Assembly (NCBI GenBank): GCA_024228575.1
Contig: JAAETH010000798.1
Location: 1 to 62,821, forward strand
Direction of reading: 5' to 3'
From: Actinomycetes bacterium
Lineage (GTDB): Bacteria; Actinomycetota; Acidimicrobiia; Acidimicrobiales; Poriferisodalaceae
Length of the DNA: 62,821 bases
The notes under the pieces were generated by a model. It made no database searches and had not been told where the DNA came from. It was given only the letters and a program-made list of their open reading frames with translations. This document shows positions 1 to 62,821 of the stretch, piece by piece. The position numbers were made by a program, and so were the translations under genes. Within the stretch, counting starts at the first letter, position 1; each line of letters begins with the position of its first letter.

Positions 1-1241
1 CCCTGCGGATCGGTGACCTTCCCCATGACATTGCCCCATCGCTGAGGAACACCCAGGTAGGCAAAGTCCGGTGTTGTGTCATGCCAGACGGTGATGGTGG
101 CATTTCCGCCGGCCGGAGCCGTCGTCGATGTGGTCGTGGTGCACGTTGAGGTGGTCGATGTCGAAGTGGTCGATGTCGAAGTGGTCGATGTCGAAGTGGT
201 CGATGTCGAGGTGGTCGATGTCGAGGTGGTCGAGGTGGTCGATGTCGAGGTGGTCGAGGTGGTCGATGTCGATGTGGTCGAAGAGGTCGACGTCGAAGAG
301 GTCGACGTCGAAGTGGTCGTCGATGTCGATGTCGGAGTGCTCGATGTCGATGAAGTCGCAATGTCGCCGCCGTTGCGGCTGACCGGCACAACCGAGACGA
401 CAGGGTCGGCGGGCGGATCGGCCCCGAGACTGCCGAGGAAGCTCAGGTTGCTGAAATTGAAGACACCGCCATCGGCGCCAACCATCAGATACCCGTCGCC
501 GTAGGGAACAGCTCCGACGACCTGGGCGTTCAGCGTAACGCCGGGCAGCACCTGGGGAATCGACCCCTGGAAGGCCGCATCACCAAACGAGAACAGACCT
601 CCATCGGAGGCCACGAGCCAGTAGCCGAGTCCCGACGGTGACGGCGCCAAGCCGACGACCGGAGCGTCGAGTACCACGCCGGGAAGCACCTGGGGAACCG
701 ATCCCCAGAACTCGGCGGTACCGAGCGCGAAGATGCCCCCATCGGCACCGATGAGGTACAGGCCACCTCCGTCGAGCGTTGCCGAGGCCGCCGTTATCGG
801 GCTGGACAAATCCAGGCTCGACACGTCGCCGAGCGCCGGCGCATCGCCGAGCTGATGGACGCGCCCCGCCGTCGTCACCACCCAGAAACCATCATTTGCA
901 GGTGTGGCGACAATCGCCGACGCCTGTTCACCGGCATCCCAGGCGGCGGTATCCACCATGTCCCGAACCGCTACGGAACCTTGCGCATGCAACGTTCCGT
1001 CGGGCTCGACCAGGACCACACCCGTACCATCCGAAGTGGCGGCCATCGAGACCGCGGAACTCTGGAGCTCGAACGAGCGTGAATCGAAATCGCCGAACGC
1101 GACAACGTCGCCACCGGAGGTGGCCAGTAGGTATCCGTGCTCGCCATCGGCACCGCGAGCGGGCGCGACTAGGACCGCGGCCCACACAACGACCGCCAAC
1201 AAGGCAAACATGGTCGCCCGGGAAGTCAGCAACCTCAACAC
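1..1241 (-). CDS. Secreted repeat protein with Ser/Thr linker (3' end outside window)
   Basis: The gene runs off the left edge, so the C-terminus is missing. The GTG start at 1241 gives a classic signal peptide: basic n-region (LRLLTSRAT), hydrophobic core, then ARG-A as likely cleavage site; an ATG at 1211 is the alternative but loses the n-region. The mature N-terminal part (about residues 30-270) carries repeats of the GYWLVASDGGLFSFGDA type, which recur at about 45-residue spacing in secreted actinobacterial proteins and look like beta-propeller blades. A Ser/Thr-rich linker of about 70 residues follows, encoded by a 15-bp tandem repeat. A second domain then starts; its PQRWGNVMGKV segment resembles glycan-associated extracellular domains. 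It is probably exported and displayed at the surface. Its function is unknown. Confidence 0.75.
   Translation of the reverse strand, partial: MLRLLTSRATMFALLAVVVWAAVLVAPARGADGEHGYLLATSGGDVVAFGDFDSRSFELQSSAVSMAATSDGTGVVLVEPDGTLHAQGSVAVRDMVDTAAWDAGEQASAIVATPANDGFWVVTTAGRVHQLGDAPALGDVSSLDLSSPITAASATLDGGGLYLIGADGGIFALGTAEFWGSVPQVLPGVVLDAPVVGLAPSPSGLGYWLVASDGGLFSFGDAAFQGSIPQVLPGVTLNAQVVGAVPYGDGYLMVGADGGVFNFSNLSFLGSLGADPPADPVVSVVPVSRNGGDIATSSTSSTPTSTSTTTSTSTSSTSTSSTTSTSTTSTTSTSTTSTTSTSTTSTSTTSTSTTSTSTTSTSTTSTCTTTTSTTAPAGGNATITVWHDTTPDFAYLGVPQRWGNVMGKVTDPQ
151..354. repeat. 15-bp tandem repeat encoding a Ser/Thr linker
   Basis: The unit GTGGTCGATGTCGAA recurs about a dozen times, with some 9-bp partial units and single-base variants. 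Read on the minus strand it encodes alternating Ser and Thr (TSTSTTSTS). The region separates two domains of the secreted protein, and copy number probably varies between strains. The Val/Asp-rich reading on the plus strand is a by-product of the repeat, not a gene. Confidence 0.85.
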
Positions 1242-1408
1242 AGAGAGTTAATTCTAGCCACTCTGCGTGAGGATTTCTAGTCGCTCACGGCAAAAAGGCT
1301 GGAGAAGGGGATTAGCGGATGGTCGCGCTGGACGGTTGTCCGGAACTATTGCCCTCTCGTGGTTCGCTGCGTTCACAGGGCCGTTCGGGCCCCGCGTCCG
1401 GTCCGCTC

Positions 1409-1451
1409 GTCGCTTTCGCTCCTCCATATTCGCGCGGCTCCTGAAAGCGAC
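1409..1451. other. Inverted repeat downstream of the N-acetyltransferase gene
   Basis: GTCGCTTTC (1409-1417) and GAAAGCGAC (1443-1451) are perfect 9-base complements around a 25-base loop, starting 10 bases past the stop of the minus-strand N-acetyltransferase gene. The position suits a transcript end or mRNA-stabilising hairpin. There is no clear T tract, so I do not call it an intrinsic terminator. A second short stem, GGGCC/GGCCC, lies at 1378-1392. Confidence 0.35.
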
Positions 1452-1461
1452 AGACTCACCG

Positions 1462-2232
1462 CTACCGGCATATTCCAAACCACTCAGCCAGGACATCATC
1501 CCATTCTTGCTCCTCCACCGGTATCTCTGTCGTCGCCCTGCCGCCGTGGAACTTGAGCCGATCGGTCAACAAGGTCACCCTCTCAGGACCACCATCGACG
1601 AGCCGGGTGGCGAAAGGTTTCTTCAACCAGTCGCCGCCGATGTCATTTTGGAGACGCTGCGAAGCCGGCTCGAAATGACGCATCGAAAGGGTCACGCGCT
1701 TGAATCGGAATTGCGGGATCGGTACTCCGTCGACGATCCGGGTCATGGTCGTGCCCTTCGGTGAATCGAAGAACTGGAAGGCTCCCGAGCGCCCATCCTG
1801 AACATCGCGCGAGTTGAGCGCCAGAGGCTGGGTGAACGAATCGCCAAATCCGACGTCGACCAGATAGGGCTGGTCGAGCGTCACCTCGAGGGTGGCGTGA
1901 TCGATCAAGTCGTTCGGCCCGCCGAGCAGGACGGCTGCACCCAGCCTTCTCACTTCGAACCCGAGGTGGGCGAGCAGCTCGGCAAACGCCCCATTCAGCT
2001 CGAAACACCATCCACCCCTGGAGCGATCGACGATCTTGGCGACTGTCCTCGAAGGTTCGACCGACACACCGACACGATCGAATACGTCCAGATTCTCGAA
2101 CGCGACAGTGGTCATGTGCGCACGTTGGAGAGATGCCAACGTGTCGAGGTCGACGACGACGGGACCGGAGAATCCGATCCGTTCGAGGTACCGCTCGACG
2201 ACAGTGTCGGACAGGGTGCTCTCTGCGCTCAC
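1462..2232 (-). CDS. nat: Arylamine N-acetyltransferase
   Basis: This 256-residue protein matches the NAT family, which transfers acetyl from acetyl-CoA to arylamines and hydrazines and often processes xenobiotics in actinobacteria. The Cys-His-Asp triad is complete: Cys76 in RGGWCFELNG, His112 in DHATLEV and Asp126 in YLVDVGFGD. I chose the GTG start at 2232 because AGGAG sits 7 bases upstream and a longer frame would overlap the thioredoxin reductase gene. The length is slightly under the usual 270-280 residues. It lies 28 bases after trxB on the same strand and may be co-transcribed with it. A cytoplasmic enzyme is expected. Confidence 0.92.
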   Translation of the reverse strand: MSAESTLSDTVVERYLERIGFSGPVVVDLDTLASLQRAHMTTVAFENLDVFDRVGVSVEPSRTVAKIVDRSRGGWCFELNGAFAELLAHLGFEVRRLGAAVLLGGPNDLIDHATLEVTLDQPYLVDVGFGDSFTQPLALNSRDVQDGRSGAFQFFDSPKGTTMTRIVDGVPIPQFRFKRVTLSMRHFEPASQRLQNDIGGDWLKKPFATRLVDGGPERVTLLTDRLKFHGGRATTEIPVEEQEWDDVLAEWFGICR

Positions 2233-2260
2233 AGGTCGGCTCCTGGGCCGATCGTGAACG

Positions 2261-3220
2261 TCAGTCTTCCTGGGCTTCGAGCCAACGCTCGGCATCGATT
2301 GCCGCCATACACCCTGAGCCCGCCGCAGTGACTGCCTGGCGATAGGTCTGATCCTGCACGTCTCCACAGGCGAATACACCCTCGACGTTTGTGGACGTAC
2401 CGGATCCGGTGACCAGGTAGCCGTTGTCCTCCATTTCGAGCTGGTCCTTGAAGATCGCCGTGTTCGGGGTGTGTCCGATCGCGATGAACAGGCCTGTCAC
2501 AGCCATTTCGGAGGTCTCGCCGGTCACCGTGTCCTCGAGGACCACTCCGGACAACTTCGAATCGCCCAGGTAGCCGGTGACGACACTGTTCCACTTGAAC
2601 TCGATCTTGGGGTTGGCGAAGGCCCTCTCCCGCATGATCTTGCTGGCACGCAGCTCGTCGCGCCGGTGCACGATGGTGACCTTGCTGGCAAACCTGGTGA
2701 GGAACCCGGCCTCTTCGAGCGCGGAGTCTCCCCCACCCACCACAGCGATCTCCTGATCGCGGAAGAAGAAGCCGTCGCAGGTCGCACAGGTCGAGAGCCC
2801 GTGACCGATCAGTTCGAGCTCGCGATCGAGATCGAGCATGACCGCTTGGGCACCGGTCGAGACGATGATGGACTCGGCTCGATAGGTCGGCTCGGCGGCC
2901 GTAGGGTCGCCCACCCAGATCCCAAAGGGTCGAGCCGAGAAATCGACTCTGGAAACCTTCTCTGTCCGGATCTCTGCACCGAATCGATCTGCCTGCGCCC
3001 TCATGTTCTGCATGAGTTCGGGTCCCATCACACCCTCGGGGAAGCCTGGGAAGTTCTCGACTTCTGTCGTCAACATCAGCTGCCCACCCGGCTGGTCACT
3101 CGTCGATGAAGGCTCGCCTTCGATTACCAACGGAGCGAGGTTGGCGCGGGCCGTGTACACCGCCGCGGTCAGGCCCGCCGGGCCTGACCCGATGATGATC
3201 GTATTTCGAACGTCGGACAT
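2261..3220 (-). CDS. trxB: Thioredoxin reductase
   Basis: This 319-residue flavoenzyme passes electrons from NADPH to thioredoxin. Visible signatures are the FAD-binding GSGPAG motif (residues 11-16), the redox-active CATCD motif (Cys145 and Cys148), an NADPH-binding [10 protein letters not shown] segment and the C-terminal FAD motif FACGDVQD. Length is normal for the low-molecular-weight class. No thioredoxin gene follows it; the gene downstream is nat. The in-window partner of interest is the DsbA-like selenoprotein candidate near 28 kb, but there is no sequence evidence that the two interact. Confidence 0.96.
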
Positions 3221-3399
3221 CTGGTGCCTCTTGTTGTGGTTGTGTGCTCAGCCGGGGATCGTAGTCCGGACAAATGCGGGGACCACCGGTGCAACCGTTC
3301 GGAGCGCTCGGAGATTCCCGGACGCAGCCAGGTCTGACGGATCGCTCACGAGCTGCTCGAGATAGGGCGCCGGCCCTCTTCACCCGTCGGCTGCCCCTT

Positions 3400-4827
3400 C
3401 TACCAGCTGGCAGCGATGTACTGAGTCTCGCAGAATTCGTAGATTCCCTCGCTTGCGCCTTCACGCCCGAGCCCCGACTGCTTCATTCCTCCGAAGGGTG
3501 CCGCCGGATCGGACATGGCGCCACGGTTCAAGCCGACAAGGCCCGATTCGAGCCGCTCGCCGACCGCGAGACCCTGTCCGATGTCGGTGGTGTACACGTA
3601 CGCGGCGAGGCCCATCTCGGTGTTGTTGGCCTGAGCGATCATCGAGTCCGTGTCGGTGAACGAGATGACGGGTGCCACCGGCCCGAAGATCTCGTGGCGG
3701 GTTATCGGCGAGTTGGCTGCGACGCCGCCCAGGACGGTCGGGACGAAGAAGTGTCCGGGCCCCTCCATCGAGCCACCCCCGGTCGCGACACTGGCGCCCG
3801 CACTGACGGCTCGGTCGACCAACGACGCGATGTCGTCGATCGCCTTGGCACTGATCATCGGACCACACGTGACACCGGCATCGAAGCCATTGCCGACCTT
3901 GACGGCCGCCATCGCTGCCGCGAACTTCTGGGTGAACTCCTCGACCACGGCCTCGTGGGCGAAGAAACGATTCGCCGCCGTACAGGTCTCGGCAGAATGG
4001 CGCATCTTGGCAACCATCGCTCCCTCGACAGCAGCATCGATGTCGGCATCCTCGAACACGATGAACGGGGCATTGCCGCCGAGCTCCATGACCGTCTTCA
4101 GGACCCGGTCAGCGCTCCGACGCAGAAGAATCCGACCCACCTCGGTCGACCCTGTAAACGACACCATACGGGTTGCCGGGTGCTCGACTGCGGCGTCGAA
4201 CCACGCACCGGAGCTGGTGGTCGGAACCACGTTCACCACACCGTCGGGAAGCCCGGCCTCGCCCATCAGCTCGGCAATGCGCAGAGCGGTCAGCGGTGTC
4301 TCCCTCGGTGGCTTCACCACGATCGAGTTGCCTGCAGCCAACGCCGGAGCAGCCTTGCGGGTGATCATCGCCGCTGGGAAGTTCCACGGGGTGACCACGA
4401 CGACCACCCCGATCGGATGATGGTGAACGATGATCTTGTGGGCACCGGACGGTGCTGTGCCTATCGAGCCGTGAATCCGGACGGCCTCCTCGCTGTTCCA
4501 GCGGAAGAACTCGGCCGCGTAGGCGATCTCTCCCTTTGCGTCGGCCAGCGGCTTGCCGTGTTCGCGAACGATCAGATCCGCCAGCTCGTCGGAGTGATCC
4601 ATCATCTTCTGCCAGCAGGCCCGCAGAACCTCACTTCGCTGGCGAGGGGCGGTTGCCGCCCACTTCTTCTGAGCCACCGCGGCAGCATCGACGGCAGCCA
4701 CCGCATCGGCTGGAGTGCCTGCCGCCACGCTGGTGATGAGCTCGTCCGTCGCGGGATCGAAGACGTCGATCCTGTTCCCTTCGGCGCCATCTCTCCAAGT
4801 GCCTCCGATCAACAACTGCTCGGCCAT
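3400..4827 (-). CDS. gabD: NAD(P)-dependent aldehyde dehydrogenase, succinate-semialdehyde type
   Basis: This 475-residue aldehyde dehydrogenase has the catalytic Cys282 in AETCTAANR, the general base Glu248 in MELGGN, and cofactor-binding segments TPWNFP (146-151) and FTGSTEVG (224-231). Whole-length similarity is to GabD-type succinate-semialdehyde dehydrogenases, which oxidise succinic semialdehyde to succinate. The substrate cannot be fixed from sequence and other semialdehydes are possible. The ATG at 4827 is preferred, with GGAGA upstream; a frame extending to 4920 has unlikely codon use. It is divergent from the sulfhydrylase gene at 5059. Confidence 0.88.
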   Translation of the reverse strand: MAEQLLIGGTWRDGAEGNRIDVFDPATDELITSVAAGTPADAVAAVDAAAVAQKKWAATAPRQRSEVLRACWQKMMDHSDELADLIVREHGKPLADAKGEIAYAAEFFRWNSEEAVRIHGSIGTAPSGAHKIIVHHHPIGVVVVVTPWNFPAAMITRKAAPALAAGNSIVVKPPRETPLTALRIAELMGEAGLPDGVVNVVPTTSSGAWFDAAVEHPATRMVSFTGSTEVGRILLRRSADRVLKTVMELGGNAPFIVFEDADIDAAVEGAMVAKMRHSAETCTAANRFFAHEAVVEEFTQKFAAAMAAVKVGNGFDAGVTCGPMISAKAIDDIASLVDRAVSAGASVATGGGSMEGPGHFFVPTVLGGVAANSPITRHEIFGPVAPVISFTDTDSMIAQANNTEMGLAAYVYTTDIGQGLAVGERLESGLVGLNRGAMSDPAAPFGGMKQSGLGREGASEGIYEFCETQYIAASW

Positions 4828-4987
4828 GCTGGTCTCCGTCGGGTCGTGGGTCCTCTCGACATTCTTGCACTGTCCACGTCTAGATGAGACTCGATCGACA
4901 CGGCGCGACCACCGCGACACCTGCCGCGTCCCGACGCCCGAAGAAAGAAGACGGTTCCTCGACTGAACTCGGGCGATAGGGCACTAG

Positions 4988-5030
4988 GTTGCCTTCGGCA
5001 GTGAGGCTGGGGCAGGCTTCTGCACCCGTC
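4988..5030 (+). promoter_or_regulatory. Paired hairpins in the leader of the first sulfhydrylase gene
   Basis: Two hairpins lie 32-70 bases before the GTG start of the downstream gene. The first is TGCC-TTC-GGCA (4990-5000). The second is GCAG-GCTT-CTGC (5012-5023) with flanking GGG and CCC that can extend the stem past one bulged A. They could be part of a leader that controls a methionine or sulfur gene. I do not recognise a SAM riboswitch core, so this is only a structural observation. Confidence 0.3.
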
Positions 5031-5058
5031 GCCAACACCCGAGACCCAGGAGGCCGCA

Positions 5059-6351
5059 GTGGTCGAACCCGACCTGTATCGATTCGACACCTTGAGCCTG
5101 CACGCCGGCCAACGCTCCGACCCGGTCACGGGCGCCAGAGCACAGCCGATCTACTTCTCGACGTCCTATGAGTTTCCCAGCACCGACGACGCCGCTGCGC
5201 TGTTCAACCTCGAGTTGCCGGGCCACATCTACAGCCGTATCTCGAACCCGACCGTCGCCGTCTTCGAGGAACGTGTGGCCGCACTCGAAGAGGGTGTGGG
5301 AGCGGTCGCAACCGCTAGTGGTATGGCCGCGATGCACCTCGCTCTCGCGACGCTGCTATCGGCCGGCGACCACGTGGTTGCCTCCAAGAACATCTACGGC
5401 GGCAGCTACAACATCTTGAACCTCACGATGCCCAGATTCGGCATCGAGACGACCTTCGTCGACCCGCGCGACCCGCAAGCATTTGCAGATGCGATCCAGG
5501 ACAACACCCGCATCGTGTTCGCAGAGACCCTTGGCAATCCGGGGGTCGAAGTTCTCGACATCGCAGCCGTCGCAGCCGTCGCCCATGCCAGTGGTCTGCC
5601 CCTGATGGTCGACTCGACGTTCGCCACGCCCTATCTGATTCGGCCGATCGAACACGGGGCCGACATCGTCATGCACTCGGCCACCAAATGGATCGGAGGG
5701 CACGGTGTAGCCCTCGGCGGAGTGTTGGTCGATGGTGGGCGTTTCGATTGGGAGGCCTCCGGCAAGTTCCCAACCATGACCGAGCCCTACGCCGGCTATC
5801 ACGGGATCCGCTTCGCAGAAGAGTTCGGACCCTCGGCTCTCGGTATGAGGGCACGCGCAGAGGGGCTACGCGACTTCGGTGCATGTATGAGCCCCATGAA
5901 TGCGTTCCAGCTTCTCCAAGGTCTCGAGACGTTGCCGTTGAGGATGGACAAACACGTGTCGAACACCGATGCAGTGCTCGAGGCGTTGAAGACGAACGAC
6001 GCTGTCACCTGGATCAAACACCCGAGGATCGAAACCCACCCCGACCACGAGCTCGCCGCGAGGCTCTATCCGAAGGGGTCTGGATCCATCTTCAGTTTCG
6101 GCGTCGCTGGCGGACGCGAGGCAGGCCGCAAGTTCATCGAGAACTGTCAGCTGGCATCACACGTCGCCAACGTCGGCGACGCCAGGACCCTTGTCATCCA
6201 CCCCGGCAGCACCACACACGGCCAGCTGTCAGCCGAGGAGCTCGAGTTGTCGGGTATCAGCGAGGACCTCATCCGTGTGTCGGTCGGCCTCGAGGACCCC
6301 GCCGACATTGTCGCCGACCTGTCACGAGCCCTGAAGGCGAGCCAACGATGA
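5059..6351 (+). CDS. metY: O-acetylhomoserine sulfhydrylase-type PLP enzyme, copy 1
   Basis: This 430-residue Cys/Met-metabolism PLP enzyme probably makes homocysteine from O-acetylhomoserine and sulfide. The PLP lysine is Lys210 in [11 protein letters not shown], the cofactor phosphate region is YSRISNPT (58-65), and ATASGMAA (84-91) precedes the stacking segment. The length and the insert around residues 225-260 fit the MetY branch better than the shorter cystathionine gamma-synthases. The GTG start follows AGGAGG by 5 bases. Its TGA overlaps the ATG of the next gene. A paralogue lies at 9890-11191. Confidence 0.88.
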
Positions 6352-7142
6352 TCATCGAGATCGAATCCAGAAGGATCCATGCCGCCACCGGTGGTGTCGA
6401 GCCATCCGAAGATGCACCTCTGGTGGTGCTCGTTCACGGTGCCGGAATGGACTCGACGGTGTGGCAGTTGCAGACCCGCTACCTGGCCTACCGCGGCGTT
6501 GCGGCCATCGCCGTCGACCTGCCCGGCCACGGCCGCAGCGACGGACCCGCCCTCGAATCGATCCCCGCGATGGCCGAATGGCTGGCGACCTTCATAGGTG
6601 CACTCGATCGAGGTCAGGCGACCATCGTCGGACACTCGATGGGGACGTTCATCGCCCTGGAGGTGGCGGCAGCAAACCCCGAGCTGGTGAGGTCACTGGT
6701 GCTGATGGGCACTGCGGGAGCAATGCCCGTCCATCCCGATCTTCTCGACAAGGCAGCCAACGACGTCGAGTCCGCCGGGGCACTGATGGCCGGGTGGAGT
6801 CACGACCCGACGTCGAAGCTGTGGCCGAACCCCGTACCAGGATTGTCGATGACCGGCTCACAACGCGCCCTCGTCGAGATGTCGGCGCCCGGTGTCCTGG
6901 CAAGTGATCTGTCGGCTTGTGCGACCTACGGGGGTGCCGGTGAGGCAGCTGCGAACGTCACTGCGCCGACGACGGTCATCGTGGGCTCGAGCGACAAGAT
7001 GACACCACCTCGTTCGGGGCGGGCGATAGCCGAGTCTCTGGCAACGGTCGACATCGTCGAGCTGAAGGACATCGGCCACTCGATGATGACGGAGTCGCCA
7101 GGGGCGGTGAGACAAGCGATCCTCGCCGCGGCGAGAGGTTAG
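6348..7142 (+). CDS. Alpha/beta hydrolase translationally coupled to metY copy 1
   Basis: This 264-residue alpha/beta-hydrolase fold protein has the oxyanion segment VHGAGMD (29-35), the nucleophile elbow GHSMGT and a C-terminal His in DIGHSMM. It starts inside the stop codon of the sulfhydrylase gene (ATGA), which indicates translational coupling. Homoserine O-acetyltransferases are also alpha/beta hydrolases, but at 264 residues this is much shorter than MetX and lacks its typical lid. A general esterase or lactonase is as likely. The substrate is unknown. Confidence 0.8.
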   Translation: MIIEIESRRIHAATGGVEPSEDAPLVVLVHGAGMDSTVWQLQTRYLAYRGVAAIAVDLPGHGRSDGPALESIPAMAEWLATFIGALDRGQATIVGHSMGTFIALEVAAANPELVRSLVLMGTAGAMPVHPDLLDKAANDVESAGALMAGWSHDPTSKLWPNPVPGLSMTGSQRALVEMSAPGVLASDLSACATYGGAGEAAANVTAPTTVIVGSSDKMTPPRSGRAIAESLATVDIVELKDIGHSMMTESPGAVRQAILAAARG

Positions 7143-7146
7143 AGAT

Positions 7147-7428
7147 TCAATCGCCGAATCCGTCAAAGGCGGCGGCGTTCTCCGCTTGTGAAAACGAGCG
7201 GAAGGCGATGAGCGTGCGGGTTGACACAACCCCGTCGAGTTTGGCGATCCCATCGGTGACCGCTAGCGCCACACCCTCGTGGTTTGGCACCGAAAGCACG
7301 GCGACCAGGTCGGCTTCGCCGCCCGCAACACTGTGAGCTTCGCGAACACCCTTCAAGTCGGCGATGGTCGCGGCTAGACCCGATATTGCATCGGGCCGGG
7401 CTTCGATGAGCACAAAAGCAGAGATCAT
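7147..7428 (-). CDS. Stand-alone Lrp/AsnC ligand-binding (RAM) domain protein
   Basis: This 93-residue protein consists only of the alpha/beta RAM fold of Lrp/AsnC regulators (AFVLIEA start, then GVREAHSVAGGEADLVAVL and ISTRTLIAF-like end). There is no helix-turn-helix, so it cannot bind DNA by itself. Such stand-alone domains assemble into rings that sense amino acids or other small ligands. It lies convergent with the metY-hydrolase pair, 4 bases from the hydrolase stop. A role in sensing methionine-pathway ligands is possible but not shown. Confidence 0.8.
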   Translation of the reverse strand: MISAFVLIEARPDAISGLAATIADLKGVREAHSVAGGEADLVAVLSVPNHEGVALAVTDGIAKLDGVVSTRTLIAFRSFSQAENAAAFDGFGD

Positions 7429-7487
7429 CGTTGCATTCTGCCCTCTACCTGACCGCTGCGGCCAGATGTTCGAGTGTCATCACAACC

Positions 7488-9239
7488 TCAGGGGCCGCGA
7501 CGTCCGCGGCCCCTGTTCTGGGAGACCGCTTCGGCCGTGGTCGTCTCGTCGACCACACTTCCACCCTCGTAGTCACCAGCCTGCGACAGACCGTACTCAT
7601 CAGCCGATGTCGTGGTCCCTCCAACCGACACCTCGTAGGAGGCGTCGGCGGAGAGGTCAGGGTCCGAAACGACGATCGACTCGTAGGCCTTCGACGGCGT
7701 GAAGGTCACGATGTTCGTGCCGTCGGCAGACTCGATGTTGATGACGGTCCCGGCTGTCTGGGTGCTGAAAGTGCTGAGCAGAGACCCTTGCACCGAGTCG
7801 ACGTCCGGTGCGCCAGCCATGTTGGAACTGCCGACAGCAACGATGAAGCCGCCCTGCATGTCCCAGCCTCCGTCGACATCCAGCGCCCCATTGTTCGAAG
7901 CCGTCGGGCCATTGATGATCAGGACACCATCGGTCATGGTCACCGGTCCGTTGACGTCGACGCCGTCGCCTTCCGCATCGATGACAATCGTTCCACCATC
8001 GATGGTGATCCCGGGCCCACCAGGCGAGTTGACGGCATCGTCGCTGCTGACGATCGTCATCAGGCCGCCGTTGATGTCGATCAGATCGGCCTCGAGCCCC
8101 TCGTAGGAGGCGGCGATGTCGATGACACCCCCATCGACCACGAGTACCGAGTCGGCATGCACGGCATCGTCGTCGGTGGCGATCTGAATCTCACCACCGT
8201 TGATCACGATCTCGGTGTTCGAATGGACGGCGTCATCGGTTGTGTCGATGGTCAGGTCGCCACCGTCGATCACCACGACCACATCACCCTTCAGTCCCTT
8301 GCCCGAGGCGGAGAGGAACAGACTGCCTCCGGTGACGAGCAGGTCGGTCGCCGCATCGACCGCATCGGCGCCTGCATCGACGGTGATCGTCCCGCCGCCG
8401 ATGGCGATATATCCACGCTCGACGTCTTCCTCGTTGTCCGACTTGATGCCGTCGCCTCCCGAAATCATTTCGATCGTTCCGTCTTCGATGACCACATAGT
8501 CCTTGCCTCGGATGGCGTCATCCACGGCGGTGATGAACAGGGCGCCCGAACCGATGACGAGTCCGTCCTTGCTGGTGATGGCATCGTCGTAGCTACCGAC
8601 AACCGTGAGCGAACCAATGCCCGTGATGGTCAGGTCGGCCATGCTGTAGAGCGCCGCATTGACCTCGTCATCGGGAGTCGATCTTGCGGTATCGGCCAGG
8701 CGATTCTCCGAACCTTCAGCGAGAACGACTACCACCTCGTCGGCTTCGGCGATCTCGATGGCTGCACCATTCGTGTTCGTGATGTCGACGCCGTCGAGAA
8801 CGAGTCGGACGATTCCGTTCTCCGGTGAGTCGACGAATACCTGCCCATCGTCGAGCACTCCCGAGATGTGGTAGGTGCCAGGCGACGTGATCGTGACGGT
8901 CGACCCGTCCAGCGAGATGTTCGTCTCGTCGTCGGCACTCCACTCCGAGTCCGAGATGTCGTCGTGATCTTCCTGGTTTGCATCCGCAATCGTGTCAGCC
9001 GTCTCGCTGCCACTCGTCGCCGTTGTCTCGGTTCCGCTCTCAGCAGAGACCACGGCCGTCGCTTCGGACGAACCGTCCGAGCTCACCGATGACAAATCCA
9101 CCGACGGACTCGAAACACCGTCTGTATCGGAGACCGCACCGCCACAAGCGGCAAGAAGAAGGCTGCCCGCCAGAATCGCTCCGGCTCCCCGACGCCAACA
9201 GACGGTGTTGTTGTGCTGGCTGTCTGGAAAATTCTGCAC
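7488..9239 (-). CDS. Carbohydrate-binding beta-helix lipoprotein (DUF4353/Cthe_2159-like)
   Basis: The 583-residue product starts at a GTG with GAGGAG 8 bases upstream. It has a lipoprotein signal ending in the lipobox LAAC, so it is probably anchored to the outer face of the membrane. The first 110 residues are low-complexity and acidic. The body is a long series of short repeats such as DDAVHADSVLVVDGG and ADAVDAATDLLVTGG, which are parallel beta-helix coils rich in Asp. This matches DUF4353 proteins related to Cthe_2159, a calcium- and pectate-binding beta-helix. The C-terminus ends in a basic RGRGRRG tail. Ligand not known. Confidence 0.8.
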   Translation of the reverse strand: MQNFPDSQHNNTVCWRRGAGAILAGSLLLAACGGAVSDTDGVSSPSVDLSSVSSDGSSEATAVVSAESGTETTATSGSETADTIADANQEDHDDISDSEWSADDETNISLDGSTVTITSPGTYHISGVLDDGQVFVDSPENGIVRLVLDGVDITNTNGAAIEIAEADEVVVVLAEGSENRLADTARSTPDDEVNAALYSMADLTITGIGSLTVVGSYDDAITSKDGLVIGSGALFITAVDDAIRGKDYVVIEDGTIEMISGGDGIKSDNEEDVERGYIAIGGGTITVDAGADAVDAATDLLVTGGSLFLSASGKGLKGDVVVVIDGGDLTIDTTDDAVHSNTEIVINGGEIQIATDDDAVHADSVLVVDGGVIDIAASYEGLEADLIDINGGLMTIVSSDDAVNSPGGPGITIDGGTIVIDAEGDGVDVNGPVTMTDGVLIINGPTASNNGALDVDGGWDMQGGFIVAVGSSNMAGAPDVDSVQGSLLSTFSTQTAGTVINIESADGTNIVTFTPSKAYESIVVSDPDLSADASYEVSVGGTTTSADEYGLSQAGDYEGGSVVDETTTAEAVSQNRGRGRRGP

Positions 9240-9404
9240 AGGATTCTCCTCGGTGAGGCACCGGCACTTCCGGCTGACGGTGCTCACGCTGACAGCCGGA
9301 GCCAAGAATTGGCTGAGAAGTTCCGGTGAAATGCTGGGCAATCGGTCTCGGGTTCCCGGTAGAGCGAGCCCGTTCCCGGTCTCGGCACCGCAGCGGTGCC
9401 CGTG

Positions 9405-9893
9405 TCAGTCGTGGCGGCGGCTCGAAACGACCCCTGTGTCGAATCCCGCCAGATGTAGTCCCCCGGCGAATCGAGCATGCTCGATCTTCAAACACCGATC
9501 CATCACCACGTCGAGCCCGGCTTCGTGGGCGATTGCCGACGCTTCATCGCTGGAGAGCCCCAACTGCGCCCAGAAGGCTTTGGCTCCTATCTCGACGGCC
9601 TCGCGAGCAACACCGGGAAGATCCTCGGGGCGTCTGAAGACATCGACCATGTCCGGAGGTCCGGGGAGGTCGGCAAGGCTCGGGTAGACCCGACGACCGA
9701 GGATCTCGGACTCGCGCGGATTCACAAACCACACGTCAAAATCGTCGGGCCTGCCGAGCAGGTAGGTCGCCACGAAGTTCGATGGACGAGATCGCTTCGA
9801 GGAGACCCCGACCATCGCAACGGTGCGGCTGCGATCCATGATGGCCTTTCGTTCCCGGGCCGATGGTTGGGTCCATGCCGCGTTTGACGTCAT
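9405..9893 (-). CDS. CoA-binding protein (YccU-like)
   Basis: This 162-residue Rossmann-fold protein of the CoA-binding family has VAMVGVSSKRSRPSNFVATYL near its start and the conserved MDRCLKIEHAR segment at the end. Family members bind CoA but have no settled enzymatic role. Its ATG overlaps the stop of the second sulfhydrylase gene (ATGA), and the pairing with MetY-type enzymes is seen in other bacteria. It may modulate or feed acetyl/succinyl-homoserine metabolism; this is an inference from position. Confidence 0.87.
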   Translation of the reverse strand: MTSNAAWTQPSARERKAIMDRSRTVAMVGVSSKRSRPSNFVATYLLGRPDDFDVWFVNPRESEILGRRVYPSLADLPGPPDMVDVFRRPEDLPGVAREAVEIGAKAFWAQLGLSSDEASAIAHEAGLDVVMDRCLKIEHARFAGGLHLAGFDTGVVSSRRHD

Positions 9894-11191
9894 CGGTTCG
9901 TGCTCCGGCTAGTCGCCGCCCTGAGACCCTGGTCCAGGTCGTAGAAGATGTCGTCGAGATCCTCGAGCCCAACCGAAATCCGGATGGTGTCTGCGCTGAC
10001 TCCCGAAGCCTCGAGCTGCTGGTCGGTGAGTTGTTGATGTGTGGTGGAAGCGGGATGGATGACCAGGGTCTTCGCATCGCCGACATTGGCCAGGTGGCTG
10101 ATCATCTCGAGGCTCTCGATGAACCTCGCTCCGCCTTCGCGGCCTCCTTCCACACCAAACGAGAAGACGGCACCGGGTCCTTCCGGCAAGTACTTGTGCG
10201 TCCGTTCCAGCCAGGGCGAATCGTCCAGACCCGAGTATGCGACCCATGAGACTCGATCATCGGAGTCCAGCCATTCGGCAACAGCACGGGCATTGGCCAC
10301 ATGTTGACGCATCCGCAACGGCAGTGTCTCGAGTCCCTGGAGGAGCATGAAGGCGTTGAAGGGTGAGAGGCATGCTCCGATGTCGCGCAATTGTTCGACC
10401 CTCAGCTTCGTACAGAACGCATACTCTCCGAAGTTTTCGGTAAATCTCAGATCGTTGTAGCTGGGCACCGGTTCTGTGAAGTGCGGAAACCGGCCATTGG
10501 CCCAGTCGAAGAGGCCCGACTCGACGATCACTCCACCGAGCGAGGTTCCGTGGCCACCGATGAACTTGGTGGCGGAATGGACGACGATGTCGGCTCCGTA
10601 CTCGATCGGGCGACACAGGTACGGCGACGCAAACGTCGAATCGATCACCAGGGGCAGACCGTGGCGATGTGCAACCTCGGCGAGACCCTCGATGTCGGCG
10701 ATCGCTCCACTGGGATTGGCGATGATCTCGGCATAGATCAGCTTCGTGTTCTCGTCGATGTGTGATTCGTACTCGGCTGGATCGTGTGAGGCTACGAACC
10801 TGGCGTCGACTCCCAGGCGGCGCAGTGTGACGTCGAATTGTGTGACCGTTCCTCCATACAACGAAGCCGCGGCGACAAAGTTGTCGCCCGAGTCACAAAG
10901 GGCTGTGATGGTCAGGAACTCTGCAGCCAACCCCGACGCTGTTGCAACCGCACCGATTCCGCCCTCCAGCGAGGCCATTCGCTCCTCGAACGAGGCTACG
11001 GTCGGGTTCGACAGACGGCTGTAGATGGTTCCGTACTTCTGGAGAGCAAACAGGTCGGCGGCATCGTGTGTGTCCTCGAACACAAAGCTGGTCGACTGAT
11101 AGATCGGGACTGCTCTGGCCCCGGTCGTCGGGTCGGGGCGGCCGCCGGCGTGGAGTGATCGGGTCGAGAAACCCCACTGGTGATCGTTCAT
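9890..11191 (-). CDS. metY: O-acetylhomoserine sulfhydrylase-type PLP enzyme, copy 2
   Basis: This 433-residue paralogue of the gene at 5059 shares the same order of motifs: YSRLSNPT (57-64), ATASGLAA (83-90) and the PLP lysine Lys209 in HSATKFIGGHG. The two proteins are colinear throughout but clearly diverged, so this is not a recent tandem duplication. The ATG at 11191 with AGGGG upstream is preferred; an upstream extension would run into the previous gene. It sits 13 bases after a 3-hydroxyacyl-CoA dehydrogenase gene and overlaps a CoA-binding protein gene, so the three probably form one transcript. Confidence 0.87.
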   Translation of the reverse strand: MNDHQWGFSTRSLHAGGRPDPTTGARAVPIYQSTSFVFEDTHDAADLFALQKYGTIYSRLSNPTVASFEERMASLEGGIGAVATASGLAAEFLTITALCDSGDNFVAAASLYGGTVTQFDVTLRRLGVDARFVASHDPAEYESHIDENTKLIYAEIIANPSGAIADIEGLAEVAHRHGLPLVIDSTFASPYLCRPIEYGADIVVHSATKFIGGHGTSLGGVIVESGLFDWANGRFPHFTEPVPSYNDLRFTENFGEYAFCTKLRVEQLRDIGACLSPFNAFMLLQGLETLPLRMRQHVANARAVAEWLDSDDRVSWVAYSGLDDSPWLERTHKYLPEGPGAVFSFGVEGGREGGARFIESLEMISHLANVGDAKTLVIHPASTTHQQLTDQQLEASGVSADTIRISVGLEDLDDIFYDLDQGLRAATSRSTNR

Positions 11192-11204
11192 GTGAACCCC
11201 TGCC

Positions 11205-12515
11205 TCACCTACTGGTCTCGTCGGCCGCGGGCATGGGCCGAAAGACTCCGTCGACACCGAGGTACTCGGCCGCGGCTCCTTCGCCCTTGTAGAACGACGT
11301 GGCTCGAGCCTCGCGCAGCACCCGCAACATCCGGGGTAGCTCGGAGCCTTCCGACTCGATCTTGGTGATGACACGATCGTTTCCGATCGCGTCGAGCATC
11401 TCGAAGGGCCCCTTCACCCAGTTGAAGCCCCAACGAATCGCATTGTCGATGTTGACGATGTCGTCAGCGATCTCAGGCACCAGATCGGCGGCATACCTGA
11501 GCGTTCCGCCGAAGATGTCCCAAGCCAGACGGCCTTGGGCGCTGTCGGTGAACATCACCTCGCCGAGATCGGTGGGGACACCCTCGAGATCGGGATCGAC
11601 GGTGTCGCGCCAAACGCCGCTGATCAGTTCGAACGTTTCCTTGTGTCGCACACCGTCGTCGAGCTTTGTCATCTTGGAGAATCCGCCACCGGTCTTGCGG
11701 CCGAGCTGGCCGCGGTCGTACATGGCCTGCTCGACTTGGGGGAAGTCGGTGAACGCCCTGCCGGCATCGTCGTCGGGCAGGTTGACGTCGAGGTTCTTTC
11801 CGACGAGATACATGACGTCGAGACCGATGAGGTCGATGAGCCCGTACAAACCCGTCGGTGGAAGACCGATCGGCTTGCCGAGCACGGCGTCGACGGTCTC
11901 TTGGGTCATCCCCTCGGCGAGGTACGACTTGGCCTTGTGGAGCCCCGAGAGCATGAGGAAACAGCCGATGCGGTTTCCGATGAAGTTCACGGTGTCCTTG
12001 GCGTGGACAACACCCTTGTCAAGTTTGTCGGCCCCGAAATCCGAAAACGCGGCGACAACGTCGGCATCGGTGTCTTCGCCGGGAACGAGCTCGAACAGTT
12101 TCATGACGCTGACCGGATTGAAGAAATGGGTGATGGCAACATCGGCCCTGAATCGTGGTGACATTCCGGCCGAGATGTCACGAAGTGGAATACCCGAGGT
12201 ATTCGAACTGATGACCGAACCTTCCTTGCGGAGCGGCTCGAGCCGCTCGAACAGGTCTCTTTTGACCTCGAGGTCCTCGACGATGGCCTCGCAGATCCAG
12301 TCGTACGCGGCAATCTTGTCGAGATCGTCCGCGATGGTTCCAGTCTCGACCAGGTGACGATGTTCCTCGTCGACGGCGCCAAGGCCGCGCTCGACCGCCT
12401 CGGCATCGACATCGAGCATCAGAACTCGACATCGTGCAGCGGCCGAGGCAGCTGCGATTCCCGAACCCATGGTTCCGCAACCGATCACAGCGACCGATTC
12501 GATGGTTCTACTCAC
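11205..12515 (-). CDS. 3-hydroxyacyl-CoA dehydrogenase
   Basis: The 436-residue product has an N-terminal NAD-binding domain (GCGTMGSGIA, residues 13-22), the SSNTSGIP segment, the catalytic His in THFFNPV and two C-terminal helical domains (FIGNRIG, then FEMLDAIG near the end). It would oxidise 3-hydroxyacyl-CoA to 3-oxoacyl-CoA in beta-oxidation. At 436 residues it is longer than PaaH/Hbd (about 285) because a second C-terminal domain is retained, as in the dehydrogenase half of FadB/FadJ, while no hydratase domain is present. The GTG start follows GAGGAGG. It heads the operon with metY copy 2. Confidence 0.9.
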   Translation of the reverse strand: MSRTIESVAVIGCGTMGSGIAAASAAARCRVLMLDVDAEAVERGLGAVDEEHRHLVETGTIADDLDKIAAYDWICEAIVEDLEVKRDLFERLEPLRKEGSVISSNTSGIPLRDISAGMSPRFRADVAITHFFNPVSVMKLFELVPGEDTDADVVAAFSDFGADKLDKGVVHAKDTVNFIGNRIGCFLMLSGLHKAKSYLAEGMTQETVDAVLGKPIGLPPTGLYGLIDLIGLDVMYLVGKNLDVNLPDDDAGRAFTDFPQVEQAMYDRGQLGRKTGGGFSKMTKLDDGVRHKETFELISGVWRDTVDPDLEGVPTDLGEVMFTDSAQGRLAWDIFGGTLRYAADLVPEIADDIVNIDNAIRWGFNWVKGPFEMLDAIGNDRVITKIESEGSELPRMLRVLREARATSFYKGEGAAAEYLGVDGVFRPMPAADETSR

Positions 12516-12640
12516 GGACGTCCTCCTCGGGTCGTCAGTGAGTCTGCCAGCTGTGACCGCCCAGATCCTCTCCGCCCCGGCTACACGGTGGCGGATAGGC
12601 ACGGTGGACGGTGTGTTGGGAACACCGGTTCGCTCGGCTC

Positions 12641-15490
12641 CTAGCTCAGGTCGGTACCACAGAACCCGAACGCAACGGAGTTCGGATTGGACGTGTCGCC
12701 GGTGACCAACGAGTGGTGCAGGACCGATACCGGCCCCGTGTTCTGGACATCGATCGTGATCTGGCCGAGCCCGACCGGCGTCGGTCCATAGATGTCTCCA
12801 CCAACTTGGACGTACACCTGCTCGTTTGGCTGGCCAGGGGAACTGTCCGGTTCCGACGACGCGATGATGATGGTCGAGCCGGCCTGGGCGATCATGCCCG
12901 AATCCCATCGGTCGATGCTCCCCGCCCACATCAGCGGCCCAAAGATGTCGGGCACACACGCCGGCCCGGGTACCACACCGACGTAGTGACTCGGATCGGT
13001 ATCGCTGACAGGAAGCAGGCTGTTGCCACCGAACACCGGAATGGCGGTGGCATTGCCGAGGTTCGAGTATTGACCCTCGGTCACAGTTCCGATGATCTGG
13101 CACTGCTCCACCGCACCCGGCGCGAGTGATTCGATAGTGCAGACGTGGCCCTCGGCATCGTCGGCCACGACGACCGAGGTCAGCGGCACGTTGCCGGCGT
13201 TGGTGACCGTATAGGTCCACACGACGGCATCGCCGACCACGAGGTTGGGTCCAGGCGCAGCGTCGGCGTCTTCACCGTTGGTGGCCTTCTCGACACGAAT
13301 TGCCGGATCGAGAGAGCCTTGGTGATGGCTCACATCAGAATCTGTGACCGCCTCGTATTCGATCCCGCCCAGAACAGGGGTTCCAAGGACGTTTCCGGTG
13401 TTGGCGTACGGTCCTGGCGCCACCGTTGCCGTCGCATCACACTGGTGTTGGTCACCGGGGGCGAGCACGTCGACGGTGCAGATCGGTCCCAACACATCGT
13501 CACCGACGGCAACGTTCATCAGGTCGACGTTTCCGGTGTTGGTCACCACGTATGTGAACGTGACGATCGAGCCGCTCTGCAAGGACGGTCCCGGCGCAAC
13601 ATCTGCGTCCTCGCCGTTGGTGGCCTTTTCTATGCTGATCGCCGGATCGATCGATCCCTGGTGATGGCTCGGATCCGAGTCGGCGACGTCTGGGTATCGA
13701 GTCCCGCCAAACACCGGCGTTCCCGTGGCGGTGCCGATGTTCACGTACGGCCCCGGTTCGACCACCGAAGTGGTGCCGCAGGTCGAGTGCTCGCCCGGGT
13801 TCAGATACTCGATGGTGCACACCAGCCCGAAATCGTCATCGACGACATCGATGTCCACCAGAGCCAGGTTGCCGGTGTTGGTCACCAGATAACCGAACGC
13901 CACCGTCGAACCGCTCTGAAGCGTGGCTCCAGGGGCAACGTCGGCGTCCTCACCATCCGTCGACTTCTCTATGTCAATTTCGGGATTGATCGATCCCGTG
14001 TGATGGCTGGCATCGGAATCGGACACCGGGTCGAGGGCCAGCCCGTTGATCTCGGGAGTAGCCGTGGCGGTACCAACATTGGAATACGGGCCCGGAGTCG
14101 CCGTGGACGTGGCTTCACATCTGTGGAAATCACCGATGAAAAGAGATGAGATCATACAGATATCACCAAGAACATCGTCGACTACCACCACGTCGAACAG
14201 GTCGATGTTGCCGTTGTTTGTGACCTCGTAGCCGAACGTGACCGCTGCCCCGGTTGCAATTGTCGGTCCCGGCCCGACGTCGGCATCCTCACCATTCGTC
14301 GACTTCTCGATGTCGATCGAGGGTTCGTGATGGATCAGACCGACGTCCAGATCGAGCCGCTCGTCTCCCTGATCGACGACGAAGGTCGAGGTGAATCCGG
14401 TCACCAGGTCGGCATCACTATCGGTTTGTGTTCCGGATCCTTTGGCGGTGAAGGAATGGTCGTCGAGAAGGCCGAACCTGATCTGGTAGGCACCGGGTCT
14501 GGCCGCGAACCCATACTCTCCGGCGAAATCGGTTGTGGTCGAGTCGACAACACTGCCCTGCTCGTCGATCAGGTCCACCGTCACGCCTGGAGCAGGGTCT
14601 TCCGAAGCGTCCTGCTGGCCGTCGAGGTCGGCATCGATCCAGGCGAGATCACCAATTCGGGCATCGAGTTCGGTTTGGACGGCACCACCCTGTGACGGAA
14701 TGAAGTCCTCCCCAATGCCGGCATCTGAAGCAGAGCCGGTGTGGACATTGATGCCAAAATCGAGGCTGTCATCGTCGATTCCGAGCGAAGCGGCGAGTTC
14801 GGAGAAGTCCGTGATGACAATGCTGAGATTCGACGAGGACGCGGTCGGGGCCGATGGGGTGCCACCGTTGTGTTGTGGCAGCGGGTCTCCGTAGGCACCA
14901 ACGAACGACGGGAAGAAACTGAAGGCGCCGCCGGGATGTGTCGAGACCGAGTAGGTCGTGAGGTCACGACCCGATGCAACACCCGCGATCACATCGAAGT
15001 TCGAGTCCTGATCGACGTCGATCAGTAGTGAGAAGTGCTCGCCTCCGGCAAATTCGACCTCGTCGAGGCCTCCGATGGCGGTCAGGATGGGATCGGTTGC
15101 CGATGGATCGCCGTCGCCATCGGCATCCCCGACGATTCCAGGTACTCCGATGGTGACCACCAGCTGATCGGAAACGTCGTCGTAGACGATCGATACGGCG
15201 TCGATGTCGAAACCGCTCACCCGATCGTCAGGGAACTGAACCGGCATCCCCACATCTCCGACGCCGCCGGGGTCGACAATGACGATCGGAGGGTTTGCAG
15301 AAGCGAGGAAGGTCGCCTCTCCATCGTCAGATACCTCACCGTCGGCGCGTTCCATGGTCACGCCTGCAACCTGGCCTTCGATGTGGGGATTCGCCACAGG
15401 GCGCGATGAAGCTCCGGCGACAGCAACAAACGAGACTGCCAGTACTCCACCCCAGCCAAATCCTCGACGAACCAACGCGTTTCCGACCAT
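12641..15490 (-). CDS. Large secreted surface protein with SdrD-B-like domain and four DUF11-like repeats
   Basis: The 949-residue product begins with an uncleaved-looking or Sec-type signal (VRRGFGWGGVLAVSFVAVAGA). Residues about 60-260 form an unassigned beta domain. An SdrD-B/Cna-B-like module follows (IGDLAWIDADLDGQQDASED), then four repeats of about 115 residues, each with IEK(S/A)T(N/D)GEDAD, VTNTGN and DSDxSHH landmarks, of the DUF11 type found in adhesins. The C-terminal 100 residues differ and show no LPXTG motif. The second ATG (15490) is chosen because AAGGA is correctly spaced for it. A surface structural or adhesive role is likely. Confidence 0.82.
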   Translation of the reverse strand: MVGNALVRRGFGWGGVLAVSFVAVAGASSRPVANPHIEGQVAGVTMERADGEVSDDGEATFLASANPPIVIVDPGGVGDVGMPVQFPDDRVSGFDIDAVSIVYDDVSDQLVVTIGVPGIVGDADGDGDPSATDPILTAIGGLDEVEFAGGEHFSLLIDVDQDSNFDVIAGVASGRDLTTYSVSTHPGGAFSFFPSFVGAYGDPLPQHNGGTPSAPTASSSNLSIVITDFSELAASLGIDDDSLDFGINVHTGSASDAGIGEDFIPSQGGAVQTELDARIGDLAWIDADLDGQQDASEDPAPGVTVDLIDEQGSVVDSTTTDFAGEYGFAARPGAYQIRFGLLDDHSFTAKGSGTQTDSDADLVTGFTSTFVVDQGDERLDLDVGLIHHEPSIDIEKSTNGEDADVGPGPTIATGAAVTFGYEVTNNGNIDLFDVVVVDDVLGDICMISSLFIGDFHRCEATSTATPGPYSNVGTATATPEINGLALDPVSDSDASHHTGSINPEIDIEKSTDGEDADVAPGATLQSGSTVAFGYLVTNTGNLALVDIDVVDDDFGLVCTIEYLNPGEHSTCGTTSVVEPGPYVNIGTATGTPVFGGTRYPDVADSDPSHHQGSIDPAISIEKATNGEDADVAPGPSLQSGSIVTFTYVVTNTGNVDLMNVAVGDDVLGPICTVDVLAPGDQHQCDATATVAPGPYANTGNVLGTPVLGGIEYEAVTDSDVSHHQGSLDPAIRVEKATNGEDADAAPGPNLVVGDAVVWTYTVTNAGNVPLTSVVVADDAEGHVCTIESLAPGAVEQCQIIGTVTEGQYSNLGNATAIPVFGGNSLLPVSDTDPSHYVGVVPGPACVPDIFGPLMWAGSIDRWDSGMIAQAGSTIIIASSEPDSSPGQPNEQVYVQVGGDIYGPTPVGLGQITIDVQNTGPVSVLHHSLVTGDTSNPNSVAFGFCGTDLS

Positions 15491-15992
15491 GATCATCCTT
15501 CTCGAGTCTCTCCTAGCCCTCGTCGACCGATACGGAAACCGTGTTAGCGATTGTGCTGTCACAAACCGACGACGATGTCACTGGCTCGGTGGTCACGGTC
15601 GTCGTCTCGTCGAACCATGTCGGTGATCGTTGGCCGGAGAGCCTCTGACAGCGGCCGCACAGGGTTCACCGAGCGGTCAAATGGTGATGTTCCCACCAAG
15701 AGCATTAACCACTGCCTCCACAAGGCTGCTCCTGGCTCTGGCCGATCACGACTACGGCAGGCCAGTTGTGCTTGCGTTCATGTCATCGGTACCGATCCAG
15801 TCGAGCAAGATCAGCGCCCTCGTCGAACGTATTGTTTATCTGGCAGTTAGTAGCACCGAAATACGCCATGATGCAGCCATTGCGTACACCGGGAGGGCTG
15901 TCATCGGCAAGGAGGAGACCACCCTCCGATTGCCGACTGTGAACTGCGGCCCACAATTGGGTACCGTCGGCCGCAACCTTGAGGACCCAACC
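15491..15992. promoter_or_regulatory. 502-bp divergent intergenic region
   Basis: No gene is supported here. The frame of the downstream gene is open back to 15630, but that stretch has no family similarity and poor codon bias. An AT-richer patch around 15825-15860 (containing GTATTGTTTATC) is a promoter candidate. A potentially knotted leader structure lies at 15892-15936. Confidence 0.5.
15892..15936 (+). promoter_or_regulatory. Two interlocked inverted repeats, possible H-type pseudoknot in the 5' leader
   Basis: GGAGGG (15892-15897) pairs with CCCTCC (15922-15927), and TCGGCAA (15904-15910) pairs with TTGCCGA (15930-15936). The arms alternate, so they form either a pseudoknot or two exclusive hairpins. 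An AAGGAGGAG segment, which looks like a ribosome-binding site but has no start nearby, lies in the central loop. The structure ends 56 bases before the start of the NPD-like gene. Confidence 0.35.
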
Positions 15993-17078
15993 ATGGCGAA
16001 CGCCCTACACACCCACCTGTGCGACGAGCTGGGTTGCGCCTACCCCATCTTCGGATTCACCCATTCGGTCGACGCTGCCATCGCTGTGACCATGTCCGGT
16101 GGCATCGGCATCTGGGGCGGCACACGATCGACCCCCGAGGAGATCGAGGCTGCCCTGACCCGAATGCACCTCGAGCTGGGCGACCTGCCGTACGGAATCG
16201 ACCTCGTCATCCCTCCCGGAATGCCAGAGAAGGACAACCGCGCAGAGGTCGAGGCCGCCATTCCCGAACAACACCGACAGTTCGTTGCCGATCTTCGCGA
16301 ACGCTACGGAGTTCCCGACGACGGACTACCCGGCATGCGCACCCGTTTCATCAGAAGCGAGGCCAGCGCACGCGCCCAGGTCGACGTGGTGTTGGATTCG
16401 AACCTCCCGATTCTCGCCCTCGGTATCGGCTCGCCCAGTTGGGTCATCGAACCGGCAAAGGAACGAGGCATCAAGTTGGTCAGCCTCGTCGGCCAACCAA
16501 AACACGCTGAACGTGCACTCCAAGCAGGCGCCGACATCGTCGTGGCCCAGGGATACGACGCCGGTGCCCACACCGGCCCCGTCGGAACCTTCTCGCTCGT
16601 GCCTCAGATTGTCGATGTATGCGGCGAGGTTCCCGTCGTGGCCGCAGGTGGGGTGGCGACGGGCCGCCACATAGCGGCAGCCCTCGCCATGGGAGCCGTC
16701 GGAGTGTGGACCGGAACCCTGTGGTTGGTATGCGAAGAGGAACACAAGGACCCAAAAGTCGTCGACAAGCTGATCGCCGCAGGCAGCGCCGACACGGTGA
16801 TCAGCCGGGCGAACAGCGGCAAGACGTTCCGCCAGATCCGCACGTCGTGGAGCGACGAGTGGTCCTCCGAAGGAGCCCCCTCCCCACTGAAGATGCCCTA
16901 CCAGGACGTGCTGGTCGGCGACATGCTCGGCCAGATCGACCGTCATGGGGTGGGACCGCTGATGCACTCGGGGGCAGGCCAGAGTGTCGGCTACCTGAAT
17001 GCACCCTCGACGGTCGCCGAGACGATGAGCAGGCTGGTCGAGGAGACCAACGACGCCCTCCATCGAATCGGCCGATGA
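15993..17078 (+). CDS. Nitronate monooxygenase/NPD-like flavoprotein
   Basis: The 361-residue product has a TIM-barrel fold of the 2-nitropropane dioxygenase family: PIFGFTHSVDAAIAVTMSGG near the start, VSLVGQPKHAERALQAGAD, AQGYDAGAHTG and the FMN-phosphate segment VVAAGGVATGRHIAAALAMGA. FMN binding is expected. The usual EAGGH signature reads DAGAHTG; the catalytic His is kept. The start codon overlaps nothing; its TGA overlaps the ATG of a CoA-transferase gene, so the two are coupled. In actinobacteria such pairs often sit in lipid or steroid catabolism, which is only a suggestion. Confidence 0.85.
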   Translation: MANALHTHLCDELGCAYPIFGFTHSVDAAIAVTMSGGIGIWGGTRSTPEEIEAALTRMHLELGDLPYGIDLVIPPGMPEKDNRAEVEAAIPEQHRQFVADLRERYGVPDDGLPGMRTRFIRSEASARAQVDVVLDSNLPILALGIGSPSWVIEPAKERGIKLVSLVGQPKHAERALQAGADIVVAQGYDAGAHTGPVGTFSLVPQIVDVCGEVPVVAAGGVATGRHIAAALAMGAVGVWTGTLWLVCEEEHKDPKVVDKLIAAGSADTVISRANSGKTFRQIRTSWSDEWSSEGAPSPLKMPYQDVLVGDMLGQIDRHGVGPLMHSGAGQSVGYLNAPSTVAETMSRLVEETNDALHRIGR

Positions 17079-18346
17079 CGGCGATCGGGGTGTTCGAGGG
17101 TGTCAGGGTCCTCGAGATCGGCCAGTATGTCGCAGCTCCCTACGCAGCTGAGTTGTTGTCCCATGGAGGCGCTGAGGTCGTCAAGGTAGAGCCGCTCGCC
17201 GGCGACGCCACCCGCTACAACACCCCAGTCGGACCAGACGAGGGGCGTCAGTACATCGTCAAGGCACGAGGCAAGTTGGGCATTCCGATCGATCTCGGAT
17301 CTGACGTCGGCAAGAACATCGCCTCCGAACTCGCCGCGGCCAGCGACGTACTCATCACCAATATGCGTCCTGGGGCCGCCACGCGCCTTGGTCTCGACTT
17401 CGAGACACTCAGCGGGTCCAATCCTCGGCTGGTCTATGGCGAGATAACGGGATTCGGAGACGACGGTCCACTCGCATCGCGGCCAAGCGTCGACATGATC
17501 GCCCAATCGTGGAGCGGCCTGAACATGTCCGTTGGAGCGGCGCGAGACGGATTCCCGTCACACCACGAAGCATTCTTGTGTGACTACACGGCCGGTGTAC
17601 TGCTCGCGTTCGCGATCGCCGCTGCTCTTCGCCAGGTCGCACTCGGCAACCCCGGACAGCGGGTCTCGACCTCGTTGGCCCACGCCGCGCTTGTCCTGCA
17701 GCACCGCACCGCCAATCACTTCGAAGGCATCGACGACTGGAAGACCGAAATCGACAACTTGGTGCATACCGAGGGTCTTTCGGCGGCGAGGGACCTGCGT
17801 GAACGTCTCGCGGCCGATCAGCCGTTCTTCTTCAACTCCTACCCGACCAGCGACGGTGTTGTCGGTATCGGTGCCGTGGGGACAATGGCCGCCCAGCTAT
17901 GCGACGAGTTCGGCGTCAGCGACCCACGGACAGAGCCGGAATGGAAACAGAAGGGCAACCGCCGGCGGTTGTTCGACGAGGCCAGGGCGGCACTCGCCCG
18001 CGCACTTGCGACGCTGACTTCCGACGAGATTGTTGATCGTCTGGTCGCCCGCGGCATTCCTGCGGCGCCATTCAGGTTCGTCGAGCAGGCGATGTTCGAT
18101 CCCGACGCTCGTGCTGCTGGACTCATCCACGAGTGGCAACACCCAACACTCGGGAAGATCGTCATGCCTGCAGCGCCTGTGTCGTTCTCGGGCTCACACT
18201 ACGAAGCCGCGGGAGCCACACCGGCCCTGGGCGAACACACCGACGAGATCCTGCGACGCCTCGGGTATGACGAGATCACCATCGATCGCCTGGTCGCCGA
18301 CGGCATCGTCTGGCGCAACACGTCGAGCGGTCCCCCGGAAGCGTGA
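17075..18346 (+). CDS. CaiB/BaiF family III CoA-transferase
   Basis: The 423-residue product has the family III CoA-transferase layout: VLEIGQYVAAPYAAELLSHG at the N-terminus, VKVEP and NMRPGAATRLGLDFE, with the likely catalytic aspartate Asp140 in SRPSVDMIAQ. It would move CoA between carboxylic acids through an aspartyl-CoA intermediate. It begins in the stop codon of the preceding flavoprotein gene (ATGA). Substrate is unknown. Confidence 0.9.
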   Translation: MTAIGVFEGVRVLEIGQYVAAPYAAELLSHGGAEVVKVEPLAGDATRYNTPVGPDEGRQYIVKARGKLGIPIDLGSDVGKNIASELAAASDVLITNMRPGAATRLGLDFETLSGSNPRLVYGEITGFGDDGPLASRPSVDMIAQSWSGLNMSVGAARDGFPSHHEAFLCDYTAGVLLAFAIAAALRQVALGNPGQRVSTSLAHAALVLQHRTANHFEGIDDWKTEIDNLVHTEGLSAARDLRERLAADQPFFFNSYPTSDGVVGIGAVGTMAAQLCDEFGVSDPRTEPEWKQKGNRRRLFDEARAALARALATLTSDEIVDRLVARGIPAAPFRFVEQAMFDPDARAAGLIHEWQHPTLGKIVMPAAPVSFSGSHYEAAGATPALGEHTDEILRRLGYDEITIDRLVADGIVWRNTSSGPPEA

Positions 18347-18380
18347 AACATCGCGTGGTGATGAACCAGAATGACCCGCT

Positions 18381-21014
18381 CTAGTCGAGGCCGATGAGAT
18401 CCTTCTCCACCTCGCCCGCCGACAGGGGTCTGCTGAGCAAGAAACCCTGTGCGTAGTCGGCACCCAAGCGGCGAATGGCGTTCAGTTGGCTCTCATTTTC
18501 GGTTCCTTCGGCGACGGTGCGAATTCCGAGTGCCGCGGCGAGTTCGACCACGGCTGCGACAATCGCTTCATCGGCATCACTGCGATCGAGCGACTGGACA
18601 AAGGACCGATCGATCTTCAGTCGGTCGACATGGAACTGGCTCAGGTAGCTGAGCGAGCTGAAGCCCGTTCCGAAATCGTCGATGGCCACATTGACACCCA
18701 TGCGGTGCAGCTCCTCGAACGATTCGAGCGCGGCCTCGGAATCGCTGAGCAAGTCATGCTCGGTGACCTCGAGCCACAGCCGGTTCGCCTCAAAGGAAGT
18801 ACCTCGCAGAACCGAAGGCAGGATTTCCTGCAAGACGGCATCGTGGAACCAGCTCGGTGAACAATTCACCGCCAGGTGCCACTCCTTCGCCGCATCGCTG
18901 AGGTGCGACCAGTCGTCGAACTGCGAGCAGGCCCGTCGTAGGGTGAGCCGGTCGATCTCGTCGAGCAAGCCCGCTTCGCTTGCGACATCGAGGAAGGCGC
19001 TGGGTTCGAGCAGGCCCCGTTCGGGGTGCTCCCACCGCAAGAGTGCTTCGAAGCCGGCGATGTCGTTCGTTTCGAGATCGATGACGGGTTGGTAGCGGAT
19101 GGTGAACTCGTCACGCTCGATCGCCTTGCGGAGCGCACGCTCGAGATCGAGACGCTGGACCGCAGCCGCACGCATCGAAGCCTCAAATCTCTCCGTCTTG
19201 TTGCGCCCGGCCGCCTTTGCCCCGTACATCGCAGAATCGACATCGCGCAACAGGGCCTCTGGGGTATCGGTTGCGTCAAGGCTGGTGATGACACCGATAC
19301 TCGCCGTGATGTGAATGTTCTCGCCTTGAAGCACGATCGGACGTCGGATGATCTCGAGCACCCGATCAGCGAACCTGTCGGCTTGCTCGCGGTTGCTGAT
19401 GCACACGATGGCAAACTCGTCGCCTCCGAAACGGGCGACGAAATGAGGTGCGTCCACGACCTCTGACAACCGCCGAGCCACCGTGGCGATGACCTCGTCA
19501 CCAGCCGAGTGGCCAAGGCTGTCGTTGACTACCTTGAACCGGTCGATATCGATGAACAGCATCGAGACGGGCTCGCCGGTGTCCAGACTCCGGTCGAGGG
19601 TCAGCTGAAGGTGTTCGCGAAGGCGGGTTCGATTCGGCAACCCGGTGAGCGGATCGTTGAATGCGAGGTGCTCGAGCTCGAGCTCGGCCACACGTCGTGC
19701 AGTCGTGTCGAACGACTGAACCAGGAAACGTCGGTCGTGGTCGTCGAAACGGTCGAGGGAAGCAACCGACTCGGTGATCCATACGATCTGGCCATCGGAG
19801 CGCAGGTACCGAACCTCTGCCTGGCTGCTGATAGCGCCCCCACCCACGAGCTCTTCGAGACGGTGAACCTGATCGTCGAGATCGGCGGGGTGCACCAAAT
19901 CGATCAGCCTTCGGCCCTCGAGGGAATCGACGGTGCGACCGAGCTGCATGGCCATCGTCGGATTGGCCCTCACGATGGTCCCATCGGCGGCGAGTTCTGC
20001 GGCACCGATCGGTGCCCTGTCAAAGCCGGTCAGATACCTGCGGTTCGATCTACTGAGGTGGGCGGTGACAGCCGCCTGGTGTTCGGCGAGCCGCTGGCGT
20101 GCGATCAGGAGGCCGAGCACCGCGCAGGTGAGCACTATTCCGCCTGCGAGAAGTGCCCAGTGCTCCGAGGATTGAGGGATGTCGAGGAAGTCATCTCCAC
20201 TCGAGACGGCAAACGTCCATGCGGTTCCGAAGACATCTTGCTCGGAGGAGTACGTGAACGTCGACCCACCCTCGATGAGCTCGACCTGGCCCGTCGGATC
20301 GGGAAGCGAGTCGGGTACGTCGATGCCGCGACGGACCACGACGAACTCGCCGCCCGGTGGAGCAAGCGCACTCGCAACCCCATCGTGGGCTAGCGCGGGG
20401 CTGAGGAACACGGATCCGACGAAACCAAATGTGAGGTAGGTGCTGTGGCCACCAGGCACCTTCGAGAGAAGTAGGACGTTCTCCTCGCCTACGGCTCCAT
20501 AGATGGACATCACACAGACATCGGAACCATCGAGTGCGGAGACTGCATCGGCGACCCGCGAATCAGCGGCCAGGTTGGTGCCGAGAAGGCCTTCGTTCAC
20601 CTCGCCAGCTCCGGTCGATGCAGCGGTAACGATCAGATCGCCGCCAGACAGGTGGGTCAACGCAACCCAGGTCAGAGCGGGGACACGATCGGAAGCCCCC
20701 TGATTCTGCATGTAGTCGGCGAGCTGCTCGCTCGTGGCAGACTCGCCGCCAGCCGCCCACGACGATGCTCCCTTGAGAAGGAACAGGAGCTTCGACTGTT
20801 CCAGCGCGATCCGGGACTCGGTGTCTCTGACGACGTTGGTGAACAGCACCTCTGCAGACTCTGTGGCGCTGTCGCGCGCGCTGCCGACGGAGCGACTGAC
20901 GACAACAAATGCGGCGATCGTTGCAATCGCGATGGAGCCGGCGATCAGCCAGGGGATGGCGCGGGCCCACACAACAGCATGCGAACGTCTGTCTTCGGGA
21001 GGCGGGAAGCTCAT
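18381..21014 (-). CDS. Membrane-bound GGDEF-EAL (cyclic-di-GMP) signalling protein with PAS and extracytoplasmic sensor
   Basis: The 877-residue product has a transmembrane segment at about 15-40, an extracytoplasmic region of about 240 residues resembling a CHASE-type sensor, a second transmembrane segment near 285-310, a PAS domain, then GGDEF and EAL domains. The cyclase motif GGDEF is intact. The phosphodiesterase keeps EALLRW, LEVTEHD, DDFGTGFSSLSYL, KIDRSF and VAEGTE, so both activities are possible. The ATG at 21014 is the best start by signal topology; a GTG 6 codons upstream is an alternative. It stands alone, convergent with the CoA-transferase gene. Confidence 0.9.
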   Translation of the reverse strand: MSFPPPEDRRSHAVVWARAIPWLIAGSIAIATIAAFVVVSRSVGSARDSATESAEVLFTNVVRDTESRIALEQSKLLFLLKGASSWAAGGESATSEQLADYMQNQGASDRVPALTWVALTHLSGGDLIVTAASTGAGEVNEGLLGTNLAADSRVADAVSALDGSDVCVMSIYGAVGEENVLLLSKVPGGHSTYLTFGFVGSVFLSPALAHDGVASALAPPGGEFVVVRRGIDVPDSLPDPTGQVELIEGGSTFTYSSEQDVFGTAWTFAVSSGDDFLDIPQSSEHWALLAGGIVLTCAVLGLLIARQRLAEHQAAVTAHLSRSNRRYLTGFDRAPIGAAELAADGTIVRANPTMAMQLGRTVDSLEGRRLIDLVHPADLDDQVHRLEELVGGGAISSQAEVRYLRSDGQIVWITESVASLDRFDDHDRRFLVQSFDTTARRVAELELEHLAFNDPLTGLPNRTRLREHLQLTLDRSLDTGEPVSMLFIDIDRFKVVNDSLGHSAGDEVIATVARRLSEVVDAPHFVARFGGDEFAIVCISNREQADRFADRVLEIIRRPIVLQGENIHITASIGVITSLDATDTPEALLRDVDSAMYGAKAAGRNKTERFEASMRAAAVQRLDLERALRKAIERDEFTIRYQPVIDLETNDIAGFEALLRWEHPERGLLEPSAFLDVASEAGLLDEIDRLTLRRACSQFDDWSHLSDAAKEWHLAVNCSPSWFHDAVLQEILPSVLRGTSFEANRLWLEVTEHDLLSDSEAALESFEELHRMGVNVAIDDFGTGFSSLSYLSQFHVDRLKIDRSFVQSLDRSDADEAIVAAVVELAAALGIRTVAEGTENESQLNAIRRLGADYAQGFLLSRPLSAGEVEKDLIGLD

Positions 21015-21205
21015 CTCGGAAATCGGTTCCACCGTGGATGGACGCCTCACCCTAGGCGAGCCAGGTACTTCTGGCCATACGAGCGAGCCCACGGCCGCAT
21101 CGAACCACACTCGCCGATCCACCACATGCCCGACAGCGACGACTGAAGCGATGGACACATGGTAGAAGCGGTCTGAGGCGGCCCAGCTGTGAGAACATCG
21201 CCCCC

Positions 21206-22237
21206 ATGGCTCCTGAACTGCTTGCAGACCTAGAAGACGCGTGCGGACCAGATCCAGGTCTGGTTTGTGATGCCTTTCACGGTTGGACCGGGTCCGACAA
21301 CCTGGCACGTCTCGCCGAATGGACGATCGAGAAACCCGCGACAGTCCTCATCGTGATCCTCATCGCCTGGCTCTTGACCCGGCTCGTTCGACGCTCGATC
21401 GATCGCTTCATCAACCGTCTGATAGCGGAACGGACGGAGCTGGGCAACGGGGGCGCTACCAGGGCCACAGAAGCACGGTACGGGCCTACCGAGCTACTCG
21501 CCGAAAAAGCCAGGCGCAGGCTCGAGTCCATGGCGGTAGCGAGGGAGCGTTCGGCTCAGCGCGCGACGACCCTCGGAGCCGTCCTGAAGAGCGTCAGCTC
21601 GTCGATCATCTGGATCCTCGCGTTCCTCATCTCGCTCGGCGAGTTCGGCATCAGCCTCGGCCCCCTTGTCGCAGGCGCCGGCATTGCAGGGATCGCCATC
21701 GGGTTCGGAGCCCAATCGCTCGTGCGCGACTTCCTGGCGGGCATCTTCATCGTCATCGAGGACCAATATGGTGTCGGCGACGTCGTCGATGTCGGACCGG
21801 CCACGGGAACGATCGAGGCTGTCACCTTGCGCACAACACGGCTGCGGGACGTCGGCGGGGTGCTCTGGGTCGTACCGAATGGCGAGATCACCCGGGTCGG
21901 CAACATGTCTCAGGTCTGGGCTCGCACCATTCTTGATATCGGCGTGTCGTACGACACCGACCTCGGCCGGGCCTCGGCGATCATGAAGGAGGTCGCCGAC
22001 GAACTCTGGGCCGAACAGATAGAGGCCGCTACGGTGCTGGAGGAGCCCGAGGTCTGGGGAGTCCAGGATCTCGGCGACTCGGCGGTGAGCATCCGCCTGG
22101 CCGTCAAGACCGACCCGAGCGAGCAGTGGGCCGTGGGCCGTCTGCTCAGGCGTCGGATCAAGGACCGATTCGATTCCGAAGACATCGAGATCCCGTTCCC
22201 GCAGACAACGGTTCATCTCGATCAGACTTCCTCCTGA
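21206..22237 (+). CDS. mscS: Small-conductance mechanosensitive ion channel
   Basis: The 343-residue membrane protein has three transmembrane helices (about 45-65, 125-150 and 155-175). The pore helix GPLVAGAGIAGIAIGFGAQSL is the hallmark of MscS and is followed by the beta domain (FIVIEDQYGVGDVVDVG) and the cytoplasmic C-terminal domain. It would release solutes during hypo-osmotic shock. It lies convergent with a small membrane protein gene of the PspC module, overlapping it by 16 bases. Confidence 0.93.
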   Translation: MAPELLADLEDACGPDPGLVCDAFHGWTGSDNLARLAEWTIEKPATVLIVILIAWLLTRLVRRSIDRFINRLIAERTELGNGGATRATEARYGPTELLAEKARRRLESMAVARERSAQRATTLGAVLKSVSSSIIWILAFLISLGEFGISLGPLVAGAGIAGIAIGFGAQSLVRDFLAGIFIVIEDQYGVGDVVDVGPATGTIEAVTLRTTRLRDVGGVLWVVPNGEITRVGNMSQVWARTILDIGVSYDTDLGRASAIMKEVADELWAEQIEAATVLEEPEVWGVQDLGDSAVSIRLAVKTDPSEQWAVGRLLRRRIKDRFDSEDIEIPFPQTTVHLDQTSS

Positions 22238-22437
22238 TCGTCGCGGGACCTGACACGGTCATAGACCGCAAACAGGCCCGCCACTCCGACCACAACAAAT
22301 GCCGCGGCCCACAGCCAGGCTTCGGTCTGCTCGAGTGATGTGTCGGTCAACATCGCAACGCCCAGCGCCACAAATCCGAGCCCGAACACAAGGGGCACGA
22401 AGGACAACCGATGGGATGGAAGCAGTTCACGGGACAC
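22222..22437 (-). CDS. Small two-helix membrane protein of the PspC module
   Basis: This 71-residue protein has two hydrophobic helices (about residues 14-31 and 41-59) and charged ends (MSRELLPSHR and DRVRSRDDQEEV). Its GTG start has a strong GGAGG ribosome-binding site 6 bases upstream and overlaps the end of the PspC-toastrack gene, so it is probably co-expressed with it. I do not recognise the family. It may be an auxiliary membrane component of the envelope-stress module. Confidence 0.7.
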   Translation of the reverse strand: MSRELLPSHRLSFVPLVFGLGFVALGVAMLTDTSLEQTEAWLWAAAFVVVGVAGLFAVYDRVRSRDDQEEV

Positions 22438-23686
22438 GGATGACCTCCAGGTTTCCGATACCGGACGAGATGTTCAGATCCAACGAGCCGGTGCTCGAGG
22501 GATCGTTGCCGACGAGGGTCAGGTCTATCGAGTTGTCGAGTCCCGCACGATTGATGTCGGATCCACGGTCCGTGCGATCTGTGTAGTCGACGTTTCCGAT
22601 CTCGTTGTCGACATCGAGCTCGATGTCGATTCCGGCCGGAACGAACACCTTGAGTTCGCCGATGCCGAGATGGACCTCAACCGACCGCGACTGGCCCACC
22701 ATGTCGATGTCGGACAGGTCGACCCTGAGCTCGCCGGCCCCGAGGCGATACTCGGTTTCGAGCTCCTCGACAGTGGTGATCGAGTAGCGAACCTCTCCGG
22801 TTCCATCGTCGAGGATCGGGTCGACCCACCTCGCAGCGATGGTCAGAACCACCACTGTGAGCCCGATGAAGATGAGCCCGGTGGCCCTTCCTCTGACCGT
22901 CGACACGAGTAGGCCGGCACCGATGAGCAACAACCAGGTCGCCCCGACCATCACGAGCGAGGCATCGAAGGCCCCTGCCCTGTCCAGCACAAGTATCACG
23001 CCACCGGCCAGGATCATCAGGCTCAGGACAACCGGGGTGATGACACTCGGGGTACGTGGCGTCCTCGGCTTCTGGGGTCTTCCGGGCACCGAAGCGAAGG
23101 TCGGAGGTGGTGGCACAGTGCCTGAGTAGTTGTCGACCGGTGCGGGTGTGACGGCTACGACGTCGGTGTCGATCGGAGGTGATGACGAGGGTGGGTGCAC
23201 CGGCACGGTGCCCGATTTGTCGTCACCCGGCTCGGCCACCCCCTCGTGGTTCGAAGTCGCGCCCTTTGGCTCCCTATTGCGACCGACTATCAGCGCTATC
23301 CCGCCACCTACCAGAACCAGGGGTAGCAGCAGGCCACCACGCAGTTCGACCCATCCGTCGGAGATCACCACCAGCAGCAGCCCAACGATGACGATCGCAG
23401 CGATCTTGCCCTTGTCGGTCCCGTTCCTGACGACTTCCGTCACCGAATCGAGAGCCGTGTTGTTGTCTGCATCGGGCATCACCAACCACATCACGCCGTA
23501 GGCGACGATGCCGGCGCCGAATCCGATCAGGGCCAACACGACGAACGCGATACGTACGATCGTGGGGTCGAGGTTGAAGTACTCGGCGATACCGCCGCAG
23601 ACCCCTGCGATCCTCTCGTCGTTGCTTCGCTGAAGCCGGCGGTTGCCGGTGCCCGGGTTTGTCATGTCCATATCGTGGTCGATCAT
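22427..23686 (-). CDS. PspC-domain membrane protein with C-terminal toastrack (LiaF/DUF2154-like) domain
   Basis: The product (about 419 residues) starts with a PspC domain (RLQRSNDERIAGVCGGIAEY, then a long transmembrane helix), has further helices near 90-130, a Pro/Thr-rich linker, a second helix cluster, and ends in a beta-rich segment (LGAGELRVDLSDID, VHLGIGELKVFVP) typical of the toastrack domain of LiaF-like proteins. Such proteins sense envelope damage and hold a kinase in check. The start is uncertain (ATG at 23686, or 23668/23662). It is divergent from the PspC histidine kinase gene. Confidence 0.85.
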   Translation of the reverse strand: MIDHDMDMTNPGTGNRRLQRSNDERIAGVCGGIAEYFNLDPTIVRIAFVVLALIGFGAGIVAYGVMWLVMPDADNNTALDSVTEVVRNGTDKGKIAAIVIVGLLLVVISDGWVELRGGLLLPLVLVGGGIALIVGRNREPKGATSNHEGVAEPGDDKSGTVPVHPPSSSPPIDTDVVAVTPAPVDNYSGTVPPPPTFASVPGRPQKPRTPRTPSVITPVVLSLMILAGGVILVLDRAGAFDASLVMVGATWLLLIGAGLLVSTVRGRATGLIFIGLTVVVLTIAARWVDPILDDGTGEVRYSITTVEELETEYRLGAGELRVDLSDIDMVGQSRSVEVHLGIGELKVFVPAGIDIELDVDNEIGNVDYTDRTDRGSDINRAGLDNSIDLTLVGNDPSSTGSLDLNISSGIGNLEVIRVP

Positions 23687-23731
23687 GGGTTCATCATCTG
23701 AAATGAGAGCACCGGTGCCAATCGGGGACGT

Positions 23732-23791
23732 CCCTGAGTGACCCCTGATACCGACGCCGGAGCTCAGGGTTCGTTGAGGGTCGATCCCTGA
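23732..23791. promoter_or_regulatory. Four helically phased CCCTGA boxes between the divergent PspC genes
   Basis: CCCTGA occurs at 23732-23737, 23743-23748 and 23786-23791, and its complement TCAGGG at 23764-23769. The distances between box starts are 11, 21 and 22 bases, close to one, two and two helical turns. The boxes lie between the two divergent starts (23686 and 23840). They fit an operator for the LuxR-type regulator encoded in the same module, but binding is not shown. Confidence 0.5.
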
Positions 23792-23839
23792 TGTGCACGG
23801 CACTCGACTACGCGATCATTCAGAGGTGGAGCTGATCAG

Positions 23840-25084
23840 ATGACAGACACGAACAGACTGCGGCTATTGGTACCGGCATTGGCGCGCCGCTCCGACGATC
23901 GCGTCCTGACCGGTACCTCGGCCGGGCTCGCCGACCTCTGTGGCGTCGACGCCCTGGTCATCAGAGTGGCATTCGTGACGTTGGGGATTGCCGGCGGCTT
24001 CGGGATCGCCCTCTACCTGGCCGCCTATCTCTATTCGCTCGCCACAGATCCGGTCACGGGGACCCAGCAGGACGTAGAACCCGACAGGGCAGGCGAACGC
24101 CTCTTCGGGGTTGGTCTGGTCTCGTTCGGGCTCATGTTCGCGGCCCGTGCCTTCTGGCCCTTGTTCGTCGATTCGGTCGCTTGGCCCCTTGCCGTTCTGG
24201 CGGTTGGGTTCGTCATCGCCGTCGAGCAGGGGCAACTCCAGCTCAAGGACCTCGGCTTGTCCCCCGATTCTGGGAGACCTTCAGCCCGGTTGATGGCAGC
24301 ACGAGTACTCATCGGGTTGGGCTTGACGGTCGGCGGATTTGTCGCCCTGCTGGCCTTCAATTTCGATATCGGCGAGATCAACGAGCTCGTTCTCGCAGCC
24401 CTGGCCATCATCGCCGGAATTGCCCTCGTGCTGGGTCCATGGATCGGCTCGGTGACCGGAGATCTCGTCCAGGAGAAGCGCCGACGCATCAGGTCAGAAG
24501 AGCGGGCGGAACTGGCCGCCCAATTGCACGATTCGGTATTGCAGACCCTCTCTCTCATCCAGAGGAGCGACGACGACCCTGCCAGGATGGTCCAGCTGGC
24601 CAGACGCCAGGAACGCGAGCTGCGCTCATGGCTTCACGGCGACGGGCGCCTCGGCCACAGCGAGCGCCTGCGGGAAGGACTCGAGACGGCCGCCGCCGAG
24701 GTCGAGGACGATCACGGCACACCCATCGACGTTGTCGTGGTCGGCGATGCCACAGCCGACGAACGCGTCAGATCACTGCTGCTGGCAGCTCGCGAGGCGA
24801 TGCTGAATGCGGCTCGCCACAGCAAGGCGGCACGAATCGACGTGTTCGCCGAAGTCGCAGCGGGATCGGTCGAGATCTATGTTCGTGACACGGGCGTCGG
24901 ATTTGATCCCGACGCCATCGAAACCGACAGGCGCGGCGTGACCGAATCGATCATGGGACGTATGAAACGTCTGGGAGGATCGGCGGTCATCCAGTCGAAT
25001 CCCGGAGAGGGGACCGAGGTGGAACTCGAAATGCCACTCTCGTCACAAGAATCGACGCGCGTCGAGGAAGGCGGAACCCGATGA
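23840..25084 (+). CDS. PspC-domain sensor histidine kinase (LiaS-like)
   Basis: The 414-residue product fuses an N-terminal PspC domain (DDRVLTGTSAGLADLCGVD with a following helix) to several membrane helices and a HisKA_3 kinase. The phospho-acceptor is His230 in AQLHDSVLQTLS; the N box is AREAMLNAARH and a G box is VRDTGVGFDP. It ends in the start codon of the response regulator gene. It is probably the membrane sensor of an envelope-stress pathway, controlled by the divergent PspC-toastrack protein in the manner of LiaF and LiaS. Confidence 0.9.
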   Translation: MTDTNRLRLLVPALARRSDDRVLTGTSAGLADLCGVDALVIRVAFVTLGIAGGFGIALYLAAYLYSLATDPVTGTQQDVEPDRAGERLFGVGLVSFGLMFAARAFWPLFVDSVAWPLAVLAVGFVIAVEQGQLQLKDLGLSPDSGRPSARLMAARVLIGLGLTVGGFVALLAFNFDIGEINELVLAALAIIAGIALVLGPWIGSVTGDLVQEKRRRIRSEERAELAAQLHDSVLQTLSLIQRSDDDPARMVQLARRQERELRSWLHGDGRLGHSERLREGLETAAAEVEDDHGTPIDVVVVGDATADERVRSLLLAAREAMLNAARHSKAARIDVFAEVAAGSVEIYVRDTGVGFDPDAIETDRRGVTESIMGRMKRLGGSAVIQSNPGEGTEVELEMPLSSQESTRVEEGGTR

Positions 25085-25719
25085 GCAGGCCACGAGTTGT
25101 CGTCGTCGATGATCACGAGCTCGTCCGTTCTGGCGTCAAGACAACGATCTCGTCAGCATGTGAGGTCGTCGGCGAGGCCGCCGATGTCGAAACCGCGATC
25201 GATGTGATCTGTGAGCAACATCCAGACGTAGTACTGCTCGATGTCCACCTTCCTGGCGGCGACGGTCCCGCAGTCATCGAAGGTGTGAACGGTCGGATGG
25301 TCGAGACGAAGTTTCTGGCCTTGTCCGTTTCCGACGCCGCTGACGATGTCATCGCAGTCATCAGGGCCGGGGCCAGGGGGTATGTCACCAAGAGCATCGC
25401 CTCCGACGACCTGATCGCCGCTGTCCAGCGTGTGGCGGGCGGTGATGCTGTCTTCTCGCCGCGGCTGGCCGGATTTGTGCTCGATGCCTTCGCCAACAAC
25501 CTGCCGGCTCCCGACGACCCTGACCTCGATCAGCTCACCAACCGCGAACGTGAGGTTCTCCGCCTGCTGGCGAGAGGTTACGCCTACAAAGAAATCGCCC
25601 GACGGCTCTCGATCTCGGTCAAGACGGTCGAGACTCACGCGTCGGCGGTTCTTCGCAAGCTTCAGCTGTCGAACCGCCACGAACTGAGCGAATGGGCCCA
25701 CCGCCGCAACATCGTCTGA
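25081..25719 (+). CDS. LuxR/NarL-type response regulator
   Basis: The 212-residue product has a receiver domain (acidic pocket Asp10/Asp11, phosphorylation site Asp54 in VLLDVHLPG, switch Ser/Thr and Lys104 in GYVTKS) and a C-terminal LuxR helix-turn-helix (LTNREREVLRLLARGYAYKEIARRLSIS shortened here to its recognisable core). Its ATG overlaps the kinase TGA, so the two form a classic two-component pair. The CCCTGA boxes upstream of the module are a plausible target. Confidence 0.93.
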   Translation: MSRPRVVVVDDHELVRSGVKTTISSACEVVGEAADVETAIDVICEQHPDVVLLDVHLPGGDGPAVIEGVNGRMVETKFLALSVSDAADDVIAVIRAGARGYVTKSIASDDLIAAVQRVAGGDAVFSPRLAGFVLDAFANNLPAPDDPDLDQLTNREREVLRLLARGYAYKEIARRLSISVKTVETHASAVLRKLQLSNRHELSEWAHRRNIV

Positions 25720-25813
25720 GGAGCCGCGTTGCGGGGAGGAGCAAGCGACGACCGGATCGGGGCGGGGCGGTACCCGGATGCCTTTCACATGCACCCCAGG
25801 CACCGGCGAGAAG

Positions 25814-26248
25814 CTACTCGAGCCCCGGAGCTACAGAACCAACCGGGATCTGGTCGCCGAGGGTGGTGAGGCGATCCATGAAACCGGCCGGCGGGCGCAT
25901 CGGCTTGCCTGTGTCGTCGCAGACCGCGATGTGGACATCGGCCACGATCAGCTCCTCGTCACCGCGCATGACCCTCTGGCGCCATTGTGACGATGCTCGC
26001 CTGACCGATGCGACCTCGGTCTCGATCGTGACCACGTCGCCCGCGACGGCCGGCTTCTTGAACCTGACCTCGATCGATGTGATGACGACCTGGATGCCGT
26101 CGCGTTGAAGGAGGTCGAGGCCCATACCCACATCCTCGAGGGCTTCGACGCGGCCCGCCTCGAGCCACGACACATACACCGCGTGGTTGACGTGCCTGTA
26201 GGGGTCGATCTCGGAAAAGCGGACTCTGAAGCTCGTCGTGTGGGCCAC
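25814..26248 (-). CDS. Acyl-CoA thioesterase, hotdog fold (4HBT)
   Basis: This 144-residue protein has the 4-hydroxybenzoyl-CoA thioesterase signature FSEIDPYRHVNHAVYVSWLE, with the catalytic Asp in EIDPYRHVNH. It should hydrolyse an acyl-CoA thioester in the cytoplasm. Start is GTG. It lies 19 bases after the MFS gene on the same strand and could share its transcript. Confidence 0.9.
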   Translation of the reverse strand: MAHTTSFRVRFSEIDPYRHVNHAVYVSWLEAGRVEALEDVGMGLDLLQRDGIQVVITSIEVRFKKPAVAGDVVTIETEVASVRRASSQWRQRVMRGDEELIVADVHIAVCDDTGKPMRPPAGFMDRLTTLGDQIPVGSVAPGLE

Positions 26249-26267
26249 GGCGAAACAGTAGCGGTGA

Positions 26268-27542
26268 TCAACGAGCGGCGTGGGTGCGCTGCAGGTCGAT
26301 GGGGGGCTTGGCCAGCAGGGCGAGTGGCACCGTGATCATGGCCACTCCCATGGCCAGCCACCAGCCCGCGGAATAGTCACCGTCGCCGAGATCGACCATA
26401 CGTCCGAGTACAAACGCTCCCAAGGCACCACCCGTCGTGGACACGAGACGACCGAGTCCCATGATGCGACCGAGGGTGTTGATTCCGAAGTAGTCGGCAT
26501 AGATCGCCGGCCTCAGCGGTATGGACCCTCCGAACCCCGGAGACACCACCACCACTGCCACGATCGCATGCCACGGTGACGAGGCCACGGCCATGATCGC
26601 GAACCCGACGATGAACGGAACCATGGTCAGGGCAAACACCACTCGCAACTGGAATCGGTCACCGAGTATCCCGACGACAAGACGGCCTGGTGCAGACGTG
26701 ATCGAGAAGATGAGCAGGACGGCACCCGCCAGCCCCTTTCCGGCTCCGAGATCGCTCTCGACGAAAGCGGCCACGTGTACGACGAACCCCACACGCACAA
26801 AATCGGTGAACAGGGTGGCGATATTGATGGCCAGAAAGGCTCTTGATCTGAGTGCCGGCCCGAAGGGGATCTCGTGATCGCTGGCCCTCGTGGCCCGGTC
26901 CCCCGCACCATCGAGCGGTTGATGATGCACGTCAGGGCGACGTCTCACCTTGTGGCCGACGACGGCTGCGACAACCACAAGAATCGCAGCCATCACGCGA
27001 AGGGTGGGCCTCCATCCGAATTCGTCGATCGCCAGAGCGATGATGAAGGCGAACGTGCCACCGAGGGCTCCGCCCATGGTCATCACCGACATGGCGAAGG
27101 CTCGTCGCTTGCGGAACCACGTCGCCGTGACGTATTGACCCACCTGGCCGCCAGACGCCGTGTTGCCGAGGGCTATCAACAACATCGCTGCATAGAAGTG
27201 CCATAGGCGCGAGATGTAGGACAGGCTCAAACATCCGACAGCCGATGTGACCAGACCGATTCTGAGCAGGTGCCTGGGCGGATATCGATCGAGAGCCCAG
27301 CCCACCAGCGGCGCAGCGATTCCGCCCACCTCGCTGCGCAACGAGAACCCGACCGACGTAGCCGCAGCCGACCAGGCGAACTCCTCCTGGAACTCGGTGA
27401 AGAAAGTGCCCAGACCATAGAAGAAGAAGCCGGCGATCAGCGACACAACACAGGCGGCGGCAGCCACGACCAGCCAGCCTTCATAGATACGTCCGTCGTC
27501 ACTGCGCACGATTGCGGCGAGGCGCACTCGCGGTGAGATCAC
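26268..27542 (-). CDS. MFS transporter
   Basis: A major facilitator of about 424 residues with 12 predicted helices; the first lies in GWLVVAAAACVVSLIAGFFF. The segment following helix 2 (PLVGWALDRYPPRHLLRIGL) matches the MFS loop motif, and a central cytoplasmic loop is rich in Arg and His. The start is uncertain: GTG at 27542 fits best, but no strong ribosome-binding site is visible. Similar proteins include oxalate/formate-antiporter-like MFS members; substrate unknown. Confidence 0.85.
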   Translation of the reverse strand: MISPRVRLAAIVRSDDGRIYEGWLVVAAAACVVSLIAGFFFYGLGTFFTEFQEEFAWSAAATSVGFSLRSEVGGIAAPLVGWALDRYPPRHLLRIGLVTSAVGCLSLSYISRLWHFYAAMLLIALGNTASGGQVGQYVTATWFRKRRAFAMSVMTMGGALGGTFAFIIALAIDEFGWRPTLRVMAAILVVVAAVVGHKVRRRPDVHHQPLDGAGDRATRASDHEIPFGPALRSRAFLAINIATLFTDFVRVGFVVHVAAFVESDLGAGKGLAGAVLLIFSITSAPGRLVVGILGDRFQLRVVFALTMVPFIVGFAIMAVASSPWHAIVAVVVVSPGFGGSIPLRPAIYADYFGINTLGRIMGLGRLVSTTGGALGAFVLGRMVDLGDGDYSAGWWLAMGVAMITVPLALLAKPPIDLQRTHAAR

Positions 27543-27692
27543 CCGTCGAGTGTGGCCAACACCGCCCGAAGAAGCGAATCGGTGACTACGCCCAACAGCT
27601 CGGCCGCCCGCCGCTCTGATCATCTTGTCGTGACATCACAACACCGGGTCGAGATTCGAGCGGTCGAGACGCCCCACACCAGGGCACGAAGC

Positions 27693-28337
27693 TCACCCCG
27701 AGGCAGCGCGCTCGGCCCTCACACGTTCGAGCACGTTCTGATACTCCTCGACATCGACGGCGCCCGACACCAGATAACGCCCGTCGACCACAACCGCAGG
27801 CACTCCGCCAATACCCGCCTCGACGGCCGTGTTGTGGTCATCGATCGACTGGCGGGCGTAGTCGTTCGCTCCGGAGTGAAAACGCTCGGCGAACTCGTGA
27901 GGGTCGATACCGACCCGCCCGGCCAGATCGATGAGAACATCGAAGTTCGAGATCGTTCGGTGCTCGACGAAGTAGGCGTGCAGGAGGGCACCGTGGTAGG
28001 CCGCCCACGGCCCGCCAAATGTGGCGGCGACACGGCTTGCTATCGCGGCCGGCAACGAATGGCTCGGCGGCTCGTGTTCTCCACTCCACGGAACCACGAA
28101 GCCGGCACTGGGCTCGAGCTCGGCGGGACGTTCCCATGAATGGGTGTATCTCGTGAACGATTCCATCGACCGCTCTTCTGGCTCGGGGCGCAGCAAGAAG
28201 CTGCGCCACTCGATAACAATCGTCTGACCTTCGATCTCGGCGAGCTTCGCGAGACGCACGGTCCCGACCAGGCACCAAGGTCAGAGATAGTCGGACCAGA
28301 CCGTCAGGTTGATCGGGTCGTCTGTTTGGCCGCTCAT
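27693..28337 (-). CDS. FrnE/DsbA-family oxidoreductase, candidate selenoprotein (UPWC active site; in-frame TGA)
   Basis: The frame starting at the ATG (28337) reads MSGQTDDPINLTVWSDYL, then TGA (28281-28283), then PWCLVGTVRLAKLAEI and onward for 195 residues to a normal stop. In the family this position is the first cysteine of the CPWC active site (VWSDxxCPWC), so TGA replaces exactly that cysteine. The rest is intact: helical insertion, cis-proline segment GIGGVPAVVVDG, no signal peptide, 214 residues in all. A 9-pair hairpin begins 4 bases after the TGA. Selenocysteine is the favoured reading; a nonsense mutation or sequencing error is the alternative. The ATG overlaps the stop of the DUF1023 hydrolase gene (ATGA), supporting this start over the GTG at 28259, which would lose the active site. 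Confidence 0.8.
28253..28276 (-). promoter_or_regulatory. Candidate bacterial SECIS hairpin downstream of the in-frame TGA
   Basis: On the minus-strand RNA, starting 4 bases after UGA, GGUGCCUGGU pairs with ACCGUGCGUC around the loop CGGG. There are nine pairs, three of them G-U, with one C/U mismatch. A G lies in the first two loop bases, as in known bacterial SECIS loops. The loop starts 15 bases after UGA, slightly closer than the 18 I count for the E. coli fdhF element. No folding program was run. Confidence 0.4.
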
Positions 28338-29665
28338 TTCATGAACCCTATGGGCATGTCAAAGAGGCTGTCGAGGGGAGCCACAATCGGGATCAGGAAG
28401 GGGTTCTGCCAGAGATCGATGGCGTTCTCAGGGTCTGGAAACGAGAGATCGTCGAACACCCCGACCAGGTTCACACCGGCGACGACGCCCTCGACCACCA
28501 CGCTGGTGGCTGCATCGCCCACGTCGTCGAAGTCGGGCACAACCCGGTCGAACAGCGAGGGTTCGCGAACGACGGCCTCGTCCCCTCGGCCGGCGACAAC
28601 CAATCCCGCCTGCATCAGCGACGCTGTTCCGGCCATGAGGTACGAGCCGTGTCCAACATCGTCACCCGTATCGAGGCGAGTCCACCCGCTGGCGGGGTCG
28701 TTCGGGTCGTCGCCGAACCAGCCCAGATCGTCGATCGGGTCCCGGGAAGCTCCCATCGTCCAGAGCCCCACACCAGGGCCGACATCAACACGGCCGAGAT
28801 CGCCGACCCCAGGGCTGCCCATGACGATGATCTCGTCGATGTCACCCCTTCCCCTGGCCGCCTCGGCCACCAGCAACGACCCGTAGCTGTGTCCGATGAG
28901 TGTCATCTGCATCTCGCCGGTGACATCGAGCAGATCGAGGAACTCACCCAGTTGCTCGGCGCCTTCGCGCGCATGGTTGTCCGAGACAACCTCGAACCAG
29001 TCGAACGACGTGAGCGACACCTGATCGGGAGCGTCGTATCCGTTCCACGCCACCGTCGCTGTCCCGTCCCCCGAACCCGTGGGTACCTCGTGAAGGTTGT
29101 GTGCGCGCATCGACGTGTTCGCGTCGAAATTTGCCGCACTGCTGCCCATCCCGCCGACGACCACCGCCACGCGCGAAGCACTCGAGAGGTCTCCGAATAC
29201 CTCGACCACGCGCCCCTCGCCGATCGGGTCGTACATGATGATCTGGCGATCGGGTTCCAGCAACCCGACGAGGTATCCGGGGACTTCGGCCTCCGCCAGA
29301 CGCAGACGTCTCACCTCTGCTGAGATCGCGGCCGCGGCAAGACCTCTCAACCGACTCAACTCGCTCGACAACTCCGACTCTCGCGAGGCCCGAGGGCCTG
29401 TTCTCAGAGCACTCACCCCTCCAGAGGCCGCCTCTCGATCGGCAAAGACATAGGCATCTATCTGGCGTGCGAGTTCGCCTGCGAGCTCGTCGATTCGAAG
29501 ACCAATCGATGCCACGCGCCCGGCACAATCGGCCGACATCGACGAGGAAACGAGTCCCGAATGCCGGCGGATACGGAGGGCTTCGTCTGCCACAGCCCTT
29601 GCCATCGATCTCAGCCGATCTCGCTGAGATCCGATTCCAGCCAGGCTGCCGAGTACATCGGTCAC
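28334..29665 (-). CDS. DUF1023-type alpha/beta hydrolase with N-terminal helical domain
   Basis: The 443-residue product has an N-terminal helical region of about 130 residues that resembles WXG/LXG-type hairpins, then a DUF1023 alpha/beta-hydrolase domain with the nucleophile elbow GHSYGS, a later Asp in GASRDPIDDL and a His in VGHGSYL. No signal peptide is visible. In other actinobacteria DUF1023 hydrolases are linked to WXG100-like proteins and type VII secretion, and here a WXG-like gene overlaps upstream (ATGA). Its own stop overlaps the start of the selenoprotein candidate gene. Substrate unknown. Confidence 0.82.
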   Translation of the reverse strand: MTDVLGSLAGIGSQRDRLRSMARAVADEALRIRRHSGLVSSSMSADCAGRVASIGLRIDELAGELARQIDAYVFADREAASGGVSALRTGPRASRESELSSELSRLRGLAAAAISAEVRRLRLAEAEVPGYLVGLLEPDRQIIMYDPIGEGRVVEVFGDLSSASRVAVVVGGMGSSAANFDANTSMRAHNLHEVPTGSGDGTATVAWNGYDAPDQVSLTSFDWFEVVSDNHAREGAEQLGEFLDLLDVTGEMQMTLIGHSYGSLLVAEAARGRGDIDEIIVMGSPGVGDLGRVDVGPGVGLWTMGASRDPIDDLGWFGDDPNDPASGWTRLDTGDDVGHGSYLMAGTASLMQAGLVVAGRGDEAVVREPSLFDRVVPDFDDVGDAATSVVVEGVVAGVNLVGVFDDLSFPDPENAIDLWQNPFLIPIVAPLDSLFDMPIGFMK

Positions 29666-29934
29666 CGAAAGCGTCCATGGGTCACACGTTCGACGGGAGT
29701 TGCGATCATCGCTCGACTCGCTGCGACACGCTGGGCGCCAGCCTCTGCCAGAAGCTCGTTGCGTGCGACGAACACGGCGCCCCTGAGCGAAGCGGCCACC
29801 GAACGCGTGGCCTCATACCTGGGCCCTTTCCAGACGTGTCCACAAGCGTCGAACCACACAAGAACCCGAGCGACCGAAGTCATCAGTTCCGCTGCACGGT
29901 CGAGCTCTGCTGCCACACGGAGATATTCATCCAT
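29662..29934 (-). CDS. Small helical WXG100-like protein
   Basis: This 90-residue protein is almost entirely helical with a central turn around GHVWKGPRYEATRS. VWKG fits the W-x-G hairpin of WXG100/EsxA-like proteins, and the length is typical. It is first in a three-gene operon and overlaps the DUF1023 hydrolase gene by ATGA. It could be a secreted effector partner or chaperone of the hydrolase's N-terminal domain. No ESX machinery is in the window, so this is an inference. Confidence 0.65.
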   Translation of the reverse strand: MDEYLRVAAELDRAAELMTSVARVLVWFDACGHVWKGPRYEATRSVAASLRGAVFVARNELLAEAGAQRVAASRAMIATPVERVTHGRFR

Positions 29935-30030
29935 AGAGCATGATATTATCTATTAGATACTGAAAACTACTGACACTGCTTATCTCGAGTCTGAAAGCAA
30001 TTGGAGCGGTGTGTCTCAGCTACCGTGATC
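29935..30030. promoter_or_regulatory. AT-rich divergent promoter region
   Basis: The roughly 75 bases 29935-30010 are strikingly AT-rich for this GC-rich genome (GATATTATCTATTAGATAC). On the minus strand, TAATAGATAATATCAT lies directly ahead of the WXG-like gene and offers -10-like hexamers. The region separates that operon from the molybdenum hydroxylase gene, whose start is at 30082. Confidence 0.5.
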
Positions 30031-30081
30031 GGACGTGTGGCTGCATCGTCGGCCCGGACCCAAACCAGATTCGGAGGCACA

Positions 30082-32370
30082 ATGTCGATGTCGGGTTCGA
30101 TTCTCGGAAACGCAGTACTGCGCAAGGAGGACCCGGGCTTGCTCCGAGGAACAAATCGTTTCTACGACGACCTGGAGATAGAAGGCCTGCTCCACGCAGT
30201 GCTCGTGCGTTCGACCATCGCCCACGCCGACATCGTCGAACTCGACACGAGCGACGCCCGATCGATGCCCGGAGTCGTCGCCGTCCACACATCCGAAACT
30301 CTCGAGATGCCCGACAGCCCGGCACTGTTCACCGACCCCGGCACGGCCAGACCTCACCTCGCCAAGGGGCGGGTCCGATTCGTCGGAGACATCGTCGCCA
30401 TCGTTGTCGCCACTTCGCAGAGTGCTGCGCGCGACGCTGCCGAAGCCGTCATCGTCGACTACAAACCTCTCGATCCGGTGACAGACCTCGAAACCGCAGC
30501 CGAGGACGGATCACCCCTGGTGTGGGAACACACCGACTCAAACGTCGTCTTCGAGACAACCCACCAATGGGATACCGATCCTCTCGCCGGGGCCGATGTC
30601 GTCGTCGGCGAACGCATCACCAGCCAGCGCCTCGCCGGGGTTCCCCTCGAGACCAACGGCTGTGTGGCCGTGCCCGACGGTGAGAACATGACCGTTTGGG
30701 TGCCGTCCCAGAATGCAATAGCGATCAAGGACATGATCGCCCCCATGGGTGGTGTCGAAGCAGAAAGGCTCAGGGTCGTGGCCCCCTGGGTTGGCGGCGG
30801 CTTCGGAAACAAGTCGGGCTACTACCCCGAATTTGGTCTCGTCACCAGGCTCGCGGCCGACCTCGGGCGACCGGTCAAGTGGGCGAGCACCCGATCCGAG
30901 GACATGGTCGCGCTCACCCAGGGCCGCGGGTTTGTGTCCCGGGTAGAGATGGGCATCAATCGAGACGGGAAGATCGTTGGCATGAGGGCCGACGTCCTCG
31001 CCCACACCGGCGCCTACCCGGCGGTGGGCACGGTCCTTCCGACCGCTACCCAGATGATGGCCCAGGCGGTCTACGACATCCCCACCATCGCGTTTCGTGC
31101 TCGGTGCGTCAGCACCAACACCACGAGCATCGCTGCCTACCGGGGGGCCGGGCGGCCCGAAGCCACCCAGATGGTCGAGCGCATCCTCGATGTGGCTGCC
31201 GGCGCCATCGGCATGGACCCCGCCGAGGTCAGAAGGGTCAACTTCATCCCGCCAGAAGCGTTCCCTCTCACGACCAGAACCGGCGCGGCCTACGATTCGG
31301 GCGAGTACGAGCTTGCTCTCGATGCCGCCCTCGAGGCCTCGGGCTACTCGGACCTGCGAGCCGAACAGGCCCGCCGCCGGGAGGCGGGCGACACCAAGTT
31401 GTTGGGCATCGGCGTGTCGGCCTATGTCGAGATAACAGCCCTGTTTGGTTTGCACACCGAATGGGGCAAGGTCGAGGTCAACGACGACGGCTCGGCCACG
31501 ATGTACGTCGGGACATCGGCTCACGGCCAGGGGCACGACACGGCCTTCTCGATGATCGTGTCCGATGCCCTCGGCATTGCGATGGACAAGATCACCCTCA
31601 TCCAGTCCGACACCAACACCATCCCCAGCGGCCAAGGAACCATGGCGTCGCGGTCGCTGCAGACGGCGGGTTCCGCAGTCAAGGTCGCCAGCGACGAGGT
31701 TCTCGACAAGGCAAAACAACTCGCATCACACCTCCTCGAAGCCGATGAAGCAGACATCGTGGTGGGCGACGGAGGTCTACAGGTAGTAGGCGTTCCGGCC
31801 ACCACCCTGTCGTGGGCCGAGCTGAAAGCCGCCTCCGACGACAACTCGAAGCGCCCAGAGGACATGGAGGCGGGCCTGGCCCACGAGCTCATGTTCGACG
31901 GCACCGGATCGACCTTCCCATTCGGCGCCCACGTGTCGGTCGTCGAGGTCGACACCGAGACCGGGGGGATCGAGATGCTCCGCCACGTCGCAGTCGACGA
32001 CTGCGGAACCATTCTCAACCCCTTGCTGGTCACCGGCCAGCAGCATGGCGGCATCGCCCAGGGAGCCGCCCAGTCGTTGTTCGAATGGGTCCGCTACGAC
32101 GAGGACGGCAACCCCGTAACGGCATCGCTGATGGACTACCTGATGCCCAGTGCCGCCGAATTCCCCAGCTTCGAGACATCGAACACCGAGACCCCGTCAC
32201 CCCTCAATCCGCTGGGAGCAAAGGGCATCGGCGAGTCCGGCACCATCGGTTCGACCCCGGCGATTCACAACGCCGTCGTCGATGCGGTGTCACACCTCGG
32301 CGTGCAACACATCGACATGCCGACGAGCCCCCTCGCGATCTGGGAAGCCATCAACAAGCCTGGAGAATGA
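30082..32370 (+). CDS. Molybdenum hydroxylase large subunit (xanthine dehydrogenase/CoxL-like family)
   Basis: The 762-residue product is the molybdopterin-binding subunit of the xanthine dehydrogenase/aldehyde oxidase/CO dehydrogenase family. Landmarks are WVGGGFGNKSGYYPE, the active-site loop AYRGAGRPEATQM, SAHGQGHDTAFSMI and the catalytic Glu718 in GIGESG. The AYRGAGR loop is the form II type; CO-oxidising enzymes have AYRCSFR, so CO oxidation is unlikely. GGAGG lies 6 bases before the ATG. The FAD and iron-sulfur subunits that such enzymes normally need are absent next to it. Confidence 0.9.
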   Translation: MSMSGSILGNAVLRKEDPGLLRGTNRFYDDLEIEGLLHAVLVRSTIAHADIVELDTSDARSMPGVVAVHTSETLEMPDSPALFTDPGTARPHLAKGRVRFVGDIVAIVVATSQSAARDAAEAVIVDYKPLDPVTDLETAAEDGSPLVWEHTDSNVVFETTHQWDTDPLAGADVVVGERITSQRLAGVPLETNGCVAVPDGENMTVWVPSQNAIAIKDMIAPMGGVEAERLRVVAPWVGGGFGNKSGYYPEFGLVTRLAADLGRPVKWASTRSEDMVALTQGRGFVSRVEMGINRDGKIVGMRADVLAHTGAYPAVGTVLPTATQMMAQAVYDIPTIAFRARCVSTNTTSIAAYRGAGRPEATQMVERILDVAAGAIGMDPAEVRRVNFIPPEAFPLTTRTGAAYDSGEYELALDAALEASGYSDLRAEQARRREAGDTKLLGIGVSAYVEITALFGLHTEWGKVEVNDDGSATMYVGTSAHGQGHDTAFSMIVSDALGIAMDKITLIQSDTNTIPSGQGTMASRSLQTAGSAVKVASDEVLDKAKQLASHLLEADEADIVVGDGGLQVVGVPATTLSWAELKAASDDNSKRPEDMEAGLAHELMFDGTGSTFPFGAHVSVVEVDTETGGIEMLRHVAVDDCGTILNPLLVTGQQHGGIAQGAAQSLFEWVRYDEDGNPVTASLMDYLMPSAAEFPSFETSNTETPSPLNPLGAKGIGESGTIGSTPAIHNAVVDAVSHLGVQHIDMPTSPLAIWEAINKPGE

Positions 32371-32373
32371 CAA

Positions 32374-33015
32374 GTGCCCCGTCTCGGTCAAGTACCACGT
32401 GCCGAAGCACACAACTTCGCCAAGGCGATCTACCGGTCGCTGTTCGACGATCGAGATCCGGTATCGGAACCGGGCACGGCCACGGGCACACCAGGGAACT
32501 GGTGGACCGTGTTCGCCCTGGTGCCCGATGCTTTCGATCACACCACTGCGGGTTTCCAGTTCTATCGCAGCCCCGACCGCGTGCTCGATCCAAAGCTCCG
32601 CGAGCTGGGCCAGCTCCGAGCCGGATGGGTCGTGGGCAGCCGCTTCGTGTTCTCACAGCACTGCAAGGCGGCCAGGGACGTCGGCTGGTCAAACGACGAG
32701 ATCGATTCGGTACCTCACTGGCAAGTTGTCGAGTGTTTCAGCCCACTCGAGCGAGCACTTCTGGCCTACACCGACGCTCTCGCACTGTCTCACGGTCGCG
32801 TACCAGAAGCCGTCTTCGACGTCATGCGCGAACACCTCGACGACCGCGAAATTCTCGAGTTCACATACGTGACCGCCACCTACATCATGCACGCGACGAT
32901 GAGTCGAGCCCTGCGCCTCGAATACGACGACGTCGACGACCCGGTCGTCGAAATCGAGACCCCTGGACAGGGCAAGACCGGCCTCGACGTCATGAACATC
33001 GTCGATGGTGAATAG
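32374..33015 (+). CDS. AhpD/carboxymuconolactone-decarboxylase-like protein
   Basis: This 213-residue helical protein resembles the AhpD/CMD superfamily: LGQLRAGWVVGSRFVFSQHCKAARDVG, then EIDSVPHWQ and a C-terminal helix ATYIMHATMSRAL. Only one of the two AhpD cysteines is present (QHC), so a CxxC peroxidoxin-type role is unlikely. GTG start, GGAG 8-9 bases upstream, 3 bases after the molybdenum hydroxylase stop, so co-transcription is very likely. A joint oxidative-catabolic step is an inference. Confidence 0.8.
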   Translation: MPRLGQVPRAEAHNFAKAIYRSLFDDRDPVSEPGTATGTPGNWWTVFALVPDAFDHTTAGFQFYRSPDRVLDPKLRELGQLRAGWVVGSRFVFSQHCKAARDVGWSNDEIDSVPHWQVVECFSPLERALLAYTDALALSHGRVPEAVFDVMREHLDDREILEFTYVTATYIMHATMSRALRLEYDDVDDPVVEIETPGQGKTGLDVMNIVDGE

Positions 33016-33062
33016 GCCGAGTCTCACATCGTAGAGCGATCGCCCTGATCGAGAGCCAGTCC

Positions 33063-33075
33063 CGGGTGAAACCCG
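33063..33075. other. Short hairpin between the AhpD-like gene and the kinase operon
   Basis: CGGGT-GAA-ACCCG forms a perfect 5-pair hairpin with a three-base loop, 48 bases past the AhpD-like stop and 132 bases before the kinase start. No T tract follows, so it is at best a weak transcript end. The remaining intergenic bases hold no recognisable operator. Confidence 0.3.
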
Positions 33076-33206
33076 CACATCACTGAAGACCTGCACGGGC
33101 CCAGCCCGATTCTTAGCCAGATCTCAGGAGTCTCTCATCAGATTCTCACCGAGCCACCTAAACGTGACGGACATCCAACCAGACGAGTCCGTAAACAGAG
33201 GTCGCC

Positions 33207-34484
33207 ATGCCACCCGAACTACCACCTGAGGCCGGTCTCGACCGCCTCGAGCTGATCGGCCGGGGCGGCTTCGGAGCCGTCTACAGAGCATTCGATCGCC
33301 ACCATTCCCGCCAGGTTGTGGTGAAGGTCCTCGATCATGGCCCGACACACCCAGAAGCCGGAGCTCGGTTCGAACGCGAACGGGCCGCCCTCGGGGCCTT
33401 GTCGGACCATCCGAACATCGTGACGCTGCACGATTCGGGGCGCAGTGCTGACGGGCGCCCCTATCTGGTCATGGAGTACTGCGCCGGTGGGTCACTCGCC
33501 GAGCGCATCGCTGAGGCACCCATGGACTGGGACTCCGCCACCTCGATCGCCATCTGTTTGGCCAGCGCTCTGCACGCAGCCCATTCCGCAGGTGTTCTAC
33601 ACAGGGACGTGAAGCCCGAGAACATCCTCTGCGCAGATTACGGCGACTGGAAACTGGCCGATTTCGGCGTCGCACTACTGGCGTCACGACATCGAACAGC
33701 TACCGGCGATCTGGTCGCCAGCTTCGCCCACGCTGCTCCCGAGACGTTCGGAAACGATCCATCGACTGCATCGCGAGATACGTACGGCCTCGCATCGACC
33801 CTCTACACGATGATGACGGGCACAGAGCCGTACGCCCCGCGAGATGGTGAGCCCCCGCTGGCCGTCATCCACCGAATCGCCACAGAACCATTTCCCGACC
33901 TGGGTTCCCACACGGTGCCCGACGAGGTGACAGGCGTCCTCGAAACCGCCCTGGCGAAGGATCCCGATCTGCGACACGGCTCGGCTCTGGGCTTCGCGGA
34001 AGCTCTGAACCAGGCGAGGGTTGCCCTGGGTCATGACCCAATCGAGTTCCGAACCCGCCCCACTACCAGCAATCCGAGACAACACACAAGTGTCGTGAAC
34101 TTCAGGCCACCTCCCGTGGCGGGAGAGACGTCCACACCAGAACGTGGATCGGGACCACGTCGCTCTGTGGGTGTGGCGGCTGCGCTGATCATCGCGTGCG
34201 GATTCGGCACAGCCGCATATCTGGTGTCCGGCGACGAGGGTGTCACCGCCACTCTTGCCCAGGAAACAACGCTCGATCAAACACCCCTCGAGGTGCAGAT
34301 GGTGGTCCCTTCCACCATCGCTGACCCCGACGTTGGCGACGGAACCGGTGGGAACACAAACGGTGGCGGAGGCTCTCCACCGGCGCAAACGTCACTCTCG
34401 AACGACGGCGGCGGTCACGAACGAGATGGTGCCCGTTCCGGTGGCGGAAGACAAGCAGGGTCGAGGGCGAGGTCGAACCCATGA
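33207..34484 (+). CDS. Membrane Ser/Thr protein kinase (PknB-like), first gene of a six-gene coupled operon
   Basis: The 425-residue product has a Hanks-type kinase domain (1-275): glycine loop GRGGFGAVY (18-26), Lys40 in VVVKVL, catalytic HRDVKPEN with Asp134, ADFG with Asp152 and an APE motif. A transmembrane helix follows at about 314-334 and an extracellular Gly/Ser/Thr-rich tail of about 90 residues without PASTA repeats. It should phosphorylate Ser/Thr on cytoplasmic partners. AGAGG precedes the ATG. Its stop overlaps the flavoprotein start (ATGA). Confidence 0.93.
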   Translation: MPPELPPEAGLDRLELIGRGGFGAVYRAFDRHHSRQVVVKVLDHGPTHPEAGARFERERAALGALSDHPNIVTLHDSGRSADGRPYLVMEYCAGGSLAERIAEAPMDWDSATSIAICLASALHAAHSAGVLHRDVKPENILCADYGDWKLADFGVALLASRHRTATGDLVASFAHAAPETFGNDPSTASRDTYGLASTLYTMMTGTEPYAPRDGEPPLAVIHRIATEPFPDLGSHTVPDEVTGVLETALAKDPDLRHGSALGFAEALNQARVALGHDPIEFRTRPTTSNPRQHTSVVNFRPPPVAGETSTPERGSGPRRSVGVAAALIIACGFGTAAYLVSGDEGVTATLAQETTLDQTPLEVQMVVPSTIADPDVGDGTGGNTNGGGGSPPAQTSLSNDGGGHERDGARSGGGRQAGSRARSNP

Positions 34485-36043
34485 GCACCGTGAGAACCTC
34501 ACAGAAATCGATGCTGGATCAGCTCCTCATACAAGACAAGTGGAAACGCGACGACCTGCTCGACCTGGGCATCCGAGTCATCGACGCACCGTTGGTCACC
34601 GTCGGGGGTGGGCTGGGATCGTTCGCTCTCGCCGATCACCTTCGAGTTGCCGGTGTACCGGCGTCGGAGATCGTCGTTCTGGGCCCATGTTCGGATCCTT
34701 CCGACACGTACCGTCGCCTCGCTTCGAACTCACAGATCCCCGACAACGAACGCCTTCGTTCGGACTCCGGCTCGACGATCGACAACATCTGGGGTTTTCC
34801 CAGCTACGCACTTCGTGAGGCCTGGCACGATCGCTCCCTCACACCTCTGATGAAGGTCGCCACCGAACCGATCCTCACCGAGTACTTCACGCCGCGGGCA
34901 GGCCAGGTTTACGCGGGAGTGGATCGCGAATGTGACCGCATCGGCTGGAGCTCGATGTTCCACAAGGGCTGGGTCCGCACGATCAGACCAGACCGCGATG
35001 GTGGCTACTTCGTGCTCTTCACCGTCGAGAAGGGTCTGGCCGTCGACGGTCGGCGGCAAATCGAACGAATCGCCTTCAGGTGCCGAACGGTCCACGTGGC
35101 CGTCGGGTATCCGGGTCTGGCACTACTCCCGGACCTGGCTTCGTTCCGGAAGCGGTACCCGGATCATTCCCATCGGGTCTCCAACGCATACGAACCCCAC
35201 GATCACGTCTACGACGAGCTTTCTCATCGCAGCTCGACGATCGTCATCCGGGGAAGTGGGATCGTCGCCTCACGCGTTCTGCAGCGCTTGCTCGACGACC
35301 GAAGAACCCTCGGTACCAACACACGTATCGTCCATCTCTTTCGCCACTATGTCGACGGCCCTCAGGGCGATAGTCCAAGGTTCAGACGCCAGGGCGGCGG
35401 CGGATTCGCCTACCAACCATTCAACTTCCCCAAAGCCGCATGGTCGGGCCAGCTCCGCGAACATCTCGAAGGCCTCGAGAGTTCCGAACGGGCAGATCTG
35501 ATCAACCGCATGGGTGGAACGAACACAGCACCGCGCAAGGCCTGGCAGCGTCAGCTGGCCGAGGCCAGAGAAGCAGGTGTGTACCTCCAGAGGATCGGTC
35601 GGGTCACCGACATCGAGCCGACCGGATCAGGGCTTCGGATCGTACTCGACCCCTCCGACGGTGGCTCGGCGATCGTCGAGGCAAACCACATCGTCGATGC
35701 GACCGGACTGTTGGCCGAGATGACCCAGCATCGCCTGCTCGCAGATCTGCTGACCCACTGCGGTGCAGGTCAGAACTCGAAGGGGCGCCTCGACGTCGAT
35801 CCCGACTTCGAGGTCAGAGGAACCAGGTCGGGCGAGGGCAAGATGTACGCATCGGGGGCCATGACCCTCGGGGGCCACTACGCAGGTGTCGACTCGTTCC
35901 TCGGACTCCAATATGCCGCCCTCCGGATAACCGATCAGATGTCGAACGACGGCCTGTGTCGTGCCCTGAGTCCAGGGCGCAACGCATCGGGCTGGACCCG
36001 CTGGGCTCTCGGAAGGCCACCCCGCAATCGGAGGGCAGCATGA
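34481..36043 (+). CDS. FAD/NAD(P)-binding flavoprotein of unknown function in the kinase operon
   Basis: The 520-residue product has an N-terminal Rossmann nucleotide motif VTVGGGLGSFALADHL (39-54), a middle segment with GSGIVASRVLQRLLDD (second Rossmann turn, likely NAD(P)) and a C-terminal FAD-type segment ASGAMTLGGHYAGVDSF. The overall order suggests a flavin-dependent oxidoreductase or monooxygenase, but I do not recognise a family with known function. There is no signal or membrane helix. It is embedded between a kinase and two membrane proteins with overlapping start/stop codons on both sides, so it is probably a core partner of the signalling unit. Confidence 0.7.
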   Translation: MSTVRTSQKSMLDQLLIQDKWKRDDLLDLGIRVIDAPLVTVGGGLGSFALADHLRVAGVPASEIVVLGPCSDPSDTYRRLASNSQIPDNERLRSDSGSTIDNIWGFPSYALREAWHDRSLTPLMKVATEPILTEYFTPRAGQVYAGVDRECDRIGWSSMFHKGWVRTIRPDRDGGYFVLFTVEKGLAVDGRRQIERIAFRCRTVHVAVGYPGLALLPDLASFRKRYPDHSHRVSNAYEPHDHVYDELSHRSSTIVIRGSGIVASRVLQRLLDDRRTLGTNTRIVHLFRHYVDGPQGDSPRFRRQGGGGFAYQPFNFPKAAWSGQLREHLEGLESSERADLINRMGGTNTAPRKAWQRQLAEAREAGVYLQRIGRVTDIEPTGSGLRIVLDPSDGGSAIVEANHIVDATGLLAEMTQHRLLADLLTHCGAGQNSKGRLDVDPDFEVRGTRSGEGKMYASGAMTLGGHYAGVDSFLGLQYAALRITDQMSNDGLCRALSPGRNASGWTRWALGRPPRNRRAA

Positions 36044-36486
36044 CTCCGACGCTCGCAGGCCGAATCCAGACCCGTCTGCTGTTGCTCTCGACCATCGGAC
36101 TGGCATGGGTCGTGCTGGTCGCCGCCCTGCTGGGCGGTTCGGCATCGCCGTCGTACACGGATCGGCTCAGGGCCGGTGTGGCCGCGCTGATCATCACCAT
36201 GCTCCTGGGCGTGGTGTGGGAGCTCGTGTACCACGCGGCTCAGCAGTACCGCTGGGAGAAGGACTGGCCGACCGGCCTGGCCCTCGCTGTGGGACTGACC
36301 GAGGGCACCGCAGTCTGGTTCGCACTGAACACAGCGGCACGGCGTTCGACCCTCGTACCATCCATGACAGTCCCGATGTTCGTCGTGGTGTTCGGGACGA
36401 CCTGGCTCTTGATCTGGCTGTTCGCCAGCGGCCCGATGAGGGTCGTGGCTTTGCGGTGGCGCTATCGGGGCGGTCGGTTGTTGTGA
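36040..36486 (+). CDS. Small polytopic membrane protein of the kinase operon
   Basis: This 148-residue protein has about four hydrophobic segments (around 12-30, 45-60, 78-92 and 107-125) and a basic C-terminus (RWRYRGGRLL). It overlaps the flavoprotein stop by ATGA and the TSUP gene by GTGA. Family not recognised. It may anchor or couple the flavoprotein to the membrane. Confidence 0.7.
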   Translation: MTPTLAGRIQTRLLLLSTIGLAWVVLVAALLGGSASPSYTDRLRAGVAALIITMLLGVVWELVYHAAQQYRWEKDWPTGLALAVGLTEGTAVWFALNTAARRSTLVPSMTVPMFVVVFGTTWLLIWLFASGPMRVVALRWRYRGGRLL

Positions 36487-37610
36487 GCCCGGCGCCGCTC
36501 GAGCGTTCGCAGATCGACGGGTTCCTCGTGTCGTCGGCCCAAAGGCACAACACGCGGACAGCCCGACGCCAAGCCGTTGCCCTGACAATCCCTGCCGGGA
36601 TCGTCCTCATCTGGGCGACGGCAACAACGCTTACCGGCTCGTGGCCGGTGGTTGCCGACGGCTTGACAGCGGCAATCACCATGGTCGCCGGATCGCTCGT
36701 AGCAGGAAGCACTCCACAGGGAGGGGGTGCCGTCGCTTTTCCGGTTCTCACGAAGGGTCTCGACGTCAGCGTGGCCGATGCCCGCACATTCTCGCTGTGT
36801 ATCCAGGCGGTCGGTATGGGTAGCGCCACCCTGACGATGGTTGCACTTCGCCGCCGCATCGAATGGCGGGCTCTGACCAGGGTCATCCCCGCTTCGATGG
36901 TCGGGTTTGCCACCGGACTCACCCTCGAGGCCCTCTCACCTCTGAGCGATGCTTGGGTGAAGGTCGGGTTCACCGGGTTGGTTGCGTTCATGGCCATGGG
37001 CATGGTCGTGGGCCGGCGGCTTCCGGTGCGAGAGTCCTACATCTCGGCCGGCCTCGGCCCAATCCCCCTGGTCGCCATCGGATACATCGGAGGTGTTGCG
37101 GCCGCTCTCGTGGGTAGCGGCACCGACGTGGTCCTGTACCTGGGAATGGTCGTAGCGGCAGGACTGTCACCGAGGATTGGTGTGGCTACGTCGGTAGCGG
37201 CGATGGCCGCGCTCTCGACCGTTGGCCTGCTCACGCTGGGCCTGGTCGGCGGTTCACTGTTCGACACGTCAACACCTTCATCGGTCGGAACGATGTGGCT
37301 GGCGGCCGTTCCCGTCGTCGCCATCGGAGCACCTGTCGGTGCGTGGATCGCTCACCGCATCGCGGAGTCGACACTGATCTGCATCATCGCCGCCATGGCG
37401 GCGGTCGAGGCGATCTCGACGTTCGTCTTGGTGGAACAGTTGAGAACCAATTCGCTCCTGCTGATAGCTGCGGCTGTGGCAGCCATGGCGATCATCATCG
37501 TGGGACCAAGCGCCTCGCGATCCGCCCGCAGACGTTTGCGATGTCGCTCAGCGGGCTTGGATCGTGCCCTCACGAGGGGCGAACTGACACTTCACGGGTT
37601 GACGTCGTGA
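36483..37610 (+). CDS. TSUP (TauE/SafE-like) membrane permease
   Basis: The 375-residue product has about ten membrane helices with the duplicated TSUP pattern: a first half rich in GSLVAGSTPQGGGAVAFPVL and a second with GGVAAALVGSGTDVVLYL. TSUP proteins export sulfite, sulfoacetate or related anions, or import sulfur compounds. A cytoplasmic N-terminal extension of about 30 residues (SSAQRHNTRTARRQ) contains Ser/Thr and Arg and is a possible kinase target. The GTG start overlaps the previous stop; its own stop overlaps the second kinase start. Confidence 0.82.
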   Translation: MSPAPLERSQIDGFLVSSAQRHNTRTARRQAVALTIPAGIVLIWATATTLTGSWPVVADGLTAAITMVAGSLVAGSTPQGGGAVAFPVLTKGLDVSVADARTFSLCIQAVGMGSATLTMVALRRRIEWRALTRVIPASMVGFATGLTLEALSPLSDAWVKVGFTGLVAFMAMGMVVGRRLPVRESYISAGLGPIPLVAIGYIGGVAAALVGSGTDVVLYLGMVVAAGLSPRIGVATSVAAMAALSTVGLLTLGLVGGSLFDTSTPSSVGTMWLAAVPVVAIGAPVGAWIAHRIAESTLICIIAAMAAVEAISTFVLVEQLRTNSLLLIAAAVAAMAIIIVGPSASRSARRRLRCRSAGLDRALTRGELTLHGLTS

Positions 37611-38386
37611 GCAGCCCATCGCGACGGCGCCAGTGGAGAATCGGCCGCGATCTGGGTCCTGCCAACCACGGCAGGTTCTGTGAGGCGATCAGCCGAACGG
37701 GAACCGTCGCCGTGGCGAAGATGGCGGATGCCTCCGGAGAGGCTGCCCACTCACGCATCACCAACGAAATCGAAGTTGTTGCATCGTTGAACGAACGAGG
37801 ATTGCTCGATGTCATCGGTGTGGGTGAACATCGGGCCGCCCTGTTCTACGTGACACCCATGATGACGAGCACACCTCCCCACGCTGATCGCGACGAGATT
37901 GCGCGCTCGGTTCTGCACCATGTCGGAGCGACCCTGATGGCCCTGCACGACATGGACGTCGCTCACCGTGACGTCAGGCCGCACAACATCGTCTGGCAAA
38001 GCGACATGCCTCGTCTCGTCGACTATGGACTCACGCAGATGCTCGGACCGGACAGTCGGACGTCGGGCGTCGGCCCGCTGGGATCCGTCGCCTTCATGGC
38101 GCCCGAGCTCTTGACCGGGATGCCGTCGGACCACCGCGTCGACATCTGGGCTCTAGGGGCCACGCTCCACGTCATCGCTACCGGACGTGGCATCTACCCG
38201 GGGATGTCGGACGACGACGTGACCTCTGCAATTGCCACGCTGGCCACCTCCCAGCCCGAAATCGCAGACGGCCTGGCTCCCGATCTGGGAACCGCGATCC
38301 GTTGGTGCCTCGACGAGCCGGGCCGACGGTGTCGCGACATCGCGAACCTTCTCCAAGCAACAGCCAAAACAGGAGCAATCAGATGA
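37607..38386 (+). CDS. Second protein kinase-like protein, soluble, with altered motifs
   Basis: This 259-residue protein keeps Lys38 (VAVAKM), a likely alpha-C Glu55, HRDVRPHN with Asp122 and Asn127, and an APE-like APELLTG. The glycine loop is degenerate (GRDLGPANHGRF) and the metal-binding DFG reads DYG (139-141). It may be a weak kinase or a pseudokinase scaffold. No membrane helix is present, unlike the first kinase of the operon. It overlaps its neighbours on both sides (GTGA and ATGA). Confidence 0.85.
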   Translation: MSSPSRRRQWRIGRDLGPANHGRFCEAISRTGTVAVAKMADASGEAAHSRITNEIEVVASLNERGLLDVIGVGEHRAALFYVTPMMTSTPPHADRDEIARSVLHHVGATLMALHDMDVAHRDVRPHNIVWQSDMPRLVDYGLTQMLGPDSRTSGVGPLGSVAFMAPELLTGMPSDHRVDIWALGATLHVIATGRGIYPGMSDDDVTSAIATLATSQPEIADGLAPDLGTAIRWCLDEPGRRCRDIANLLQATAKTGAIR

Positions 38387-38823
38387 GCCAGCGCGTGCGT
38401 GGCATCGCCTCGCCCTCACAATATGTGAACCACCCCAAGGCGACGTTCTGTCGCTCATCTGGGGTACGTCTCGGGGCGAGCAGGACGCGTCACCTGGCCG
38501 AGACAACGAGACCCCCGGTGATGGTGCTGGTGTTCGAAGACGGCTCCAGCACAGCGATCCGAGACCTCACGACGATCGGTACAGCGAGTGACAACCACCT
38601 ACAGGTCGGGACGGCCGACGGAAGTGTTTCTCGACGCCATCTCGAGATCAGGGTCGAGGGGTGGTCGGTGCTGATATGTGATCTGGGATCCACCAACGGA
38701 ACCTGGCGGTGTCACAGTTCGAAGGTGTGGGAACGGATGTCCCCGAATCGAAACGTGCCTCTCGAACCGGGCGATCGAGTCGCGTTCGGAGACCGTTGGC
38801 TGACGGTCCACCCGTTGTGGTGA
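38383..38823 (+). CDS. FHA-domain protein ending the kinase operon
   Basis: This 146-residue protein has a C-terminal FHA domain (about 50-146) with the phosphothreonine-binding landmarks SVSRRHLEI and DLGSTNGTW. The N-terminal 45 residues are basic and unstructured, with several Thr residues that could be autophosphorylation targets. A strong AGGAG lies 9 bases before its ATG, in addition to the overlap with the kinase-like gene, so it may be made in excess. It is the obvious phospho-Thr reader for the two kinases. Confidence 0.88.
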   Translation: MSQRVRGIASPSQYVNHPKATFCRSSGVRLGASRTRHLAETTRPPVMVLVFEDGSSTAIRDLTTIGTASDNHLQVGTADGSVSRRHLEIRVEGWSVLICDLGSTNGTWRCHSSKVWERMSPNRNVPLEPGDRVAFGDRWLTVHPLW

Positions 38824-38855
38824 GCCCGCTCTCGAAGCGGCCGACAATCGCCGGG

Positions 38856-39539
38856 TCAGCGGCTACTCGCGTCTTCGACAGCCGCGTCCATCAGTGCCTG
38901 CAAGGTCTGTTGTAGTTCGGCGGTGAATGTGCGGAGCTGTTCTCGTTTCACGCGTCCACCGTCTGGGTTCGAGGGAGGTGCCATCGGTTCGCCAACAACG
39001 ATGGTCACAACCGAACGACGGGGCCTCTTCGCCCCGGGCGGCATCGCCGCCTCGGTGCCCGACAAGCCGATCGGAACCACGGTGGCGCCCGTCCTTGCAG
39101 CCAGGTAGGCGGTGCCGTCCTTGAGCTCGGCGATCGCGGGCCCGCTCTGGCGGGTGCCCTCGGGAAACACGAGAACTCGCTCGCCGTCATCGAGGAGCTT
39201 CTCAGCGGTCCTCATCGCTTCGCGGTCCGCCGCGCCGCGAGTGATGGGAAACGAACCCAGCGCCGTGATGATCCAACCGAGAACCGGGTTGCCGAACAGC
39301 GACTCCTTCGCAAGCGACCGCGGACGCCAGTTCGGAATCGCTCCGAGCAGGGGCGCATCGAGGTTCGAACGGTGGGTGGGAGCCACAATCATCGGGGTTG
39401 ATCCGTCGAGATGTTCTCGCCCGACGATCTTCACACTGAAGAACGGGAAGAGGGCCGACCTGATCGATACCCGGATGAACAGATAGAACCACCAACCAAA
39501 CGTTCCCGTAGCCGAAACAATCCCTCGAATTCGCTGCAC
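38856..39539 (-). CDS. plsC: 1-acyl-sn-glycerol-3-phosphate acyltransferase-like (PlsC family)
   Basis: The 227-residue product has the PlsC motifs: HRSNLD with His56 and Asp61 (H-x4-D), then KESLFGNP, RGAADREA and FPEGTR. It would transfer an acyl chain to lysophosphatidic acid at the inner membrane; other acyl acceptors are possible. The GTG at 39539 is chosen because AAGGAG lies 7 bases upstream; a longer reading frame would overlap the divergent helicase gene. The intergenic gap is only 55 bases. Confidence 0.88.
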   Translation of the reverse strand: MQRIRGIVSATGTFGWWFYLFIRVSIRSALFPFFSVKIVGREHLDGSTPMIVAPTHRSNLDAPLLGAIPNWRPRSLAKESLFGNPVLGWIITALGSFPITRGAADREAMRTAEKLLDDGERVLVFPEGTRQSGPAIAELKDGTAYLAARTGATVVPIGLSGTEAAMPPGAKRPRRSVVTIVVGEPMAPPSNPDGGRVKREQLRTFTAELQQTLQALMDAAVEDASSR

Positions 39540-39594
39540 TCCGGGCTCCTTGCTGGCTTGGCTGTCCCGACCCCTCGGTAGCCTCGCACACGAT

Positions 39595-42375
39595 ATGGCA
39601 AGCATCCACTGTGGCAACTGTGGCGGTATCCATCCCTCGGTCACCGAGGTCCGGAACTGTCACTCCAACCCAACCGAGCACGCGCTCGCGCGCGACGACG
39701 GCTTTCCCGAAGAGCTGCCGGGTCATCTCGAGACCGAACCCGTCCAGGTCGAAGTTGGTCCGACGAACTGGGCCGATGCGGCCCCGGCCACTCGCGGTCC
39801 CGACCGACTGGGCCGAAGTGTTGTGGTCAATCCGGGCGCACCGGCACCCGACGGGTGGCAAGGGTGCCCCAGAATCGAGGTCGACTGCTCCGATCCAGAT
39901 CCCGATGTCCTCGCACAACTGCACGAAGCCTGGCTGAGCCGCTCCAGCGTCGTGGTCGAGGTACGGGGCGACATCCCGACGCCAGAACAAGGCCCCTCGC
40001 GACCGATCTGGTCGATCCCGGTTGGTCTCGACCTTCGCGCCGAACGCCTGGCGTTTCTCCTGACCGCCAACGCCGTCGACGGGCGCGACAAGAACCCCCG
40101 ATGGCATCCCATCTCTCTGGCACTGTCGCTGGGGGCCTCACTCGACGACCGCGCCGACGTCGTGCTCCCCGACGGCTCCACGGCCTGGATCGACGGAGGC
40201 CCACCCGACCTTGACCGGATCGACGATGTTGCGATCATCCCCACCACACATCTCGAACATGGCTCACTCACCCCACATCACATCGGCGAGTCGGACGCCG
40301 ATCTCGCCCCGGATCAGATGGAAGCGGTGTCCCATGTCGGAGGTGCGGCTCGTATCGTCGCTCCCGCCGGATCGGGCAAGACGAGGGTTCTCACCGAGCG
40401 GGCCAGGCACCTGCTCAAGGACCGCGGTGTCCCCGCCCGCTCTCTCATCCTCGTGGCATTCAACAAGCGGGCTCAGCTCGAGATGAAGGAACGCACGACC
40501 GATCTCCCCGATCTCAAGGTCAGCACCCTCAACGCTCTCGGCTTGGCCATCCTGCGCGGAACCGGGCCCTTCGCTCGACCGTCGAACGCAATGCGGTCCG
40601 AGGTCATCGACGAACGAACGGTCCGGCGAATCCTCGACGACCTGCTCGAGCTGAGAAGGCGCGCAAATGCCGACCCTCTCGCGGTCTGGATAGAAGCGCT
40701 GACGGCGGTCCGTCTCGGACTGCGCGACCCCGTCGAGGTCGAGCGCACGTTCGGAGGCGACGTCGACGGGTTGCCCGCTCTCGTCGAGCGCTATCGAGAC
40801 ACGCTCCGAGCACACGGTTTGGTCGACTTCGACGAGCAGATCATCGGAGCGATCGAGGCTCTCCTGGTAGACCCCCACGCCAGATCGATCGCCCAGAAGG
40901 CATGCCGCATCATGCTCGTCGACGAGTTCCAGGACCTCACGCCCGCCCACATGCTGCTGATCAGGCTGCTGGCGGGGCCCGCTTCGAACGTGTTCGGCGT
41001 CGGCGATGACGACCAGACGATCTATGGATTCACCGGAGCTACACCCGACTGGCTCATCGGCTACGACCGCTGGTTCCCGGGTGCCACCACCCACCATCTC
41101 GAGGTCAACTACCGGTGCCCGGTCGGAGTCGTCGAAGCCGCCGCGAACCTTCTGACGCACAATGGCTCGCGGGTCGACAAGAACATCCGCGCCGCGCCGG
41201 AACGCAAACCCGATCCTGCCGATCTGTCGGTGAACATCACCGACGAACCCGTGCGCTGCACGGCCGAGCTGGTCACGGCCCTCTGTGGCGACAAACCCAA
41301 AGAGGTGATGGTCCTCACGCGGGTCAACGCTTCCCTCGCGCCGGTACAAATCGCGTTGAGGGCTGCGGGGACACCGGTCGTGAAGGCCGTCGACACCCGC
41401 TTCCTCGAGCGCACCGGGGTGAAGGCAGCGCTCGCGTGGCTGCGGCTGGCGACAGCGCGCAGACTCGATCCCAGCGACGTGGCGGTTGCCGCACGGCGTC
41501 CCAGCCGGGGATTGAGCGCGCGGGTCATCGAATGGATGGGCGAACAGAAAGGACCCCAGGATCTGCGCCGGCTCGCCGACCGGATCAGGGAACGCGATGG
41601 CGAGAAGGTGCTCGAGTTCATCGACGACCTCGAAGTACTGCGAGTAGCAGCCCAGCGAGGTGACCAGACGATCGACCTTCTTGTCCTCCTGCGCGACGAG
41701 ATTGGCCTGGCAGGGTCGCTCGACCATCTGGATGGCAGCAGGCGCAGCGTCGACCGCTCGACGCACGGCGACGATCTCGCAGCGCTGGTCGGGCTTGCGT
41801 CATTCCATCCAGATCCCGCAACCTTCGAATTCTGGCTGGCGACAGAACTGGAGGCACCGGGAGATCCCGAAGGGGTCCGGCTCTCGACCGTACACCGGGT
41901 AAAGGGGCGCGAGTGGCCCCACGTCGTCGTCACGGCGGTCGACGAAGGCCGCTTCCCTCATCGCCTCTGTTCCGATATCGAAGAGGAACGCCGGGTCTTC
42001 CATGTCGCCATCACTCGCTCGTCTCGAAGTTGCACGATCGTTGCCGACGCCACCGCACCGAGTCGCTTCCTGTCCGAGCTGGAACAGCCCGGTAGCCCTG
42101 CAATACCAGCCCGGGTCAAGGGCCCCGAAGCCACCGCCGGCACTTCTCCGGGATCCGACGACCTGCGCGACGAACTGCGGACCTGGCGCAGGACGAGGGC
42201 ATCATCGGACGGAGTGCCGGCCTTCGTCGTGTTCAACGATCGCACCCTCGACGATCTGGTCAGAATCCGGCCTACCGATGCGCGCTCGCTGAGAAGGGTG
42301 CACGGCTTCGGACCGGCAAAGGTGGCCAAGTATGGCGACGATCTGGTCTCGATCGTGGGCGCCCACCAAGCCTGA
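39595..42375 (+). CDS. uvrD2: UvrD2-like superfamily 1 DNA helicase with N-terminal Cys motif and HRDC domain
   Basis: The 926-residue product has Walker A APAGSGKTR, motif II VDEFQD, GDDDQTIYGFTGA, NYRCP, a late motif TVHRVKGREWPHVVV and motif VI VAITRS. A C-terminal HRDC domain (VVFNDRTLDDLVRIRPT, ending near residue 924) matches mycobacterial UvrD2. The first 250 residues are extra and begin with a Cys-rich motif (CGNCGG, then NCH), perhaps a zinc knuckle. It would unwind DNA in repair. The symbol is by architecture and not certain. Confidence 0.85.
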   Translation: MASIHCGNCGGIHPSVTEVRNCHSNPTEHALARDDGFPEELPGHLETEPVQVEVGPTNWADAAPATRGPDRLGRSVVVNPGAPAPDGWQGCPRIEVDCSDPDPDVLAQLHEAWLSRSSVVVEVRGDIPTPEQGPSRPIWSIPVGLDLRAERLAFLLTANAVDGRDKNPRWHPISLALSLGASLDDRADVVLPDGSTAWIDGGPPDLDRIDDVAIIPTTHLEHGSLTPHHIGESDADLAPDQMEAVSHVGGAARIVAPAGSGKTRVLTERARHLLKDRGVPARSLILVAFNKRAQLEMKERTTDLPDLKVSTLNALGLAILRGTGPFARPSNAMRSEVIDERTVRRILDDLLELRRRANADPLAVWIEALTAVRLGLRDPVEVERTFGGDVDGLPALVERYRDTLRAHGLVDFDEQIIGAIEALLVDPHARSIAQKACRIMLVDEFQDLTPAHMLLIRLLAGPASNVFGVGDDDQTIYGFTGATPDWLIGYDRWFPGATTHHLEVNYRCPVGVVEAAANLLTHNGSRVDKNIRAAPERKPDPADLSVNITDEPVRCTAELVTALCGDKPKEVMVLTRVNASLAPVQIALRAAGTPVVKAVDTRFLERTGVKAALAWLRLATARRLDPSDVAVAARRPSRGLSARVIEWMGEQKGPQDLRRLADRIRERDGEKVLEFIDDLEVLRVAAQRGDQTIDLLVLLRDEIGLAGSLDHLDGSRRSVDRSTHGDDLAALVGLASFHPDPATFEFWLATELEAPGDPEGVRLSTVHRVKGREWPHVVVTAVDEGRFPHRLCSDIEEERRVFHVAITRSSRSCTIVADATAPSRFLSELEQPGSPAIPARVKGPEATAGTSPGSDDLRDELRTWRRTRASSDGVPAFVVFNDRTLDDLVRIRPTDARSLRRVHGFGPAKVAKYGDDLVSIVGAHQA

Positions 42376-42497
42376 TCGAGACCTCAGACGACCAATCGGC
42401 GACGCAGAGTGCTGCAATCGTGACACTTCGATGTCAACTTGGCCGTCATCAACATCGATAACCCTGGTTAGGCGTTATGAATGAACAGGGAGGAAAA

Positions 42498-42674
42498 ATG
42501 CTCAGCATGGCGATAACACTGGCCTTGCTCTTCACGTTGCTGATTCTCGGCCTGACACCGGGTGCACTCTGGACACATCCCAACAGGCTGCGGGTGGCCA
42601 AGTCGCCCCCCGCCGTGAAGATCAGCGACCGGGGGACGATGGAGTTGCCCGACAGCGACTGCGCGGCAGCCTGA
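42498..42674 (+). CDS. Small single-pass membrane protein, 58 residues
   Basis: A strong GGGAGGAA lies 4 bases before the ATG at 42498. The product has a hydrophobic N-terminal helix (LSMAITLALLFTLLILGLTPG) and a short polar tail with KSPPAVK. It lies 20 bases ahead of the M15 peptidase gene on the same strand. Upstream ATG 42477 would add seven residues without a ribosome-binding site. Family not recognised. Confidence 0.55.
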   Translation: MLSMAITLALLFTLLILGLTPGALWTHPNRLRVAKSPPAVKISDRGTMELPDSDCAAA

Positions 42675-42694
42675 TCGGCAGGATCCGAGAACAA

Positions 42695-43498
42695 ATGCCA
42701 CAACGTCGCAACGTGGCGTTGGGTCTACTGGTGGTCATGGGCGTCGCAGCTGGCTGCAGCGGGCCTGAATCGACCACAACTCCTGTCGCCCAGTTCGCGG
42801 CGGAGGCAAACCCGACCTCCACGACAACAACACCAACCAAACCGGTGCCGAACACGACCATGGTCACGGTTCCCCCGACCGCCCCCACAACAACAGTCCC
42901 TCCATCAACCACAGTCCCTCCGACAACAACACAAACCCCCCGGTTCACCTCGTCGATCGACACCGTCACGGCAGCCGACCTGGGGGTTACATATCGCCAG
43001 GGCTGCCCGGTCGGTCCCGACCAACTCCGACTGGTCACGGTTGTCCACTGGACCCCCGATGGCGACCATACGACGGGATCGGTTGTTGTACACGAGATGG
43101 TCGCCGAGGACATCGCTCACGTGTTCGCAGTCCTGTTCGAGTCGAACTTTGCGATCGAGCGACTCGAGCCGATCCAGGCATTTGACGGAGACGACGACAA
43201 GTCGATGGCGGCAAACAACACTTCAGCCTTCAACTGTCGCGAGGTTGCGTGGCGCCCCGGCGTGTGGTCGCTGCACGCCTATGGCAGAGCGATCGACATC
43301 AACCCTCTGGTCAACCCGTATGTGTCGACGAAACGATTGTTACCTCCCGAAGGGGCAGAGTTCGCCGACCGAAGTCTCGAAACGCCGGGCATGATCCGGG
43401 ACGACGACGCCGTCGTAACTGCTTTCACCGAAATCGGATGGACCTGGGGCGGTCACTGGTCCTCCGCCAAGGACTACCAGCACTTCGACCTCCGGTGA
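42695..43498 (+). CDS. Secreted M15-family D-Ala-D-Ala carboxypeptidase-like lipoprotein
   Basis: The 267-residue product has a lipoprotein signal ending in VAAGC, a Thr/Pro linker (about 30-85) and a C-terminal M15 peptidase domain. Zinc ligands and catalytic residues are visible in HAYGRAIDINPL (His and Asp six residues later) and YQHFDL near the end, with WGGHW before it. It should trim cell-wall peptides outside the membrane. Confidence 0.87.
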   Translation: MPQRRNVALGLLVVMGVAAGCSGPESTTTPVAQFAAEANPTSTTTTPTKPVPNTTMVTVPPTAPTTTVPPSTTVPPTTTQTPRFTSSIDTVTAADLGVTYRQGCPVGPDQLRLVTVVHWTPDGDHTTGSVVVHEMVAEDIAHVFAVLFESNFAIERLEPIQAFDGDDDKSMAANNTSAFNCREVAWRPGVWSLHAYGRAIDINPLVNPYVSTKRLLPPEGAEFADRSLETPGMIRDDDAVVTAFTEIGWTWGGHWSSAKDYQHFDLR

Positions 43499-43526
43499 AC
43501 AATCCGGGTTCGTGCACCTGCGACGG

Positions 43527-44318
43527 CTAGCCGTCGTTCTCGAAAATATTGCTCAGGCCACCGATGACCGAACCGCTGTCGTCTGAGCGGAGCCCGACCT
43601 GGTTGGCGAGGATTCGATCGGCGAGCCGGCTGAACGGCAGGCTCTGAAGCCAGACCCGCCCGTGTCCGCTCAAGGTTGCGAGGAATAGGCCTTCGCCGCC
43701 GAACACCATCGACTTGAGGTTGCCGGCTCGTTCGATCGAGTACTCGACGGTGGGGTCGAAGGCGACGATACAGCCGGTGTCGACCCGAAGAGTTCCGCCC
43801 TGCAACATCTTGCCGGTAACGGTGCCACCGGCGTGAAGAAACACGTTCCCATCACCTTCGAGCTTCTGCAAGATGAATCCCTCGCCGCCGAACAGGCCGG
43901 TGCCGAGCTTCTTCTGGAAGGCGATGTCGATCTTGGTGCCCATGGCTGCGCAGAGGAATGCTTCCTTCTGGGCGATGATGGTTCCACCGGCCTGAGACAA
44001 GTCGATCGGGACGATCTTGCCCGGATACGGTGCCGCAAATGCGGCCTTGGCCTTGCCGTCGGATGCCGTGTTGGTGAAGTGGGTGATGAAGATCGACTCG
44101 CCGGTGATCGCCCGCTTGCCCGCCGATTTCAGCTTGCCCCACATGCCCTGATCCGGCTCGGCACCATCGCCCATCTTGGTCTCGAAGCTGATGCCATCCT
44201 CGATGTACATCATCGTGCCCGCCTCACCGATAACGGTCTCGCCCGGATCGAGTTCGACCTCGACGAACTGGAGATCGTCACCGGTGATCGTGTAGTCGAT
44301 CTCGTGGCTGCGCTGCAT
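43527..44318 (-). CDS. AIM24 family protein (TIGR00266-like)
   Basis: The 263-residue beta-rich protein has [20 protein letters not shown] at the start, [21 protein letters not shown] and [11 protein letters not shown], matching the AIM24/TIGR00266 family. Members are of uncertain function and are often near membrane proteins or tellurite-type operons. GAGGAG precedes the ATG at 44318 by 6 bases; the longer reading frame is not used. No signal peptide. Confidence 0.9.
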
Positions 44319-44498
44319 TGTCGGCTCCTCGGACGTTCCGATGCGTCTACCCACAGTACAGCTTCGATGTTGACCAATTCCCGCTTCATCCTCGGATGTG
44401 TCGTGCTCGATGTGCTGGAACGGGGAAGCTGGTCGACGGGAGGGCACACAACAGCTCAGGGCACCACCGGAACCCGAGAATTCGAACGGCTCCGTCGG

Positions 44499-45890
44499 CT
44501 ACAGAGTCTCGAAATACCGGTCGAGTTCCCATGGAGTCGGGCCTACGCTCGTGATGTCGCCTCCAGATGTATGGAAGGTGATCCACTCGAAACGCCTGAG
44601 GCCGATCCAGTAGTCGACCAGTTCGTCACCCAGAACCGCACGCAGTCGCAAGTCCGAGTCGAGGGCTTCACATGCCGCTATGACCGATGTCGGGAGACGG
44701 TGTGGCTGATCGTCACCATCTGGAAGTCCCCACGCCATCTTGGTGAACTTGGACGGAACGACGAGCCGCTCGTCGAGTCCGGCGACCCCGCCGGCGAGGA
44801 TTGCAGCCACCACCATGTATGGATGCAGGTCGCCTGCACCCATACGATGCTCGATCCGAGCCGAGTCGGGTGAGGCCGACAGGACCCGGAGGGCCGCCGA
44901 CTTGTTGTCGATGTCCCAGGTGGCATGGGTCGGGACTGCCTTGAACGGCTCGACCCTTCGGAAGCTGTTGGGGGTGGGGGCCATGAAGGAGGCAACCCCC
45001 GTGACGGTGCTCATCAGGCCGCCCAACCAGCGGTGGGCAACCGCCGACAACCGATCCTCCTCAGCAGCGTCGTACAGGACCGGTTCGCCGTTCGCGCGCA
45101 ACGAGTGGTGGACGTGCAGCCCGTTGTTGTAGTCCTCCGTGACCCTGGCCATGAAGGTCACCGACACGCCCTGCTCGTGAGCGACCTCCTTGCACACTTG
45201 ACGCACGCGCAATACGTGATCGGCCGCCTGTAGGGGGTCGCTCGGTGAGATATTCACCTCGAACTGGCCGCCGGCAGCCTCTGCGTTCCACGCCTCCCAG
45301 GGCACACCCAGGCCATCGAGTCGTCTACAGACCTCGCTCAGCAGGGGGTCGAGACGGTGAAGGTCCTGCACGAGATACGGGAGGTGCCCACCCGTGCCGA
45401 ACGGCCGGAGACCCGACCAGTTGGATGCCCTGTGTTCGCCTGGGGTTCCGTGGAAGAACTGGCCTTCCACCTCGAACGCGAACATGGCCTCGAAGCCTCG
45501 GTCGGCCAAGACCTCCACCATGCGCCGTACAGCACCGCGGCCACACATCGAGATCGCCACACCATCTGAGCCGACGGCGTCGCAGAGGCAGGTCGCTGTC
45601 CCGGCCGCGCCGGGCAACACTCTGAGCGTTGTTGTGTCGGGTATCAGATACACGTCGCCGACGACGGTCGACCTCCACGGGGCCGAGAACCCGAGAGCCG
45701 GGTTGCCCACACGGTCGGTGCCCCACGTGTAGTCGACGAACCCGACGCCCGCCTCGAGAGCGTCCAGGAACCTCGCCGGGTGAAGGATCTTGCCAATCGG
45801 CAGGCCATCGGATTGCACACCCTCGATACGAACCCTCTCGACCCGGTGTTGGTCGAGGAACTGCTCGACATCCGAACGATGCATGATCAC
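44499..45890 (-). CDS. Glutamine synthetase-family ligase (GlnA-like)
   Basis: The 463-residue product has the glutamine synthetase fold: the N-terminal beta-grasp ends near 110, and the catalytic domain carries EVEGQFF, EAAGGQFEVN, HVHHSLR, NSFRRVEPFKAVPTH and RIEHRMGAGD. It resembles gamma-glutamyl ligases such as polyamine- or ethanolamine-type enzymes more than housekeeping GlnA. The adenylylation Tyr segment NxxxxY is not evident. It overlaps the SCP2-like gene by ATGA. Confidence 0.85.
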   Translation of the reverse strand: MIMHRSDVEQFLDQHRVERVRIEGVQSDGLPIGKILHPARFLDALEAGVGFVDYTWGTDRVGNPALGFSAPWRSTVVGDVYLIPDTTTLRVLPGAAGTATCLCDAVGSDGVAISMCGRGAVRRMVEVLADRGFEAMFAFEVEGQFFHGTPGEHRASNWSGLRPFGTGGHLPYLVQDLHRLDPLLSEVCRRLDGLGVPWEAWNAEAAGGQFEVNISPSDPLQAADHVLRVRQVCKEVAHEQGVSVTFMARVTEDYNNGLHVHHSLRANGEPVLYDAAEEDRLSAVAHRWLGGLMSTVTGVASFMAPTPNSFRRVEPFKAVPTHATWDIDNKSAALRVLSASPDSARIEHRMGAGDLHPYMVVAAILAGGVAGLDERLVVPSKFTKMAWGLPDGDDQPHRLPTSVIAACEALDSDLRLRAVLGDELVDYWIGLRRFEWITFHTSGGDITSVGPTPWELDRYFETL

Positions 45891-46507
45891 AGCTCCCCGA
45901 ACATGTGGTCGATGGTGAGACGCGTCAACATCGAGAGATCGCGAAGACCCCCAACCACGTACAGACGGCCGGCGAGGACTTCCTCGGCGACGTTCGACGA
46001 ACCGGACATCGCGGCGGCCAACAGCTCGGCGGTGCCATGAATCTCGATGGCGGGTTCACCATCACCTCCCCAACGAGCCGATCTGCCCTCGTCGGTGCAA
46101 ACGATCGATATGGGTCGCGGACAGTCGCGATGGGCGAGAGCCTTCCGCATGAACGAGTCGGCTTCATCGCACCAATACGCGACCGGGGGGTCGAGCAGCT
46201 TGGAAGCAGCGAGAGCGAGGACAGGGTGCCTTGCAGCTCCTTCGACCCTGGGCTTGGCCGACGAATCACCCAGATCGGCGTCGATGATGACCTCGGCATC
46301 GCCGGCGACGCCGCGCTCGATCCGCAGCACGCCATCGCCGATACGCATGGTCACGGCCTGCGGATCATTCATCGAGCGAAGAACGACCACACCACTCGCC
46401 CTGCCGATGGGTCCACCGCCAGACCACCGCTCGAGCGTCCTTCGTGCCATCGCACCGACCACCCGCACCATCGGGACGGCGTCGGGTTCGAGTTCGACGT
46501 TCATCAT
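45887..46507 (-). CDS. SCP2-like/unknown protein coupled to the glutamine-synthetase-like gene
   Basis: The product of about 206 residues starts at one of two consecutive ATGs (46507 or 46504). The centre (VTMRIGDGVLRIERGVAGDAEVIIDADLG) resembles sterol-carrier-like lipid-binding folds, with a second half AIEIHGTAELLAAAM. Low similarity; function not known. Its stop overlaps the GS-like start, so the two act together. It is divergent from maf. Confidence 0.6.
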   Translation of the reverse strand: MMNVELEPDAVPMVRVVGAMARRTLERWSGGGPIGRASGVVVLRSMNDPQAVTMRIGDGVLRIERGVAGDAEVIIDADLGDSSAKPRVEGAARHPVLALAASKLLDPPVAYWCDEADSFMRKALAHRDCPRPISIVCTDEGRSARWGGDGEPAIEIHGTAELLAAAMSGSSNVAEEVLAGRLYVVGGLRDLSMLTRLTIDHMFGEL

Positions 46508-46591
46508 GTACCCCGAAGGCGACGCTATATCGTCGCGTCGACTGGACGTGACTCGGTCGCCGAAACCGGGCGCGTCGACCAGACTGAGGCC

Positions 46592-47182
46592 ATGGCTTCG
46601 AACCCACTCCTCGTCCTCGCCTCCGGGTCGCCTCGTCGACTCGATCTGTTGACCTCGGCGGGCCTGAACGCCGACGTGAGACCCGCCGACGTCGACGAGA
46701 CCCCGCTCGATGGCGAACCCGCAGGCGACTATGTCGAGCGGCTCGCCAGATCGAAAGCCGGGGCGGTCGGTCGATCCGACGAGCTGGTCATCGGAGCCGA
46801 CACAGCCGTAGTCGACGGGGCACAAATCCTCGGTAAACCGATCGACTCTTCAGAAGCCAAAGCAATGTTGCGATCGTTGTCGGCGAGACGTCATCGAGTT
46901 CTCACCGGGGTGGCTGCACGACGTGGGCCAACCATCGAGTCGATCGTGGTAGCCACAATGGTCGAGTTTCGGCTCCTGACGGACGACGACATCAACTGGT
47001 ACGTCGGTACCGGCGAGCCGATGGACAAGGCGGGCTCGTACGCAATCCAGGGAAGGGCTGCTTCGTTCGTCCGATCGATCGAGGGGTCGGTAACCAACGT
47101 GATCGGCCTTCCCCTGGCCGAGACACTCGACCTCGTCGCCCGATTCGGAATCGACACAACGTCGCTACGCTCGCACCGATGA
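46592..47182 (+). CDS. maf: Maf-like nucleotide pyrophosphatase
   Basis: The 196-residue product has the Maf/HAM1-like hallmarks LLVLASGSPRRLDLL (residues 6-20), DVDETPLDG, ADTAVV and YAIQGRAASFV. It cleaves abnormal nucleoside triphosphates and is linked to division arrest. Its stop overlaps the Dus gene start (ATGA). Confidence 0.93.
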   Translation: MASNPLLVLASGSPRRLDLLTSAGLNADVRPADVDETPLDGEPAGDYVERLARSKAGAVGRSDELVIGADTAVVDGAQILGKPIDSSEAKAMLRSLSARRHRVLTGVAARRGPTIESIVVATMVEFRLLTDDDINWYVGTGEPMDKAGSYAIQGRAASFVRSIEGSVTNVIGLPLAETLDLVARFGIDTTSLRSHR

Positions 47183-48375
47183 AACCGACGACTTCAACAG
47201 CGCCAGCACCGCGCTCGGAGCTGAATGCCGCCGTCGAACCAGCCTCACCCGGCGAGTTCCCCCTGCCCGCCATCGGCCCCATCCAGCTCGAGACCCCGGT
47301 CATCCTCGCCCCGATGGCCGGGGTGACCGATGTGTCGTTCAGGGCGTTGTGCCGATCCTTCGGAGCCGGCATCTATGTCAACCAGATGATCACGGCAAGA
47401 GCACTCGTCGAAAACAACCAGACGACATGGAAACTCGCAGAGTTCGGCCCTGACGAGTCTCCCCGCAGCATCCAGCTGTACGGGACCGAGGAACGAAGTA
47501 TCGCCGAAGCGGTCAGACGGTTGGTCGGAGAAGGCCGGGTCGATCACATCGACATGAACTTCGGCTGCCCCGCCCCCAAGGTCACCCGCCTCGGTGGAGG
47601 TTCTGCGCTGCCGGTCAAACGCCGCCTTCTGCGCAAGATGATCAAGGCCGCTGTCGAGGCCGCCGGCGACGTTCCGGTGACCATCAAGTTCCGAAAGGGT
47701 ATTGACGACGATCACCTGACCTTCCTCGAGACGGGGACCATCGCCGCCGAACTGGGCTGCGCTGCCATCGCGCTGCACGGCCGAACCGCCCGCGATCTGT
47801 ACAGCGGCCACGCCGACTGGAACGCGATCGGCGAACTGAAGGCTCACGTCACGGACATCCCGGTATTCGGCAACGGCGACATCTGGGAACCGTGGGACGC
47901 CCTGCGGATGATGCGCCAGACAGGGTGCGACGGCGTCGTGATCGGGCGCGGCTGTCTGGGTCGTCCGTGGCTGTTCCGCGACCTGGCAGCAGTGTTCAGG
48001 GGAGAACAGCCCGCCCCTCCACCCGATCTGACCGAGGTGGCCGCCATCATGGTCGACCATGCTCAACGTCTCGTCGACTGGTACGACGACGCGTCGCAGG
48101 TACGACAATTCCGAAAACATGCCATCTGGTACGTCACGGGATTCCCGCTGGGTGGCGAACGCAGAGCTCGCCTCGCCGGTGTGTCATCGGTGGACGAGTT
48201 GTGTGCCGTTGTCGACGACTTTCCGGAGTCGCCGTTCCCGACCGGGGCGCTGCGGGTCAAACGTAGTCACAGCGGGGGGCCCAGGCGGGTCGTCCTGCCC
48301 CATGGGTGGCTCGACAACATCGACGACGAGACACCATTGCCAGCCGATGCGGGCGCCAAGAGCTCTGGTGGCTGA
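47179..48375 (+). CDS. dusB: tRNA-dihydrouridine synthase
   Basis: The 398-residue flavoenzyme has the Dus motifs: VILAPMAGVTDVSFR, DMNFGCPAPKVTRLGGGSAL (active-site Cys in GCP), ALHGRTARDLYSG and FGNGDIW. It reduces uridine in tRNA D-loops. The N-terminal 25 residues are extra and Ala/Pro-rich. It begins in the Maf stop codon. Confidence 0.93.
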   Translation: MKPTTSTAPAPRSELNAAVEPASPGEFPLPAIGPIQLETPVILAPMAGVTDVSFRALCRSFGAGIYVNQMITARALVENNQTTWKLAEFGPDESPRSIQLYGTEERSIAEAVRRLVGEGRVDHIDMNFGCPAPKVTRLGGGSALPVKRRLLRKMIKAAVEAAGDVPVTIKFRKGIDDDHLTFLETGTIAAELGCAAIALHGRTARDLYSGHADWNAIGELKAHVTDIPVFGNGDIWEPWDALRMMRQTGCDGVVIGRGCLGRPWLFRDLAAVFRGEQPAPPPDLTEVAAIMVDHAQRLVDWYDDASQVRQFRKHAIWYVTGFPLGGERRARLAGVSSVDELCAVVDDFPESPFPTGALRVKRSHSGGPRRVVLPHGWLDNIDDETPLPADAGAKSSGG

Positions 48376-48398
48376 CCAATCCGAATAGAGTGCCTTCG

Positions 48399-50792
48399 AT
48401 GTTTCGACCGCGCGATCCCCGTCCAGTCGCGTCTCGACACCCCGATGACGTTCCTCTGACATTCGTCGACCCGACGGGCATCGCCGATTTTGCCTCCGCT
48501 CTACGAACAGCGACGGCATGTGCAATCGATACCGAGACGGTGTTTGTCGATCCGGGTCCCGGGCCGCTGCGCGTCGTGTCGGCCGCCACTCGCGACGGGT
48601 CGGGAGTCGAGCACGCGTGGGTTGTTGATGCAAACCTCGTCGACCGCCATGAACTCGCCCAGGCGCTGTCGGGAGTTCAAGCAGCCGCGTGGAACGCCGA
48701 CTTCGACGCAAGGGTCATCGAGACCGACCTCATCGAACCCGCTGTCGCCTATGGCTTCGACGTTTCACCGGTCGTTTGGTGGGATGCTCAGCTGGCCGAC
48801 GCTCTCCTACACCAGGGCGTGACCGGCTTCGGCTTTTACCACGGCCTGGCTTGGGCAGCCGAGTGGTACCTCGGGCTCCGAGTCGTCGGCAAGGGAACGA
48901 CCCAGCTGTCGTACACCGCGACCGGCGAGCTCTCCGACGAGCAGATCCGATATGCGGGCGCCGACGCGGTCGAGACCCTGTGGGTCGCCGACGAAATCGG
49001 CAAACGGATCGAAGCGGACGGACTGACCGAGGTCTGTCGCCTCGAGCAGACCGCCAGGCCCTTCCTCGACTCGATGGAGCGTGCCGGGCTCCCGTTCGAC
49101 TGGACCGGCTGGAACGGCCATCTCGGGTATGTCGAACGCGAGCGTGGCCTGGTGCTCAGCAAGATCGCCGAGATGACGGGTGGCGGTCAAGGCAGTCTGT
49201 TCTCCGACGATCTCGAACCAGGTTGGAATCCGGGAAGTGAATCACAGACCAAGGATGCGCTGAACACCTACTCGCCGACCGAGGTTCATCGCTGGACCGA
49301 GATCAACACCGGGGAGTCGCGATTGCTGAAACCGACCGATCCCCTCAGGGCAGACACGTTGAGCGAGATCGGTGGTGACCTCTGCGAACTGCTGCTGGAA
49401 TATCGCGATCACACCAAGATCCTGACCACCTACGGAGACAACATCTACGAATACATCGGCGACGACGGCCGGATCCATCCCGAGTACCTCCAGGTCGTCG
49501 GAACCAACACGGGTCGACTCGCATCGCGAAATCCCAACGCCCAGAACCTCTCACCTCGGATGAAACCACACTTCAGGCCAGACGAGGACAGGGTGTTCGT
49601 CCACTCCGACCTGAGCCAGGCCGAGCTCAGATTTGTGGCCCAGGTCTCGGGCGACAAGAACCTTCGACGAGCCTTCGCCGACGGGATCGACGTCCATGAA
49701 GCCACCGCGGAGCGAATGTTCGGCGTGGACATGGGCGAGCTGAACGAGACCGACCCGGACGGCTACTCAGAGCTGAGGGCCAAGTCGAAACGAATCAACT
49801 TCGGCATCGTCTATGGCCAACGCGGTGGAGGTCTCGCTCGCAGCCTCACCCAATCCGGTGTGCCGACATCGACCGACGAGGGGCGCGAGCTACTCGACGC
49901 CTACCTGACGGTCTATCCGGGTGTCTCAGCATGGTGCGACGAACGCGACGCCTTCATCGACGAACTCAGCACATCACAAATCCCGATGAACTGGGCCGCA
50001 ACACTTCGTTTGCACGAACTGTTCGCCGACATCCGCGGAATACGACGCAACCTGCGCACAGACCTGAGGCGCTGGCCCACGGTCGAGGAAGTCCACGCTC
50101 GGACCGGGCTCGAGCTCGCCGAGGTCGCATGGGTGCTCTCGTTCCACGCGCCGGTCGTGCTCACATCACCGGGCGAGCCGTTCTACTTCGACAGCAACAC
50201 CATGGCGGGCAGGCGGCAGCGCTTCACAACCCACACAGAAGGACTGCTCGCCCGGGCAGCGGCGGTTGTGGTCGGCTCGGTCAAACACGGACCAGGCCTC
50301 GTCCGCGAGCGTGTCGCATCGCGTTTCAACGTGCCCTTCGGAGCCGCGGCCCCAGATCTCACGGATTCCGAGATCGAGAAGATCCTCGAGGAAAGGGCTC
50401 TGCGACGAGCTGTCATCGATGCCGTTGCTGACATCATGGGCCCAGAAGCCCTCGACAATCTGATGAATTCGACCTTGCGGCAACGTATCTCGCGAATGGC
50501 CAATGCCTATCGCAACGCCCCGATCCAGGGCGGGGTAGCCGACGTCATGCTCGAGGCATACGCCATGTTGCATCGTCGACTCGACCGGTTCCCCGACACA
50601 CGCGGAGTGCAGACGGTGCACGACAGTGTGGTGATCGAGTGCCCACGTTCGCTGTCCAAGGACGTGGCCATCGTGGTCAAGGCAACGTTGGAGGAAGCGA
50701 TGTCCATCTGGTGCCCAGACGTCACACCTCTGGCCGACACCGATGTGAGGTCGTCACTATCGGACGCCGATGTCGAGTTCACACTTCCATGA
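48399..50792 (+). CDS. Family-A DNA polymerase with 3'-5' exonuclease but no 5' nuclease and a large insertion
   Basis: The 797-residue product has a proofreading domain (AIDTET, WNADFDARV, YAGADAVETL keep the acidic exonuclease residues). The polymerase has motif A DLSQAELRFVAQ, motif B RAKSKRINFGIVYG (from residue 460) and motif C TVHDSVVIE with Asp742. HDE of Pol I reads HDS. Between motif B and APIQGGVAD there are about 150 more residues than in Pol I, mostly around 525-690, flanking a GRRQRF turn. There is no FEN-like domain. It may be a second polymerase for repair or of phage origin. An alternative start is GTG at 48390. Confidence 0.87.
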   Translation: MFRPRDPRPVASRHPDDVPLTFVDPTGIADFASALRTATACAIDTETVFVDPGPGPLRVVSAATRDGSGVEHAWVVDANLVDRHELAQALSGVQAAAWNADFDARVIETDLIEPAVAYGFDVSPVVWWDAQLADALLHQGVTGFGFYHGLAWAAEWYLGLRVVGKGTTQLSYTATGELSDEQIRYAGADAVETLWVADEIGKRIEADGLTEVCRLEQTARPFLDSMERAGLPFDWTGWNGHLGYVERERGLVLSKIAEMTGGGQGSLFSDDLEPGWNPGSESQTKDALNTYSPTEVHRWTEINTGESRLLKPTDPLRADTLSEIGGDLCELLLEYRDHTKILTTYGDNIYEYIGDDGRIHPEYLQVVGTNTGRLASRNPNAQNLSPRMKPHFRPDEDRVFVHSDLSQAELRFVAQVSGDKNLRRAFADGIDVHEATAERMFGVDMGELNETDPDGYSELRAKSKRINFGIVYGQRGGGLARSLTQSGVPTSTDEGRELLDAYLTVYPGVSAWCDERDAFIDELSTSQIPMNWAATLRLHELFADIRGIRRNLRTDLRRWPTVEEVHARTGLELAEVAWVLSFHAPVVLTSPGEPFYFDSNTMAGRRQRFTTHTEGLLARAAAVVVGSVKHGPGLVRERVASRFNVPFGAAAPDLTDSEIEKILEERALRRAVIDAVADIMGPEALDNLMNSTLRQRISRMANAYRNAPIQGGVADVMLEAYAMLHRRLDRFPDTRGVQTVHDSVVIECPRSLSKDVAIVVKATLEEAMSIWCPDVTPLADTDVRSSLSDADVEFTLP

Positions 50793-50859
50793 CAACCCGC
50801 CGCGAGCCCACAATCGGTACCTCACTAGTAAGGTCTAGCGGCGTGGACAGGAGTTGCGG

Positions 50860-51426
50860 GTGGGTGATCTGAGCCGGAGGGTTCAGGAGGTTGCAGAGGC
50901 GACCGCCGAACGAGACATAGCGGTATCTCCGCGAGCCGGTGCGAAGGCGGAACGACGCCGTGCCATCGAGACCGCACGACTAGACCGAATCCAGCGTCGC
51001 GGAATCGACCGCGCAGAAACCTCGCGACGCACCGAGCTCGCGAAGATCCTGAACGGATTCAGGGGAATCGCAGACGACGCCGGCGACGTTGGAACCATCG
51101 GATTCAAGCGCCTCAAACGCTTCAAGGACCGTCGTATCCGACTGGGGCGCCGCCCTCGCGGCTGGATCGTCGGACACGTCGAAGTTCCGATCCAATTCCC
51201 CGACATTGTTCGCCATGTGACGGCACAACTCGTGTTGTGTGTCGACGGCCGCCTCTACGCCGGACTCGATGGAGCTCTCGGCGACCGGTACCAGATCGGT
51301 CAGACGAGTTCCCCCATCACCACATGGATGCTCACGCCGGCGATCTGGCGCATGGTCGAGGACACCATGCCCGACGTGGTCGGCCACCTGGTCGGAGCTC
51401 TCGACCTCGAGTGGCCGAGCGAGTGA
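50860..51426 (+). CDS. Hypothetical protein upstream of gluQ
   Basis: The product of about 188 residues has an Arg-rich first third (RAGAKAERRRAIETARLDRIQRR shown only in part here: AERRRAIE) and a mixed C-terminal part with WIVGHVEVPIQFP and VLCVDGRLYAGLDGALGD. I do not recognise the family. GTG at 50860 is preferred because CAGGAG lies 6 bases upstream; TTG at 50854 is too close. It lies 16 bases before gluQ. Confidence 0.65.
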   Translation: MGDLSRRVQEVAEATAERDIAVSPRAGAKAERRRAIETARLDRIQRRGIDRAETSRRTELAKILNGFRGIADDAGDVGTIGFKRLKRFKDRRIRLGRRPRGWIVGHVEVPIQFPDIVRHVTAQLVLCVDGRLYAGLDGALGDRYQIGQTSSPITTWMLTPAIWRMVEDTMPDVVGHLVGALDLEWPSE

Positions 51427-51442
51427 TCCGAGCGGAGTTGGC

Positions 51443-52357
51443 GTGGCCGTAGGCCGCTACGCACCCAGTCCCACGGGCGATCTTCATCTCGGAAACCTGC
51501 GTACGGCCGTCGTCGCCTGGTTGCTGGCCCGTCATTCGGGCTCTCGGTTCCTGATGCGGGTCGAGGATCTGGACCCCGCCAGTCGAAGTGGTCGATTCGT
51601 CGACTCTCAACTGGACGATCTGGCCGCTCTCGGACTCGACTGGGACGGCGTTGTGATGTTCCAGTCCGAACGAATTGATGCCTACCGCGCCGCGATCGAC
51701 CAGCTGATCGAGTCGGATCTGACCTTCCGCTGTTATTGCAGTCGTCGCGAGATCAGGCAGGCGACGCAGGCCGCTCACGATGTGGGACTGGCGCCCCGTT
51801 ATCCGGGAACCTGCCACAACCTCAGCGAGGCGGATCACGAAGCTCGCCACCTGTCGGGGCGACCGGCCGCTCTACGATTTCGCGGCCGCGGGCGGGTGAT
51901 ATCGCTGAGTGACCGTATCGCCGGACGATACGAAGGTGTGGTCGACGACCTCGTACTTCGACGCAACGACGGCACACCCGCCTACAACATCGCCGTCGTG
52001 GTCGACGACGCCGATCAGGGAGTCGAGGAGGTCACACGAGGCGACGATCTCCTGGCGGCTACCCCCGCACAACTCGCCGTTTGTGAGGCCCTCGATCTCA
52101 GGCCACCGTCGTACGCCCACGTACCCTTGGTGCTCGGACCAGGTGGCGAGAGGTTGGCCAAACGCGACGGTGCAGTGACCCTTGCAGAGCTGGCCGCTCG
52201 TGGTGTCGGTGCTGCGACAGTGTTGTCGTTGATCGGGCACTCGCTCGGATTGTGCGCTCTCGGCGAGTCGGTCGACCTGCTCGAGTTGCTGAACCGCTTC
52301 GATCCGGCCGAAACGGCCTGGACCTCCTGGACCGTCGATGAGGCGCAAATCGCATGA
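51443..52357 (+). CDS. gluQ: Glutamyl-Q tRNA(Asp) synthetase
   Basis: The 304-residue product is a GluRS-like protein without an anticodon-binding domain. HLGN in SPTGDLHLGNLR is its HIGH motif, CYCSRREI supplies a zinc site, and RLAKRDGA replaces KMSKS. It glutamylates queuosine on tRNA(Asp). The GTG start follows GGAG. Its stop overlaps the MTHFS gene (ATGA). Confidence 0.92.
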   Translation: MAVGRYAPSPTGDLHLGNLRTAVVAWLLARHSGSRFLMRVEDLDPASRSGRFVDSQLDDLAALGLDWDGVVMFQSERIDAYRAAIDQLIESDLTFRCYCSRREIRQATQAAHDVGLAPRYPGTCHNLSEADHEARHLSGRPAALRFRGRGRVISLSDRIAGRYEGVVDDLVLRRNDGTPAYNIAVVVDDADQGVEEVTRGDDLLAATPAQLAVCEALDLRPPSYAHVPLVLGPGGERLAKRDGAVTLAELAARGVGAATVLSLIGHSLGLCALGESVDLLELLNRFDPAETAWTSWTVDEAQIA

Positions 52358-52902
52358 CCCTGCCCACCATCAAGCGCCAATGGCGGACCTGGTTGTCCGC
52401 GATCAAACAACCTCCCCCACGGGAAGTGAACAACGCCGTGATCGGCTCGCTCGAGGGCTTTCTCGATGCCCACGACGGTCTGGTGTTGTCATACTTCTCG
52501 ATGCCGTCCGAGATCGATCTAGCGCGCCTTCTGGAACGCCCCGATGGCGATCGCATCTTCGTCACCCGAACACCGGACCGCGGCCCCCTGACCGTCCATC
52601 ACGCCAGCGACCAGATGGAGACCCATCGCTACGGTTTCAAGCAGCCGACCGTCGAAGCGCGCCCTGTCGATCCCGGCACGATCTCGATCGCCCTCGTTCC
52701 TGGGGTCGCCTTTGGTCACGATGGTTCGCGACTCGGTCACGGCGCCGGCTACTACGACCGCCTGCTCCCACAGCTGTCCACCGGAGCCTTCCTGATCGGA
52801 ATCTCGTGGTCGGCTACAACGGTCGATGCACTTCCCATGGATCAACACGACGTACACATGACCCACATCGTCACCGAATCGGGAGTTCGCACCGTCGCGT
52901 GA
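52354..52902 (+). CDS. 5-formyltetrahydrofolate cyclo-ligase
   Basis: The 182-residue product has the family signature VPGVAFGHDGSRLGHGAGYYDRLL at its centre (kept as FGHDGSRLGHGAGYYDR) and makes 5,10-methenyl-THF with ATP. It starts in the gluQ stop codon. The protein is at the short end of the family. Confidence 0.92.
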   Translation: MTLPTIKRQWRTWLSAIKQPPPREVNNAVIGSLEGFLDAHDGLVLSYFSMPSEIDLARLLERPDGDRIFVTRTPDRGPLTVHHASDQMETHRYGFKQPTVEARPVDPGTISIALVPGVAFGHDGSRLGHGAGYYDRLLPQLSTGAFLIGISWSATTVDALPMDQHDVHMTHIVTESGVRTVA

Positions 52903-52952
52903 ATCGCCGATAACTTCAAAACGGCTCAAATCACATCCAAGGGGTACAACGC

Positions 52953-53786
52953 GTGCGCATCCTGGTCACCAACGACGACGGCATCGATTCGATCGGTCTC
53001 CTCCACCTCGCGAGGGTCGCCTCCAAACATGGCGAGGTTGTGGTCGCGGCTCCCGACTCGGAGTACTCCGGCGCTTCTGCTGCGATCGGCGCCTTGCACG
53101 AGGTCCAGCCCGAGATCCACCGCGTGTCATTGAGCGGTCTCGACGAAGCCTGGTCGGTTTCGGGCGCACCTGCCTTGTGTGTCATGTTCGCCCGTCTCGG
53201 TGTGTTCGGCGATCCCTTCGATCTGGTCGTGTCTGGCATAAACCCAGGCAGCAACGTCGGTCGCTCGGTCTACCACTCGGGCACCGTGGGGGCGGCGGTG
53301 ACCGCACGCAATGGCGGAATCAGCGGAATCGCAGTCAGCCAAGCCGTCGAACACTGGGGCGTAGAAGGTCAGGGCTGGGATGACGTGCTCCAGTTCCAGA
53401 AGTGGGAAACGGCTGCCCATGTGGCCGACATCGCAATCGGAGGTTTCATTTCATCGCCGACCGAAATCCCTTCGGTACTGAACGTGAACATTCCAAACGT
53501 CGAGATCGACGAACTCGGACCCTGGCGCAAGACCGAGGTGGCGACCATGCCACCACGCAGCATCGCCAAGGCCACCCTCGAGGCCAAGGCCGGCCACGAC
53601 AACGCCTATCGCGTCAAGATGAATTGGGGCGACGCGCTCGACGTACCGGTCGAAACCGACAGCGGTGCCGTCATGAAGGGCGAGATATCGGTCACCTGGC
53701 TCAGCCCCTATACCGCGATTGCGCCCGCCGGCCGCGAGGGTACCGAAACAGCCATCGCCGAACGTTTCGGGCAGGCACAGCAGTAG
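52953..53786 (+). CDS. surE: 5'/3'-nucleotidase SurE
   Basis: The 277-residue product begins with ILVTNDDGI, followed by VVAAPDSEYSGAS and SGINPGSNVGRSVYHSGTVGAA, the metal-binding and active-site motifs of SurE. It hydrolyses nucleotides and polyphosphates. GTG start with AAGGGG upstream. It is convergent, without overlap, with the AroK-GNAT gene. Confidence 0.94.
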   Translation: MRILVTNDDGIDSIGLLHLARVASKHGEVVVAAPDSEYSGASAAIGALHEVQPEIHRVSLSGLDEAWSVSGAPALCVMFARLGVFGDPFDLVVSGINPGSNVGRSVYHSGTVGAAVTARNGGISGIAVSQAVEHWGVEGQGWDDVLQFQKWETAAHVADIAIGGFISSPTEIPSVLNVNIPNVEIDELGPWRKTEVATMPPRSIAKATLEAKAGHDNAYRVKMNWGDALDVPVETDSGAVMKGEISVTWLSPYTAIAPAGREGTETAIAERFGQAQQ

Positions 53787-54803
53787 TTAGCCGAGCCCGG
53801 CCTCGGCAAGCTGCATCAGCTCGTCTCCCGACACCCGGCATGGCAGCCACTCGCGCATGACATCGGCGCCCAGAGCCTCGTAGAAGCGGATCGAAGGTTC
53901 GTTCCAGTCGAGGACCTGCCACTCGAGTCTGGCGTAGTCGCGTTCGTTCGTGACCTGTGCCAGGGCCGCCAACAAGGCCTTGCCTGCACCGGTACCCCTG
54001 TGCTCTGGCATGACGAAGAGGTCCTCGAGGAAGATGCCAGATCGGCCCTTCCAGGTCGAGTAGCTGGTGAAGAACAGGGCGAAGCCGACGGGCACAGAAC
54101 GAGCGTCCGTTCCCACCTCGGCGACCAGGCACTCGAAAGGTGGACGCGAGGAGAGCATCTGGTCTCGGATGATCGACGGCGTTGCTTCGACGGCGTCGGG
54201 CTCGCGCTCGTACACCGCAAGGGCATGGATGAACCGGTGGATCTGCTCGGCATCGTCGGGAGTCGCCGGCCTGACGATCAGTCGTTCGACCGCCTCGACG
54301 GAGCAACGCTCGACGATGTCGTCAGCCACCTCGGATGGCAGGCGGCCGTTCGTCGGCACCTGGACGAATCGACGATAGTGGGGCCCGCGCTCGGCCAGGA
54401 GATCGCGGATGCGCTCGTGAGGATCATCGACATCGAGCAATGGCCGGAGCGACCGCGTTTGGTCAACCCGTGCGGCGATCTCGTCGATGGAAGCCGACAG
54501 GCAGAAGATTCGCGAAGCGGCAGCGAAGGCATCGATGTTGACGGGGTCGAGCAAGAGCCGACCCCCCGTTGCGATCACGTGATCGGACCGACCCGCCAGG
54601 TCGGCGACGATGTCGCGCTCCATCTCACGAAACACGGCTTCGCCCTTGTCGGCAAAGATGTGGGGAATCGGTCCGTACTGGCGCTCGATGAGCGCGTCGG
54701 TATCGACGAACTCAAATCCGAGTTGTTTCGCTACGAGCTTGCCCACCGTCGTCTTGCCCGTACCCATGAACCCGGCGAGAACCACATTGGCGACCTCGGC
54801 CAT
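53787..54803 (-). CDS. Shikimate kinase-like domain fused to a GNAT acetyltransferase
   Basis: The 338-residue product joins an AroK-like kinase (1-165) to a GNAT domain (175-338). The kinase has GFMGTGKTT with Lys17, DTD (Asp34, Asp36), FRE with Arg59 and RPLL; the shikimate-contact GGG reads GGR (80-82). The GNAT part has VRPATPDDAEQIHRF and the acetyl-CoA motif MPEHRGTGAGKALL and resembles diamine/spermidine acetyltransferases. The combination is unusual and the changed glycine makes shikimate a doubtful substrate. The ATG overlaps the menB stop by one base. Confidence 0.88.
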   Translation of the reverse strand: MAEVANVVLAGFMGTGKTTVGKLVAKQLGFEFVDTDALIERQYGPIPHIFADKGEAVFREMERDIVADLAGRSDHVIATGGRLLLDPVNIDAFAAASRIFCLSASIDEIAARVDQTRSLRPLLDVDDPHERIRDLLAERGPHYRRFVQVPTNGRLPSEVADDIVERCSVEAVERLIVRPATPDDAEQIHRFIHALAVYEREPDAVEATPSIIRDQMLSSRPPFECLVAEVGTDARSVPVGFALFFTSYSTWKGRSGIFLEDLFVMPEHRGTGAGKALLAALAQVTNERDYARLEWQVLDWNEPSIRFYEALGADVMREWLPCRVSGDELMQLAEAGLG

Positions 54804-55603
54804 CAGTGCCACTCGACGTACTTGTCGAATTCGGGGGGACGCTTCTCGGCAAACGCGTTGGCACCTTCCATCCCCTCGGCCGAGGGGGCGAACAGATCGA
54901 GCGACGACATGGCCATGTGGGTCAGGCCGACCATGTGGTCGCTGTCGGCGTTGAACGAGTTCTTCAGGACCTTGATGGCGGTGGGGCTGAGAACCTTGAC
55001 CTCCTCAGCCCACGACTTGGCCTCATCCATCAGATCATCGGGAGCGACGACCTTGTTCACCAAACCCATGTCGAGTGCTTCGTCTGCTGAGTACTGCCGG
55101 CACCAGAACCAGATCTCTCGAGCCTTCTTCTCGCCGACGACCCTGGCCAGGAACGCAGAGCCGAACCCTGCATCGAACGAACCAACACGCGGTCCAGCCT
55201 GACCAAATCGGGCGGTGGAACTTGCGATCGACACGTCGCAGATGACGTGCAACACGTGACCTCCGCCCACGGCCACTCCATTCACCGCAGCGATGACCGG
55301 CTTGGGGATCTCACGGATCAGCTTCTGAAGGTAGACAATCTCGAACAGGCCATTCTTGGTCGGCCCATAGTCTCCGGTTTCGGCCCGCTGCTTCACGTCA
55401 CCGCCAGAACAAAACGCCCTTTCGCCCGCACCCGTGAGAATGACAGACCGAACCGATGTGTCGACCCACGCCATCTTGAAGGCTTCGATCATCTCTTCGA
55501 CCGTTTGACCCCGAAACGCGTTGAAGCGATCCGGACGGTTGATGGTGATGATCGCTGCCGCTGAATCATCGACTTCGTAGGTGATGTCGCCGAAATCGGT
55601 CAT
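54803..55603 (-). CDS. menB: 1,4-dihydroxy-2-naphthoyl-CoA synthase-like crotonase
   Basis: The 266-residue crotonase has SGGDVKQR and the diagnostic GPRVGSFDAGFGSAFLARVVG, KKAREIWFWCRQY and the FAEKRPPEFDKY end of MenB. It would close the naphthoate ring in menaquinone synthesis. Related BadI-type hydrolases look similar, and no other men gene is in the window, so the assignment is likely, not certain. It is divergent from the crotonase at 55683. Confidence 0.85.
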   Translation of the reverse strand: MTDFGDITYEVDDSAAAIITINRPDRFNAFRGQTVEEMIEAFKMAWVDTSVRSVILTGAGERAFCSGGDVKQRAETGDYGPTKNGLFEIVYLQKLIREIPKPVIAAVNGVAVGGGHVLHVICDVSIASSTARFGQAGPRVGSFDAGFGSAFLARVVGEKKAREIWFWCRQYSADEALDMGLVNKVVAPDDLMDEAKSWAEEVKVLSPTAIKVLKNSFNADSDHMVGLTHMAMSSLDLFAPSAEGMEGANAFAEKRPPEFDKYVEWH

Positions 55604-55682
55604 GTGTGCTCCCTTGTCGACTGGCGTCGTGTTTGTTCATCGGTCAATCTAGGCCCTCCCGGGGTAGGCGAAGGGCAAGGGC

Positions 55683-56423
55683 ATGACAACCGACGACTTG
55701 GTCCAACGAGCAGACGAGGGCAGTGTCACAACCCTCACCCTCAACCGACCCGAGAAGCTCAATGCTCTGACACCTGGGGTATTCGTCGCCCTGAGAGATC
55801 ATCTCGATGACATCGCAGCTGACAGGAGCGTCGGCTGTGTGGTGCTGGTTGGTTCGGGACGATCCTTTTGTGCAGGACACGACCTCGATGCGATCGCCAC
55901 CGGTGAACGTGCGCCCTCAAGACACTTCGAATCGCAGACGATCGAGGTGCTCGAGAGCCTGACCAAACCCACCGTCGCTCGAATACACGGTCACTGTTAC
56001 ACCGGCGGCCTCGAACTGGCACTCGGGTGCGATCTACTTGTGGCGACCGATACAGCCACACTCGGCGACACCCATGGCCAGTGGGGTCTGGTGCCGGTGT
56101 GGGGTATGTCGGTGAGGTTGCCCGAGAGGGTCGGGATCTCCATGGCAAAGGAGCTGATGTTCACGAGCCGACGTATCGATGGGGTCGAGGCTCAGCGGAT
56201 CGGACTGGTCGACCATTGCGTGCCCGAAGCCGAGATCGACGGATTCATCTCGTCGCTGACCGGCGAGATCACCACCAACTCGTGGGGGACCAACCGCATC
56301 GTCAAACAGCTGCTCGCCGACCGTCAGCAAAGGACCCGCACCGATGCTCTCGGCCACGAGCGGGTGCGTCCACACGGGATGCCAGAGGACAACGCAGAGC
56401 GCATGCGCGCCGGTGGGCGCTGA
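55683..56423 (+). CDS. Enoyl-CoA hydratase/isomerase family protein
   Basis: The 246-residue crotonase has RPEKLNALTP, the oxyanion AGHDLDAI and HCYTGGLELALGCDLLVA. Of the two catalytic Glu of hydratases only GLEL is present; the second position reads GQWGLVP, so an isomerase or other reaction is possible. The gene stands alone, divergent from menB. Confidence 0.87.
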   Translation: MTTDDLVQRADEGSVTTLTLNRPEKLNALTPGVFVALRDHLDDIAADRSVGCVVLVGSGRSFCAGHDLDAIATGERAPSRHFESQTIEVLESLTKPTVARIHGHCYTGGLELALGCDLLVATDTATLGDTHGQWGLVPVWGMSVRLPERVGISMAKELMFTSRRIDGVEAQRIGLVDHCVPEAEIDGFISSLTGEITTNSWGTNRIVKQLLADRQQRTRTDALGHERVRPHGMPEDNAERMRAGGR

Positions 56424-56432
56424 CAGGGTCGG

Positions 56433-57626
56433 TCACGGCTGCTGGGGAAGACCCGGACGATCTCGAAGAGCCGTTGTCCAGACAGGCGCGGCCAGAGCCA
56501 TCCCGAATGCCGTCATGACGATCATCACGGCCGCAGTGACGCCGTAGGCGGCGGCACGCCCTGAGGTTCCATAGAGTGCTCCAGCCCCCGCGGCCATCGC
56601 TCCCGCTGCCAGCGCCTGGCCGGCGCCGAGCACCCCCTGAGCTCCGGCCTGCCTCTCGGGTGGAACCGTCATCGCCACTGCGATGCCGCTCGTTGCGAGC
56701 GTCAACCCATCGACCGTCGCGTGCAGCATTGCGACGGTGAAGATCCAGCCACCCGAGGGCAACAGGCCGTAGGTAGCCATGGCGACGGCTGCAGAAACCA
56801 GGCCGGCGGCCGCCAACCTGAAGGGGCCGGTCTTCTGGGCCAACCGTCCGCCGAAGGGACCGAGGATCACGAGCGGCAAAGAAAAAAGAGTGATACCGAG
56901 ATTGGCCAACCACGAGGGTGTCCCCAAGTCCGAATGGACGACGTCCCACAATGCGTCGAACGCGCCGATCATCAAGAAGACCGTCGAACCAAGTACCACG
57001 GCTCCAGCGAAGGGCCTGATGCTCAAGAGGTCGGTGGCGAAGCGCCGAGCGCTGGTCTCCTCGGTCTCAGCGACGCGAGTCCCCATGGTCAGGGGCACCA
57101 TGAACAACGAGGCGGCCACGATCACGAGGAACGGTGCCGCCAGCCCAAAGGGCCCGACGAGTATCGCCGAAAGGGCGGGGCCAAATCCGAAGCCGAAGAC
57201 GTTCGCCGACATCAGGCGGCCTAGGTTCTGACCCAGATTGTCTGGGTCGGCGAGCACGACGACGCGCCGAATTGCCGGGCTTGCGGCTCCAACGGCGAGC
57301 CCCGACACAACCCTGCCGGTGACGATGAGTGTCAGGTTGGATCCGATGCCCATCAGCAATAGGCCCACTGCGTTCACCAACACGCCGATCAAGATGACCG
57401 CCCGGGCGTGGCCACGATCTGCGATCGGGGCAATCAACATCTGGGAAACAAATCCGGCCAGGAATCCGATTCCGATGATCCAACCGATCGAAGTGTCGCT
57501 GATGCCGTAGGCATCGCGGAAATCGGCGACCACGGTGAACAACACCCCATAACCCGCGGAAAGGCAGGCGCCGAGCGCGCTGTAGCTGATCATCAGCCTG
57601 CGAATCGATGGTCCCGAGTCAGACAC
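56433..57626 (-). CDS. MFS transporter
   Basis: The 397-residue protein has 12 membrane helices and the MFS loop APIADRGHARAVILIG after helix 2 and GRVVSGLAVGAASPAIRR after helix 4. No substrate can be assigned. It lies convergent with the crotonase gene and 18 bases after the rhodanese gene stop on the same strand. Confidence 0.88.
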   Translation of the reverse strand: MSDSGPSIRRLMISYSALGACLSAGYGVLFTVVADFRDAYGISDTSIGWIIGIGFLAGFVSQMLIAPIADRGHARAVILIGVLVNAVGLLLMGIGSNLTLIVTGRVVSGLAVGAASPAIRRVVVLADPDNLGQNLGRLMSANVFGFGFGPALSAILVGPFGLAAPFLVIVAASLFMVPLTMGTRVAETEETSARRFATDLLSIRPFAGAVVLGSTVFLMIGAFDALWDVVHSDLGTPSWLANLGITLFSLPLVILGPFGGRLAQKTGPFRLAAAGLVSAAVAMATYGLLPSGGWIFTVAMLHATVDGLTLATSGIAVAMTVPPERQAGAQGVLGAGQALAAGAMAAGAGALYGTSGRAAAYGVTAAVMIVMTAFGMALAAPVWTTALRDRPGLPQQP

Positions 57627-57644
57627 CTCGCAGAGAGTACGGAC

Positions 57645-58118
57645 TCAACCGCCGCTGACCAGCGCCTGGCCTGAATTTGCCCACGCCACGATGCCGCCGT
57701 CGACCTCGGCAACATCGGTGAAGCCGAGATCGGCCATCAACGACGTGGCCTGTCCGCTGCGATTGCCGGACCGGCAATAGACCACGTATGGCACATCCTT
57801 GTCGAGTTCGGCGAGCTGGTCGGCGAAGTCGTCCCGATAGAAGTCGATCATGGTGGCGCCGTCGATGTGCCCAGATGTGAACTCATCTGCGGTCCGAACG
57901 TCGAGGATCACCAAACCTGTTGGAGGATCCGCCAACAACGTCGTTGCCTCGGATGGCGAGACAAGCCGAATCGAAGTCTCTGCAGCGGCCTGCAAGGCAG
58001 AATCGGTATCGGCTGAGGTCGAGCCATCAGAAGAACATGCCGAGCCCCCGAGAGCGACGAGAAGAAGGGCTGCCATCACCAGCCGGCGCAGGCGGGAACT
58101 CGTCCTGGTTGTCAACAT
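57645..58118 (-). CDS. Secreted rhodanese-domain lipoprotein
   Basis: The product of about 157 residues has a lipoprotein signal with lipobox GGSAC and a single rhodanese domain with active-site loop CRSGNRSG. It would act in sulfur-transfer chemistry outside the membrane. An ATG at 58130 is an alternative start. It is divergent from the SulP gene with 56 bases between. Confidence 0.88.
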   Translation of the reverse strand: MLTTRTSSRLRRLVMAALLLVALGGSACSSDGSTSADTDSALQAAAETSIRLVSPSEATTLLADPPTGLVILDVRTADEFTSGHIDGATMIDFYRDDFADQLAELDKDVPYVVYCRSGNRSGQATSLMADLGFTDVAEVDGGIVAWANSGQALVSGG

Positions 58119-58174
58119 GGCGATGATCATACAGGTATTGAAGAACAGTCCGAATGTACGTATGTTTGGTCATT

Positions 58175-59941
58175 ATGCCCACATTGAGCAGAGCCCTCCC
58201 AGCGACAAGGTGGATCTCAACATACGACCGCTCCGATCTGCGGCCCGATCTCGCGGCCGGTGTCACGGTCGCAGCGATGCTCGTACCCCAGGCCATGGCA
58301 TATGCACTCCTCGCAGGCCTGCCACCCGAAGTCGGCCTGTACGCCGCGACCATTCCGGTCATCATCTACGCATTGCTCGGCACATCCAGGCAGCTTGCCG
58401 TCGGCCCTGTGGCGATCGTTTCGCTTCTCACGGCTTCAGCCCTCGGATCTCTCGTCGAGGAGGGATCGGCCGACTACGTCGAGGCGGCCGCCCTGCTGGC
58501 CTTGATGGTCGGCATCATCCACATCGTCCTGGGAGTGGGCCGTCTCGGGTATGTCGTCAACTTCTTGTCGCACTCGGTGCTCGTCGGATTCACCGCTGCG
58601 GCTGCGATCATCATCGGCTTCTCACAGGCCAAACACCTGCTCGGCATCTCGATCGATCGCAAGGAACACCTCTACGAAACGATCGATGAGGTGATGGGCA
58701 ACATCGGCAACACCGATGGGACAACCCTCGGCATCGGGCTTGTTTCGCTCGCTGTCCTGTGGACCATCAAACGTTTCGCGCCGAAGGCTCCCGGCGCCCT
58801 GGTGGTCGTCGTGTTCTCCATCGTTGTCGTGAAACTGTTCGAGCTCGAGTCGCGCGGCGTGAGGGTCGTGGGCGACATCCCAGCCAGCCTTCCCAGCCTC
58901 GGTCTGCCCGAGTTCGACGGTTCTCTGGTCGGCAACCTCCTCGCGACCGCCTTCGTCATGACGATGGTCGGCTTCATGGAGTCGATCGCCGTCGCCAAGG
59001 TGTACGCCAGGCGCAACCGCTACGAGATCGAGCCGAACAACGAGCTGATCGGTCTGGGTGCCGCCAACGTCGCAGCTGGCGTGTTCGGTGGGTATCCGGT
59101 GACGGGTGGGTTCTCCCGCACGGCGGTGAATGCGACCGCCGGTGCCCGAACACCACTGGCATCGCTCATCACGGCCGGCATCGTGCTGGTCACCGTGGCC
59201 ATGTTCACGCCACTGCTTGAGTCCCTGCCCAAAGCGGCTCTCGGAGCCATCATCGTCATGGCGGTCATGGGCCTCATCGACATCGCCGAGATGCGCCACA
59301 TCGCCAGGGTCAAACCTTCGGACCTCATCGGCCTCGGTGTGGCATTCGTCGCGACACTGATGCTCGGCATCGAGCTGGGAATCGGAGTCGCCATCCTCGC
59401 ATCGATGCTGGTCGTGTTCGTTCGCATGTCGATGCCACACAGCGCCGTGGTCGGTCACGTCGGTGGCACGACGAGTTATCGCAACGTGGACCGTTTCCCC
59501 GAAACCGAGACGATCCCCGGAATCGACATCGTTCGTGTCGACGCGGCCTTGTCATTCGTGAATGCCACCCAGGTCAGGAGGCTGCTTCGCTGCCGCGCCG
59601 AGATGTTGACGATCGAGCCGAAAGCCCTGGTGCTCGACTCCTCGGGGATCAACGACATAGACGCAACCGGCGCCGCGATGCTCGATGAGGTCATTGAGGA
59701 GGTCGAGGCGCTCGGTGTGTCGGTGCACCTCGCCGATGTGAAGGGGCCAGTGCGCGATGTCCTTCATCGGTCGGGTATCTGGGCCGAGCTCGGCGATCGG
59801 GTTCACACAAACACCCACGAAGCAATTCGGGCCATCACCGCAGGGGTCACGATCCGGCCCGACCAGAGGACGCTCGGAATCGACGAGAGGGCAGCGCCAT
59901 GTGCCCTGACCGAAGCGAGTGCCGATGACCCAGTCGACTGA
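58175..59941 (+). CDS. SulP-family anion transporter with STAS domain
   Basis: The 588-residue protein has the SulP signature region (PDLAAGVTVAAMLVPQAMAYA, then AGLPPEVGLYAA), about 11 helices and a C-terminal STAS domain (VLDSSGINDIDATGAAML). It imports sulfate, bicarbonate or other anions. ATG 58154 would add seven residues. No Shine-Dalgarno sequence is visible at either start, so the transcript may be leaderless. Confidence 0.92.
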   Translation: MPTLSRALPATRWISTYDRSDLRPDLAAGVTVAAMLVPQAMAYALLAGLPPEVGLYAATIPVIIYALLGTSRQLAVGPVAIVSLLTASALGSLVEEGSADYVEAAALLALMVGIIHIVLGVGRLGYVVNFLSHSVLVGFTAAAAIIIGFSQAKHLLGISIDRKEHLYETIDEVMGNIGNTDGTTLGIGLVSLAVLWTIKRFAPKAPGALVVVVFSIVVVKLFELESRGVRVVGDIPASLPSLGLPEFDGSLVGNLLATAFVMTMVGFMESIAVAKVYARRNRYEIEPNNELIGLGAANVAAGVFGGYPVTGGFSRTAVNATAGARTPLASLITAGIVLVTVAMFTPLLESLPKAALGAIIVMAVMGLIDIAEMRHIARVKPSDLIGLGVAFVATLMLGIELGIGVAILASMLVVFVRMSMPHSAVVGHVGGTTSYRNVDRFPETETIPGIDIVRVDAALSFVNATQVRRLLRCRAEMLTIEPKALVLDSSGINDIDATGAAMLDEVIEEVEALGVSVHLADVKGPVRDVLHRSGIWAELGDRVHTNTHEAIRAITAGVTIRPDQRTLGIDERAAPCALTEASADDPVD

Positions 59942-60017
59942 CGTGACCGAACCAACCTCGAGAAGCCCACCGACATCCAACTACTGAGGACAACACCCGA
60001 AGGCGTAGGCTCGGGCC

Positions 60018-60815
60018 ATGTCAACAACCTCAACCTCCGACGGAGTTTCCATCTCGTTCGAGGTTCACGGTGAAGCCGCCGGGCCCCCCGTGATTCTCGT
60101 CCACGGCATCACCGAGAGCTCCAACACATGGAGGCCGGTGACAGAACAGCTCGCCAAGACCCACCGGGTCGTGACCCTCGACCTTCGCGGTCACGGAAAC
60201 TCTGCCGACTCGACCAGGTACGACCTCGAAGCCATGGCGAACGATGTCATCGCTGTGGTCGGTGCTGTCGAAGCAGACAATCCCCACCTGGTCGGTCATT
60301 CACTCGGCGGCGCCGTCGTCAGCGCTGTCGGAGCCGCAATTCCGGTGAGATCGGTCGTCAACGTCGATCAGTCACTTCAACTCGGATCGTTCAAGGACCT
60401 GCTGATGCCGGTCGAGCCAATGTTGCGCGACGCGTCCATGTTCCCGGCCGTCATCGACGGCCTTTTCTCCCAAATGGCGGGCGAGATGATCTCACCCGAA
60501 ACCTCCAGCGAACTCAACAAGAGCCGCCGGGCGAGCCAGGAAGTCGTCCTGGGGGTATGGGAGCTCATCTTCACGATGTCGGCCGAGGAGATCGACGCGG
60601 TTGTCGCGGGAGCCCTCGCCGGATACTCGGGCCGCTCGGTCAACTACCTCTCGTTGTTCGGCATCGATCCTGGCGATGAATACGCAGCCTGGCTCCGCAA
60701 CCACATCGACGGCGCCGTCGTCGAGTTGTGGCCCGAGATGGGTCACTATCCACACCTTGTCGACCCCGGCCGATTCATCGAACGGCTCGAGCGGTTCTGG
60801 AGCACCGGCTCCTAG
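60018..60815 (+). CDS. Alpha/beta hydrolase
   Basis: The 265-residue product has the oxyanion motif VHGITESS, the nucleophile elbow GHSLGG and a C-terminal His in EMGHYPHL. General esterase, lactonase or dehalogenase-like; substrate unknown. It lies downstream of SulP by 76 bases. Confidence 0.88.
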   Translation: MSTTSTSDGVSISFEVHGEAAGPPVILVHGITESSNTWRPVTEQLAKTHRVVTLDLRGHGNSADSTRYDLEAMANDVIAVVGAVEADNPHLVGHSLGGAVVSAVGAAIPVRSVVNVDQSLQLGSFKDLLMPVEPMLRDASMFPAVIDGLFSQMAGEMISPETSSELNKSRRASQEVVLGVWELIFTMSAEEIDAVVAGALAGYSGRSVNYLSLFGIDPGDEYAAWLRNHIDGAVVELWPEMGHYPHLVDPGRFIERLERFWSTGS

Positions 60816-60939
60816 ACGCGAGGATGAGCTGCTGCTGGTCGGCTCCGCGGGCGAGACCCGATGCCCCGGCGAGAGAGGAACGCTCGTCGGCGTACAGCAG
60901 GTGAGGCCCGTCGACCCCCTGTGAGGATCGGAAACTCTG

Positions 60940-61472
60940 TCGTGCCTGGTCAGGCGACGGTTTTGGTATTTGTGGATGAGTCCGTCGCATCTGGTCGCTC
61001 GCAGCATGGTGGTGTTGGCTGGGACCGGTTCGGCGGAGCTGTCGACCGGAGCCCGGACCGGTGTCTTGAATACTTTCAAGCCCTCGGTCCTGAAGATCAC
61101 TTCGCGGATTCAAACGTGGGTGATGAACAGGACGTAGTAGCGGTGGAGGAACGCGGTGTCGACGGTGAGGAAGTCGCACGCTGCAGCGGCTTGGGAGTGC
61201 AGGAACGCGGTCCAAGTCGTACGGGATCGGCCAGGTGTGGGGTCGATGTTGTTGTCTTGCAGGATCTGGTGCACGGTGGTTGGGGCGGTGGTGTGGCCAA
61301 GGCCGACGCGGTGGCGGGGAGGGTGTGTCCAATGGCGGGCGATCCGGCGGCGGTGCCGGCGTAACACGGTGAGCTGGTCGCCTGGTACGACGATCTCGAG
61401 ATCTTTCGAACGTCCGCGGCGCACGGCCAGACGTGCCATCAAGGCCAGGAATCGGTGGAAGATGCGAAACAC
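60940..61472 (-). pseudogene. Decayed transposase/integrase (rve type) with internal deletions
   Basis: A frame from 61472 keeps recognisable blocks of an actinobacterial integrase in order: FLALMARLAVRRGRSKDLEI, then RRRIARHWTHPPR, VHQILQDNNIDPTP, QAAAACDFLTVDTAFLHRYYVLFI, a TGA near 61110, then IFRTEGLKVFKTPVRAP and the C-terminal RCDGLIHKYQNR. Blocks are joined by in-frame deletions that remove the intervening family sequence, including most of the catalytic core. The element is non-functional. Confidence 0.8.
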
Positions 61473-61588
61473 GAATACCCGGGATGGCGGTATCGCGCCT
61501 GGTCAGCGGCACGCGCTCCTCAACGATCCACACACGCTCACGACCGGATACTCGTCCCCCACAGGAGAACTTGCCTGAGGAGATCACC

Positions 61589-61680
61589 ATGTCAATGGAA
61601 ACTGACGCAGTGGGCGGGGCCATCGGAGAACTGTTGCAGTTCCATGAGACCCATGGTTACTGCGATGAAGGATCGAGAGC
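61589..61680 (+). pseudogene. 5' remnant of a short gene with strong ribosome-binding site
   Basis: An ATG at 61589 has GAGGAGATCACC just before it and encodes MSMETDAVGGAIGELLQFHE and a few more residues ending in HGYCDE. The frame continues antisense to vapC and loses bias, so I read it as the first 25-30 codons of a truncated gene. Family not recognised. Confidence 0.4.
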
Positions 61681-62073
61681 TGCGATGTGTACCCGCGTTG
61701 CGACGGAGGCGAGGCGACCCAGATCGTCGGTGTCGCATGTGGCGATGACGGCTCCGCCCCGCAGGTCGGCGTCGGCGATCAGAAAGGCATCGATCGCCAT
61801 CTCCGATCCGGCACCGATAGCGCCGAGCAACTGACCGGCTCGCACGCCGACGCGGCTGTCGACGGGATGCACCTCGACCCGTTCTCGTCGCAGACCTGCG
61901 AACACGCCTGCGTCAGCCGGCCGGCCACGGACCACCTCGGCGAGGACGGCCGCGACCGTCGCGATCGGCAGCTCTCGAGAGCGCATCTCTATCGCTAGTG
62001 CCCGAACCCGATCCCGTCGATGATCCGGACCATGGGCAACCGCCGAGATCGCTTCGCTGTCGAGCAGTAGCAC
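61657..62073 (-). CDS. vapC: PIN-domain toxin (VapC-like)
   Basis: The 138-residue product has a PIN nuclease pattern: LLLDSEAIS at the start, AEVVRG, AIDAFLIADADL and CDTDDLGRL near the end, supplying the acidic residues. It would cleave RNA and arrest growth when freed. GTG start directly after the antitoxin TGA, without a gap. Confidence 0.88.
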   Translation of the reverse strand: MLLLDSEAISAVAHGPDHRRDRVRALAIEMRSRELPIATVAAVLAEVVRGRPADAGVFAGLRRERVEVHPVDSRVGVRAGQLLGAIGAGSEMAIDAFLIADADLRGGAVIATCDTDDLGRLASVATRVHIAALDPSSQ

Positions 62074-62337
62074 TCAACTCGCCTCGGCTGGTCGGCCACT
62101 GGATTCCCACTCGTCGACTATTTGTGCCGCCCATTCGAGTGTTTCTGGGGCGACTGGACCGTGCTCGGCCTCGAGCTCGGCCAACCATTGATCGACCGCT
62201 CGGAGGTGCCGTAGCTGCGACAGGTAGGCACTCACCGCATGATCGACCGTCGCCGACAAGCTCCGGGCGTCGACGACCGAGCGGAGTTCCTCGAGCTGAT
62301 TGGTGTTGAGCGTGAGAGTCACCTTCTCCTTTGGCAT
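62074..62337 (-). CDS. vapB: Ribbon-helix-helix antitoxin (VapB-like)
   Basis: The 87-residue product has an N-terminal ribbon (EKVTLTLNTNQLEELRSVVD) and helices, with an acidic C-terminal tail that would wrap the toxin. It precedes vapC on the same strand and would also repress their promoter. AT-rich DNA with TAGTAGTAATGG-type composition on the minus strand lies just upstream (62340-62375). Confidence 0.85.
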   Translation of the reverse strand: MPKEKVTLTLNTNQLEELRSVVDARSLSATVDHAVSAYLSQLRHLRAVDQWLAELEAEHGPVAPETLEWAAQIVDEWESSGRPAEAS

Positions 62338-62821
62338 GGTCGTATCGTAGTACGTTTACACCATTACTACTAGATTGATGTTCACGCAGCGATCAGATCG
62401 GCGGTCCACGGCGAGCGTGGATCCTGGGTTGGAGTCAGCCCTCCGACACCATAGAAACCCCTGGTCACGGTGGGTGCAGGACCTCCCAGGGGTGTCGTCT
62501 GCAAATGGACTTGCCAATGGCAGCGCAAGAGTTCGACGGACCCCGACGAGCGCTCTGGGCGTTCGACTCGAACATCGAAATCCAGCACCGAGCACGCACA
62601 GTGCTCTCGCCGCGTGCGCGGACGTGTGGTTGATCTCCGCGCATGGCCCACGTGCGAAACGGAGAAACCGCTACGGCGCCAGTCGGCTAGCTGCCCTACT
62701 GCAAGAAAGGCTGCCCAAACGGGGACCTTGGGCTTTCGAACCATCGCCCCTTCGGGCTACGTTCGAAAGCCTACTCAGACGGTGGGACAACCATAACGAA
62801 CGCCGCGGGCACGGACCCACC
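62338..62821. other. 484-bp right-end region without supported gene
   Basis: Open frames here (for example 62382-62744 on the minus strand) have poor codon bias and no family features. The first 40 bases are AT-rich and probably hold the vapBC promoter. The region also holds a nested palindrome at 62731-62771 and a GGTGGG/CCCACC pair at 62781-62786 and 62816-62821. Confidence 0.5.
62731..62771. repeat. Nested palindrome with 11-base arms
   Basis: GGCTTTCGAAC (62731-62741) and GTTCGAAAGCC (62761-62771) are perfect complements. Inside the loop GCCC-CTTC-GGGC (62746-62757) forms a second stem. It may be a REP-like hairpin, transcript end or recombination site; no second copy is in the window. 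Confidence 0.55.

Follow-up and report, generated by a model that had tools for sequence, protein, structure and literature searches.

In the Kef systems, KefC, an antiporter of the CPA2 family, reaches full activity only with the flavoprotein KefF (PMC10224563). In M. tuberculosis, the kinase PknF is encoded in one operon with Rv1747, an ABC exporter that bears FHA domains (PMC3908365, PMC5549992). The zeaxanthin epoxidase of plants and algae carries a FAD oxygenase and an FHA domain in one chain (PMC11429058). Here we compare these systems with a six-gene locus at positions 33207–38823 of the actinobacterial window, i.e. the whole stretch of 62,821 nucleotides that was analysed.

All six open reading frames and their junctions were re-found in the order that the first-pass annotation had reported, and all of them, as well as every motif located below, are on the + strand. 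Gene A (33207–34484, 425 amino acids) encodes a receptor-type Ser/Thr kinase (Pfam Pkinase, 9.2e-45). Gene B (34481–36043, 520 amino acids) encodes a flavoprotein, for which AlphaFold2, Foldseek and VIA-align together predict a two-Rossmann FAD/NAD(P)H enzyme, and gene C (36040–36486, 148 amino acids) a membrane protein with four helices in its AlphaFold2 model that, judging by its co-occurrence with B, is the obligate partner of the latter. These are followed by gene D, a TSUP (TauE/SafE) permease (36483–37610, 375 amino acids; Pfam TauE, 5e-19), gene E, a soluble kinase-like protein (37607–38386, 259 amino acids; Pfam Pkinase, 6.6e-25) and gene F, an FHA-domain protein of a short form (38383–38823, 146 amino acids; Pfam FHA, 3.9e-13). 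End coordinates include the stop codon. The Pfam matches bear out the identities originally assigned to A, D, E and F.

Neighboring genes overlap by four bases at each of the five junctions (ATGA, ATGA, GTGA, GTGA and ATGA). A single overlap of this kind is ordinary in the window, where a simple count gave 20 four-base links between open reading frames of at least 100 amino acids on the + strand; five consecutive ones mark a tight operon. Since such overlaps are common in this genome, they leave fixed stoichiometry unproven, and the earlier suggestion that the proteins are made in a fixed ratio does not follow from them. Upstream of the operon, a molybdopterin dehydrogenase subunit and a CMD-family protein are encoded, the gene of the latter ending ~190 bp ahead of A, and downstream is a convergent acyltransferase gene. 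Recent foreign DNA was rejected as an origin, as the GC content of the operon (0.638) is the same as that of its surroundings, although B was not found in the 36 genomes of the same genus or family that were searched. A promoter and terminator scan of the operon gave no signal above shuffled sequences. Across its 6.15 Mb, the window's own genome has no more than 16 matches to kinases and 8 to FHA. It encodes three PP2C phosphatases, all of them outside the operon, in agreement with the initial remark that no phosphatase is included. A role in anti-phage defence was also rejected: the PADLOC matches of A and E (PD-T4-6, mad6) are generic to kinase domains, and B, C, D and F had none.

The likeness to KefF-KefC and KefG-KefB consists of a flavoprotein oxidoreductase gene beside that of a CPA2 transporter, a gene overlap of a few bases and a redox or electrophile logic (PMC10224563). 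However, the Kef ancillary subunit is a quinone reductase of ~20 kDa, whereas B is a two-Rossmann protein of 520 amino acids and of the FMO/NMO-like type that would need a four-TM partner, C; kinases and an FHA protein are present, and the transporter in the window is a TSUP permease. The operon resembles PknF-Rv1747 in combining a kinase and a transporter gene, with FHA as the phospho-reader, but there the ABC transporter has built-in FHA domains, and neither a flavoprotein nor a C-type membrane protein takes part. Zeaxanthin epoxidase epoxidises carotenoids, and our searches revealed no recognisable relationship between it and B. Given its other flavoprotein fold, its other transporter and its C-type partner, we do not claim the operon as a member of the Kef or PknF-Rv1747 systems. 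A search of open-access papers turned up none that brings these parts together, and the first impression that no such system has been described stands for the papers searched.

The first-pass annotation did not mention the pairing of B with C, which we rank as the most important fact about the locus. Among 397 genomes of the order, B was found in 38 and C in the same 38; among 194 cyanobacteria, the two genes occur in an identical set of 36. These genomes are mostly draft MAGs whose kinship is known coarsely, and they were counted without tree correction. The chance of this co-occurrence would be below 1e-39 per panel for independent genomes, which these are not, making the figure a rough guide. 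A stronger argument for the pairing is given by genomes in which the two genes are unlinked or doubled. In genome G374, B is located at 49 kb and C at 3.80 Mb, and both are also present yet far apart in G853, G910, G952, G942 and G980, while G489, G666 and G959 include two copies of each. Where they adjoin, B and C overlap by four bases in 37 of the loci read, and this overlap links them in Nonomuraea gerenzanensis. Besides Actinobacteria and Cyanobacteria, at least one deltaproteobacterium carries the pair. Judged from these sequence comparisons, B and C form an obligate pair, which is the core of the module.

For B, Pfam gave no match above cut-off, and NCBIfam gave none. Structure prediction, proposed at the outset as a check, gave a confident two-Rossmann fold that is similar to both PvdA/SidA and YpdA (AlphaFold2 with a 55-sequence alignment as input, pLDDT 92.7). 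The top Foldseek matches were the N-hydroxylases PvdA and SidA (PvdA: E 1.8e-21, TMq 0.62, 17% identity), and VIA-align gave Z 25.4 over 388 residues for PvdA and Z 26.0 over 316 residues for YpdA/Bdr, a bacillithiol disulfide reductase (rmsd 2.7, 14% identity). Three motifs were located in B and compared across 87 sequences. The first dinucleotide motif, GGGLGS (34604–34621), is on the FAD side and includes the invariant G42 and G44; the second, GSGIVA (35252–35269), on the NAD(P)H side, includes the invariant G258 and is followed by a conserved H285-L286-x-R288. The third is DATG (35696–35707), as in class B flavoprotein monooxygenases, with D406 and T408 each found in 86 of the 87 sequences and G409 in all of them. 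The near-invariance of the two dinucleotide motifs and DATG makes it very probable that B is an active FAD/NAD(P)H enzyme; its modelled fold would indicate a class and not tell the reaction. In YpdA/Bdr enzymes, the first dinucleotide motif includes a Cys that is conserved. Across the B family this motif reads GGGxGS, with no Cys, and a role as a CxxC thiol reductase was rejected, as the 87 sequences include no conserved Cys pair.

The resemblance of B to PvdA, SidA and MbtG, which are class B flavin N-hydroxylases, includes the fold, the two dinucleotide motifs and DATG, but the identity is ~15–17%, no match is found at the family level, and the partner and neighbors of B are unlike siderophore genes. 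It raises the possibility that B-C is a membrane-anchored flavin monooxygenase that forms or breaks down a small or lipid-soluble molecule, with the transporter moving the product or its counter-ion and the kinase and FHA genes only timing the process. We consider this fairly unlikely: the best Foldseek match, the retention of DATG and the only sequence match of B, to MbtG (0.00096), all agree with it, as do other enzymes encoded beside some B-C loci (e.g. a second FAD oxidoreductase and an SCP2 protein in L108), yet B is ~15% identical to any N-hydroxylase, none of 55 members matches the Lys/Orn oxygenase family of Pfam, and the annotated loci show no recurring biosynthetic gene set near B-C.

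C likewise has no Pfam match that passes the cut-off, and NCBIfam yielded nothing relevant for it; a weak match to Sdh_cyt (E 0.0068) is below the cut-off of that family. The AlphaFold2 model of C consists of four long helices (pLDDT 93.4). Foldseek found nothing for it at E <= 0.001, and the best VIA-align score, Z 6.9 to helical receptors, is background for helical bundles. The K/R content indicates a topology in which both ends are inside. The conserved segments (N-terminal TPTLxGRIQTR, the loop QQxRWEKDWP and C-terminal RWRFRGGR) and the positive charges are then all on the cytosolic side, and the remaining two loops are variable and K/R-poor. Seven residues are invariant: G7, R8, G57, W60, R71, D75 and E88. 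Thr2, Thr4 and Thr11 are conserved on this side as well. A surface of this kind is what a cytosolic partner would be expected to dock on, from which we infer the docking itself. A heme-cytochrome role for C is disfavoured, as it has no invariant His (the best candidate, H65, is found in 42/50).

The layout of C is like that of small respiratory anchor subunits. Together with the sub-threshold Sdh_cyt match, the structural tie of B to the NADPH reductase YpdA and a DM13 'electron transfer' gene that adjoins B in locus L102, this fits a reading of B-C as a membrane NAD(P)H:acceptor oxidoreductase, in which C is the anchor or quinone site, and which balances redox while the transporter compensates charge or pH. 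The variable heme-type His of C, the absence of the active-site Cys pair from B and the position of the Sdh_cyt match under its cut-off argue against this reading, and we regard it as unlikely.

In order to follow the gene neighborhoods, homologues of B were taken from whole genomes, a contig collection and one plasmid record, and 60 loci, 53 of them non-cyanobacterial, were mapped with profiles built in this analysis. This synteny search, another check proposed at the outset, found the flavoprotein to be conserved beside kinases, FHA proteins and a transporter. The window shares the full order kinase-B-C-TSUP-kinase-FHA with L028, L057, L088, L092, L094 and L095, and the same order with no kinase directly upstream was seen in L025, L026, L031, L046, L054, L087, L090 and L099. 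Of the 53 non-cyanobacterial loci, 31 have a kinase gene and 28 an FHA gene no more than 7 kb from B. Chance clustering was rejected on the basis of the conserved order and the co-occurrence. Homologues that are scattered without kinase and FHA genes, the outcome that would have spoken against the original proposal, were found as one separate, well-supported clade of 12 loci and not elsewhere; in it B and C stand alone, with no adjoining kinase, FHA or transporter gene. Regulation and transport coupling are therefore not intrinsic to B-C, and phospho-control is an added layer on the pair.

The same parts also meet in other arrangements. In cyanobacteria, B has an N-terminal FHA domain in all 30 genes read in the survey, and a separate FHA gene is located just upstream of most of them. 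In G612, where C is unlinked and 9 kb away from B, genes for a kinase, an FHA protein and an antiporter share its stretch. In G374, the stretch around C, far from B, includes the same three kinds of gene. A distant B homologue (L061, 30% identity) lies directly 3' of a Na_H_Exchanger-Usp gene, with adjoining kinase and FHA genes. These cases and the cyanobacterial FHA fusion are independent associations of the same parts. That a gene-dense region simply brought in the kinase, FHA and TSUP genes as unrelated hitch-hikers is highly improbable: the window is indeed rich in four-base overlaps and one B-C clade does without all three, but the gene order is identical in seven loci whose B proteins are only ~50% identical, FHA is fused to B in a second phylum, and kinase and FHA genes accompany C at another chromosomal site.

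Kinase A includes the complete set of catalytic motifs (G-loop, K, E, HRD, K, N and DFG), and its kinase domain is followed by a single TM segment and then a short extracellular tail, as expected of the membrane kinase first described. Nearly every kinase found at this position is catalytically complete, in most cases with a TM segment. E was originally suspected to be a pseudokinase because of its DYG and glycine loop. The slot-E family normally has DLG in place of DFG, with no TM segment, and DYG alone is therefore no sign of a pseudokinase. The suspicion is fair for the family, since about ten loci have lost the catalytic Asp at this slot (HRN, HRS, HRE, HRH or HAN). E itself has lost one glycine-loop Gly. 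Its catalytic loop, HRDVRPHN (37964–37987), keeps the Asp and Asn and has Arg in place of the Lys of HRDxK; the alpha-C Glu and the DYG Asp are retained, and the beta-3 Lys is one residue out of register. By its sequence, E of the window's genome is a partly degenerate kinase-like protein.

Relatives of F are proteins of 349–500 amino acids that include a Cys-rich stretch after a long N-terminal part, and a C-terminal FHA domain in which most keep the GR motif. F of the window lacks the ~230-amino-acid N-terminal part of most relatives. In full-length relatives, the N-terminal domain had no solved-structure match and the FHA part alone was matched. According to the family alignment and motif list, F has IGT (38575–38583) where relatives have (V/I/L)GR, i.e. 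the FHA Arg that binds phospho-Thr is lost. The reader role that had been given to F is thus doubtful in this genome; binding of phospho-Thr is expected for the family, in which most relatives keep GR, and not for this copy.

D scores 69.3 bits against the TauE cut-off of 32.6. No solved close relative of D was found, and it has no FHA domain. TSUP genes were found in 15 loci, each time directly after C. The window operon includes no CPA2 antiporter, with TSUP in its place, while loci with no TSUP gene include a nearby Na_H_Exchanger-family gene in L048, L049, L050, L051, L053, L098, L100 and L102–L105. Such genes, some of them with a Usp domain, occur in about ten actinobacterial loci and also in several cyanobacterial C loci, and many cyanobacterial loci have no adjoining antiporter. 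Two of the antiporters were scored against the CPA2 model TIGR00932 and matched it at a level under the curated cut-off. The sulfur-anion export proposed earlier had the TSUP label as its one basis and is not sustained; where TSUP is absent, other lineages often have CPA2 cation/proton antiporters. Since the transporter class changes between lineages, its link to B-C may be looser than direct gating.

The explanation that we tentatively prefer is a membrane flavoprotein unit centred on B-C, coupled to an ion transporter and, in most lineages, under Ser/Thr-kinase/FHA control. B would dock onto C from the cytosol, and the receptor kinase A, perhaps with E as an adaptor, would phosphorylate Thr residues on C, the transporter or their partners. 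FHA domains, either F or those fused to B, would keep the flavoprotein at the membrane, and B would then set the activity of the transporter through its redox or ligand state or through its product. Docking, phosphorylation targets and gating are what we infer from the arrangement of the parts, the gating of the transporter by B being likened to that of KefC by KefF. With the FHA Arg gone from F and E partly degenerate, phospho-reading may be weaker in the window's genome. A more specific version, in which B-C is a two-protein membrane redox module, binding of FHA to phospho-Thr recruits B, a class-B-like flavoprotein, to C, and the module directly controls an interchangeable transporter, is possible but doubtful.

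Two protein families without a recognised name that are inseparable across two phyla represent a new functional unit, and the B-C pair is a clear target for structural and genetic work. Cultured carriers, among them Nonomuraea gerenzanensis and several cyanobacteria, make direct testing possible. If the link to the transporter is real, it joins flavoprotein gating of the Kef type, kinase/FHA control of the PknF-Rv1747 type and FHA-flavoenzyme fusions; if true, this would be phosphorylation-gated, flavin-sensed ion transport.

Some loci hold further genes beside B, the two-Rossmann FAD/NAD(P)H flavoprotein, and C, its four-TM partner. Within the B-C-only clade, where the pair stands without adjoining kinase, FHA or transporter genes, Pfam places a lactonase-type beta-propeller gene immediately before B and in the same orientation in part of the clade (L107, L109 and L111), and an NHL-repeat gene occupies this slot in L108. 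In the clade of locus L102, the gene directly upstream of B encodes a DM13 (electron transfer) domain (L102:7486-8070), and L049 carries a similar-sized gene at the matching position. A nitrite/sulfite reductase gene directly follows the pair in L060 (L060:11263-12951), whose B is divergent in its middle part. Genes for endonuclease V, a GDSL-lipase and a Coq4-like protein were found near cyanobacterial B-C loci (L158:1295-1957, L158:6306-7028, L159:8519-9217).

Full-length relatives of the FHA protein F (L025, L088, L091 and others) include an uncharacterised conserved domain in their N-terminal ~150 amino acids, preceding the FHA domain. After this conserved domain come a Pro-rich linker and a stretch that resembles a zinc ribbon (C..HxNHPxAxYCxxCG). 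Most of this N-terminal domain, linker and zinc-ribbon-like region is lost from the window's F.

Motif reading of the slot E relatives identified soluble kinases in which DLG replaces DFG and the catalytic Asp has been lost repeatedly, giving HRN, HRS, HRE, HRH or HAN. As judged from these motifs, the slot E set is a natural series from kinase to pseudokinase within one operon slot.
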